Of a DNA stretch of 37,471 nt, positions 1 through 37,471 are shown piece after piece. The notes below the pieces were generated by a model. The model saw nothing but the letters and a program-made list of their open reading frames with translations. It had not been told where the DNA came from and ran no database searches. Source of the DNA: an uncultured Schlesneria sp. GTDB lineage: Bacteria; Planctomycetota; Planctomycetia; Planctomycetales; Planctomycetaceae. The stretch spans positions 1-37,471 of the forward strand of contig CAIMFH010000128.1 of NCBI GenBank assembly GCA_903840265.1, written 5' to 3'. Position 1 is the first letter of the stretch, and every line of letters starts with the position of its first letter. A program made the position numbers and the translations under genes.

Positions 1-573
1 CCGAAGAGTGCTCACGATTTCGGTAAGAATATCATTCCTTCGCTGATCGACACGCACTTGATCAGGGCTTATCCGTTCCGAGACAAGAATACCGGTCACA
101 CATCTTATTGGCGCGATGTGGGCACGTTGGATGCCATCTACGAAGCGAACATGGATCTAATCAAGGTCGAGCCTGAACTGAATCTGTACGATCGTTCGTG
201 GCCGTTACGCACCTATCAGCCGCAGCAACCGCCGCCGAAGTTTGTGTTTGCTCAGTATGACGGGGAATATCCTCGAGTCGGGCATGCGATGGACAGCCTG
301 GTTTGTTCTGGCAGCATCATCTCGGGCGGTTCGGTGCTACGTTCCGTGCTGGGATACAATGTTCGGGTCAACAGTTGGGCGAGCGTTGAAGATTCGATCT
401 TGTTCGACGGGGTTGTCATCGGTCGCAATGCCAAGGTACGCCGGGCCATCATCGACAAGCGAGTTCACATCCCGGAAGGGTTTGAAGTGGGGTACGATCT
501 GGAAGCGGATCGGGCTCGCGGTCATACCGTCACCGAATCCGGAATTGTGGTGATTGGCAAGGGGGACGAGTGA
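1..573 (+). CDS. glgC: Glucose-1-phosphate adenylyltransferase, C-terminal part
   Basis: This is the 3' end of a glgC gene; the frame is open from base 1 and the start lies before the window. ADP-glucose pyrophosphorylase makes ADP-glucose from glucose-1-phosphate and ATP, the first committed step of bacterial glycogen synthesis in the cytoplasm. The visible part begins with the family segment SAHDFGKNIIPSLI, followed by YWRDVGTLDAIYEANMDL (the sugar-phosphate side of the nucleotidyltransferase domain). The rest is the C-terminal left-handed beta-helix with repeated hexapeptides such as CSGSIISGGSVLRSVLG and IGRNAKVRRAIIDKRVHIP. About 190 residues are seen of a usual 400-430. The ending VTESGIVVIGKG is also typical. 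Identification is by recognised motifs and is firm. Confidence 0.93.
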   Translation, partial: PKSAHDFGKNIIPSLIDTHLIRAYPFRDKNTGHTSYWRDVGTLDAIYEANMDLIKVEPELNLYDRSWPLRTYQPQQPPPKFVFAQYDGEYPRVGHAMDSLVCSGSIISGGSVLRSVLGYNVRVNSWASVEDSILFDGVVIGRNAKVRRAIIDKRVHIPEGFEVGYDLEADRARGHTVTESGIVVIGKGDE

Positions 574-806
574 TTTCAGGGCCATCGCCTTGATCACGAT
601 GCGGTGAGTGTGGCACGCCCTGAGTCTTCGAAGGGCGTGGGATTCACGCTTTATTCATGACCACGCCCTTCGCAAAGCCTCAGAGCGTGCCACCCAAATT
701 GAAAATCGCGATGGCCCGGCGCGTGATCTGCCGCTCTCTTTGCAACTGTCGGCGTGTTCGTTACAGTTTCTGCGGTGGAATTCCTTGCAGCGAGCTGGGG
801 CGGAAC

Positions 807-1055
807 ATGAACAGACAACTGGGACGGCAGATTCGATGCGGCTTTCTGGCATTGGCCTGCGTGGGCACCCTTGTCGCAACAAGTCCCTGTGTACGAGCTG
901 AAGGGTTGCTGATTCCATTGGCTCAGGCCAATACTTCTGCGCCTCCCCCAAACGTCTCGGCCCCAGCGCGTTACTACGTTGTGGAAAGCATCGTGGTTGC
1001 CCTGCTAGTCGGTGCCGCTGTGTTTGGTGTTTGTCGCGCCAGCGGGCGGTCTTAG
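807..1055 (+). CDS. Small secreted or membrane-anchored protein, 82 aa
   Basis: The frame is open further upstream, but the ATG at 807 gives a clean signal sequence: a basic start [10 protein letters not shown], a hydrophobic stretch [16 protein letters not shown] and a likely cleavage site near CVRAEG. A short linker rich in Pro, Ala and Ser follows, then a second hydrophobic helix ([19 protein letters not shown]) and a short basic tail. The product is probably a tiny inner-membrane protein with one helix after signal removal. Its stop is only 8 bases before the ketoacyl synthase start, so the two are probably co-transcribed. No family is recognised and no function is offered. The ATG at 807 is preferred over the longer form because the extra N-terminal residues are Cys/Arg-rich and look non-coding. 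Confidence 0.55.
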
Positions 1056-1063
1056 AAGCAGTG

Positions 1064-2353
1064 ATGATGCCTTTTCGTGCCGATATGTCCTCACGCTCGA
1101 GTCGTCGAGTGGTCATTACCGGCATCGGACTTCGGACGCCTTTGGGCGCGGATCGCGAATCGACTTGGCGGTCGCTTGTGGCAGGTCAATCGGCATCACG
1201 CTGGCTGCAATCGCCGCAATGGACGGGACTAGCGCCGTTGGTCGGCGCCCCGTGTGAAATGCCGCTGTCGGTCACCGAACGAGGGCTTGATCCCGTCATT
1301 GCTTTGGCTCTGGCAGCTTCGAATGAAGCAGTTGGCGACGCGGGGCTCGATGTAAGTACGCTCGCAGCGGATTCGACCGGAGTGGTATTCGGAACCAGCA
1401 AAGGAAGTCTGCACACAGCTTCCAGATTGCTGGCAGATCCAGACTCGGGTAATGCCGCAGATCAATGGTTAAGTGTCTGGCCAAATGCGGCGGCGGCGGC
1501 GATCGCGCAGGCCTATGGCTCGCTGGGACCGACTCTGGCACCTGTGGCGGCGTGTGCGACCGGACTCGCTGCTTGTCTGCGCGGGTTCGAGTTGATTCGC
1601 GACGGCCGATGCGACTTGGTTTTGGCGGGTAGCTCGGACGCATCGCTGCAGCCCGCAATCCTGGGTTCGTTTCAGCGACTGGGCGTGCTCGCCCGTCCAT
1701 CTGATGATCCTTCGACGGCCTGTCGCCCTTTCGATCGTCACCGTTCGGGGTTCGTCGTCGGGGAAGGGGCCGGATGTCTGGTGCTCGAATCATTCGAACA
1801 TGCTGTCGCTCGGGGAGCACGCTGGTACGCCGAATGGGAGTCTGGTCGGATGTTGTCGGATCCAAGCGGGTTGACTCAACTCGACCCGCAGGGGCTATCG
1901 TTGCAGCGGTTACTACGAGACCTGCACAAAGAGGTCGGCGGACTTCCAGACTATATGAACCTGCATGGGACCGCGACATTGCCGAATGACCGGGTCGAGT
2001 CAGCGGCCATCCGCGCGGTGCTGGGAACCGACGCAGATGGGATCTCGTGTTCGAGCTTGAAGGGCGGGCTGGGGCATCTGCTGGGTGCGGCCGGCAGTGT
2101 GGAACTGGCCGCGTCGTTGCTCGCGATCCGCGATCAGACTGTGCCGCCAACCGTCAATCTGGAGACGGCTGATCCAGAACTGATGCTCGATTTCACACCA
2201 CGGCAATCGCGGCAGCGTGTTATCGATCGTGTCTGGAAGTTGTCACTTGGGTTTGGTGGGCATCTGTCGGCGGCAAGTGTCTGCAGGTTGCGCGGAACAG
2301 GGGACCGCACGAGGCCGCGCGAGGTCTCGAATGGACTCGCGACGGAAAATTGA
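1064..2353 (+). CDS. Beta-ketoacyl-ACP synthase, FabF/KAS II-like
   Basis: A condensing enzyme of the thiolase fold, which joins an acyl chain held on its active-site Cys to malonyl-ACP with loss of CO2. The N-terminus [17 protein letters not shown] is the usual KAS opening. The catalytic triad is present: Cys164 in [10 protein letters not shown], His301 in MNLHGTAT and His338 in [12 protein letters not shown], with the expected Lys at 333. Length (429 aa) fits a KAS II. The start at 1064 has AGAAG five bases upstream; an ATG at 1085 is also possible, and a TTG at 1031 would overlap the previous gene. No acyl carrier protein, reductase or dehydratase gene lies next to it, so it could serve lipid synthesis or a specialised product. 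It precedes the carbamoyltransferase gene by about 105 bases; a functional link is only an inference. Confidence 0.88.
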
Positions 2354-2458
2354 AAGGGTGCTGCTTTGCAAACCAGAGCCAGAGAAAGGCCTTGGAGTAT
2401 TCATCGGATACTCACGTTCGACCTTCACAATGGTGTGCTGAACTCTTAAAACGATCCC

Positions 2459-4291
2459 ATGGTCTCGATTCTTGGTATCTCTGCGTTTTATCACGATTCC
2501 GCTGCGGCACTCGTCGTTGACGGCCGAATCGTTGCTGCGGCTCAGGAAGAGCGGTTTACTCGCATTAAGCACGATGCGAATTTTCCAAAGCTGGCGGTCG
2601 ACTATTGTCTGGCGGAGGCAGGGCTAACCCCGGATCAGTTGGACTTTGTCTGCTTCTATGAGAAACCGCTGCTGAAATTCGATCGGCTCATCGAATCTTA
2701 CCTGGCCTATGCACCGCAGGGATTCCGATCGTTTCTGGTGGCGTTGCCGATCTGGCTGAAAAAGAAGTTGCATCTGCGCCGTGAGATCAGCAAGGGCCTG
2801 AACGGCCAGTTCACACGGCGGATTGTTTTCCCCGAGCACCATGAGTCGCACGCCGCCAGCGCGTTCTTTCCATCGCCTTTTGAAGAGGCTGCGATCCTGA
2901 CGGTGGATGGGGTGGGAGAGTGGGCCACTGCGACGTGGGGCGTTGGCAAAGGAAACCAGATCCACCTGACGAGCGAACTGCGGTTTCCACATTCGCTGGG
3001 GATGTTGTATTCCGCATTCACTTACTTCTGCGGCTTCAAGGTGAACTCGGGCGAATACAAATTGATGGGCCTGGCACCGTATGGGCAACCCCGTTACGCA
3101 GATCTCATCCGTGATCGGTTGATGGATCTTAAAGACGACGGCTCGTTTCGATTGAACCTGGAGTACTTCAACTACTGTGCCGGGCTGACGATGACAACTC
3201 GTCGATTTGACGCGTTGTTCGGCGGTGCTCCGCGGAAGCCGGAATCTCCGGTGACGGAACGCGAGATGGATCTGGCGGCTTCGATTCAGGTCGTCACCGA
3301 AGAGATCCTGCTCAAGATGGCGCACCACATTCATGCGCAGACGGGTCAGAAGAATCTGTGCCTGGCGGGCGGCGTGGCACTGAACTGCGTCGCCAATGGT
3401 CGATTGCTGCGCGAGGGGCCTTTCGAGTCGATCTGGATCCAACCTGCTGCGGGAGACGCGGGCGGAGCGCTGGGGGCAGCACTCTTTACCTGGTATCAGT
3501 TGTTAGGGAATCGGCGTCAGCCCACACAACCGGATGCACAAGCAGGCAGTTACCTGGGACCATGCCCTGACGAGACCTCGATCCGGAATTACCTGACTCG
3601 AGTCAACGCTCCATTCGAATACTTTGCGGATGAGGACGAATGCTGTCGCCACGTGGCAGAAGCGATTGCTGCGGGAAAGGTTGTTGGCTGGGTTCAAGGC
3701 CGGATGGAGTTCGGCCCGCGTTCTTTGGGAGCACGCAGCATTCTGGGTGATGCGCGAAATCCGGCGATGCAGTCGGTGATGAACCTGAAGATCAAATTTC
3801 GAGAGTCGTTTCGTCCCTTTGCGCCGGCGATCCTGCAGGATCGCGTTCAAGACTATTTTGAAACACGGTTGCACGAATCAAGCCCATACATGCTGCTCGT
3901 CGCGCCGGTGCGAACAGACCATCGAACACCTTCGTCTCCGGATAGCTTCAAGGGCCTGGATAAGGTGAAGGCCATCCGCTCCGACATTCCGGCAGTCACG
4001 CACGTCGACCATTCCGCGCGCATCCAGACCGTGGATGCCAATCGACATGGTCGGTTCTATCGATTGCTGAAATCGTTCGAAGCCCTGACCGGTTGCCCGG
4101 TGCTGATCAATACCAGCTTCAATGTGCGGGGCGAGCCGATTGTTTGCGCGCCAGAAGAAGCGTATCGATGCTTTCTAGCAACCAACATCGACGTGCTGGT
4201 GTTGGCGCGGTTCGTGCTTCACAAAGAACAACAGCCAACGTTGTCACCCGAACGGGTTGACGAATATCTGAAACAGTTCTCATTGGATTGA
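2459..4291 (+). CDS. Carbamoyltransferase, NodU/CmcH family
   Basis: Enzymes of this family transfer a carbamoyl group from carbamoyl phosphate, through a carbamoyl-adenylate, onto a hydroxyl of a sugar, antibiotic or other small molecule. The 610-aa protein has the N-terminal Kae1-like domain beginning MVSILGISAFYHDSAAAL, the metal-site segment EHHESHAAS (about 126-134), LTVDGVGEWATATWG (about 147-161), LAGGVALNCVANGRL (about 302-316) and the C-terminal Carbam_trans_C domain with RMEFGPRSLGARSILGDAR (about 415-433) and RESFRPFAPAIL (about 448-459). Length and motif order are normal. The next gene starts 4 bases after its stop and encodes an SxtJ-like protein, a recurring partner of such carbamoyltransferases. 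The acceptor cannot be told from sequence. No clear Shine-Dalgarno is seen before the ATG. Confidence 0.93.
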   Translation: MVSILGISAFYHDSAAALVVDGRIVAAAQEERFTRIKHDANFPKLAVDYCLAEAGLTPDQLDFVCFYEKPLLKFDRLIESYLAYAPQGFRSFLVALPIWLKKKLHLRREISKGLNGQFTRRIVFPEHHESHAASAFFPSPFEEAAILTVDGVGEWATATWGVGKGNQIHLTSELRFPHSLGMLYSAFTYFCGFKVNSGEYKLMGLAPYGQPRYADLIRDRLMDLKDDGSFRLNLEYFNYCAGLTMTTRRFDALFGGAPRKPESPVTEREMDLAASIQVVTEEILLKMAHHIHAQTGQKNLCLAGGVALNCVANGRLLREGPFESIWIQPAAGDAGGALGAALFTWYQLLGNRRQPTQPDAQAGSYLGPCPDETSIRNYLTRVNAPFEYFADEDECCRHVAEAIAAGKVVGWVQGRMEFGPRSLGARSILGDARNPAMQSVMNLKIKFRESFRPFAPAILQDRVQDYFETRLHESSPYMLLVAPVRTDHRTPSSPDSFKGLDKVKAIRSDIPAVTHVDHSARIQTVDANRHGRFYRLLKSFEALTGCPVLINTSFNVRGEPIVCAPEEAYRCFLATNIDVLVLARFVLHKEQQPTLSPERVDEYLKQFSLD

Positions 4292-4295
4292 TGCT

Positions 4296-4712
4296 ATGGC
4301 CGTAATCGAAATCAATTGGAAGCCGTCCAATCGCGATCTGCGATTGTTTGCGGTTGTGCAGTTGGCCGTGATGGCGGTCGCGGCGTGGTTGCTGCATCGC
4401 AGGTACGGTTGGGATGTAATGGCCGTCGCGGTGCTGGTCGCCTCATTGGCAACGCTGCTTGTTGGCATGATCGCGCCGCCCCTGATGCGGCCTTTGTTCC
4501 TAGTATGGATGATCGCCGCGTTCCCTATTGGCTGGGTGATGTCCCACGTGGTGCTGGCAGTTGTCTATTATGGCGTCGTGACGCCGATAGCCTTCGCGCT
4601 GCGACTTGGCGGACGCGATACTCTGCAGCGGAAGCCGCGTCCCGATGCCACGACCTATTGGATTTCACGCTCAACGCCGCCTGAAATAAGTCGCTATTTT
4701 CGGCAGTTCTAG
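4296..4712 (+). CDS. SxtJ-like small integral membrane protein
   Basis: A 138-aa protein with about four hydrophobic segments: LFAVVQLAVMAVAAWLL, VMAVAVLVASLATLLVGMIAP, LFLVWMIAAFPIGWVMSHV and VLAVVYYGVVTPIAFALRL, followed by a polar C-terminus ending YWISRSTPPEISRYFRQF. This layout and ending resemble SxtJ, a membrane protein of unknown role named from the saxitoxin cluster and often found directly after a NodU/CmcH carbamoyltransferase. Here the gap to the carbamoyltransferase stop is 4 bases, so the two are almost certainly one operon. SxtJ does not imply toxin synthesis; the pair occurs widely in unrelated bacteria. The small DUF5989-type protein often seen as a third member was not found; the next gene is a different protein. 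Confidence 0.8.
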   Translation: MAVIEINWKPSNRDLRLFAVVQLAVMAVAAWLLHRRYGWDVMAVAVLVASLATLLVGMIAPPLMRPLFLVWMIAAFPIGWVMSHVVLAVVYYGVVTPIAFALRLGGRDTLQRKPRPDATTYWISRSTPPEISRYFRQF

Positions 4713-4770
4713 CGAACGGCATTTTGAGCGTGTCGCGGCATTCCAATCCTGAACGCAAGTTGAGAGTTCG

Positions 4771-5598
4771 ATGGGTACCTACTTCCATGGCTGGAGGCGA
4801 AAGTTGGGATGTGTTGCCCTTGCGATTGCGATTCCATTTGCGGTGAGTTGGATTCGTAGTTACGTGTATCATGAGGGATTTAGCTTTTCCGTCTCGGGAA
4901 GGAAGCACTCAATCACAACATGGAATGGTGATCTGATCTGGATGGCGTTCAAGTCGACAGGAAGTCTCGGCCCCTCTTTCTGGAGCCATGCGATTGTACC
5001 CGGACCGCCACTCCGTGATGCCAGACCGCTCGACTCGAGCCGTTGGGTGATGCCGCATTTCGCAATCGTCACTCCTCTCACTGTTCTCTCTGCAAGTCTC
5101 TTGCTGTCGATAGGTACGTTCTTCCATGGCAGGCGACGAAAGGTGGGTGGCATCACGTTCGTATTGGCCGTAATCGTCTCTGCAGGATGGATCAGAAGTT
5201 TCACTGCCAGTGACGAGTTCACTTTCTCAACTTCAGCCGCTCGCTGGCACATCGTCACCTCGGAACTGGGCAATTTGCGGTGGGTCTCGTCGCAATCCGG
5301 GGAATGGCGCCCGCCATCGTGGGACGCATTCCCAATCGAGGAAATGGATGTTCCCGATGAGCACGCAAGCAATGGGTGGTTCATTCGATACAACGAACCC
5401 ACGATCGCGGACAATTTCGAAATCATTGCTCCATACTGGTTAGCCGTCGGGCCATTGACACTGCTGTCCGCGTTGCTGATCGTTTGGCCGAAGAAGAAAA
5501 CTCCAAAACAGACGCCAAGCACAGTTGTCAATGCAACGGAGCCAGATCCTGAATGTGTCCAAAACATGCTTCTTGAATGCCCGCAGGTCACACGCTAG
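4771..5598 (+). CDS. Membrane protein with two tandem copies of one unit
   Basis: A 275-aa protein of no recognised family. It consists of two similar halves. The first starts near residue 3 with TYFHGWRRKLG, then a hydrophobic helix, WIRS, a beta-rich F-S-F-S segment, H-S-I-T-T, LIWM and a Pro/Trp-rich stretch. The second starts near residue 115 with TFFHGRRRKVG and repeats the same order: hydrophobic helix, WIRS, FTFSTS, WHIVTS, LRWV and PPSWD. Each half then ends with a further hydrophobic helix (AIVTPLTVLSASLLLSIG and LAVGPLTLLSALLIVWP). The C-terminus is polar and ends in a Cys-containing tail. The result is a predicted four-helix membrane protein with two soluble loops. It lies 58 bases after the SxtJ-like gene and may be part of that operon. 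Confidence 0.7.
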   Translation: MGTYFHGWRRKLGCVALAIAIPFAVSWIRSYVYHEGFSFSVSGRKHSITTWNGDLIWMAFKSTGSLGPSFWSHAIVPGPPLRDARPLDSSRWVMPHFAIVTPLTVLSASLLLSIGTFFHGRRRKVGGITFVLAVIVSAGWIRSFTASDEFTFSTSAARWHIVTSELGNLRWVSSQSGEWRPPSWDAFPIEEMDVPDEHASNGWFIRYNEPTIADNFEIIAPYWLAVGPLTLLSALLIVWPKKKTPKQTPSTVVNATEPDPECVQNMLLECPQVTR

Positions 5599-5954
5599 CA
5601 TTCGTGTTGGATTCTTCGGAGTCCTTGGAACCTCTGCAGTGTTCGATACGAGACCAGTGCGTTGACCCTACAATTTTGATTTAGTTGGAAGTCAGCTTGG
5701 TTTGGCTGCGCGTATATCCGCGTGACGTTTCGGCGTCTCACGGCTCACACAACCCAGACCTCGCGGCTCCCCCCTGAACTTTCTGGGTTCAGAACCGCGG
5801 TCTTGACCGGCACAGGCGGAGGTTTCTTTTCTGTTTCAGCCCTCCTATCATGGGCTGGGACTCTTGGGTTGATTGTCCCGCCATCGGCCAGTTGTTTTCT
5901 CTGGCCGAAGTGCTTCGGGATCATCTCCAATTTCGTATCGGGGTTGCCAATTCG
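5599..5954. other. Intergenic region before rarA, with one hairpin
   Basis: This 356-bp gap has no convincing gene. An open frame reaches upstream from rarA to 5850, but its residues do not resemble the RarA N-terminus. One clear hairpin is present: CGCGG at 5762-5766 pairs with CCGCG at 5795-5799, and inside it CTGAAC at 5774-5779 pairs with GTTCAG at 5787-5792 around a 7-base loop. A second, weaker hairpin sits near 5722-5745 (GACG and CGTC around TTTCGG). The first could end transcription from the carbamoyltransferase group or sit in the rarA leader. There is no T-run after it, so a terminator call is not made. Confidence 0.4.
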
Positions 5955-7325
5955 ATGGCACTATTTGATCGGCTCGAAGCCGAGAATCGCGAAGCAGTTC
6001 GACCGCTGGCGGCACGCATGCGGCCTCGATCGCTCGACGAGTTTGTCGGCCAACAACATTTTCTCGCACCGGGCAAGCTGCTGCGTCGCCTGCTCGAAGC
6101 CGATCGCATCAGTTCGGTCGTCTTCTACGGTCCACCGGGGACGGGTAAGACGTCGCTGGCCGAGTTGATTGCACGTCACACCAAGCGAACATTTCGCTCG
6201 CTGAATGCCGCGGCCGCCGGCGTCAAAGAACTGCGCGAAGCTCTCGATCAGGCCCGGAACGACGTGCTGAGCGGCGGACCGCGGACCGTGTTATTCATCG
6301 ACGAATTACACCATTTCAACAAGACTCAGCAGAATGTCTTGCTGCCCGATGTCGAAGAAGGAATCGTAGCCTTGGTTGCTGCGACCACGGCCAATCCTTT
6401 TTTTGCCTTGATCGCACCGCTTCTCAGCCGGAGTCAGATCTTTGAACTGAAGCCACTGTCGATCGATGACATTGCTCAATTGTTGGAACGGTCACTGAAG
6501 GACAAAGAACGAGGTCTGGGATCACGTGGAGTCACGGCGACCTCGGAAGCGATTCAGTTTCTGGCGACGATTTGCGATGGCGACGCGCGGCGCGCACTGT
6601 CGGCATTGGAAATCGGTGTGCTTTCGCTAGATCCCAATCAGAAGACCCTCGATCTGGCCACGGCCGAAGAATCGATCCAACGAAAACAGATTCGATACGA
6701 CGCTGATGGGGATGAGCATTACGACGCCGCGAGTGCGTTGATCAAGAGTATTCGCGGTAGCGATCCGGATGCGGCAATCTACTGGTTGGCGCGCATGTTG
6801 GCGGCTGGTGAGGATCCGCGTTTCTTAGCTCGTCGTATCGTGATTGCGGCGGCAGAAGATATCGGAAACGCCGATCCCCAAGGACTCATCTTGGCACAGG
6901 CAGCGGCAAGTGCCACGGAATTCATCGGCATGCCTGAATGTCGCATTCCCTTGGCACAGGCCGTGACCTATTTGGCACTCGCACCCAAATCAAACGCGGC
7001 GTACGTGGCGATCGATGCGGCGATGGATGACGTCAAGACTCAGCGAACGGTGCCCGTGCCCGTGCACTTGCAAGACCGTCACTACGCGGGCGCGAAACGT
7101 TTGGGTCATGGCGATGGCTACCAGTACCCTCACAGTGCCGAAGAAGGTTGGGTCGCACAAGATTATCTGGGAGTCGACGCTCGGTACTATGAGCCGGTTG
7201 ATCGCGGTTATGAAGCCGAGATGAAGCAGCGTCTCGATGAGCTTCGGGAACGCCGATCAACGGGATCCGTGGCTCGTTCAAATGGTGCGGCAGCCGGGGA
7301 AGGTGAATCCGCGAGATCGAATTGA
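5955..7325 (+). CDS. rarA: Replication-associated recombination protein A (AAA+ ATPase)
   Basis: RarA (also MgsA; WRNIP1 in eukaryotes) is a tetrameric clamp-loader-like ATPase that acts at stalled replication forks and single-strand gaps. The start at 5955 gives MALFDRLEAENREAVRPLAARMRPRSLDEFVGQ, the usual N-terminus, so the longer open frame is not used. Walker A GPPGTGKT is at about 59-66 and Walker B with DELHHFNK at about 116-123; the family usually has DE(I/V)HRFNK. Sensor 1 and the GDARRALSALE segment of the lid follow. The C-terminal half contains AAEDIGNADPQ, MPECRIPLAQAVTYLALAPKSNAAY and DRHYAGAKRLGHGDGYQYPH, all strong RarA signatures. Length (456 aa) is normal. The tail after about residue 425 is low-complexity. 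It appears to be a single-gene unit. Confidence 0.95.
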   Translation: MALFDRLEAENREAVRPLAARMRPRSLDEFVGQQHFLAPGKLLRRLLEADRISSVVFYGPPGTGKTSLAELIARHTKRTFRSLNAAAAGVKELREALDQARNDVLSGGPRTVLFIDELHHFNKTQQNVLLPDVEEGIVALVAATTANPFFALIAPLLSRSQIFELKPLSIDDIAQLLERSLKDKERGLGSRGVTATSEAIQFLATICDGDARRALSALEIGVLSLDPNQKTLDLATAEESIQRKQIRYDADGDEHYDAASALIKSIRGSDPDAAIYWLARMLAAGEDPRFLARRIVIAAAEDIGNADPQGLILAQAAASATEFIGMPECRIPLAQAVTYLALAPKSNAAYVAIDAAMDDVKTQRTVPVPVHLQDRHYAGAKRLGHGDGYQYPHSAEEGWVAQDYLGVDARYYEPVDRGYEAEMKQRLDELRERRSTGSVARSNGAAAGEGESARSN

Positions 7326-7392
7326 GAACACTGACCTCGTTCAAACCCGGCTGCAGATTCACACTTCTTTCATTTTCTCGCTACGAAACCCT

Positions 7393-9216
7393 ATGTCCGC
7401 GCCCAAATCATCATCCGCGAGGAATACCAACAGTGATTTCGTGCCGCAGGTGACGCTGCATCCGCTGGCCGAACTCTGGCTGCATCAGGTCGACGTTCTG
7501 GGGGGTGTGGCTGGGGTGATTGCGGTGATTTTGATTCACGGCTTTCACGAACCCGATCAGGCCATCGTCCGCGTGCTGGCGTCAGCAATTCTCGCCGCCA
7601 ACCTCGCCCCGCTCGTCAGTCTGTTGTTGCGCTATCTCTGGAGCAGAACGCGATCAACGTTCCTGCGTGAAAACTTAGTCGGCGCCACATTCTGCCTCGG
7701 ATGGATCGCCGGACTATTGATTCTGCGGGTGGTCAATCAATTTCGCGGCCCCGATGTTCTGGCTACCGAATTCATTCTCCCCTGGTCGCAGGCTGTCGCA
7801 CTTGCCCGAGGTGTTTTTGAGTTAACGCGAGTTTCCAAGTACATCGCGCATGCTCGATTCAATCCGGCATTGGTGCTGGCGCTCTCGTTTGTAGCCTTGA
7901 TCGGAACCGGAACCCTGTTGCTGATGCTGCCACGCTGCCGTCCTGCTGGCGAAGCGCCCGCCGACTGGTTGACGGCCCTGTTTACCTCGACGAGCGCCTG
8001 TTGCGTGACAGGCCTGATCGTCGTGGATACAGGAACCTACTGGAGCCGTCCGGGGCAATGTATCATTCTGTTCCTGATTCAATTAGGCGGCTTAGGAGTC
8101 ATGACCTTCGGTGCCTTCTTCGCGACAGTGGTCGGTGGCCACAGTTCTGTGCGGGAAGCTGCGTCGATGGCAGACCTGCTTGAATCGGATCAGTTGGGTG
8201 ATGTTCGCAGTCTAATCCGCTCGATCCTGGGATTCACGATCGCGATCGAGGCCATTGGTGCGGTTCTGCTATCGGGCATGTGGGCTGACAAGCCATTCGG
8301 TGAGCGGGTCTTCCAGAGTGTGTTTCATTCGATTAGCGCGTTCTGTAATGCCGGTTTTTCAACTCGCACCGAAAATCTCATGTACTGGGAACTGCGATGG
8401 CAGGTGTGGGCTGTGATTGCTGGGCTGATCATTTTGGGGGGATTCGGCTTCACGTCGCTGGATAACTTGTACCGCACGATTTGCAGCATCAACTGGCTGC
8501 GTCCCAGATCCACGCTACCGATCTCGCTTCAACCCCGCGTGCGACTTTCGCTGTCGACTCGCCTGGTCACGGTGACGACGCTGGTTTTATTGGTGGGGGG
8601 AACGATTGTCTTGCTGGGGATGGAATGGAATAACCCCGCTCATCCGACTGATCCGACGACTCAAATTGCCAACGCGTGGTTTCATTCGGTGACCCTGCGA
8701 ACAGCCGGCTTCAACACGATTGACCATGGACAACTGAGTGCCTCCAGTAAGATCTTTGGGATCATGCTGATGTTTGTCGGGGCGTCACCGGGATCAACCG
8801 GAGGGGGAGTCAAAACGATCTGCCTGGCTCTCTCCATCCTGACGTTGCGAGCCGTGCTGAAAGGACGCACGAACGTTGAAGTGATGAAGCGGACAATTCC
8901 CGAAGTTCAGGTCTATCGGGGGCTGGCTGTGATTGCGCTGGCGCTGACGGCTCAGATGCTTTCGTCCCTGTTGGTCATTTCATTCGAGCGCAAACCGGAA
9001 CTGGTACTGGATCACCTGTATGAGGTGAGCAGTGCCCTGGGTACGGTGGGCGTCTCGACAGGGATCACTGCCAGCCTGTTACCGGCATCACAACTGGTGT
9101 TGGTCGCCACCATGTTTCTGGGCCGCGTCGGAGCCGTCACGCTGGTCGCGGCTCTGGCCGGAACGAGCAACAAGGCGAACTACGAATATCCTGAAGAGCG
9201 AATTATGCTAGGTTAG
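7393..9216 (+). CDS. TrkH-type potassium uptake protein
   Basis: An integral membrane subunit of a Trk/Ktr potassium system in the inner membrane. The start at 7393 is chosen because the upstream extension is polar and overlaps the rarA end. After a polar N-terminus there are two or three hydrophobic segments that ordinary TrkH lacks, so the 607-aa protein is longer than the usual 450-490. The four pore repeats are visible through their filter segments: TSTSACCVTGLIVVDTG, HSISAFCNAGFSTRTEN, HSVTLRTAGFNTIDHG and SSALGTVGVSTGIT. The intracellular-gate segment GASPGSTGGGVKT is also present. No trkA/ktrA gene for the cytoplasmic NAD-binding regulatory ring is adjacent, so the partner must be encoded elsewhere. 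TrkH versus KtrB cannot be fully decided; the pore signature is certain. Confidence 0.88.
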   Translation: MSAPKSSSARNTNSDFVPQVTLHPLAELWLHQVDVLGGVAGVIAVILIHGFHEPDQAIVRVLASAILAANLAPLVSLLLRYLWSRTRSTFLRENLVGATFCLGWIAGLLILRVVNQFRGPDVLATEFILPWSQAVALARGVFELTRVSKYIAHARFNPALVLALSFVALIGTGTLLLMLPRCRPAGEAPADWLTALFTSTSACCVTGLIVVDTGTYWSRPGQCIILFLIQLGGLGVMTFGAFFATVVGGHSSVREAASMADLLESDQLGDVRSLIRSILGFTIAIEAIGAVLLSGMWADKPFGERVFQSVFHSISAFCNAGFSTRTENLMYWELRWQVWAVIAGLIILGGFGFTSLDNLYRTICSINWLRPRSTLPISLQPRVRLSLSTRLVTVTTLVLLVGGTIVLLGMEWNNPAHPTDPTTQIANAWFHSVTLRTAGFNTIDHGQLSASSKIFGIMLMFVGASPGSTGGGVKTICLALSILTLRAVLKGRTNVEVMKRTIPEVQVYRGLAVIALALTAQMLSSLLVISFERKPELVLDHLYEVSSALGTVGVSTGITASLLPASQLVLVATMFLGRVGAVTLVAALAGTSNKANYEYPEERIMLG

Positions 9217-9249
9217 CGCCGAGGCATGAAACTCGCGTTCATTCCGTCG

Positions 9250-10587
9250 TTACGCGGCGCTCGTCGCATCTTTTCGCGGCCCGGCAGACCGCAACCCCAG
9301 TACTGCGAAGATGCTGACGGCCATCAGGGCCGCCGCGAACCAGTACGGGATGGCAATCCCTAGCCCACGTTGGAGCGACAAGCCAGCCAGCGGCCCCACG
9401 ATTCGAGCCATCGACGACATGCTCTGCCCGATTCCCATCAGTTCTCCCTGCTCGTCCGCTCCTGAAGTCAGGGACAGCAGCGATAGCAGAGCTGGCGTGG
9501 CACACGAATAGCCGATGACGACGATTGGCAGCACGCAGAACAATAACGCGATTGACGTTTGATGGGACGCAACGGCGATCAGCATCAGGCCCAGCGTCAT
9601 AAGAAAAACACCGATCATCGCCATGCGGAACTCGCCCAGCTTCGGGATTAGTCGTCGAACAAGCAGCCCCTGGCTAAGGGTCAGGATAAAGCCGATGTAG
9701 GCAAAGACCAGGAAGTTGGCGCGATCGCTCAGGCCGTGGCCTCCCGAATCGCCCGAAACAAATGCTGCGCCAAGCAACGGACCGAATGTGAACCCGATTC
9801 CGAACGCGGCACCGATCAATGCCATCCCTTTGCCACGCGATTTTTCGTCGGTGCTGTCGGCGATGTAGGCCTGTGCGGTCGAGATGGTCGCTCCGGAAAT
9901 GCCCGCTCCAATTCTCGTGATAAAGAGCCACACGAGCGGACTGAGGCCCAGGATTGGACCGCGATTACCCCATTGTGTGACGACCGCGAACAGGAAGTAT
10001 GCCACCGTCGAACCGGCCAATCCGACTAGTAACACGGGTCGGCGGCCGATGCGGTCCGACAGGCGGCCCCAGAGTGGTGCGAAGACGAACTGCATCAGCG
10101 AGAACGACGCCATCAAGCCGCCGAGGATGGCACCGCGACGCCAATCGTGACTGACTTCCTGAGAGACACCGCCCAGATGTTTGGTGAGCAGCGAGAGCGT
10201 GCTTTCAAACTGAGCGAACGCGAACGTCGTCAGGAAAATCGCGATCAGAATGAGCGCATGCGAACCTTGCGTCATCGCTCGCAACCCGGCCGCAATGTTG
10301 AAGATGTTGCCACGACGTTTCGGAGTCTCGCCCGGCCGCAGAGAATCGGGCAGGACCATGAATCCGTAGAGGAACGCCAGGCCGGACAGGATGGCCGCGA
10401 CATATCCCGGAGCCGCGCTCGGTGCCGCAGCAGCGAAAGCGGCTGAAGTCGACTGAATATCAGTCGGGAGAAAATGCTCGCCGTACCGAGGCAACAGCGG
10501 CAGCACGATGCCGAAACCAAGCAAGTCGATGAAAACGGTGATAAAGATGACCAGCAATGGTTTTCGAGACGAGGGCGAAGCACTCAC
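9250..10587 (-). CDS. MFS transporter (DHA1/TetA-like) with unusual helix order
   Basis: A 445-aa major facilitator with 12 hydrophobic segments; it probably exports a small molecule by proton antiport. The first helix (LLVIFITVFIDLLGFGIVLPLLP) is TetA-like. Motif A, GRLSDRIGRRP, lies at 174-184 instead of the usual 60-85. Between TM1 and motif A sit two additional helices (about 62-79 and 111-130) joined by a polar loop beginning LPDSLRP, which is what normally follows TM6 and leads into TM7. After TM5 (GAAFGIGFTFGPLLGAAF) the chain runs almost directly to the TM8-like FAYIGFILTLSQGLLVRRL. The order thus reads 1-6-7-2-3-4-5-8 to 12. The start codon is GTG with AAGGA about 12 bases before. 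It is convergent with trkH. Substrate unknown. Confidence 0.87.
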   Translation of the reverse strand: MSASPSSRKPLLVIFITVFIDLLGFGIVLPLLPRYGEHFLPTDIQSTSAAFAAAAPSAAPGYVAAILSGLAFLYGFMVLPDSLRPGETPKRRGNIFNIAAGLRAMTQGSHALILIAIFLTTFAFAQFESTLSLLTKHLGGVSQEVSHDWRRGAILGGLMASFSLMQFVFAPLWGRLSDRIGRRPVLLVGLAGSTVAYFLFAVVTQWGNRGPILGLSPLVWLFITRIGAGISGATISTAQAYIADSTDEKSRGKGMALIGAAFGIGFTFGPLLGAAFVSGDSGGHGLSDRANFLVFAYIGFILTLSQGLLVRRLIPKLGEFRMAMIGVFLMTLGLMLIAVASHQTSIALLFCVLPIVVIGYSCATPALLSLLSLTSGADEQGELMGIGQSMSSMARIVGPLAGLSLQRGLGIAIPYWFAAALMAVSIFAVLGLRSAGPRKDATSAA

Positions 10588-10771
10588 GAGAGCAAAATTC
10601 CTTCCAGGGCAAGCAAAGGCGTCCGAAGGCTGCCGATTCTAGACTTGAAGCTTCCCGATGAACACTGTGCCGCATGAATTACAGCGAAATCCAGCGAGTG
10701 GCCGTAGTTCAACCAGGCAATAGCGATCAATTGAGTTTCCGTGTTATACTAACCGCGGGGCCAGAGGGACG

Positions 10772-11710
10772 ATGTTACCGAGGAACATGCGGATGAAGTG
10801 TGACACGATCGGCACTTGTTTTCTGGTGCTTGCCACCACTTTGACGTTGGGTTGCGCAAAGTCGGTCGCGCCGCCTCAGACTTCGACTTCGGACGGTTCC
10901 ACGAATCAGGTTCTGGCCGCAGACTCGAAACCTGCGCGTGAGTCGGACTCGAAACCAAAGCGTAAGCCGATCAAGCCCATCGAAATTAACGCCAGCGGCT
11001 CGGCTGGCACGACGGCAGCAGCCGACACCGGTGAGCGAGTCGAATCGGCACGGGCGGCACTCAAGCCGTTGCAAATTCTGATCGGCAATTGGAACGGAAC
11101 GTCTCGCAAGGCGATGCTTGATCAACCGAATTGGGTTTGGGATCTGAAGACGGATCCGAAGCAACCCGCCATTCGGATCAAATCCGAAAAGGGTCAGTAT
11201 GTTCGAGATGGTCGGCTGACCTTCTCGCCTGCTTCGCAAGAGTATGAATTCACGGCGACCGATGGCGATGGCAAGCAGCGTGTCTTCCGTGGCAATTTTT
11301 CGCAGGAAGTTCAAGACGTGGCAGGTGATGACAAGAAGCTGCAGCGAACTTACAAGCTGGAACTGACCGAGCCCAAAGCAGACACCGACGGCGAACAGTG
11401 GCGAGTTGTCATCAATCAACAGGAAAACAATCGCTACATCCTGGAGGTTGATCGCAAGCGAGGTTCCAGCCCGTTCCTGCGCATCGACACGATCAATACT
11501 CAACGCGAAGGGACATCGTTCGCCTTAAGCGATACTGACTATGGCGAGAAGACCTGCGTCGTGTCACAGGGACTGGGGACGACCTCGGTCAGCTACATGG
11601 GCAAGTCGTATTGGGTTTGCTGTTCGGGCTGCAAAGCGGCGTTCGAGGATGATCCTGCGAAGTGGGTTGCGAAGTTCGAAGCGTTGACCAAGGACAAAAT
11701 GTCCAAGTAA
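10772..11710 (+). CDS. Lipoprotein with C-terminal Cys-rich (YHS/TRASH-like) domain
   Basis: The 312-aa protein has a signal peptide with a lipobox (LTLGC, Cys28 from the first ATG), so it is probably anchored to a membrane by a lipid. Starts at 10787 and 10793 would also keep the signal. AGAGGG lies about four bases before the first ATG. A low-complexity Ser/Lys/Pro linker follows, then a beta-rich middle part (LIGNWNGTSRKAMLDQPNWVW, then EYEFTATDGDG) that looks like a lipocalin-type or outer-membrane heme/lipid-binding fold, but no family is firm. The last 60 residues carry KTCVVS, YMGKSYWVCCSGCKAAFEDDP, which matches the pattern of YHS/TRASH metal-binding modules with Cys spaced before a CC-x-x-C group. 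A role in metal binding is an inference from this module. Confidence 0.72.
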   Translation: MLPRNMRMKCDTIGTCFLVLATTLTLGCAKSVAPPQTSTSDGSTNQVLAADSKPARESDSKPKRKPIKPIEINASGSAGTTAAADTGERVESARAALKPLQILIGNWNGTSRKAMLDQPNWVWDLKTDPKQPAIRIKSEKGQYVRDGRLTFSPASQEYEFTATDGDGKQRVFRGNFSQEVQDVAGDDKKLQRTYKLELTEPKADTDGEQWRVVINQQENNRYILEVDRKRGSSPFLRIDTINTQREGTSFALSDTDYGEKTCVVSQGLGTTSVSYMGKSYWVCCSGCKAAFEDDPAKWVAKFEALTKDKMSK

Positions 11711-11765
11711 GCCGACTGCTTCTGGTATACGCTGCCGCGATATTTAGACGTGCCGAGATTGTTGA

Positions 11766-13067
11766 ATGAACCCCGCTGAACAACCCGAGCATTGGTCCCG
11801 CGAGACGTTGACGGAATGGCAGTTGATTCGGCTGCGGGAGATGCTGACGGCGATTGTGCCGCGAAATCCCTGGTGGACTGCCAAGTTTTCCGAAGCGGGG
11901 ATCGATCCGGCCTCGATCAGTACGCTTGACGACTTCCGGCGGCTGCCTGTCACGTCAAAGCATGAATTTGCAGCAGATCAGGTCGCGTTTCCACCCTATG
12001 GCCGGAATCTGACTTATCCGGTCACCGATTATTCGCGCCTACATCAAACATCGGGCACGACCACCGGCCAACCCTTACGGTGGCTCGACACCCCCGCAAG
12101 CTGGAACTGGCTGCTGGATTGCTGGACGATCATCTATCGGCTGATGAACTTGCGACCCGAAGATCGCCTGTGCTTCCCCTTTTCATTCGGTCCGTTTCTG
12201 GGATTTTGGGCCGGGTTCGAAGGAGCATCGCGACAGGGGAACCTCTGCCTGGCGGCGGGGGGAATGAGCAGCGAGGCACGACTGAAACTGATTCAAGAGA
12301 ATCAGGTGACGATGCTCGGCTGCACCCCAACTTATGCGCTGCGTCTCGCGGAAGTCGCCGCGGAAAAAGGAATCGATGTCGCCAACAGTTCGGTGCGGGC
12401 AATCCTGGTGGCAGGCGAACCGGGCGGTGCGATTCCATCCGTTCGGCAGAGAATCGAATCCGCTTGGGGAGCGCGAGTCTTTGATCACTGGGGGATGACC
12501 GAGATCGGTCCACTGGCGAGTGAGGCCGACGACGATCCAGGTAACTTGACCGTTCTGGAATCGCAGTGCATCGCCGAAATCATTGATTTTGAAACAGGTC
12601 AGCCCGCTCCTGCCGGGATGCCAGGTGAACTGGTCATCACCAACCTGGGTCGCATCGGTACCCCGGTGATTCGCTATCGCACGGGCGATCTGGTGGTCGA
12701 AGATCCATCGCCACATCCTTCAGGTCGCGTCTGGCTGCGACTGCAGGGAGGAATCCTCGGGCGAACGGATGATATGTTGATCGTGCGGGGCAACAACGTC
12801 TTCCCCGCCAGCATTGAAGCGATCGTTCGCGAGTTTCCCGAGATCACCGAGTTCCGCATTGTGGTTTCGCGTCATCGCGAGATGAATCACGTCAAACTGC
12901 AGTTGGAACCGACCGCTCAACTATCAGAAGCCGACACGGCCACATTGGTCACGTGTCTCTCGAAGACGATCAAAGAGCGACTGCAATTCCAGGCCGAAGT
13001 GACTGCGGTCCCGGCGGGATCGCTGCCTCGATTTGAGATGAAGGCCAAGCGACTGATCCGCGAGTGA
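11766..13067 (+). CDS. PaaK-like phenylacetate-CoA ligase family enzyme
   Basis: A member of the adenylate-forming family closest to phenylacetate-CoA ligase, which activates an aryl acid with ATP and CoA. The 433-aa length fits PaaK. Visible motifs are RLPVTSKHEF (N-terminal family segment), the P-loop TSGTTTGQPLRW, DHWGMTEIGPLASE (adenine and acid-site region), YRTGDLV and GRTDDMLIVRGNNVFPASIEAIV, leading into the small C-terminal domain that ends RFEMKAKRLIRE. The Lys in the last segment fits the catalytic lysine position of these ligases. No phenylacetate catabolic genes are near, so the natural acid is uncertain; it could supply an activated acid to another pathway. The gene is 55 bases after the lipoprotein gene and its stop lies 6 bases from the stop of the convergent DUF421 gene. 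Confidence 0.85.
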   Translation: MNPAEQPEHWSRETLTEWQLIRLREMLTAIVPRNPWWTAKFSEAGIDPASISTLDDFRRLPVTSKHEFAADQVAFPPYGRNLTYPVTDYSRLHQTSGTTTGQPLRWLDTPASWNWLLDCWTIIYRLMNLRPEDRLCFPFSFGPFLGFWAGFEGASRQGNLCLAAGGMSSEARLKLIQENQVTMLGCTPTYALRLAEVAAEKGIDVANSSVRAILVAGEPGGAIPSVRQRIESAWGARVFDHWGMTEIGPLASEADDDPGNLTVLESQCIAEIIDFETGQPAPAGMPGELVITNLGRIGTPVIRYRTGDLVVEDPSPHPSGRVWLRLQGGILGRTDDMLIVRGNNVFPASIEAIVREFPEITEFRIVVSRHREMNHVKLQLEPTAQLSEADTATLVTCLSKTIKERLQFQAEVTAVPAGSLPRFEMKAKRLIRE

Positions 13068-13073
13068 CGGCAG

Positions 13074-13574
13074 TCAGGCCGGCTCTGTCGCAGGTTGATC
13101 ATGCGATTCCGACCTCGGAATCACCGAGATTCTGCCGTTGTTCTCCAGCACCGCAAATCGGACCGATTCTGGACCGGCGCAGCCAGCGGCTCTCAGTGAC
13201 GCGTCCAGCTCATGCGTTGTCAGTTGGCATCGTCGCATGGCCGGATGATCGATCTTGCCGTTGTGAATCAAGATCACTGGTCGGCCTTCGATGAATGATT
13301 CAAAGGTCTTGCTGCGAAAAGTCAGCCAGGCGACTCCCGAATTCATCAGTACGAGGGTCGTCGCGAGAATCAGACCGCCGGTAATACTGTTGTCCCCTCC
13401 GTTCATCGCATTCTGCACCGAATTGCTGAGGACCAGCAGCAGCACAAGGTCGAAGGGAGCCAGTTGACCCACTTGCCGCTTCCCCGTCAGACGCAGCAGG
13501 ACCAATAGAAACGCGTACACGACCACAGCTCGGATCACAAATTCCGACCAGTGAGGTAGATCGATCTTCCACAT
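13074..13574 (-). CDS. DUF421 (YetF-type) membrane protein
   Basis: A 166-aa protein with hydrophobic helices at the N-terminus (FVIRAVVVYAFLLVLLRLTG and a second pair after GGDNSITGGLILATTLVLMNSGVAWLTF) and a soluble C-terminal part. GKRQVGQLAPFDLVLLLVLSNSVQNAM is the recognisable DUF421 core; FRSKTFESFIEGRPVILIHNGKID and LTTHELDASLRAAG follow the typical order, and VRFAVLENNGRISVIPR is the usual beta-strand near the end. The start at 13574 is preferred because GGGAAG lies about seven bases upstream; the longer frame to 13640 adds residues not found in the family. DUF421 proteins such as YetF affect spore or membrane traits in Bacillus, but the molecular role is not established. Conserved and complete. 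Confidence 0.85.
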   Translation of the reverse strand: MWKIDLPHWSEFVIRAVVVYAFLLVLLRLTGKRQVGQLAPFDLVLLLVLSNSVQNAMNGGDNSITGGLILATTLVLMNSGVAWLTFRSKTFESFIEGRPVILIHNGKIDHPAMRRCQLTTHELDASLRAAGCAGPESVRFAVLENNGRISVIPRSESHDQPATEPA

Positions 13575-13831
13575 GGAACAGCTTCCCAATTTAGGAACCG
13601 CAAACAAAGGCGTCTCAAGAGACGAGACAATAACCATCACGGCGGATGAATTGCTGCTGTGAACCTCTCATTGCCGCAATGTTTCTTGTCCCTGCTGCTT
13701 GCGACCAGAAAATCGAAACCGGTGGCGACAGCGATCTTCAGTGAAGCCGAGCTTGCTTGCGAGTCGAAACAACCATAATATCCAAAGTGCTTGATGTGTT
13801 CCGCCCGCCAATCCCGCCGAGCAACCTGCGA

Positions 13832-16009
13832 ATGATTCGAACAGCGACCGTCGTGCCGTGCCTGTTCGCGATCCTGTCTGGATCGCTGATCCTGGCCGCT
13901 GACGATGCTGGTTCGACAGAAATCCATTTTGCGAATGACGTTGTTCCGATCTTAAGCCGCTATGGCTGCAATACATCCGGCTGCCATGGCAAGGCCGAAG
14001 GGCAAAACGGCTTCAAACTGTCGGTCTTCGGGTTTGATCCGGGTGCCGACTATGCGGCGCTGACACAGGAATCGCGAGGCCGGCGTGTGCTGCCGTCGAT
14101 CCCCGACAAAAGTCTGTTGCTGCTGAAGGCGTCGGGCGGCATGCCGCACGGTGGAGGCGTTCGCATTCTGAAAGGGACGGACGAATATCGACTGTTGCGT
14201 CAGTGGATTGCGTCCGGAATGCCCATCGGTCGCGACGACGCTCCGAAAGTGGTTTCGATTCGAGTCACCCCGAGTGAGCGAATTCAAGCGTTTCGCGCCA
14301 GACAACAGTTGAAAGTGACTGCGATTTATTCGGATGGCCACGAGGTCGACGTCACTCGTCATTCCCGGTTTCAATCGAACCGCGAATCGATTGCCACCGT
14401 CGATCAGGACGGCGAAGTGTCGATCCAGGACGTGGCAGGTGATGTGGCGGTCATGGCTGCTTATCTGGATTGCACCGCCGTGTTCACCGCTCTCGTTCCA
14501 CGAAATGAACTGGCAACGTCCGATATAGTTCCGCCCGCGATCAACGACTTGGATCGGCTAGTCGATGCAAAGCTGAACAAGCTGCACATCATTCCATCGC
14601 CCCTCTGTGACGACGCCACCTATCTGCGGCGTGTTTACATCGACTTGATCGGGCGATTGCCGTCACCACAGGAGTGTCGTGATTTCCTCGCGAATCAGCA
14701 GGCTGACAAGCGGGCTCAAGTTGTCGAGCGGCTTTTCACGCGCACTGAATACGCCGACTACTGGGCGTTGACGTGGTCGGATTGGTTACGCGTTGATCGG
14801 CAGGCTCTTGGTCACAATGGGGCTTATGCGTACTACAAATGGATTTGGGACAGCTTCGCAACGAACAAGCCGATGGATCGCTTTGCCGCCGAGTTGATTG
14901 AGGCTGACGGGTTAGTGTCCGAACATCCGGCGGCACAGTTCTACCGAGTTGCCAAGGATCCGGGCGACGCGGCGGCGATGCTGTCTCAGGCATTGCTGGG
15001 AGTGCGGATCGAATGTGCCAAGTGCCACCATCATCCTTTTGATCGGTGGAGTCAGGACGACTATTTCGGCATGCAGGCATTTTTCGCGCCGCTGAACTTC
15101 AAGACCACACCACACGGCCAGATGCTGCTGGCGTCCAAAACGGATGCGACCAAGCATAGCCGGACGGGAGCGGAGATGTATGCTCATCCTCTCGGCACAA
15201 CCATGCCCACCACGAACCCTGATGGCGATCGCCGCAAGGTCCTGGCCGCTTGGATGACGGCCCCCTCCAATCCGTTCTTTGCGAGGAACATCGCCAACCG
15301 CACGTGGGCCCATTTCCTGGGCCGCGGCATCGTGGAGCCTGTGGACGACGTGCGATCAACGAATCCGCCGACGAATCCCCAGTTGCTCGATGCGCTCGCC
15401 AATTCACTGACCGAGTCGAATTTCGACCTGCGCAAGTTGATGCGGCAGATTGTCTCTTCGCGTACTTATCAAGCGTCGACGGCCGTAAATACCACGAATA
15501 CGAATGATGAGCAGAACTATTCGCGAGCGCTCCTGAGAAGACTTAGTGCCGAGGTGCTATTGGACGCCATCTGCGATGCGACCAGCGTTCCCGAAAAATT
15601 CGATGGTGTCCCTGTTGGATCGCGAGCGGTTCAATTGTGGGATAGTCAGGCAACCAGCTACTTCCTGACGACCACCGGACGGCCAAGCCGCACGACGGTT
15701 TGCGAGTGTGAACGCGTTGCCTCGCCCACGGTGGCCCAAGTGCTACACACCTTGAATTCAGCGAATCTCGAGGGGAAGATCAGTCACGATGCGGGGCTGG
15801 TTGCTAGGACTCTACGCGATCATCCAAATGAGAATGCTCCGGTGATCAACGAGATCTATCTAGCATTTGTCAGCCGTCTCCCAACAGAGATTGAATCGCA
15901 ACGCGCGGCTGAACACTTTGTGAAAGCGGGATCGGATCGCCGACAGTCAGCCGCCGAAGATTTGGCCTGGGCTCTGATGAATAGTCTGGAATTTATCTAC
16001 AACCATTAG
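13832..16009 (+). CDS. DUF1549/DUF1553 secreted protein with cytochrome-like N-terminus
   Basis: A large secreted protein of the type found in high copy number in planctomycetes. The 725-aa product has a signal peptide (RTATVVPCLFAILSGSLILAADD), then a cytochrome c-like segment (PSCyt) with Cys46, Cys51 and His52 in YGCNTSGCHGKAEG, a C-x4-C-H pattern, not the canonical C-x2-C-H. A bacterial Ig-like (BIG2) segment follows (VTAIYSDGHEVDVTRHSRFQSN). The DUF1549 part (LDRLVDAKLNKL, YLRRVYIDLIGRLPSPQECRDFL, ECAKCHHHPFDRWSQDDYFGMQAFF) and DUF1553 part (WMTAPSNPFFARNIANRTWAHFLGRGIVEPVDDVR, SRTYQASTA) are in standard order. The start at 13832 is chosen for the signal peptide. It is followed after 41 bases by a DUF1501 gene, the usual partner. 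A role in envelope or polysaccharide chemistry has been suggested for such pairs, but none is proven. Confidence 0.92.
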   Translation: MIRTATVVPCLFAILSGSLILAADDAGSTEIHFANDVVPILSRYGCNTSGCHGKAEGQNGFKLSVFGFDPGADYAALTQESRGRRVLPSIPDKSLLLLKASGGMPHGGGVRILKGTDEYRLLRQWIASGMPIGRDDAPKVVSIRVTPSERIQAFRARQQLKVTAIYSDGHEVDVTRHSRFQSNRESIATVDQDGEVSIQDVAGDVAVMAAYLDCTAVFTALVPRNELATSDIVPPAINDLDRLVDAKLNKLHIIPSPLCDDATYLRRVYIDLIGRLPSPQECRDFLANQQADKRAQVVERLFTRTEYADYWALTWSDWLRVDRQALGHNGAYAYYKWIWDSFATNKPMDRFAAELIEADGLVSEHPAAQFYRVAKDPGDAAAMLSQALLGVRIECAKCHHHPFDRWSQDDYFGMQAFFAPLNFKTTPHGQMLLASKTDATKHSRTGAEMYAHPLGTTMPTTNPDGDRRKVLAAWMTAPSNPFFARNIANRTWAHFLGRGIVEPVDDVRSTNPPTNPQLLDALANSLTESNFDLRKLMRQIVSSRTYQASTAVNTTNTNDEQNYSRALLRRLSAEVLLDAICDATSVPEKFDGVPVGSRAVQLWDSQATSYFLTTTGRPSRTTVCECERVASPTVAQVLHTLNSANLEGKISHDAGLVARTLRDHPNENAPVINEIYLAFVSRLPTEIESQRAAEHFVKAGSDRRQSAAEDLAWALMNSLEFIYNH

Positions 16010-16050
16010 ACCGCCAAGCCTGCCGACATTGCGAGAACAAAGGGGACATG

Positions 16051-17391
16051 ATGCCACGACGTTACTGCGATGGATTGTCGAGACGCAATTCTCTGCGCAT
16101 CGGGATGGCCGCAGCACCGGGTTTCAGTCTCTCCCTGAATGAGCTCTTGCAGCGTCAGGTGGCAGCAGGTGACGTCGGGGCCGCGAATCAAAAGGAAAAT
16201 GTCTCGCTGATCGTTCTGTTTCTGAAGGGTGGCCTCAGTACGATCGACACGTTGGATATGAAGCCGCAGGCACCGGTCGAATTTCGCGGTGAGTTTGATC
16301 CGATCGCGACCAATGTCCGCGGGATTGAAGTCTGTTCACACCTACCGCGGTTGGCTCGTCAGGCCGACAAGTTCGCGCTGCTTCGCTCGTTCACACACAC
16401 CGACTCCAATCACGGACCAGCGGACCACTGGATGCTGACTGGCTACGCGCCGCGAGCGGGCTTCAATCCGAATTTGAAGCCAAACAACCAGTTTCCATCG
16501 CTGGGTTCGATTGTCGCCCGGACACTGGGGCCGCGCGGTTCGGTTCCACCTTACGTTTGCCTGCCTCGCATGCATGCTTCGTGCGGTCCAGCATACTTGG
16601 GACCGGCAGCCGCCCCGTTCGTTGTCGAGGCGAATCCCAACGCTCCGGATTTCTCCGTGCCTGATCTGCTGCCGCCGATCACGGTCGACTCTTCCCGGCT
16701 GGATTCTCGCCGAGATTTGCTTTCGACCGTCGATCGATTCACTCAGTCGGGGGAAGCAAGAGCGAATTCTGCGGCGCTCGCGACGAGTTCGTTCCGGGAA
16801 AAGGCGTTCTCGCTGATGGTCTCGCCGCAGACGAAGTCCGCTTTCAATATTGCTTCTGAACCAGACCCGCTGCGACTTGAATATGGTCGCCATTCGCTGG
16901 GGCAGTCCTGTCTGATGGCTCGGCGCCTTGTCGAGGCGGGCGTGCGATGCGTCACGATTGATCACACCAACTGGGACACTCACTACGACAACTTCAATGT
17001 CTTGAAGAATGATCTATTGCCGCACTTGGACTCGGCGCTGAGCACGTTGTTGCGCGATCTGCATGATCGCGGATTGAATGAGCGCACATTAGTCGTGGTG
17101 ATGGGCGAGTTCGGTCGGACTCCGCGTGTGAACAAGGATGCCGGACGCGATCACTGGGGACCGTCGAACTGCATTCTGCTGAGCGGCGGAGGCGTTCGCG
17201 GCGGGCTGGTCGTCGGCGAAACAAACGCGCGGGGCGAGAAGCCCGTGGGAGAGAGCACTGGGCCAGCGGATCTCGCAGCCACGATGATGCACTGTCTGGG
17301 GATCAATCCCGAGAGCGAATTTCACACGCCTGAAGGTCGTCCGGTCAAAGTCACGAACAATGGACGGGTGCTTCGCGAACTGTTGGTTTAA
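16051..17391 (+). CDS. DUF1501 protein with likely Tat signal
   Basis: A 446-aa member of DUF1501, a family related in fold to alkaline phosphatase and sulfatases and very frequent in planctomycetes beside DUF1549/DUF1553 genes. The N-terminus has a twin-arginine type sequence (LSRRNSLRIGMAAAPGF), indicating export in folded form. Family segments are LIVLFLKGGLSTIDTLDMKPQAP, LPRLARQADKFALLRSFTH, DSNHGPADHWMLTGY, GVRCVTIDHTNWDTHYDNF and VVVMGEFGRTPRVNKDAGRDHWG; the Asp and His residues in these match metal or substrate positions of the superfamily. AGGGGA lies before the start. The gene forms an operon with the DUF1549 gene and its stop codon overlaps a terminator hairpin. The reaction is not known. 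Confidence 0.92.
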   Translation: MPRRYCDGLSRRNSLRIGMAAAPGFSLSLNELLQRQVAAGDVGAANQKENVSLIVLFLKGGLSTIDTLDMKPQAPVEFRGEFDPIATNVRGIEVCSHLPRLARQADKFALLRSFTHTDSNHGPADHWMLTGYAPRAGFNPNLKPNNQFPSLGSIVARTLGPRGSVPPYVCLPRMHASCGPAYLGPAAAPFVVEANPNAPDFSVPDLLPPITVDSSRLDSRRDLLSTVDRFTQSGEARANSAALATSSFREKAFSLMVSPQTKSAFNIASEPDPLRLEYGRHSLGQSCLMARRLVEAGVRCVTIDHTNWDTHYDNFNVLKNDLLPHLDSALSTLLRDLHDRGLNERTLVVVMGEFGRTPRVNKDAGRDHWGPSNCILLSGGGVRGGLVVGETNARGEKPVGESTGPADLAATMMHCLGINPESEFHTPEGRPVKVTNNGRVLRELLV

Positions 17392-17412
17392 GGACAGATG
17401 GTGACTGTCCTT
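17390..17412. terminator. Hairpin terminator between convergent genes
   Basis: AAGGACAG at 17390-17397 and CTGTCCTT at 17405-17412 form a perfect 8-bp stem around a 7-base loop. It lies exactly between the DUF1501 stop and the end of the minus-strand AtuA-associated gene, so it can serve both directions. The T-tract on either side is short. Confidence 0.6.
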
Positions 17413-17413
17413 C

Positions 17414-17767
17414 TCACTTCGTCACCAAAGGACGTGTCATCTCGGCAAGATTGCCGGGGGTTTCGATTTCCATTTGCAACAATGCCAGGGCCAGCGTTTT
17501 GCCTTGGACATCGCTTCGCATGGACAAACTGGCACCGCCGGCCAAGACATCGTAGAGCATGAAATTGAACGCCAAGACATTGGCCGCTTCGTACCGAATG
17601 ATGCGCGATGAGCCCAGCGATTCAAAATACCGACCGACAACGCCCTGCGTCAGATGGTCTCTGAGCCACTGAAATCCCTGCGGTGTGTAGGCAATGATGG
17701 CGACGTTGGCGTGGTTGCCTTTGTCGCCACTGCGGCCATGTGCGATTTCGCTAAGACGAACAGTCAT
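17414..17767 (-). CDS. AtuA-associated small protein (AtuA C-terminal, ferredoxin-fold domain)
   Basis: A 117-aa protein that matches the domain found at the C-terminus of long AtuA-type proteins, here encoded separately. Typical segments are RLSEIAHGRSGDKGNHANVAIIAY at the start, RYFESLGSSRIIRYEAANVLAFNFMLYDVLAGGASLSMR in the middle and TLALALLQMEIE at the end. The start at 17767 has GGAG about five bases upstream. It lies 13 bases after the large AtuA-type gene, so the two form one operon and probably one complex. In Pseudomonas, AtuA is encoded with the acyclic terpene (citronellol/geraniol) pathway genes but its reaction is not established, and none of those enzymes is near here. Confidence 0.85.
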   Translation of the reverse strand: MTVRLSEIAHGRSGDKGNHANVAIIAYTPQGFQWLRDHLTQGVVGRYFESLGSSRIIRYEAANVLAFNFMLYDVLAGGASLSMRSDVQGKTLALALLQMEIETPGNLAEMTRPLVTK

Positions 17768-17780
17768 CTTTTCTCCAACT

Positions 17781-19133
17781 TCAAAGGACGCTCCAAGTCG
17801 GCGTTACTGCAGTTTTGGCAACCAGTGCAGGCCAGTAGGCAAACACTTCCCGGACTTGGGGGCGGCCACCCGTATAGCCCGTGGTTCCTGGCAGGCCAGA
17901 TGTCACCAGCGCGGCGATCTCTTTCGTGAATCGTTCCACAACAGCGCGGCGTGAGTCGCGTACACTGACTCGCAGCACGACCTCTGGCGGATCACTGGTA
18001 GCGGGGATCACACCTGGGACGCAATCGCCGCCCCCCAGGCATTCGACATTGCTGAATTCGGGCGCGCTTCCGGCTCGTGCCAAACGCTCCAGCAGCATCG
18101 CGCCGCTCTTCTTCGCTTTGGCAATGGAATTCGGCCCGAAGATCAGTAGCGTGCCACTCGCCGCGAAGCCGTCTCGATAGGCGATCGAAACCTTATAGCT
18201 GTCCGTCGCTGGCTTCCCCGTTTTAGTTGTGACTCGCACGCGATCAGCAGCGATTTCCTCTAACGAGACCTGTGTGAAATCGGCAACCACATCTGGCGTG
18301 AGATAAGCGGCCGGATCGCCCACTTCGTACAGAAGCTGCTCGGAGACTGTCTCGCGATTCACGGCACCGCCCGTGTTGTTCGGCTTGGTGATCTCAAATG
18401 TTCCGTCTGGGCCGATCTCGACAATCGGATACCCGACGTTTCCTAAATCAGGTGCGTTCATCCAATTGCACCACAGGCCACCGGTCACTTGAGCCCCGCA
18501 TTCGATGAGATGTCCCGCGACAGTTGCCGCCGACAGGTGGTCCCACTCATTCCAGTCCCAGCCAAACTCATGAACAGCCGGAGCGACGGTCAAAGACGCA
18601 TCTGCCACTCGGCCCGTGATGACAATCGAGCAGCCCGCTGCGAGGGCCGCGACAATCGGACCCGCGCCCAAATAGGCATTCACGCTCACGACGCGGTCAC
18701 GAACAGTGCTCAATGGCTGACCCGTATCCATGTTTTGGAATGGATGACCCTGCGCCATCAATTCATCGAGCTCGGGTAACAGGTCATCACCTTGAACGAC
18801 TCCAATCTTTCGATCGGCTAATCCTGCAGCATCCAGGATGGCTCTCGCCTGTTCAGCGCAACCAAGGGCATTCATCCCCCCGCCGTTGGTGACGATCTTC
18901 AACCCGGGCTGACTTTTCAAGATTGGCGTCAGACGCTTCAGCGCGGAGAGGAGATCACCTGGAAAGCCCGTTTTGGGATCGCGTTGCTTCTGGATCGCCA
19001 GGATCGACATCGAGAGTTCGGCCAGATACTCCAGCGTCAGATAGTCGAGCCGTCCCTGTTCGGCGAGCAGGATCGGAGCATCAATATTGTCGCCCCAGAA
19101 TCCACAGCCGTTACCGATTCGAATCGTCTTCAT
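17781..19133 (-). CDS. AtuA-type protein (DUF1446)
   Basis: A 450-aa protein with the DUF1446 layout: KTIRIGNGCGFWGDNIDAPILLAEQGRLDYLTLEYLAE at the N-terminus, then IVTNGGGMNALGC, a GADP-like loop VVQGDDLLPEL, NAYLGAGPIVAALAAGCSIVITGRVADASLTVAPAVHEFGW and HLIECGAQVTGGLW. The second half includes VGYPIVEI and a beta-rich region. It is annotated in databases as acyclic terpene utilization AtuA family; members also occur in bacteria that lack terpene degradation, so the name should not be read as a function. The small partner domain is a separate gene directly downstream. No Shine-Dalgarno is clear before the ATG. A metabolic role on an acyl-CoA or hydroxy acid is possible but not shown. Confidence 0.87.
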   Translation of the reverse strand: MKTIRIGNGCGFWGDNIDAPILLAEQGRLDYLTLEYLAELSMSILAIQKQRDPKTGFPGDLLSALKRLTPILKSQPGLKIVTNGGGMNALGCAEQARAILDAAGLADRKIGVVQGDDLLPELDELMAQGHPFQNMDTGQPLSTVRDRVVSVNAYLGAGPIVAALAAGCSIVITGRVADASLTVAPAVHEFGWDWNEWDHLSAATVAGHLIECGAQVTGGLWCNWMNAPDLGNVGYPIVEIGPDGTFEITKPNNTGGAVNRETVSEQLLYEVGDPAAYLTPDVVADFTQVSLEEIAADRVRVTTKTGKPATDSYKVSIAYRDGFAASGTLLIFGPNSIAKAKKSGAMLLERLARAGSAPEFSNVECLGGGDCVPGVIPATSDPPEVVLRVSVRDSRRAVVERFTKEIAALVTSGLPGTTGYTGGRPQVREVFAYWPALVAKTAVTPTWSVL

Positions 19134-19242
19134 GCGGTTGGCTCACTGCAGGGCTCATTGGAAGCACATTGTGATACTAACCCATTGTGGGGGCCGCGCC
19201 TTGCCGGTCAATGCCTGGCGATTCAAAGTCGCCGGTTCCCGC

Positions 19243-22200
19243 TCATGATTCCAGGCGACGACCCGGAATTCCGGCCCAATGGGTGTTCGCGGGCAGCGTC
19301 TCGCCTTTCATCACCAGCGAAAGATCGTCGACGGATGAGCCGGGTTCCAGCTTCGTATCGTAAAGCACCAGTGACATCGAGCCCAGATGACATCCCGCAC
19401 CCACCTCGACTGTCGACATCTTCATGACGCGGTCTTCGAACAGATGCGTCTGCAGAGTGCAGTCGTGATTGATCGCGACATCATCCCCGATATGGACTAA
19501 GTCAAACTCTGTCAGCTCCGTCGTGTCCAAATAGACGCGTCGACCGATCTTGGCACCCAATAGCCGAAAGAACCAGCAAATAAAAGGAGTGCCTGCCAGC
19601 AGGTCTAGAAAGAAGGGCGAGGCAAAACTGTCCAGCAGGGCCGTCACCGCTTCTGTTCGCCAGACGAACGGACTCCATAGTGGTCGCTCACAAGGTCGGT
19701 AGCGTCCCATCAACAGCCACTTGAAGGCGACCATCGTCAATGCGGCTAGCAGCCCCGCCTTGAAATAAAGAAGCGGGAAGATGGCGACGATCAACCACGT
19801 GTTCACTTCGCCGTGCATCACCAAGACGGCCGATAACAGGACGTTGGTGACAATGATGAAGAAAGTCGAAGGGAGTGTAATCCGGAAGAATTCGATAAAT
19901 AGTCGCTGGGCGACCAGCCACCGCGTCGGGCGGAATGTTTCTTCTTCGGAAAACTGCCCGCTGGTTTGTCGAGCCGGCAGGAAGAATGGAGGTGATCCCA
20001 ACCACGAAGAATTGGGTGGCATCGCATCGACCGGAGTGGACGAGAGGCAACCGATTAAGCAATTGTCGGGGATCTTCGCGCCGACCGGAACGAGGGCACT
20101 GTTCCCGATAAATGTCCGCTTGCCGATCACGATATTGTCGATCTTGACCACGCCGTTCTGAACGCGCGCGGCACCCAATGACGCTGCATCGGCGACGAAG
20201 CTTTCCGTGTTGATCTGCAGGCAATCGGGCGAGACAAATGATGCTGTTGAGATCTCTGCTCGTCGCCCGATTGTGGCACCCAGCATGCGGTACCACGGCG
20301 CCAGGTACAGCGTTGAATACAAGGGGCCGATGACGTCCAAGCTTAAATCAAGTGTTCGGTCAACGAACCATTTGCGGAAGTAGAATGAGTGATAGAGTGG
20401 ATACGAACCAGGTCGAACGCGTCCCAGCAGCAACCATTTGATCGCCACGATTTCCAGGCTAATCAGGATCACGAACGACAATGCCACCAGAGGTGAATAA
20501 ATTAAGTAGCCGTAGTACTCATCCTGGTAGTTCAAGTGAGCCATTGCCACCATCCCCGGGAAGAACGCGGCCATTGGCAGCAACGGGAAGATCACGACCC
20601 CCACGGCAAACAGCAGCCCATAGCCGAAGCGACGGATCTTGTTTGGTCGTTCAAGGCTAGGGATGTTTGATTCACCCGGAATCTCATCATGATGAGCCGG
20701 CGAACCGCGCCACCGTTCCGTCGCAGGGATACTATTCCCGCGTGGCAGAAATGAAAGATCCTCCAATGAGGAATCATCACCCATCTTCGTTTCCGGCCCG
20801 AGCAGAGCACGCGTCCCGATGAAGCATCGCTTTCCAATTTCGATCGGTCCAATGATTAACCAACCGTCGGCCACCGTTGATCCTGTGAAGTGAGAGTCGG
20901 CCCCCAGGCAACTATCGTCTCCGATCGACAGTAAATCGAAAATGGCACCACCATCGTTGCCCAGATAGACGTTCTCGCCAATCTTCGCGCCCATCAATCG
21001 GTAGTACCAATTCAGCAGCGGAGTCCCGGTGAGATAATTCGTCGGGACGATGCCGCGGACGGCTTCCACGAACCACCACCGCAGGAAATACGGACCCCAG
21101 ATCGGGTAGCGCCCCGGCTTGACTCGCCCCAGGACAATCCACTTGATCGCAATCGATAAAACCAGCATGAGGGGATAGAGCAGCGCCAGCGTCCCCAAGG
21201 CACACGCCGCCGCTTCAATAAGTGGATACTCGTCGTCCATCATGAACGTGTAGGTCAGGTACGGAGCCAGCCACTGCAGCGAGAAGAAGCCGATCACGAA
21301 GTACAGCAATATCAGCTGCACTGTGCCCCCCACAAAATGCTGCCACGAACTGACTCGGTGAACATCGCGCTGCGGTGCCGCGTCACTGGAGGGGGCCAAT
21401 GCCAACTCGGACGCTGTCGGTTGACGCGCACGCAGCACCTTTGCCAAGCCGTGAATTGTCGGATGGTGATAGACATCCAGCATCGAGACGCTATGCAGTC
21501 CCGCGTGGGCTCGCAGCGACGAGACCATTCGCGCGGCAAGCAGCGAATGCCCTCCCAGATCCATAAAGAAGTCGTCTTCAGGGCCGGCAATCGCAGGCGA
21601 GAATACTTCGTTCCAGGCGGTGGCCAGGTGCGTCTCGATATCGTCTTGTGGAGTCCATCGCAGCGCTTTCGGGTCGTGCTGCAACGTCGTGGTGCGCCGC
21701 GGGGCAGGGAGTTGCTTCCGATCGACCTTGCCACTGGTCAGTGTCGGCAACGCTTCGATCACTTCGAATAACACCGGCACCATGTAAACAGGCAAACGCT
21801 GGCGCAACGTCGCACGGATCTGATCTTCATCGATCTTGGCTGCGTGCCGTGGCACGATGTAACCGATCAACTCTTGCACGCCGATGGTGTCTTCGCGAAC
21901 GGCGGCAGCCGCGGCGAGAACCCCAGGACACTTGAGAAGCTCGCTATCGATTTCCGACAACTCAACGCGAAACCCGCGCAACTTCACCTGGCCGTCGGCG
22001 CGGCCCAGAAAGTCCAATTGACCATTGGCAGTCCAACGAGCCAGATCGCCAGTCCGGTACAAGCGAACAGGGGATCCGGAATCGTCGACGGTCATATGGA
22101 TGAACCGTTCGCGATTCAGATCATCGCGCCCGACATAGCCGCGTGCCAATCCCGCCCCACCCAACAGCAGTTCTCCTGTTTCACCCGGTGGCAGTATTCG

Positions 22201-23235
22201 TCCTTGTTCATCCACGATGAACGCGGAGTACCCCGGCAGTGGCTCACCAATTGTCACGGGTTGATCGGGATGGCACTCGGTCCAGGTCGCGATGACGGTC
22301 GCTTCGGTGGGGCCGTACGTATTGAACATCCGCCGACCCGGCTGACACCAACGCGTGACGAGATCGCGCGAGCAGACTTCGCCACCAACGATCAAGATTC
22401 GGACCGTTGGCAGTTCGCCTTCCATCATGGACAGCAACGTGGGAACGCACGACAGCACGGTGATTCCGGCGTCGGTCAGGATCTGCGGCAGGTCTGGCCC
22501 CGCATGCACCATATCGGGAGTCGCGGCAACCAGCGTCGCCCCCGAACTCCAGGCCAGCCACAATTCTTCGACGGAGGCGTCGAAGGCAATCGAAAACCCC
22601 TGATAGACTCGATCATTGGCGTGGACTTGAAATCGCGCCGCCTCCGTTTGAACGAGATGCAACGCATTTCGATGTTCGAGCTGAACCCCCTTCGGTTTCC
22701 CCGTCGAACCGGACGTGTAGATGACGTAACACAGATTTTCGGACCGTTGTTCGGCCGGCTCTAGTTGTAGGCGCGTGGTGGGATGAGCCGAAATCTGCGG
22801 CCAGTCCATCACAATGCGGATCACTCGTCCATCAAATCCGGCGAGCTTCTCGACATACTCGCCGGTCGTGATCACGGTCTTGATTCCGCAATCCTGCAAG
22901 ATATAGGCAACACGCTCCTCGGGGTATTCGGCATCAAGCGGAACGTAAACGCCGCCCGCTTTGAGAATTCCGAGCAACGCCACATACACGTGAGTCGATC
23001 GCGGCAGCCAGAAACCAACGCAAGTCTCGGGGCCGACACCCATCTCACGAAGATAGTGGGCCAACTGATTGGCAGCCTGATCCAACTCACTGTACGTCAG
23101 GGAGACCGCACCGCAGACGACCGCTGTCTGATCAGGAGCCTTGTCGACCTGTGCCTCGAACAGTTGATGCAGCAAAGTCGGGGCGAAAAAGTGCTCTTGA
23201 AGGTTCTGCGTGTCAGACTGCAATGCCAAACTCAT
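19243..23235 (-). CDS. NRPS-like Pls/PosA-type protein: adenylation, carrier, membrane and beta-helix domains
   Basis: A 1330-aa single-module protein. The adenylation domain (about 10-510) has all core motifs: TSGSTGKPKG (about 174-183), FDASVEELW, NTYGPTEATV, YRTGDLARW, GRADGQVKLRGFRVELSEID and LPTLTSGKVDRKQLP with the A10 Lys near 503. A peptidyl carrier domain follows with the phosphopantetheine Ser564 in DLGGHSLL. There is no condensation or thioesterase domain. The C-terminal 700 residues contain three similar units, each two or more membrane helices followed by left-handed beta-helix hexapeptides (for example IGKRCFIGTRALLGP, IGKRTFIGNSALVP, VGAGCHLGSMSLVL). This matches the Pls/PosA architecture, known from epsilon-poly-lysine synthetase, where the membrane part makes peptide bonds between amino acids. 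The start at 23235 (ATG) is preferred over an in-frame TTG at 23295. The amino acid used is not predicted. Confidence 0.92.
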   Translation of the reverse strand: MSLALQSDTQNLQEHFFAPTLLHQLFEAQVDKAPDQTAVVCGAVSLTYSELDQAANQLAHYLREMGVGPETCVGFWLPRSTHVYVALLGILKAGGVYVPLDAEYPEERVAYILQDCGIKTVITTGEYVEKLAGFDGRVIRIVMDWPQISAHPTTRLQLEPAEQRSENLCYVIYTSGSTGKPKGVQLEHRNALHLVQTEAARFQVHANDRVYQGFSIAFDASVEELWLAWSSGATLVAATPDMVHAGPDLPQILTDAGITVLSCVPTLLSMMEGELPTVRILIVGGEVCSRDLVTRWCQPGRRMFNTYGPTEATVIATWTECHPDQPVTIGEPLPGYSAFIVDEQGRILPPGETGELLLGGAGLARGYVGRDDLNRERFIHMTVDDSGSPVRLYRTGDLARWTANGQLDFLGRADGQVKLRGFRVELSEIDSELLKCPGVLAAAAAVREDTIGVQELIGYIVPRHAAKIDEDQIRATLRQRLPVYMVPVLFEVIEALPTLTSGKVDRKQLPAPRRTTTLQHDPKALRWTPQDDIETHLATAWNEVFSPAIAGPEDDFFMDLGGHSLLAARMVSSLRAHAGLHSVSMLDVYHHPTIHGLAKVLRARQPTASELALAPSSDAAPQRDVHRVSSWQHFVGGTVQLILLYFVIGFFSLQWLAPYLTYTFMMDDEYPLIEAAACALGTLALLYPLMLVLSIAIKWIVLGRVKPGRYPIWGPYFLRWWFVEAVRGIVPTNYLTGTPLLNWYYRLMGAKIGENVYLGNDGGAIFDLLSIGDDSCLGADSHFTGSTVADGWLIIGPIEIGKRCFIGTRALLGPETKMGDDSSLEDLSFLPRGNSIPATERWRGSPAHHDEIPGESNIPSLERPNKIRRFGYGLLFAVGVVIFPLLPMAAFFPGMVAMAHLNYQDEYYGYLIYSPLVALSFVILISLEIVAIKWLLLGRVRPGSYPLYHSFYFRKWFVDRTLDLSLDVIGPLYSTLYLAPWYRMLGATIGRRAEISTASFVSPDCLQINTESFVADAASLGAARVQNGVVKIDNIVIGKRTFIGNSALVPVGAKIPDNCLIGCLSSTPVDAMPPNSSWLGSPPFFLPARQTSGQFSEEETFRPTRWLVAQRLFIEFFRITLPSTFFIIVTNVLLSAVLVMHGEVNTWLIVAIFPLLYFKAGLLAALTMVAFKWLLMGRYRPCERPLWSPFVWRTEAVTALLDSFASPFFLDLLAGTPFICWFFRLLGAKIGRRVYLDTTELTEFDLVHIGDDVAINHDCTLQTHLFEDRVMKMSTVEVGAGCHLGSMSLVLYDTKLEPGSSVDDLSLVMKGETLPANTHWAGIPGRRLES

Positions 23236-23729
23236 GTCGTTACGATTCGGTGGCCGCAAGATCGAAGTTGTTGTTCTGCGCTCGTCGTAACTCAACCCCG
23301 TTTACGAAAGGAAAGATCGCGAATTCACCCGGCAATTGCGCAAATGCCAGATTCGGACCCTATGGTGTCGCACAAACCGCCCGTTTTGCCAACCTGAGCG
23401 ATCACAAATTCAGGCGAATTTCACCAGGCATCAACAACGGTCGACGGGACGCTCTGCACTTCGCAAATGTTCCTCCCTCAAAAATGCCCGCCCAGAAAGG
23501 CGGAATTGTGATCGAAGTCCATGTGCAAACACGATGACTGCAATCACTAACGAGCGATGTCAACGATGCAACCTCACAAGTATCGTGACCTCGTTATTCG
23601 AGCTTTTCAGGGCTGGCCGCGGTCGAGCAACGCAATCGCTCGCAGCGAATTTGCAGCGACCAGAGAATCGTTGACCCGACTCTTCAGATCGGTACAATTC
23701 GATAACGTCCAACGCATCGCAATTCAAAA
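23236..23729. other. Intergenic region between the NRPS gene and tRNA-Pro
   Basis: No convincing gene is seen in this 494-bp stretch; short open frames here have poor composition and no family features. It must hold the leftward promoter of the NRPS gene, which was not located, and the rightward tRNA promoter described separately. Confidence 0.5.
23671..23698 (+). promoter_or_regulatory. Sigma70-type promoter of tRNA-Pro
   Basis: TTGACC at 23671-23676 and TACAAT at 23693-23698 are separated by 16 bases, a good fit to the housekeeping consensus. Transcription would start about 25 bases before the tRNA. Confidence 0.7.
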
Positions 23730-23804
23730 CGGGATGTAGCTCAGCTTGGCTAGAGCGCTACGTTCGGGACGTAGAGGCCGCAGGTTCGAATCCTGTCATC
23801 CCGA
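23730..23804 (+). tRNA. tRNA-Pro (anticodon CGG)
   Basis: A complete cloverleaf can be drawn. The acceptor stem is CGGGATG (23730-23736) with CATCCCG (23797-23803), discriminator A at 23804. The D stem is GCTC/GAGC, the anticodon stem CTACG (23758-23762) with CGTAG (23770-23774), the loop TTCGGGA with anticodon CGG at 23765-23767, and the T arm GCAGG-TTCGAAT-CCTGT. All acceptor pairs are Watson-Crick. The first pair C-G is typical of bacterial tRNA-Pro. CCA is not encoded. The 3' half overlaps the end of the serine recombinase gene on the other strand and is the presumed attachment site. Confidence 0.96.
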
Positions 23805-25276
23805 CTTTGTTGAGAAATGAGCCCTTCGGCGACAACGTCGAAGGGCTTTCTCATTGTGGGGACGAGAGTTGCGTCTTCGAGTCGGCAGTTCAAAAACACG
23901 ATTTCGAGGATTCGACGCTTCGCCGCGTAATCGGCGGTAAGCCATTGCTGCCGCAGCGTTTGAGAAAGTTCAAAAACTTTCGACGCCAACTCGGCCATTT
24001 CGTCGTGCGAGCGGTCCAGAACGTCGAGTTGCAGCTTGACCGAGGAAAGTCGGTCGCGGAATTCCGTGTGCTTGCGGGCGAAGGTTTCCTGGTCGATGTC
24101 CTCCGACAACCGCATGTTGAGCAAGCGATCTTGCTGCTGAATCAAGAGCGTCTCCTGACGGGTTAGCTCCGCCCGCTGGGCACGGGAATCGGCCTGGGCG
24201 TCCCGTGTCTGCGAAGCCAGCACCATGCGGAACCAATCGCGGACGCCTTCGTCGTCGATCCGCATCTTGTCGAAGACGGCCAGCACCTGGCCATCGAGGT
24301 CGGCTTCCGTCACGCGGGTGCGGGGATGCCCGGCGACGTTGTAGTAGGTGCAGCGGTAATAGTTGTAGAACCGCTCGCCAGATTTCGTCTTCTTCGTCTT
24401 CTGCTCGCCGGTAATCGGATGGCCGCAGTGCCCGCACTGGATGATGTCGCCAGCATAGGTGAGGGCGTGCGACTGGTAGACATGCCCGCCGAGCAGGGCT
24501 TGGACGCGGTTCCACGTCGCCCGGTCGATCAGCGGCTCATGCTTGCCGGGATACCATTCGCCCCGGAATTCAATTTCGCCGATGTAGGCCCGGTCCTTGA
24601 GAATGTTGTGGACGGAGCTTCGCGGGAATTTCGGCATCGAGGCGCGGAACTGCCGACCTTCCGCCGTCAGTTTTTCGACGAGCGTATCGAGCGTGTGATG
24701 ATCCCACGCGAAGAGATGGAAAATGCGACGGACGTTATCGGCTGGGATGGGATCAATCTCGACCATACCGCGACCATCCTTGCGGATGTTGCGATAGCCA
24801 TAAGGACCGCGATTGACGAACCAGCCTTCCTGAACCCGACGGGACAGTCCCTCGCGGACATCGACCGATTGCTGTTCGGTGTAGAAGCTGGCCATGTTGG
24901 CCAGCGTCCGCCGCATCATGCGGCCAGCGGGCGTGTTTTCGGTCGGCTGCGAAACCGAGATGAACGGCAGGTCGTATTCCGACTCCAGCCGTTCGAGTTC
25001 GACGTAATCGAACAGATTGCGGGCGGCACGATCGACCTTATAGAACAGCAGGCCGTCAAGGACGCCCGCATTCTTCTTGGCGTAGTTGACCAGCTCGCGG
25101 AAGGTCTTGCGTTCATCGCCCTTGCTTGCGGTCTCCGCGATGCGATAGAGCTTGACGATTTCGCCGCCAGCCTGAGTGGCGTAACCCTTGAGCGCGTCTT
25201 CCTGCACTTCCAGGCTGAAGCCTTCGCGTTCCTGTTCCCGGCTGCTCACCCGCGCCAAAGCGACGAATTGTTTCAT
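23750..25276 (-). CDS. Large serine recombinase (site-specific integrase)
   Basis: Cuts and rejoins DNA at attachment sites through a covalent phosphoserine link. The 508-aa protein has the resolvase domain with catalytic Ser11 in LARVSSREQ and the Arg-containing DRAARN (82-87), the Recombinase domain (about 155-265, PYGYRNIRKDGRG to GEWYPGKHEPLIDRATW), a zinc ribbon with CGHC (281-284) and Cys309, and a coiled coil (about 360-430). Start 25276 overlaps the previous stop as ATGA and has GGGAG about eight bases before. The last 17 residues are encoded by the antisense strand of tRNA-Pro, and the preceding ones by its terminator, so the C-terminus depends on integration. The functional protein probably ends near residue 465. 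Serine integrases at tRNA 3' ends are less usual than tyrosine ones. Confidence 0.93.
   Translation of the reverse strand: MKQFVALARVSSREQEREGFSLEVQEDALKGYATQAGGEIVKLYRIAETASKGDERKTFRELVNYAKKNAGVLDGLLFYKVDRAARNLFDYVELERLESEYDLPFISVSQPTENTPAGRMMRRTLANMASFYTEQQSVDVREGLSRRVQEGWFVNRGPYGYRNIRKDGRGMVEIDPIPADNVRRIFHLFAWDHHTLDTLVEKLTAEGRQFRASMPKFPRSSVHNILKDRAYIGEIEFRGEWYPGKHEPLIDRATWNRVQALLGGHVYQSHALTYAGDIIQCGHCGHPITGEQKTKKTKSGERFYNYYRCTYYNVAGHPRTRVTEADLDGQVLAVFDKMRIDDEGVRDWFRMVLASQTRDAQADSRAQRAELTRQETLLIQQQDRLLNMRLSEDIDQETFARKHTEFRDRLSSVKLQLDVLDRSHDEMAELASKVFELSQTLRQQWLTADYAAKRRILEIVFLNCRLEDATLVPTMRKPFDVVAEGLISQQSRDDRIRTCGLYVPNVAL
23812..23852. terminator. Terminator hairpin after tRNA-Pro
   Basis: AGCCCTTCG (23820-23828) pairs perfectly with CGAAGGGCT (23839-23847), extended by GAGAAA (23812-23817) with TTTCTC (23847-23852). 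On the plus strand the stem is followed by TTCTCATT. It sits 7 bases after the tRNA and is inside the coding frame of the minus-strand recombinase (about residues 475-488). Confidence 0.72.
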
Positions 25277-25497
25277 GGTGACGACTCCCGACCAAACGCC
25301 TCGTACAAGCGACCCACGTTGAGGATCATTGTAACAGCGTCGTCGGGAGTCAGGCGAGCCTGGTAGTACGGTTGCCAGGTGCGAATTGTTGCCTCGACCA
25401 GTTCCGCAGTGACCCATTCCGGCGTCCCAGCCGGGACGATGCTCTTTCGGGCATCGTCGGCGACTTCGCAATCTTTCTTCCGATTGCTTCGGGACAT
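25273..25497 (-). CDS. Small protein, 74 aa, coupled to the recombinase
   Basis: A short protein of no recognised family, with a basic N-terminus (MSRSNRKKD) and a helical remainder (PEWVTAELVEATIRTWQPYY, then LTPDDAVTMILNVGRLYEAF). Its stop overlaps the recombinase start by the four bases ATGA, which strongly suggests translational coupling and so a real gene. It could be an accessory or control protein for recombination, but this rests only on position. The composition has no membrane segment. Confidence 0.68.
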   Translation of the reverse strand: MSRSNRKKDCEVADDARKSIVPAGTPEWVTAELVEATIRTWQPYYQARLTPDDAVTMILNVGRLYEAFGRESSP

Positions 25498-25602
25498 AAC
25501 GGGAATCCACCACCGCTAAAGAAAAATTGCCGGAGTAACGCGCGCACCATCCACCACGACCCGGTACGGGCCAAAATCAAATCGCTTGAAGGGTGTTGCT
25601 GT

Positions 25603-25863
25603 TCAGCGATCACTCAAAAGACCTTCACGCCGGTAACGCTCCAACTCTTCGTGAGCAATGACCCACGCGGCATGAGCACCACGGCCACTACGCTTCTTGC
25701 TCGCCTGGATGCGTCCGCGGCGGCACCATTCGCGGCAGGTGAACGCTTCACGTCCGACGAGCCGGGCGAATTCCTCGACGGAGTACCACGCTTTCGTCTC
25801 GTTCCGCCCGCAAAGGAGAAGGAGTGCGGCCTCAATGCGTTCCAGACGTTCTTCGACAGTCAT
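25603..25863 (-). CDS. Excisionase-like helix-turn-helix protein (MerR/HTH_17 type)
   Basis: An 86-aa DNA-binding protein. After a short coiled helix (VEERLERIEAALLLLCG) it has the pattern of excisionase-type winged helix domains: AWYSVEEFARLVGREAFTCREWCRRGRIQASKKRSGRGAHAAWVIAHEELERYRREGLL. The Cys/Arg recognition helix and the W-x-I-x-x-EEL-x-R-Y end are typical of HTH_17. Such proteins act as recombination directionality factors or small regulators. It lies two genes upstream of the recombinase on the same strand. An AGGAGGAG tract just before the start is a very strong ribosome binding site; a GTG one codon earlier is possible. Confidence 0.8.
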   Translation of the reverse strand: MTVEERLERIEAALLLLCGRNETKAWYSVEEFARLVGREAFTCREWCRRGRIQASKKRSGRGAHAAWVIAHEELERYRREGLLSDR

Positions 25864-25925
25864 CACTCCTCCTCCTTTCTTGCTTGCGGTTTATCTGCCT
25901 AGCATTCCGTTCGCGTTTTCCGTCA

Positions 25926-26210
25926 CTACATCTCCCGTCCACCGCGTTCCCGCTCCTGATCGGGTTGCGGGGTCGTTCCGTGGACGCCGTGTTCCGGCGT
26001 GCCTTTGTCCAACTCCGGAGTCGGCGTGTACTGGCCAGGCCCGTAGGGAGTGAACGCGGCACCGTTGAAGAGTGCCTGCGCCATTTCCATCGCTCCTTGA
26101 GTTCCGAGGCGAGACAACTCAGCCCCGATTTCCGGCCCGAAGTTTTTCAGGCCAGGGGCGATGGCGTTGACTGTTTCTTTCATGACCTCGAAGAATTCTC
26201 GGGCTGCCAT
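25926..26210 (-). CDS. Hypothetical 94-aa protein downstream of the coupling protein
   Basis: No family is recognised. The N-terminal half is helical (AAREFFEVMKETVNAIAPGLKNFGPEIGAELSRLGTQGAMEMAQALF) and the C-terminal half is low-complexity, rich in Pro, Gly, Thr and Glu (YGPGQYTPTPELDKGTPEHG), probably disordered. It begins 30 bases after the coupling protein stop on the same strand, with AGGTGA before the ATG. It may be an accessory to transfer, judged only by its place in the operon. Confidence 0.6.
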   Translation of the reverse strand: MAAREFFEVMKETVNAIAPGLKNFGPEIGAELSRLGTQGAMEMAQALFNGAAFTPYGPGQYTPTPELDKGTPEHGVHGTTPQPDQERERGGREM

Positions 26211-26239
26211 GATTCACCTGTCTTTCGTTGTTGAGGAAC

Positions 26240-28084
26240 TTATGGCCCATATCCGGTCGGCGGGTGTTCAACGTGCGATCCGTGAATTCGTACCCCCGAA
26301 CATGTCGCCGCGAGCATTAAGGTCAGCAACAGCAGGGACGCCGAGAACATTACGACATGCGCCGTCGGCTTGAATCGCTCCCACCCTCCCGGTTGCCGTG
26401 GGACGAGGGACTCTTCGTAGTAACGGACCAGCCGGGTCCAGATCGGCGGCACGCCCGGTGTGAACGTGATGGCGATACGCTCCGACAACGCCAGCACTTC
26501 TTCAGGCTTCAACAGTTTGCGGCCGTGTTGTGCCCAGTTGTCGTTCTCATTCGATGAGTAACTGGAACTGCTGTCGCCTCTCATCGAGCTTTGATGCGAC
26601 GTACCGGTGCCTGTTCCACCGCTCGAAATCACAATGGTTCCTTCGCCCAGTCGGTTGCTGACATACTCCGCCGTGCCAAGATCATTGACGCCGAAGAAAA
26701 CTTGGCTGACGTTGCTGAGCAGTGTCTGTTCTTGGCCGTCGGGAAAGCACTTCTTGAGCTGACCGAGAGACTGGTAATAAAACTGAAGCCGGACGCCATA
26801 TCCCCGGTACTTATCCACCGCGTCATCCAGTGCCTCCATGTGGCCAAGACTCGCCGCTTCATCCAGAACGAAATGCACTCGATTGCGATTCTCTAACCCG
26901 CCGCGCACGACCGCCCGAAGAAGCGAGCCAATCCACATCCGAAGCAATGGCGACTGCGCCCGCATGTGCTCAGGCGGAAGCACCAAGTAAATTGTCGTCT
27001 TACCGCCCAGCAGATCAGCGGGGTTGAAGCTGCTAGTTTCAGTGCTCTCCAAGACGGCGAGCGTATCGAGGAAGCGCAGGAACCGGTTGGTCGTGGTCAA
27101 CGTCGAACCAAGCTCCTTGTCCTTAAAGTGGGTGAGATTGCACCCCATTCGGGACAAGATTCCTTTCCAGGCTTCGGAAGCGCACATCAGCTTGATGGCC
27201 AGTTCGAGTTTTTCTGGACTCGTCAGCAGCGTCCGTACCGTTTGCAATGACCGGTCCTCGAACTCGGCGTACTGCACGACGAGGGCGATCAGGGTCGCGA
27301 TCCATGCCTCAGCGGAGTCAGTCCAATGCGGGTCTTTTTCCTGTCCGGTACGAATCACCAACGCCTCGCCCAAATCGCGACAATCATCAATCGCCGTAGG
27401 CGACTCCCGATCAATGAACTCAACGGGATTGAACGTATCGGGAATCTGCGAAACCATACGGAATGGATCGAGTACGACGATGCGGTGCCCGAACTCCCGC
27501 CGCCGATGCTCCGAAGTCAGCCGGAAGTTTTCGCCTTTGAAATCCACGACCACGGCAGATTCGTCGGTCGTCAGAAGGAAGGGGATGACACACGACACGC
27601 CTTTGCCCACACCCGTCGGCGCGAACACCGCCGTATGCACGGCTTTCGGCATCCTGACCAGTGCGGGGTTCAACTTCGCTTTTTCCCCAAAGCGGATTGA
27701 CGCCAGGAATTGTTCGCACGCCTGTTTCGACGGCACCGTGAAGTCGAACAGTTCTCTCGTCGCCTTTCGCAAGGGCGGTTTCCCGTCGTCCATCACGCGA
27801 CCAAGGATCGGCCCGCTGCTCGCACCGAGCATTCCTTCCCCTCGCAAGTCATTGGCATCTGCCCAGCGTGCCGTACCGAAAGCGCTGAACGTTTCGCTTC
27901 GACGCCGGGTTATGGCCGCGAGCACGAGAATGATGATCCCGATGATGACCAACCCGCCGAGGTCGAGAATCGCAGACGCCACCGCATAGCCGAATGCCGA
28001 CACGCTGGCGATCAGCATGACGCGGCAGATCGCATATACCGGCAGGTTGATCTTGTTCATGATGTTGCGTGCGTTAATCGTCAT
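26240..28084 (-). CDS. Type IV coupling protein (VirD4/TraG family)
   Basis: An inner-membrane ATPase that brings the relaxase-DNA complex to the secretion channel during conjugation. The 614-aa protein has two N-terminal helices (YAICRVMLIASVSAFGYAVASAIL and LGGLVIIGIIILVLAAI), Walker A APTGVGKG (about 155-163), Walker B VHFVLDEAASLGH, and DDAVDKYRGYGVRLQFYYQSLGQLKKCFP with FFGVNDLGTAEYVSNRLG, all typical of the TraG/VirD4 ATPase. KLLKPEEVLAL near the end is also a family mark. Unusually, a further hydrophobic segment (VVMFSASLLLLTLMLAATCSG) lies at the extreme C-terminus. AAGGGAG is about seven bases before the ATG. No VirB genes are seen beside it. Confidence 0.93.
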   Translation of the reverse strand: MTINARNIMNKINLPVYAICRVMLIASVSAFGYAVASAILDLGGLVIIGIIILVLAAITRRRSETFSAFGTARWADANDLRGEGMLGASSGPILGRVMDDGKPPLRKATRELFDFTVPSKQACEQFLASIRFGEKAKLNPALVRMPKAVHTAVFAPTGVGKGVSCVIPFLLTTDESAVVVDFKGENFRLTSEHRRREFGHRIVVLDPFRMVSQIPDTFNPVEFIDRESPTAIDDCRDLGEALVIRTGQEKDPHWTDSAEAWIATLIALVVQYAEFEDRSLQTVRTLLTSPEKLELAIKLMCASEAWKGILSRMGCNLTHFKDKELGSTLTTTNRFLRFLDTLAVLESTETSSFNPADLLGGKTTIYLVLPPEHMRAQSPLLRMWIGSLLRAVVRGGLENRNRVHFVLDEAASLGHMEALDDAVDKYRGYGVRLQFYYQSLGQLKKCFPDGQEQTLLSNVSQVFFGVNDLGTAEYVSNRLGEGTIVISSGGTGTGTSHQSSMRGDSSSSYSSNENDNWAQHGRKLLKPEEVLALSERIAITFTPGVPPIWTRLVRYYEESLVPRQPGGWERFKPTAHVVMFSASLLLLTLMLAATCSGVRIHGSHVEHPPTGYGP

Positions 28085-28124
28085 TGGGTATCTCCCTTGG
28101 CATCATTGCTGTGAGTACGCGGTT

Positions 28125-28415
28125 CTAGTTGCCTTCTTCTTTGGGCTTTTTCATCGCCATCCGTGCCGCCGCAATGCCGGTCACCAAGGCCCCGAGATCG
28201 TCGATCAGACCAAACGGGCCGAGCAGAGCTTCAGGGACGATGTCGATGGGCGAGATGCAGTAGATGCCGCAGAAGATCGCGACGCACCAACCGATGATCG
28301 GCATCAGAAAGTCCCGCAGCCTGCTCTGTGGCAGCGAGAGCAATACCGCGAATGTCGCCGCCAGAATCGTGCCGCACACAAACATCAACTGGATGATTCC
28401 AAATAGGCTTTGCAT
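28125..28415 (-). CDS. YkvA-like (DUF1232) small membrane protein
   Basis: A 96-aa protein with two hydrophobic stretches (LFGIIQLMFVCGTILAATFAVLLSL and FLMPIIGWCVAIFCGIY) followed by the DUF1232 core ISPIDIVPEALLGPFGLIDDLGALVTGIAAARMAMKK. The SPID-x-(V/I)-P ... DD pattern is the mark of the family. Function of DUF1232 proteins is unknown. It precedes the coupling protein gene by 40 bases and has AAGGA about nine bases upstream of its start. Finding a DUF1232 protein within a transfer operon is mildly unusual. Confidence 0.78.
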   Translation of the reverse strand: MQSLFGIIQLMFVCGTILAATFAVLLSLPQSRLRDFLMPIIGWCVAIFCGIYCISPIDIVPEALLGPFGLIDDLGALVTGIAAARMAMKKPKEEGN

Positions 28416-28507
28416 GATGGCTGTCCTTCATTCTGGGGTCAGTGATATCGACGGCCCGGAACACGCACCGGGCCATCATCAGTACAGTTGTCAACCGCAA
28501 GCCAAAC

Positions 28508-28530
28508 TCCGCCCGCATGACGCGGGCGGA
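28508..28530. repeat. Perfect 9-bp inverted repeat
   Basis: TCCGCCCGC (28508-28516) and GCGGGCGGA (28522-28530) pair perfectly around ATGAC. It lies between the possible 23-aa peptide gene and the YkvA-like gene. It may end or attenuate transcription, but there is no T-run. Confidence 0.5.
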
Positions 28531-28566
28531 GACGGCCTGCTTCGCCCTCAACGACATCGGGGCGGT

Positions 28567-28638
28567 TTACTTCTTGTTGATGTTCTTCCAGAACAAAAAG
28601 CACAGGAGTTCAGACAACAGAAGCGTAAAGAGGTCCAT
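28567..28638 (-). CDS. Possible 23-aa hydrophobic peptide
   Basis: An open frame of 23 codons (start 28636-28638, stop TAA 28567-28569) encodes a peptide that begins MDLFTLLLSELLCFLFW and ends NINKK. GGAG lies about seven bases before the ATG. The product would be a single membrane-spanning helix with a basic tail. It is too short for homology judgement. Position between parB-like and YkvA-like genes, in the operon's direction, and a good ribosome binding site support it; no other gene fills this 340-bp gap. Confidence 0.4.
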   Translation of the reverse strand: MDLFTLLLSELLCFLFWKNINKK

Positions 28639-28754
28639 AGAAGTCTCCGTTCTTGAAAGAGTGTTAGAGTTAGACCGCGACGACCAAGTCGCGGATCTGC
28701 TCGGACTTTCGACCGCCTACCCTGCGGTCGCGGGAAGCGTTGTTATCGAGCCGC

Positions 28755-29573
28755 TTACTCGTTTTTCTTCTTGCTCTTGGCTGCCATCAACGATTGAAAC
28801 GACTTAATGTCGCCGCCGTTGTCGCGGGTCTTTTTCGCTTCCTTCTGGGCCTCGCCGAGCGATTCGATGAATTCATCGAGCGACAGTTCCGCACCACTGG
28901 CCACGATGCTCACGCCTGAAGTAGGCAAGGTGCATTTGATGCGTGTCAGCTTGACTGCTGGCTCGTTTCCACGGCGAACGCCCTTGCTGGCTTGCGCGAG
29001 TTGATCCCGGTTGCCAATCTTTCCCGATAGGCGGTCCGCGAGCAGTTCCAGTTGCTTTTCTTCGGGACAGGTTGAGATGGCGTTCCACTCCGTGACCCCG
29101 AGCAATCCCGATGCTGCCGCATCCCTCACCGCAGAGGCGCATCGCCCGAGTGAGAGAATCCTGCTCATCATGGCGGGCTTCCGCCCGATGCGTTCGCCCA
29201 GTTGTTCGGCGGTGGCACCGGGGTTCCGCTCCAACCATTGGCTGGCCCCCAGGTATTCCTCATGGGCATTCAAGCCTCGCGTATGAATCGCGGAGGCCAT
29301 CATGATTTCGAGCTTCGCGCTCTCATCCAACGACTCGTCGGTAATGCAGACGGGAACGTCGGTGTCCGGCCCCGCCTCAAGCAGCACTCCCGCAAGGCGG
29401 CGATTGCCATCGACGACCTCGAAGTCATCGCGGCAAATGATCGGATGGATGGGACGCTGGAGGAATGAACGGCCGAGTTGACGCAACTCTTCTTCCGTTC
29501 CCACGCCTTCACGAATGTGGTTGATCGTTTTCTTCAGCTTGCCCGCCTTCATCGTGCTATATTTCCGTGCCAT
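28755..29573 (-). CDS. ParB/RepB/Spo0J-type DNA-binding protein
   Basis: A 272-aa protein with an N-terminal ParB-like nuclease/CTPase domain: RPIHPIICRDDFEVVDGNRRLAGVLL contains the GNRR box of the family. A helix-turn-helix follows (GASQWLERNPGATAEQLGERIGRKPAMMSRILSLGRC), then a basic, helical C-terminus ending AAKSKKKNE. The start at 29573 (MARKYSTMKAGKLKK) is preferred, with GGAAC upstream; starts at 29588 and 29624 are possible. No ParA ATPase is adjacent. It may stabilise the excised circular form or regulate the transfer genes; both roles are known for ParB-like proteins on mobile elements. Confidence 0.85.
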   Translation of the reverse strand: MARKYSTMKAGKLKKTINHIREGVGTEEELRQLGRSFLQRPIHPIICRDDFEVVDGNRRLAGVLLEAGPDTDVPVCITDESLDESAKLEIMMASAIHTRGLNAHEEYLGASQWLERNPGATAEQLGERIGRKPAMMSRILSLGRCASAVRDAAASGLLGVTEWNAISTCPEEKQLELLADRLSGKIGNRDQLAQASKGVRRGNEPAVKLTRIKCTLPTSGVSIVASGAELSLDEFIESLGEAQKEAKKTRDNGGDIKSFQSLMAAKSKKKNE

Positions 29574-29732
29574 GATCGTGCGTTCCATTAGGAGTGCTGA
29601 GGGTGATGTTTGGGGTCTGTCCAAAAGCGGTTAGCGTGCATCGCTACGTTGCCCATGAACGACGTTCATGAACTCAGGCCGCAGCAGACCGGAGCGCTCA
29701 GGGAGCGCCCCGGCCAGGCAGGTCGCTACGGT

Positions 29733-29942
29733 TTAGAAATGCTTCTTCACCAGGTCATGCACCCGGCGAAGCTGGTCTGAGGTAAGCTCATCAAGACCAC
29801 AGCTATAAAGACGCTGTGCGTATTGAAGGGCAATCTGATCGGCCTTGGCGCGATCAGACTCAGATAGGGAGTGATACCAATAGAGGCTGTAACCCCCGAC
29901 GGCCGTGAGCACGGCCGACAGCAGACCGAAGACAGGAATCAT
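29733..29942 (-). CDS. Small membrane protein, 69 aa
   Basis: A short protein with one N-terminal membrane helix (MIPVFGLLSAVLTAVGGYSLYWY) and a helical cytoplasmic tail (DRAKADQIALQYAQRLYSCGLDELTSDQLRRVHDLVKKHF). GGGAG lies about seven bases before the ATG. No family is recognised. It is upstream of the parB-like gene on the same strand and is probably the first gene of that group, behind the hairpin-rich region. Confidence 0.62.
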   Translation of the reverse strand: MIPVFGLLSAVLTAVGGYSLYWYHSLSESDRAKADQIALQYAQRLYSCGLDELTSDQLRRVHDLVKKHF

Positions 29943-30520
29943 TTCATCGCTCCCACGCTTTGCGGAACAACCGGTCCCGCAGTCGGTGACCAGTTCTTCT
30001 GGTCAGGTGTCGTTTGGCTTTATTGCCTTGCGACAGGACCAGGGAGCGCGACTCGAATAAACAATTCTCATGCCAAAGAAGTTTTGGGGCAGCACACGCG
30101 GCAAGCAGAGTGCGCGCACGACTCTTTCAGTCGAGTTGTCGAATTGAAATAGTCCGCCCGAGAAGTGGGCTAATCGCCTAAATGCTGAGGGCGAAGCCGG
30201 TTGGCGAAAAGAAAATGTCGCCGGGAGAGAGTTTTTCGGGGCTGCCGAAGTTCTTCACGATAGCCCCTCTGAGATACGTGCAAAACTTGAAGGTGCGGGT
30301 GTAGTCTGTTTTTTACAGACCTGGAAATCGCAAAAAGAGGATTTCCGTCGCCTTCAATTTCGCCGGGCGGCTTATGTGAACGCCCACCTTCAACTCGCAG
30401 AATTCTACCTTCGGAATTATTTCCGTCCAGTGCATTTACTCGAATGGCCAGTTCCAGAAATGTGTCAGATTGCCAGCGTATGATGACGGACGCCAACAGC
30501 CCGGCGATCAAGCGTGTAGG
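29943..30520. other. Gene-free region with a row of hairpins
   Basis: No convincing gene is seen; a 113-codon minus-strand frame here has no recognisable features. The region holds many perfect inverted repeats: TGACCAG/CTGGTCA (29987-30005), GGGGCT/AGCCCC (30238-30267, with GAAG/CTTC inside), GTCTGT/ACAGAC with a T5 loop (30304-30320), GGAAATC/GATTTCC (30323-30346) and GGGCG/CGCCC (30365-30385). In addition TTGAAGGTG (30287-30295) can pair with CACCTTCAA (30385-30393), enclosing two of these. It probably contains the promoter of the genes to its left and may encode a structured RNA or an origin. Confidence 0.5.
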
Positions 30521-31036
30521 TCAAGTTACAAACGCCGGAGCATTTTTGCCGAGCCACTCCTTGAGGGCGGCGTGCGACTCGAACTCGGCGACCTCGATCC
30601 TGTCGATGGTCGGTCCAGACTCCCCAACCCGCTTGATATCCTCCTCGGACATTTCTCCGATCCAAAGCACCCGATGGCGTTGCAGACCACCGCGAATGAG
30701 GTCGATGGCACCTTCATTCAGGGGTTGGTCGAGGTTGCTTCCCCGGATCAGCACGAGGTACACCAAGTCGCCGGAGAACTTGAGCAAGAGACCCTCGGAC
30801 GGATTGTGCTTCCAAGTTCCCAGCCAGCCATACGGGAACCACATGCTGTTGCCGTCGCGGAAACGAAACTCAATAGCCGCAGCCTGCTCGCGGATGCCCC
30901 GCAGATAGCCGAACGCCGCACACGACGCTTCGGCTCCCTCAGCCTCCGAGTCTTTATTGACCGAGTACGTGGTGGGGCGATCCCGATCCAGGATGCTCCG
31001 CAAACGTCCTTGATGAGTCGGCTTGTCATCGGCCAT
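30521..31036 (-). CDS. Hypothetical 171-aa protein after the relaxase
   Basis: A soluble protein of no recognised family. It has an acidic middle part with alternating strands and helices (AAIEFRFRDGNSMWFPYGWLG, LLLKFSGDLVYLVLIRG, LNEGAIDLIRGGLQRHRVLWIGEM) and a short helical end. Its start overlaps the relaxase stop by 11 bases and GGGAG lies about seven bases before the ATG, inside the relaxase gene, so the two are co-translated. A role linked to DNA transfer is inferred from this coupling only. Confidence 0.75.
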   Translation of the reverse strand: MADDKPTHQGRLRSILDRDRPTTYSVNKDSEAEGAEASCAAFGYLRGIREQAAAIEFRFRDGNSMWFPYGWLGTWKHNPSEGLLLKFSGDLVYLVLIRGSNLDQPLNEGAIDLIRGGLQRHRVLWIGEMSEEDIKRVGESGPTIDRIEVAEFESHAALKEWLGKNAPAFVT

Positions 31037-33722
31037 TGTCGATCTCCCGTTGTGTCGCCACGTCTCTGGCGATATTCACCTGTTGCGTCTCGTTCCGTCC
31101 CGCAAATCCGCCGAAACCAAGGGCGAATGCCCAGTGTTTCCTAAAGCGATCCTTCAAGGTCGGTTCGTGTGGCGTTGCTTCAGACACATCCGTGGCGGAC
31201 AGAGGATCGTCCGGTCGGCTGACCGCTTTGAGCATCGCGGCCCTGTCGTCCGTGAATAGCAGGGCTTGTTCCCTGCCACGGGTCACGGCCACATAGGCCG
31301 TCCGCTGGTAAGTCGCGGGGAACGACTCGCTCGACACGCCTATGAAAACCTTGTCCACCGTCGCCCCTTGGCTGGCGTGACTGGTGACGACGTATCCGTG
31401 AGTCAAATGGCCGAAGTCGCGGTCGATGACCCAGCCGCGATCGACGATGATGTCGCCGCGTTTCGTGAAGCCCTGAACGGTGAGAGTTGTGCCGTTGTTG
31501 AGCCGGTGCGCACCGTCTTTCGTCTTGCCACCCGCCGTGACCCGCACACGGTCTCCAACTGCCAGAGTGATCTGCGTGGGCCGGTACACCTCGAATTGCT
31601 TGGCAGCTTTCGTCGGCGGATCGACTTCGTCCCGCACGACCAGGCGCGATCCCTTCTTGTACCCAGGTGCGTTTTGGTGGAACTGAACCAGATCCCCGAC
31701 TTGATATTCCGTGGCGTCGGTCTTTTGTGCGTCCGTCAAGTGGGCTGCAACCCACCCACTGACAAGGCGATCTTCGCCAAGCTTGCCCTGAGCCTTCAGC
31801 CCTTCACGGATTGCCAGCGTGATCCGGTTTGCTTCGACGTGCGTCGGCGACACCACGAGGGCCGACTTCGTTTTTCCGTCCTTCTTCGTTTCAGCGGAGG
31901 TGGCCAGATAGGCGTTGGCCAATTGCTGATAACGGTCCGCATCGGAGACCTGTTTGATCCAACCGAGCTTGTCGAGTTCCTGGAATCCCTCCTCAGTCCG
32001 TCCTTCGCTCAGCGCCTTCGCCGCCTGCTTGTAGTCGCCCTGTTGGCGGAAGATGTCCGTCACTTCGGCCACTTGAAGTCCCGCCTTCTCCTCCAAGAGC
32101 TTGAGCGGTTCACCCGCCGTCACGCTGCGGTGTTGACGGCGATCACCCACGAGGATCACACGGGCATCGACCGCATTCGCCACGTCAAACACCTTGAGCA
32201 TGTCCCTCGTGCCGAGTTGGCTGGCCTCGTCAATCAGCAGGACGCCGCCTCGGGCCGATTGCTGCATTTCCTGATTCGTCAGGAACATGGCCACCGTATC
32301 CGCCTTGGCAAAGCCAGCTTCATTCCGCAGCACTCCCCGGCTGGCATCGGCGGACTGTGCCAGGGCGACCACCGGCCGACCCACTTCAGCCAGGGCTTCG
32401 CCGATCTCTTGCTCCAGTGTCGTTTTCCCCGTTCCGGCGACACCACGGATCACCATCACGCGATCACGGGAACCGAGAACGTGCCGGACTGCCGACTTTT
32501 GTTCTGCGTTGAACCAAACGCGGGAGCAGGGCCGGTTCGGATCACCGAGAGGCCGGTAGCGTCCACGCCCCTGACGGGCGAAGTCGATCAGGCGGGATTC
32601 GAGAGTCAACATCTCCTTGGTCGTGGCCAGCGTGCGACCGGCGACGGTGCTGCGAATAAGTGGCCGCGTCTGAACCTCCCGCGTGACGCCCTCGACAGTC
32701 ACCGCTCCGATCCCGCGCTTGAGAGCTTCGGTGACGAGCTTGCGTTCGGGCACAACTGCGTCGCGCACGAAGCTGTGCTCGATGGCATGATCGACGGCAC
32801 CAACTTCACCACGCCCCTTCCTGCCGAATGGAAGCTCGCGCCGGTGGACCGTCGCCATGACGGCTTGTTCCTGGTCGCTCAGTCGTGTGTTCCATTGTTT
32901 GCGTAAGCTGTCCCAGCTCAGCGCCGAGCCTTTCCTCTCGCGGGTTTCAGCCCCGAGTTCGGCTTTGCGGTTCGGATCAGTAATGCCCTTTTCCTGTGCC
33001 ACTTTTTCGATGAGGGCGGTCCGCCGCGAAAATCGCTTCAAGACATTGGCTGGCATTCCGGCGATTTCAAAATCATCCCGTTTCCGCTCCACGCCGAATC
33101 CCAAGTCCTGAAGTCTGTTGGCCAGTCGCACGCGAAACGCCGCCTGGAAGTACGGCGCGTCCCGTTTGAGTTCCCGGAACTGGCCCGCTTTCCAGCGTTG
33201 CTCCTCAGCGTCGAAGGTCGTGTTGAACACGAAGCAGTGGGCGTGCAACTGCGGATCGGGGATGCCATCCACCGGCCGTGACGTGGTGTGAATGAACTCC
33301 GCCCAAACCAGATTGCCCGTGGTGCGATCCACATCCTGGCCTCCCCGGCGAACGCGGGTTTTCATCTCCGCTTCCATGTCTCGCATCGTCTCATCGACCG
33401 AACTGCGGAAGGCGTCCAAGATGTCCTGGTCACCGCTCATCGCATACAGCAGCGAGACCGACTTCGGCACCGAGAACGTGAAGTCGTATCCGACCGTCCG
33501 CTCGGATCGTGTTCGCACCGTCAGCGGTTCTCCGGTTCGGGGATCGAGATTGTCGCACAGCCGCTCGAAGGCGAATTGATCGACCGTCCCTGCGAGTCCG
33601 AGTCGCGCAGCACCTTGGCCGCCGAAGGAGCCAATCAGTTCCTGGCCTTCACGGTAATAGTCCGCCGTCGCGTAATAACGCTTGGCGTCCTTGGCACTGT
33701 TCTGTTGCGTGATGCGGATCAT
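31026..33722 (-). CDS. MobF-family relaxase-helicase (TrwC/TraI-like)
   Basis: Nicks one strand at oriT, stays bound through a tyrosine, and unwinds DNA for conjugative transfer. The 898-aa protein has an N-terminal relaxase domain with tyrosine pairs Tyr16/17 and Tyr22/23, the SVPKSVSLLYA segment, and the metal-binding histidines His145, His160 and His162 in FIHTTSRP and DPQLHAHCF. The helicase part has Walker A RGVAGTGKTT (about 426-435), Walker B LLIDEASQLG, QHRSV and the C-terminal motif VVTSHASQGATVDKVFIG with YVAVTRGREQALLFTDD. Order and spacing match TrwC. It is shorter than F TraI. The 630-bp region upstream of its start is the natural place for oriT. It shares an operon with the 171-aa gene. 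Confidence 0.95.
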   Translation of the reverse strand: MIRITQQNSAKDAKRYYATADYYREGQELIGSFGGQGAARLGLAGTVDQFAFERLCDNLDPRTGEPLTVRTRSERTVGYDFTFSVPKSVSLLYAMSGDQDILDAFRSSVDETMRDMEAEMKTRVRRGGQDVDRTTGNLVWAEFIHTTSRPVDGIPDPQLHAHCFVFNTTFDAEEQRWKAGQFRELKRDAPYFQAAFRVRLANRLQDLGFGVERKRDDFEIAGMPANVLKRFSRRTALIEKVAQEKGITDPNRKAELGAETRERKGSALSWDSLRKQWNTRLSDQEQAVMATVHRRELPFGRKGRGEVGAVDHAIEHSFVRDAVVPERKLVTEALKRGIGAVTVEGVTREVQTRPLIRSTVAGRTLATTKEMLTLESRLIDFARQGRGRYRPLGDPNRPCSRVWFNAEQKSAVRHVLGSRDRVMVIRGVAGTGKTTLEQEIGEALAEVGRPVVALAQSADASRGVLRNEAGFAKADTVAMFLTNQEMQQSARGGVLLIDEASQLGTRDMLKVFDVANAVDARVILVGDRRQHRSVTAGEPLKLLEEKAGLQVAEVTDIFRQQGDYKQAAKALSEGRTEEGFQELDKLGWIKQVSDADRYQQLANAYLATSAETKKDGKTKSALVVSPTHVEANRITLAIREGLKAQGKLGEDRLVSGWVAAHLTDAQKTDATEYQVGDLVQFHQNAPGYKKGSRLVVRDEVDPPTKAAKQFEVYRPTQITLAVGDRVRVTAGGKTKDGAHRLNNGTTLTVQGFTKRGDIIVDRGWVIDRDFGHLTHGYVVTSHASQGATVDKVFIGVSSESFPATYQRTAYVAVTRGREQALLFTDDRAAMLKAVSRPDDPLSATDVSEATPHEPTLKDRFRKHWAFALGFGGFAGRNETQQVNIARDVATQREIDNGR

Positions 33723-34352
33723 GCTTCATTTTAGGCTATCACGAAGTTGGTTAACGATTGGTTTACAAGCCTGTGAATGCTGTCCGCTGCATGGTTCTGA
33801 GCACCGCGTCATTTTCTCAATGCCACCGGAGCGCGTCCGCGATGCCACGTCAATGGCACCGAGTGACCGAGGTCTTTTTCATTTTTTGGTGACTGGTCCT
33901 CGCCATTGCTTGGCGGACACTTAGCCCGATTTCAATGTCCATTGTCCGTTCTGCTTCTCGCCATATGCGACGAGTCGGCGTCCCACAACACCCGGCTGCA
34001 TTTCCGCCTTCAGGTCAGGCGCACACTCTGATTCGTGACGAGCATCTCTGCGCCCAATCGCTTGATAGAGCACGGCTGGCCGGAGCTATCAACGACTTCG
34101 TGTTGGTCGTGCCGACAGGGCGATCTCCCACTTCTGTCCACCGAGCCCACGGCCTGTTTCCTGCCACGCTTAAAGCCGCCGCCGGGCCGGTCAAGCCGAA
34201 AATTGGTTCCCCCTGAAGGTCTCCCCCAATTTTCCGCTGGACCGGTTGGCCAAGTGCCAGGCTGAAGCCCCCGGACTGTGGCGGCTTTTATTCGCTGTGT
34301 CATCAGGCCGCGATGGTCGCGGTCGGAAACTCAAAAAGAAGGAGACGAAACC
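33723..34352. other. Divergent control region between relaxase and plus-strand operon
   Basis: No gene is supported in this 630-bp stretch. It separates the leftward relaxase from the rightward operon, so it should hold promoters for both and is the likely place of oriT. Small inverted repeats include TGCCA/TGGCA (33843-33858) and CGGACA/TGTCCG (33914-33948). The right third holds the large structure described at 34172-34324. Confidence 0.55.
34172..34324 (+). promoter_or_regulatory. Large nested inverted repeat; candidate leader/attenuator or oriT
   Basis: Outer arms AAAGCCGCC (34172-34180) and GGCGGCTTT (34280-34288) pair perfectly, with CCGGG (34182-34186) and CCCGG (34270-34274) inside. 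A 20-bp inner repeat (34187-34206 with 34226-34245) matches at 18 positions around a 19-base loop. A second hairpin, GGCCGCGA/TCGCGGTC (34306-34324), follows; one of its pairs is G-T, which is a G-U pair only if the plus strand is the RNA. The second hairpin ends 12 bases before the ribosome binding site of the first operon gene. Confidence 0.55.
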
Positions 34353-34562
34353 ATGTCTGACAGCAAGAACAACGAATCCGCATCAAAAGCACCCAGCCAC
34401 ATCGCCTATCAGGTCCGTGATCGGGAGGGGCAGAAGGGCTTCTGGACACGCATCGGCAGCGTGTGGCCGCACGCGGACGGCAAGGGCTTCAACGTGCAGC
34501 TCGAAGTGGTGCCGTTGGATGGACGCATCACTCTCCGAGTCGCCACCGAGAAGAAAGAGTAA
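34353..34562 (+). CDS. Hypothetical 69-aa protein, first gene of plus-strand operon
   Basis: A small basic protein with the segment SHIAYQVRDREGQKGFWTRIGSVWPHADGKGFNVQLEVVPLDGRITLRV, a compact beta-rich unit that I recognise as recurring in proteobacterial plasmids and integrative elements without a known function. AGAAGGAG lies about nine bases before the ATG, which favours this start over an upstream alternative. A small single-domain protein binding DNA or a partner is possible but unproven. Confidence 0.75.
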   Translation: MSDSKNNESASKAPSHIAYQVRDREGQKGFWTRIGSVWPHADGKGFNVQLEVVPLDGRITLRVATEKKE

Positions 34563-34624
34563 CGGAAGACAGATCAATCGGGCGGGCCGGAGTGCCCGCA
34601 CCCGCAACTGAAAGGAATCAGACG

Positions 34625-34786
34625 ATGCACCACAACACCGATCACCACGCCATCCACTCTCGAATGCTCCAATTGACGGAAGAACTTTCCGCTGGCTGCG
34701 ACGCCGACTTCGATGTGGCCTACGACGATCTTGACCGCGAGTTTCAGGAACTCCGCTGCCTCAATTCAGCTTTTGACGGGAGGTAG
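34625..34786 (+). CDS. Hypothetical 53-aa acidic protein
   Basis: A short His-rich start (MHHNTDHHAIH) is followed by an acidic helix (MLQLTEELSAGCDADFDVAYDDLDREFQEL). AAAGGAATC lies upstream. The stop is 3 bases before the next start, so translation is probably coupled. No family recognised. Confidence 0.6.
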   Translation: MHHNTDHHAIHSRMLQLTEELSAGCDADFDVAYDDLDREFQELRCLNSAFDGR

Positions 34787-34789
34787 GCC

Positions 34790-35416
34790 ATGACCCATTT
34801 CACCGTCGGCATTATCGTCCCGCAGGACAAGCTGCCCCAGATCCAGTCTTTCATCTGCCACCAGATGCGACCCTATGACCACAGCATCACGGTAGAACCT
34901 TATGTCTGCTACTCCCTCGACATGGCCCAGGCCGAAATCGACCGTGACATTTGTCAGATGGAGCAGGTCGTCGCACATCAAGACCCGAACTACCGTCTCG
35001 ACAACTGCCGCGAACGCCTCGCCAGACTCCGACTCACGACACCAGAAGACCGTTATCGCGAGTACGCTCAAACGCACGAGCACTTCAATGCTCAGGGTGA
35101 GCCACTCAGCACATACAACCCAGACGGCAAATGGGATTGGTGGGTCGTCGGTGGCCGCTGGAATGGCTGGGTTACGGGCAACAAAAGCGACAGTCGTGAT
35201 TTGGTCGAGGACAATCTCGCGCCGGTCGAACAGGCGATCCAACGCGGCGTGATCCCGCACGCGATCATCACGCCTGATGGCCAGTGGCATGAACACGGAA
35301 AACTCGCTTGGTGGGCCATCGTGTTCACCGAGAACGAAGACTGGAGCGCCCAAGCGAAGGAAATTCTCTCCGGATACCCCGGTCACCAGTTGCTCATCCT
35401 CGATGCTCACATCTAA
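34790..35416 (+). CDS. Hypothetical 208-aa protein
   Basis: A soluble protein of no recognised family. The N-terminus HFTVGIIVPQDKLPQIQSFICHQM looks like a beta-alpha-beta unit; the middle is acidic and helical (MAQAEIDRDICQMEQVVAHQDP), and a Trp-rich stretch WDWWVVGGRWNGWVTG sits near residues 118-133. The C-terminal part includes HAIITPDGQWHEHGKLAWWAIVF. GGGAGG precedes the start. The Trp/Gly-rich motif and the layout resemble proteins seen in phages and conjugative elements, but no function is claimed. Confidence 0.75.
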   Translation: MTHFTVGIIVPQDKLPQIQSFICHQMRPYDHSITVEPYVCYSLDMAQAEIDRDICQMEQVVAHQDPNYRLDNCRERLARLRLTTPEDRYREYAQTHEHFNAQGEPLSTYNPDGKWDWWVVGGRWNGWVTGNKSDSRDLVEDNLAPVEQAIQRGVIPHAIITPDGQWHEHGKLAWWAIVFTENEDWSAQAKEILSGYPGHQLLILDAHI

Positions 35417-35436
35417 CCCACGAAAGGAGTCACACC

Positions 35437-35628
35437 ATGCCAAAACTCAATCTGAGAAATTCGACGGATGCCGCCTTGGACGCATTTTGGGCAGTGATCG
35501 TGAACCGCTATCCCCAGGCGGTGACCGGCGATCTTTCACCCGGAGCAACCATCGCTCTGCAACTGGCCGCCGAGGATGCCGTCTACGAATGGATCGTGAG
35601 CAACGTCCCCGAGCAATTCAGAAAATAG
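35437..35628 (+). CDS. Hypothetical 63-aa protein
   Basis: A small helical protein (AALDAFWAVIVNRYPQAVTGDLSPGATIALQLAAEDAVYEWIVSNVPEQF). A perfect AAAGGAG lies eight bases before the ATG. It is part of the tight plus-strand operon, ending 11 bases before the methyltransferase-like gene. No family is recognised. Confidence 0.68.
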   Translation: MPKLNLRNSTDAALDAFWAVIVNRYPQAVTGDLSPGATIALQLAAEDAVYEWIVSNVPEQFRK

Positions 35629-35639
35629 GAGAATCAATC

Positions 35640-36416
35640 ATGCAGCACAAAACCATCAATCCGTTCTATGCCGCCCGCTTGCGGCACAGCGTCCCGACTC
35701 GCCCCGATGAACCATTCGCTCCGGTCTACGCCCGGCTCCCATTGGCACCGAGAAACGCGAGTCGCGTTCCGCATCTCACGAGTCTCTACCACTTCCACCG
35801 AGCCGGTGACTATGGCGACCGCAGTTACCCCGGAAACTGCGGCGGCAATCTCATCAAGGATTTATTGCTGTATTTCCGACCGACTCTCATTTGCGATCCG
35901 ATGGCCGGATCTGGCACTTGCCGTGATGTCTGTGATGAACTCGGCTTGCCCTGCTACTCGTGGGACATCCACCAGGGCTTTGACGCCTGCGATCCCACGG
36001 ACTTCTCGATGGAAGAGACCTTCGACTTCATCTGGTCACATCCCGCTTACTGGCGACAGAAGCTTTACGCCGATGATCCCCGCGACCTGTCGCGTTCGCC
36101 GACTCTGGAACACTTCCTCCGTCGTTACGGTCAATTCATTCGCAACAGTGCCCGTGCTCTCAAACCCGGCGGCAAGCTGGCGATCTTGATGGGCGATTAT
36201 AGTGATCGCACCGAGGGTTTCGTGCCCCTCACCTGGCACACGAAACGGCTTGCCTTCGCCGCCGGACTACGGCAATGTTGTACCGACATCATTCGCTTCA
36301 GCCACGGAGCCAGCAGTTCGCGAAAGGTCTATCGCTCGTCCTTCATTCCCGGTCTGCATGACACTTGCATGGTTTTCGAGCGACCGATCACGTCGCAGAA
36401 AGGAGGCCGCGTATGA
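35640..36416 (+). CDS. DNA methyltransferase-like protein with altered motif IV
   Basis: A 258-aa protein with the fold marks of an SAM-dependent DNA methylase. Motif I is DPMAGSGTC (86-94), the SAM-binding loop. Motif IV, usually (D/N/S)PP(Y/F), reads SHPAYW (133-138), so the second Pro is Ala. RALKPGGKLAILMGDY is a typical later segment, and the C-terminal part RFSHGASSSRKVYRSSFIPGLHD is characteristic of its subfamily. The protein lacks an obvious target recognition domain. AGGAG lies about nine bases before the ATG; the stop overlaps the next start as ATGA. It may methylate adenine or cytosine in the element's DNA, protect it from restriction, or have lost activity. There is no companion nuclease. 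Confidence 0.78.
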   Translation: MQHKTINPFYAARLRHSVPTRPDEPFAPVYARLPLAPRNASRVPHLTSLYHFHRAGDYGDRSYPGNCGGNLIKDLLLYFRPTLICDPMAGSGTCRDVCDELGLPCYSWDIHQGFDACDPTDFSMEETFDFIWSHPAYWRQKLYADDPRDLSRSPTLEHFLRRYGQFIRNSARALKPGGKLAILMGDYSDRTEGFVPLTWHTKRLAFAAGLRQCCTDIIRFSHGASSSRKVYRSSFIPGLHDTCMVFERPITSQKGGRV

Positions 36417-36742
36417 GCGAGACGTTCATCGAACTCACCGAAGACGACTTTGACGACCAGTATCCGCTGATTCCGAATCACATGAACCGGTCCGCAGGCT
36501 GGGCCATCGGCGATGACGGCGGATGCCTGTTCGAGACCTACGGCCAGGAGTTGGATTTCGTCAAGCGGCAGGATCGACGACGGGTCTGGACGCTCATCGA
36601 TGGCGACGACGGCGACTTGTACGTGGTCAGTGGGCTGCATCATTTCAACCGTGTGGGCTACCTGCTGAGTCGCGACCCGATCCCCGATGGCACGTTCATT
36701 CAAGTCCGGATTCCGATGGAAACCGACGACGAAGGAGCCTGA
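36413..36742 (+). CDS. Hypothetical 109-aa acidic protein
   Basis: An acidic protein coupled to the methyltransferase-like gene through ATGA, with AAAGGAGG upstream. Segments include FIELTEDDFDDQYPLIPNHMN, WAIGDDGGCLFETYGQEL, VWTLIDGDDGDLYVVSGLHHFNRVGYLLS and GTFIQVRIPME. It looks like a small beta-sheet domain; similar small proteins recur on proteobacterial conjugative plasmids as unknowns. Its strong negative charge could mimic DNA, which is a guess. Confidence 0.72.
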   Translation: MSETFIELTEDDFDDQYPLIPNHMNRSAGWAIGDDGGCLFETYGQELDFVKRQDRRRVWTLIDGDDGDLYVVSGLHHFNRVGYLLSRDPIPDGTFIQVRIPMETDDEGA

Positions 36743-36744
36743 CC

Positions 36745-36945
36745 ATGACCGTGTCAGACGACGATGACATTCTCGGCGAGTTGTTCCACGGTTGTGCCTT
36801 GGCAGCGTTCGTGGATCAGGCCATCGCAGAGGGAGGACCGCCCGATTGCGAAGCGACGCGCTGCCGGGCCTATCGGTACTACGAAGAAGCCCTGGCCGAA
36901 AAGAATGCCGCGAACCAGTCAGGGCTTGGTCCGGCATCGAAGTAG
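36745..36945 (+). CDS. Hypothetical 66-aa protein
   Basis: A short protein (start MTVSDDDDILGELFHGC, then AAFVDQAIAEGGPPDCEATRCRAYRYYEEALAEKNA), acidic at first and helical after. GAAGGAG lies about seven bases before the ATG. It starts 3 bases after the previous stop and closes the visible operon. No family recognised. Confidence 0.65.
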   Translation: MTVSDDDDILGELFHGCALAAFVDQAIAEGGPPDCEATRCRAYRYYEEALAEKNAANQSGLGPASK

Positions 36946-36986
36946 CCGGAACACGGCTGGTCGCAGGCGGACCGGGCAACTCAAGG

Positions 36987-37189
36987 CGGGGGGTGCATCC
37001 CCCGCAGCGTCAAGGATACCCTGCGGCGAGCGGTACGGCTCCTCCCCGATCTTCCGCGCTCGCAAAGCCTCGCTTGTGCAGACCGGGTGCCCCTCCATAC
37101 CGCTCGTCCTTGACTCCGCTCCCCCCTTTCACTTTGGGCTTTCGCCCCCCTTCCGCCGAAAAACGCTGTTCGCGTTTCGCGTAAGGGGG
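36987..37189 (-). ncRNA. Candidate structured RNA with pseudoknot
   Basis: Perfect pairings are GTCAAGGA (37009-37016) with TCCTTGAC (37107-37114) and CGAGCGGTA (37027-37035) with TACCGCTCG (37098-37106). Inside are CCCGATC/GACCGGG (37045-37051/37081-37087) and GCAAAGC with GCTTGTGC (37062-37079). CTGCGG in the bulge (37021-37026) can pair with CCGCAG (37002-37007), which crosses the first stem and makes a pseudoknot. CCCCCTT/AAGGGGG (37146-37189) with AAACGC/GCGTTT inside closes the other side. Read from the minus strand, the GGGC hairpin at 37136-37147 has a GAAA tetraloop, and the one mismatch becomes a U-G pair, so minus is preferred. Confidence 0.5.
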
Positions 37190-37440
37190 AACCACTCATT
37201 CAACATTCCGACCAAACGCACCGATGAGTCTCAACGAACCACCCGGCACGCCGCACCCGTTCGGGCATCGCGGCGACAATGCACAGAGATTCCGAAAGGG
37301 GCAGGCTGGTCGATGCCAGCCATTGCTCACTCCATGCTGCTCCTGTTCCAACTTTCTCTTCTCGCGGACCTCTCTCTCAGCCCCGCCGGGCCTTTAGTTC
37401 GGTGATGCTGAAGCCGCAGCCAGCTCATGCAAGCTGCCAA

Positions 37441-37467
37441 GACGGTTTCCCTGCGGGAGCCTCCGTC
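37441..37467 (+). terminator. Terminator-like hairpin at window end
   Basis: GACGG (37441-37445) pairs with CCGTC (37463-37467) and TCCC (37448-37451) with GGGA (37455-37458) around TGC. TTT follows, and the window ends before the tail can be judged. It might end the plus-strand operon or be a leader element of the next gene. Confidence 0.4.
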
Positions 37468-37471
37468 TTTC

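What the first reader, a model, noticed from the sequence alone, without database searches (positions are those of the whole stretch)
36987..37189. Compact pseudoknot-capable RNA element in a transfer element
Over about 200 bases there are two perfect stems of 8 and 9 bp that share one continuous 3' strand (37098-37114), a 10-base bulge whose CTGCGG pairs with CCGCAG outside the first stem (crossing pairs), two nested inner stems, and a separate double stem at 37146-37189. The GGGC hairpin gives a GAAA tetraloop and the only mismatched pair becomes U-G only if the minus strand is the transcript. No gene fits here. This is far more ordered structure than chance would give in 200 bases, and it lies directly after the plus-strand operon, which suggests a conserved regulatory or functional RNA of the element.
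Basis: partly seen in the sequence, partly recalled or inferred. Interest (0 to 1): 0.72.

Follow-up and report, generated by a model that had tools for sequence, protein, structure and literature searches.

The report
Folding DNA switch on transferred strand
A 200-base stretch beside a DNA-transfer element folds into a conserved shape and probably acts while the DNA is still single-stranded in its new cell, helping to switch on early protective genes; related stretches sit on plasmids of other bacteria.

Summary
The structure is real. Window 36986-37192 is one copy of a ~200-base non-coding element that folds on the minus strand: 28 of 38 pairs show changes on both sides; G-T cells outnumber A-C cells 101:35 on a free alignment. 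It matches no Rfam family. A model found it in 59 of 397 genomes of the class. ArdC homology begins just downstream in 61 of 87 copies with context, though not in the window, whose genome shows no ArdC domain. Where a MOBF relaxase is in view, the folded strand is the relaxase-sense strand in 43 of 45; on the relaxase tree the element changes side 10 times, strand once. Related elements lie on alphaproteobacterial plasmids, up to eight each. In six plasmids with a recognisable MOBP nick site (of nine loci searched) the folded strand is the transferred strand in 15 of 17 copies. Best reading: a single-stranded-DNA signal, most likely a promoter, for early gene expression in the recipient. It works like Frpo of the F plasmid but is unrelated in sequence and shows no -35/-10 boxes. 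The RNA reading is less likely; the pseudoknot is not supported.

The parts
36986..37192 (-). Whole structured element (covariance-model match 1-206 of 206); the folded strand is the minus strand
   Evidence: R1 209.3 bits, E 6.6e-60 (this sequence is also in the training set); blastn homologues begin at 36989 and end near 37189
37146..37189 (-). Stem P1 (arms 37146-37156 and 37179-37189) with inner stems, nearest the downstream gene
   Evidence: 91% complementary; all 8 modelled pairs have changes on both sides in homologues (helix 1)
37004..37119 (-). Stem P2: arms 37004-37016 and 37107-37119, core GTCAAGGA/TCCTTGAC almost invariant, outer 4 bp covary
   Evidence: helix 2: 95.4% of cells paired, 9 of 12 pairs with changes on both sides
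37027..37106 (-). Stem P3 (arms 37027-37038 and 37095-37106); its one C-A mismatch on the plus strand is a G-T pair on the minus strand
   Evidence: helix 3
37045..37087 (-). Stem P4 (arms 37045-37052 and 37080-37087) that carries the cap
   Evidence: helix 4: 95.1% paired
37051..37081 (-). Cap, minus strand CTGCACAAGCGA-N-GAGCGCGGAAG, the most conserved part, found on quite different stems in other phyla
   Evidence: nearly invariant columns; 50 stretches of the 84,980-genome collection
36988..37003 (-). Hairpin GGGGGATGCACCCCCC at the 3' end of the folded strand
   Evidence: helix 7 (97.1% paired)
37136..37147 (-). GGGC-GAAA-GCCC hairpin, conserved in near relatives only
31026..33722 (-). 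MOBF (TrwC-type) relaxase of the transfer element; its sense strand is the element's folded strand
   Evidence: PF08751 E 1.8e-70; orientation
33915..33922 (-). Candidate nick site AAGTGTCC 200 bases 5' of the relaxase start (resembles R388 TATTGTCT/A); unproven, no stable hairpin beside it
   Evidence: R388 sequence from PMC4814116 (passages)
26240..28084 (-). Type IV coupling protein
   Evidence: PF02534 E 2.6e-71
35277..36416 (+). DNA-methylase-like gene of the plus operon upstream of the element
   Evidence: PF01555 E 0.002, below the curated cut-off

Best explanation
The element is a cis-acting DNA signal that works while the transfer element is single-stranded in the recipient. Shown: it is a conserved structure of the minus strand; in most copies with context it lies directly 5' of a plus-strand gene, ardC above all; its strand follows the direction of transfer; on related plasmids with a recognisable nick site the folded strand is the transferred strand (T-strand) in 15 of 17 copies. 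Inferred: after entry the T-strand folds into the P2-P3-P4-cap hairpin plus P1; a host factor, most likely RNA polymerase, recognises it; transcription starts at its base and uses the T-strand as template, so that ArdC, ParB, SSB, DUF932 or RadC-type proteins are made before the second strand exists. The transcript may also prime second-strand synthesis, as reported for Frpo. In the window the next plus gene lies beyond the contig end (parA in two near relatives, L030 and L032). It works like the ssDNA promoter Frpo but is not a sequence member of that family.
For: Covariation: 28 of 38 pairs with changes on both sides, 94.3% of cells paired, 0 of 500 shuffles as high on any of five measures. 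Strand: G-T versus A-C cells 101:35 (structure predicted on the minus strand) and 74:49 (predicted on the plus strand) on a free alignment; 138:12 and 59:7 on CM-fitted alignments, which lean to the model; 72:22 for 16 rows of the plasmid form. Position: ArdC homology directly downstream in 61 of 87; in-frame ATG 14-39 bases past the element in 43 of 52; 14 plasmid copies with a start codon 19-22 bases past the blastn end (coordinates). Polarity: 43 of 45; side changes 10 times on the relaxase tree, strand once; control ORFs 90:103. T-strand: 15 of 17 copies in six plasmids with a (C/T)ATCCTG(C/T) motif on one strand of the searched interval (consensus in PMC3772185 passages). Copies per plasmid: 8 on pNHA01 and 4 in the pGXY020 stretch, all on one strand, before ssb, DUF932 and ParB operons among others; F has ssb, ParB and DUF932 genes behind its two Frpo-region copies. 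ArdC is needed in the recipient, not the donor, for R388 transfer to P. putida (PMC7213743 abstract).
Against: No transcription or single-strand activity was measured. No sigma-70-like promoter in window 36700-37471 on either strand (plasmid copies were not scanned), and the best-conserved part is a GC-rich cap unlike the -35/-10 boxes reported for Frpo. The window's own genome has no ArdcN match, so the commonest partner gene is absent here. For the planctomycete elements the nick strand is only a candidate; F and R388, by recall, transfer the strand antisense to the relaxase gene. Two of 17 plasmid copies and two of 45 planctomycete copies (one genome, G232) lie the other way. Twenty-six of 87 copies have no ArdC downstream, some because the contig ends. 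Eight of 40 plasmid copies have no listed gene within 250 bases downstream. The cap also tops hairpins at ordinary chromosomal sites in Treponema and Ruminococcaceae, which a transfer-only role does not explain. In pNHA01 and pGXY020 the gap to the gene is about 200 bases.
Confidence: 0.66

Rival explanations
1. A minus-strand non-coding RNA, transcribed from a promoter between the element and the next gene or inside that gene.
For: The minus strand is the folded strand and G-U-type pairs outnumber A-C; covariation is typical of structured RNA. A TTTT follows the 3' hairpin within a few bases in some homologues (L006; L126 and L153).
Against: The start codon of the next plus gene mostly lies 14-39 bases past the element, leaving little room for a promoter; no terminator-like site in window 36700-37471 and no consistent T run in the homologues (by eye); no Rfam family; the strand follows transfer direction, for which an RNA gives no reason.
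Confidence: 0.12
2. A signal for priming second-strand synthesis on the T-strand (single-strand initiation site), not for expressing the next gene. Not exclusive of the best explanation.
For: T-strand location, several copies per plasmid and strand conservation fit equally well; [quoted passage not shown]
Against: A pure priming site need not sit at a near-fixed 19-22 or 14-39 bases before start codons.
Confidence: 0.2
3. A mRNA leader acting as RNA on the plus strand (riboregulator of ardC, parB, radC).
For: It is the 5' region of these genes and the plus strand also folds.
Against: Pairs that are not Watson-Crick are mostly G-T on the minus strand, hence C-A on the plus strand; a leader has no reason to keep its orientation to the relaxase gene.
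Confidence: 0.08
4. Origin of transfer or relaxase binding site.
For: Hairpin in a transfer element.
Against: Several copies per plasmid, often kilobases from the relaxase and on either side; the MOBP nick motifs lie elsewhere.
Confidence: 0.03
5. A REP- or MITE-like selfish repeat that happens to sit in intergenic DNA.
For: Multiple copies per plasmid; caps on varied stems in other phyla.
Against: Preferred place and strand before particular genes, and pairs kept by compensatory change.
Confidence: 0.05

Closest known systems
Frpo / ssi single-stranded DNA promoters of F and related enterobacterial plasmids (PMC9849209, PMC11541004; passages read)
   Same: Long stem-loop of the T-strand before leading-region genes, T-strand as template, two copies in F; nearby genes (ssb, ParB family, DUF932, antirestriction) are of the same kinds.
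   Different: No match of our model to the F leading region and only 17-34-base blastn pieces, E 0.034-0.082; no -35/-10 boxes found in the window; a conserved GC-rich cap instead; found in planctomycete genomes and alphaproteobacterial plasmids.
sso-type single-strand origins of rolling-circle plasmids and ICEs (recalled, not searched)
   Same: Strand-specific, non-coding, folded, said to be used by RNA polymerase.
   Different: Not tested against sso sequences; tight coupling to start codons is not expected of an sso.
Rfam structured RNAs of mobile elements
   Same: Conserved non-coding structure with covariation.
   Different: No family at its gathering score over the element; only a chance-level whalefall-1 match outside it, E 0.77.

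Membership tests
Frpo/ssi single-stranded promoter family | Sequence similarity to known Frpo | tested here: not met
   R1 finds nothing in L255, the F leading region, which holds two 89%-identical regions at the places described for Frpo1 and Frpo2; our queries give only short pieces there, E 0.034-0.082
Frpo/ssi single-stranded promoter family | Canonical -35 and -10 boxes rebuilt in the hairpin | tested here: not met
   0 promoter-like sites in window 36700-37471 (plasmid copies not scanned); a TTGAC is nearly invariant in stem P2 but no -10 was seen at a fitting distance (by eye)
Frpo/ssi single-stranded promoter family | Structure formed by the transferred strand | tested here: met
   15 of 17 copies on six nick-mapped plasmids; for the window itself only a candidate nick site
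Frpo/ssi single-stranded promoter family | Lies 5' of leading-region genes with the T-strand as template | tested here: met
   ArdC downstream in 61 of 87 copies; 32 of 40 plasmid copies by gene tables; in the window the contig ends first
Frpo/ssi single-stranded promoter family | Recruits RNA polymerase on ssDNA | not testable with these tools
   needs in vitro transcription
Any Rfam 15 family | Score at or above the family's gathering cut-off | tested here: not met
   window; eight loci with the cap, five matches with E up to 5, all below their cut-offs
MOBF origin of transfer | Nick site with adjoining inverted repeat next to the relaxase gene | tested here: not met
   Element lies 3.3 kb from the relaxase start here, up- or downstream in relatives

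The most novel reading that the evidence does not exclude
A cross-phylum class of single-stranded-DNA signal that is read through a conserved GC-rich cap and not through -35/-10 boxes, that is, an ssDNA promoter or primer site with a so far unknown receptor, carried by planctomycete integrative elements and proteobacterial conjugative plasmids, and reused at chromosomal sites in Treponema and Ruminococcaceae.
Probability: 0.3. Interest if true: 0.9.

Novelty: new variant of a known kind. Interest (0 to 1): 0.78.

Why it matters
How an incoming conjugative DNA makes protective proteins before it is double-stranded has been worked out mainly for enterobacterial plasmids, as far as the papers seen here tell. 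A second, unrelated folded-DNA element in front of the same kinds of genes, in planctomycete genomes and alphaproteobacterial plasmids, would suggest that early expression from single-stranded DNA is a general and convergent strategy. It gives a searchable signature for leading regions and counter-defence genes outside the enterobacteria, and a conserved cap whose receptor can be sought.

Tried and rejected
RNA families: none. Pseudoknot: not conserved. Coding: no frame open in all 22 homologues. Sigma-70 promoter or terminator in window 36700-37471: none. Viral contigs: 0 matches to the cap pattern. The 30-base cap by blastn gave weak hits in 73 plasmid and 75 phage records (E 0.05 or more in the rows listed), many on the palindrome GAGCGAAGCGAGC; the four that I read (a Microviridae genome, a Halorubrum virus, a Macrococcoides plasmid, bajarodmic virus 977) lack the full cap, so I dropped the lot. 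E. coli genomes: no match. MOBF nick site: AAGTGTCC-like motif in 14 of 41 upstream regions (3 of 41 on the other strand), 13 of them at -190 to -201, but no stable hairpin beside it, so left as a candidate. A mismatch pattern with a wrong fixed gap found nothing and was replaced by a variable gap. Literature: Frpo, cap sequence (48), candidate structured RNAs (69), Treponema/planctomycete hairpin (70), MOBF nick (78), MOBP nick (120), ssDNA promoters: no paper on this element seen in those listings; most subscription papers are not held. Sso sequences were not searched.

Full report
What is there. The finding lies at the right end of a 37,471-base contig (G000:C128). The contig holds part of an apparent integrative transfer element: a tRNA gene (plus strand) beside a serine recombinase (23730-25513), a coupling protein (26240-28084), a MOBF relaxase (31026-33722), these three genes on the minus strand, and a divergent plus operon with a weakly methylase-like gene (35277-36416). 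After that operon comes the structured stretch. Its genome is only a handle, but contigs of genomes in the same family, matched by length, bear titles such as Planctomyces sp.. Both strands fold better than all 200 shuffles, the minus strand best (RNA z -4.11 against -3.21; DNA z -4.01 against -3.80).

Homologues. blastn found matches in 16 of 99 relatives (E to 0.001) and 16 of 170 genomes of the family (E to 1e-6), the window's own genome included each time, where it has one copy. Most of the strong matches begin at 36989 and end near 37189. Twenty-two copies gave alignment A1 and a covariance model R1. R1 matched 59 of 397 genomes of the class at E 0.001. I fetched up to 20 kb round most of these matches and rescored: 53 matches in 51 sources (L162, a Thiothrix plasmid, among them; L045 gave none) and 34 in 33 sources, 87 in all. 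The sequences of A1 match R1 by construction.

Structure and strand. In A2, 28 of the 38 pairs have changes on both sides, 94.3% of cells pair, and none of 500 shuffles reaches the observed value on any of five measures; sliding the partner by 1-3 columns drops pairing to 40-53%. In P1 (helix 1) all 8 pairs have changes on both sides. Non-Watson-Crick cells are G-T more often than A-C when read on the minus strand: 101:35 in a free alignment with a structure predicted on the minus strand, 74:49 with one predicted on the plus strand, and 138:12 and 59:7 in alignments fitted to the model, which lean that way. So the minus strand is the one under selection to fold. This cannot by itself tell RNA from single-stranded DNA. 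The crossing CTGCGG/CCGCAG pairing is complete in 2 of 22 sequences.

Place. Pfam confirmed ArdC (ArdcN PF08401 plus MPTase-PolyVal PF18818) as the next plus-strand gene in 8 of 10 tested loci (the HMM later found it in a ninth, L057). With an HMM made from those eight, ArdC homology begins 7-109 bases beyond the element on the plus strand in 61 of 87 copies. Among the other 26 some contigs end first, the window too (279 bases left), and the near relatives L030 and L032 have parA 380-485 bases on. The nearest in-frame ATG is 14-39 bases past the element in 43 of 52 copies, 4 bases in 2, and inside the element in 7. The other way round, 13 of 30 ArdcN loci from 59 relatives carry the element, 13 of the 15 best-scoring ones; the window's own genome has no ArdcN match.

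Polarity. A MOBF relaxase is in view for 45 copies; the folded strand is the relaxase-sense strand in 43, and the 2 exceptions come from one genome, G232. Copies are not independent. On a quick maximum-likelihood tree of 43 relaxase rows (41 different), the side of the relaxase on which the element lies changes 10 times (at least 5 forced by well-supported branches), the strand relation once. Other ORFs of 250 residues or more in the same 43 loci are 90 on the relaxase strand and 103 opposite. Position is free, strand is not; a signal that acts on one strand of the transferred DNA would behave so.

Plasmids. A Thiothrix plasmid carries a full-architecture homologue 6-10 bases before radC. The Sphingobium, Gluconobacter and Thiothrix versions found 49, 15 and 78 plasmid records (the lists overlap), 26, 9 and 36 of them typed conjugative. 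I read stretches of 16 plasmid records and, with the genome loci L147 and L136, placed 40 copies. By my reading of the gene tables and ORF lists, 32 of 40 have a plus-strand gene within 250 bases downstream, or an annotated ArdC-type gene that overlaps the element: ArdC/zincin, ParB, DUF3768, DUF932, RadC, a small gene just before ssb, DUF3991/toprim or hypothetical proteins. PLSDB tables are incomplete. Fourteen copies have the start codon 19-22 bases past the blastn end. pNHA01 has 8 copies (a duplicated unit of 4; its last 1.5 kb were not read) and the fetched pGXY020 stretch 4, all on one strand.

Transferred strand. MOBP relaxases nick at (C/T)ATCCTG(C/T) (PMC3772185, passages read). I searched intervals of 300-1100 bases beside the relaxase genes of nine loci. 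In six plasmids the motif occurs once, on one strand only. The folded strand is the nicked strand for 2 of 2 copies in each of L220-L223, 4 of 5 in L217 (one of the four partial) and 3 of 4 in L213: 15 of 17. Of the other three loci two (L210, L219) are MOBF plasmids, and in L212 the interval did not reach the relaxase start. Some of these plasmids are close kin, so these are not 17 independent cases. In the planctomycete set the nick site is only a candidate: AAGTGTCC-like, in 14 of 41 upstream regions against 3 of 41 on the other strand, 13 of the 14 at -190 to -201 from the relaxase start, on the relaxase-sense strand, resembling R388 TATTGTCT/A (PMC4814116, passages) but without a stable hairpin.

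Mechanism. Frpo of the F plasmid folds on the incoming strand and rebuilds -35 and -10 boxes; with Frpo1 or Frpo2 deleted, the fusions to ygeA, ssb and yfjA showed no significant rise in recipients (PMC9849209, passages). Such promoters are common in leading regions (PMC11541004, passages). ArdC is required in the recipient, not the donor, in R388 transfer to P. putida (PMC7213743, abstract; passages). The present element has the place, strand, copy number and gene partners of such a promoter. I therefore read it as a single-stranded-DNA signal for immediate expression, with RNA polymerase as the likeliest reader and priming of the second strand as a possible added role. Not shown: transcription, the receptor, the start site. 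No -35/-10 pair is found in the window and the cap is GC-rich, so recognition should differ from Frpo; R1 has no match in the F leading region.

Loose end. The cap alone (23 fixed bases, variable gap) occurs in 50 stretches of the 84,980-genome collection, in records titled Treponema, Ruminococcaceae, Verrucomicrobiales and several Alphaproteobacteria besides planctomycetes. In Treponema and Ruminococcaceae it tops long, nearly perfect stems of unrelated sequence between chromosomal genes; eight of the non-planctomycete genomes have 1-4 copies each. A transfer-only role does not explain these.

Verdict. A real, conserved, strand-specific element; the RNA reading is partly right (structure, strand) and probably wrong in substance. 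New variant of a known kind, interest 0.78.

Noticed in passing
L122, L124, L130, L140, L154 (Treponema) and L112, L119, L137 (Ruminococcaceae, Saccharofermentans): The same 30-base cap sits on long, nearly perfect stems of unrelated sequence between chromosomal genes, often at their 3' ends; in Treponema a purine-rich internal loop (GGA/GGGA or GTA/GAGA) lies below it; three tandem copies in L137 5977-6121.
   Followed up: partly
L210/L211 (NZ_CP117864.1, pNHA01): The plasmid looks like a tandem duplication of a unit of about 50.8 kb; the second MOBF relaxase region differs from the first (a shorter relaxase-domain gene with other genes beside it).
   Followed up: no
window 5628-5826: Rfam 6S RNA match (48.2 bits, just above the cut-off of 46.4).
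   Followed up: no
window 33915-33922 and upstream regions of related relaxases: AAGTGTCC-like motif at a nearly constant 200 bases before the relaxase start, possible MOBF nick site without a hairpin.
   Followed up: partly
bases just after the element in planctomycete ardC loci: A recurrent CATTTTC-like stretch follows the element in many loci, then a Shine-Dalgarno-like GGGAG before the ATG; the former may be a melted start region.
   Followed up: no
L054 3422-9097, L088 11013-13610, L094, L043: In these loci without ardC next to the element a long protein (methylase-like in L054 and L088 by Pfam, helicase domains too in L054) lies about 0.6-1.4 kb downstream; in L054, L094 and L043 a small ORF with MQYKTIVL is read in another frame inside it.
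   Followed up: no
right ends of the window contig and of G056:C56, G058:C586; left ends of G139:C34, G042:C11, G068:C59: Several assemblies break within about 300-1600 bases downstream of the element, as if repeated sequence followed it.
   Followed up: no
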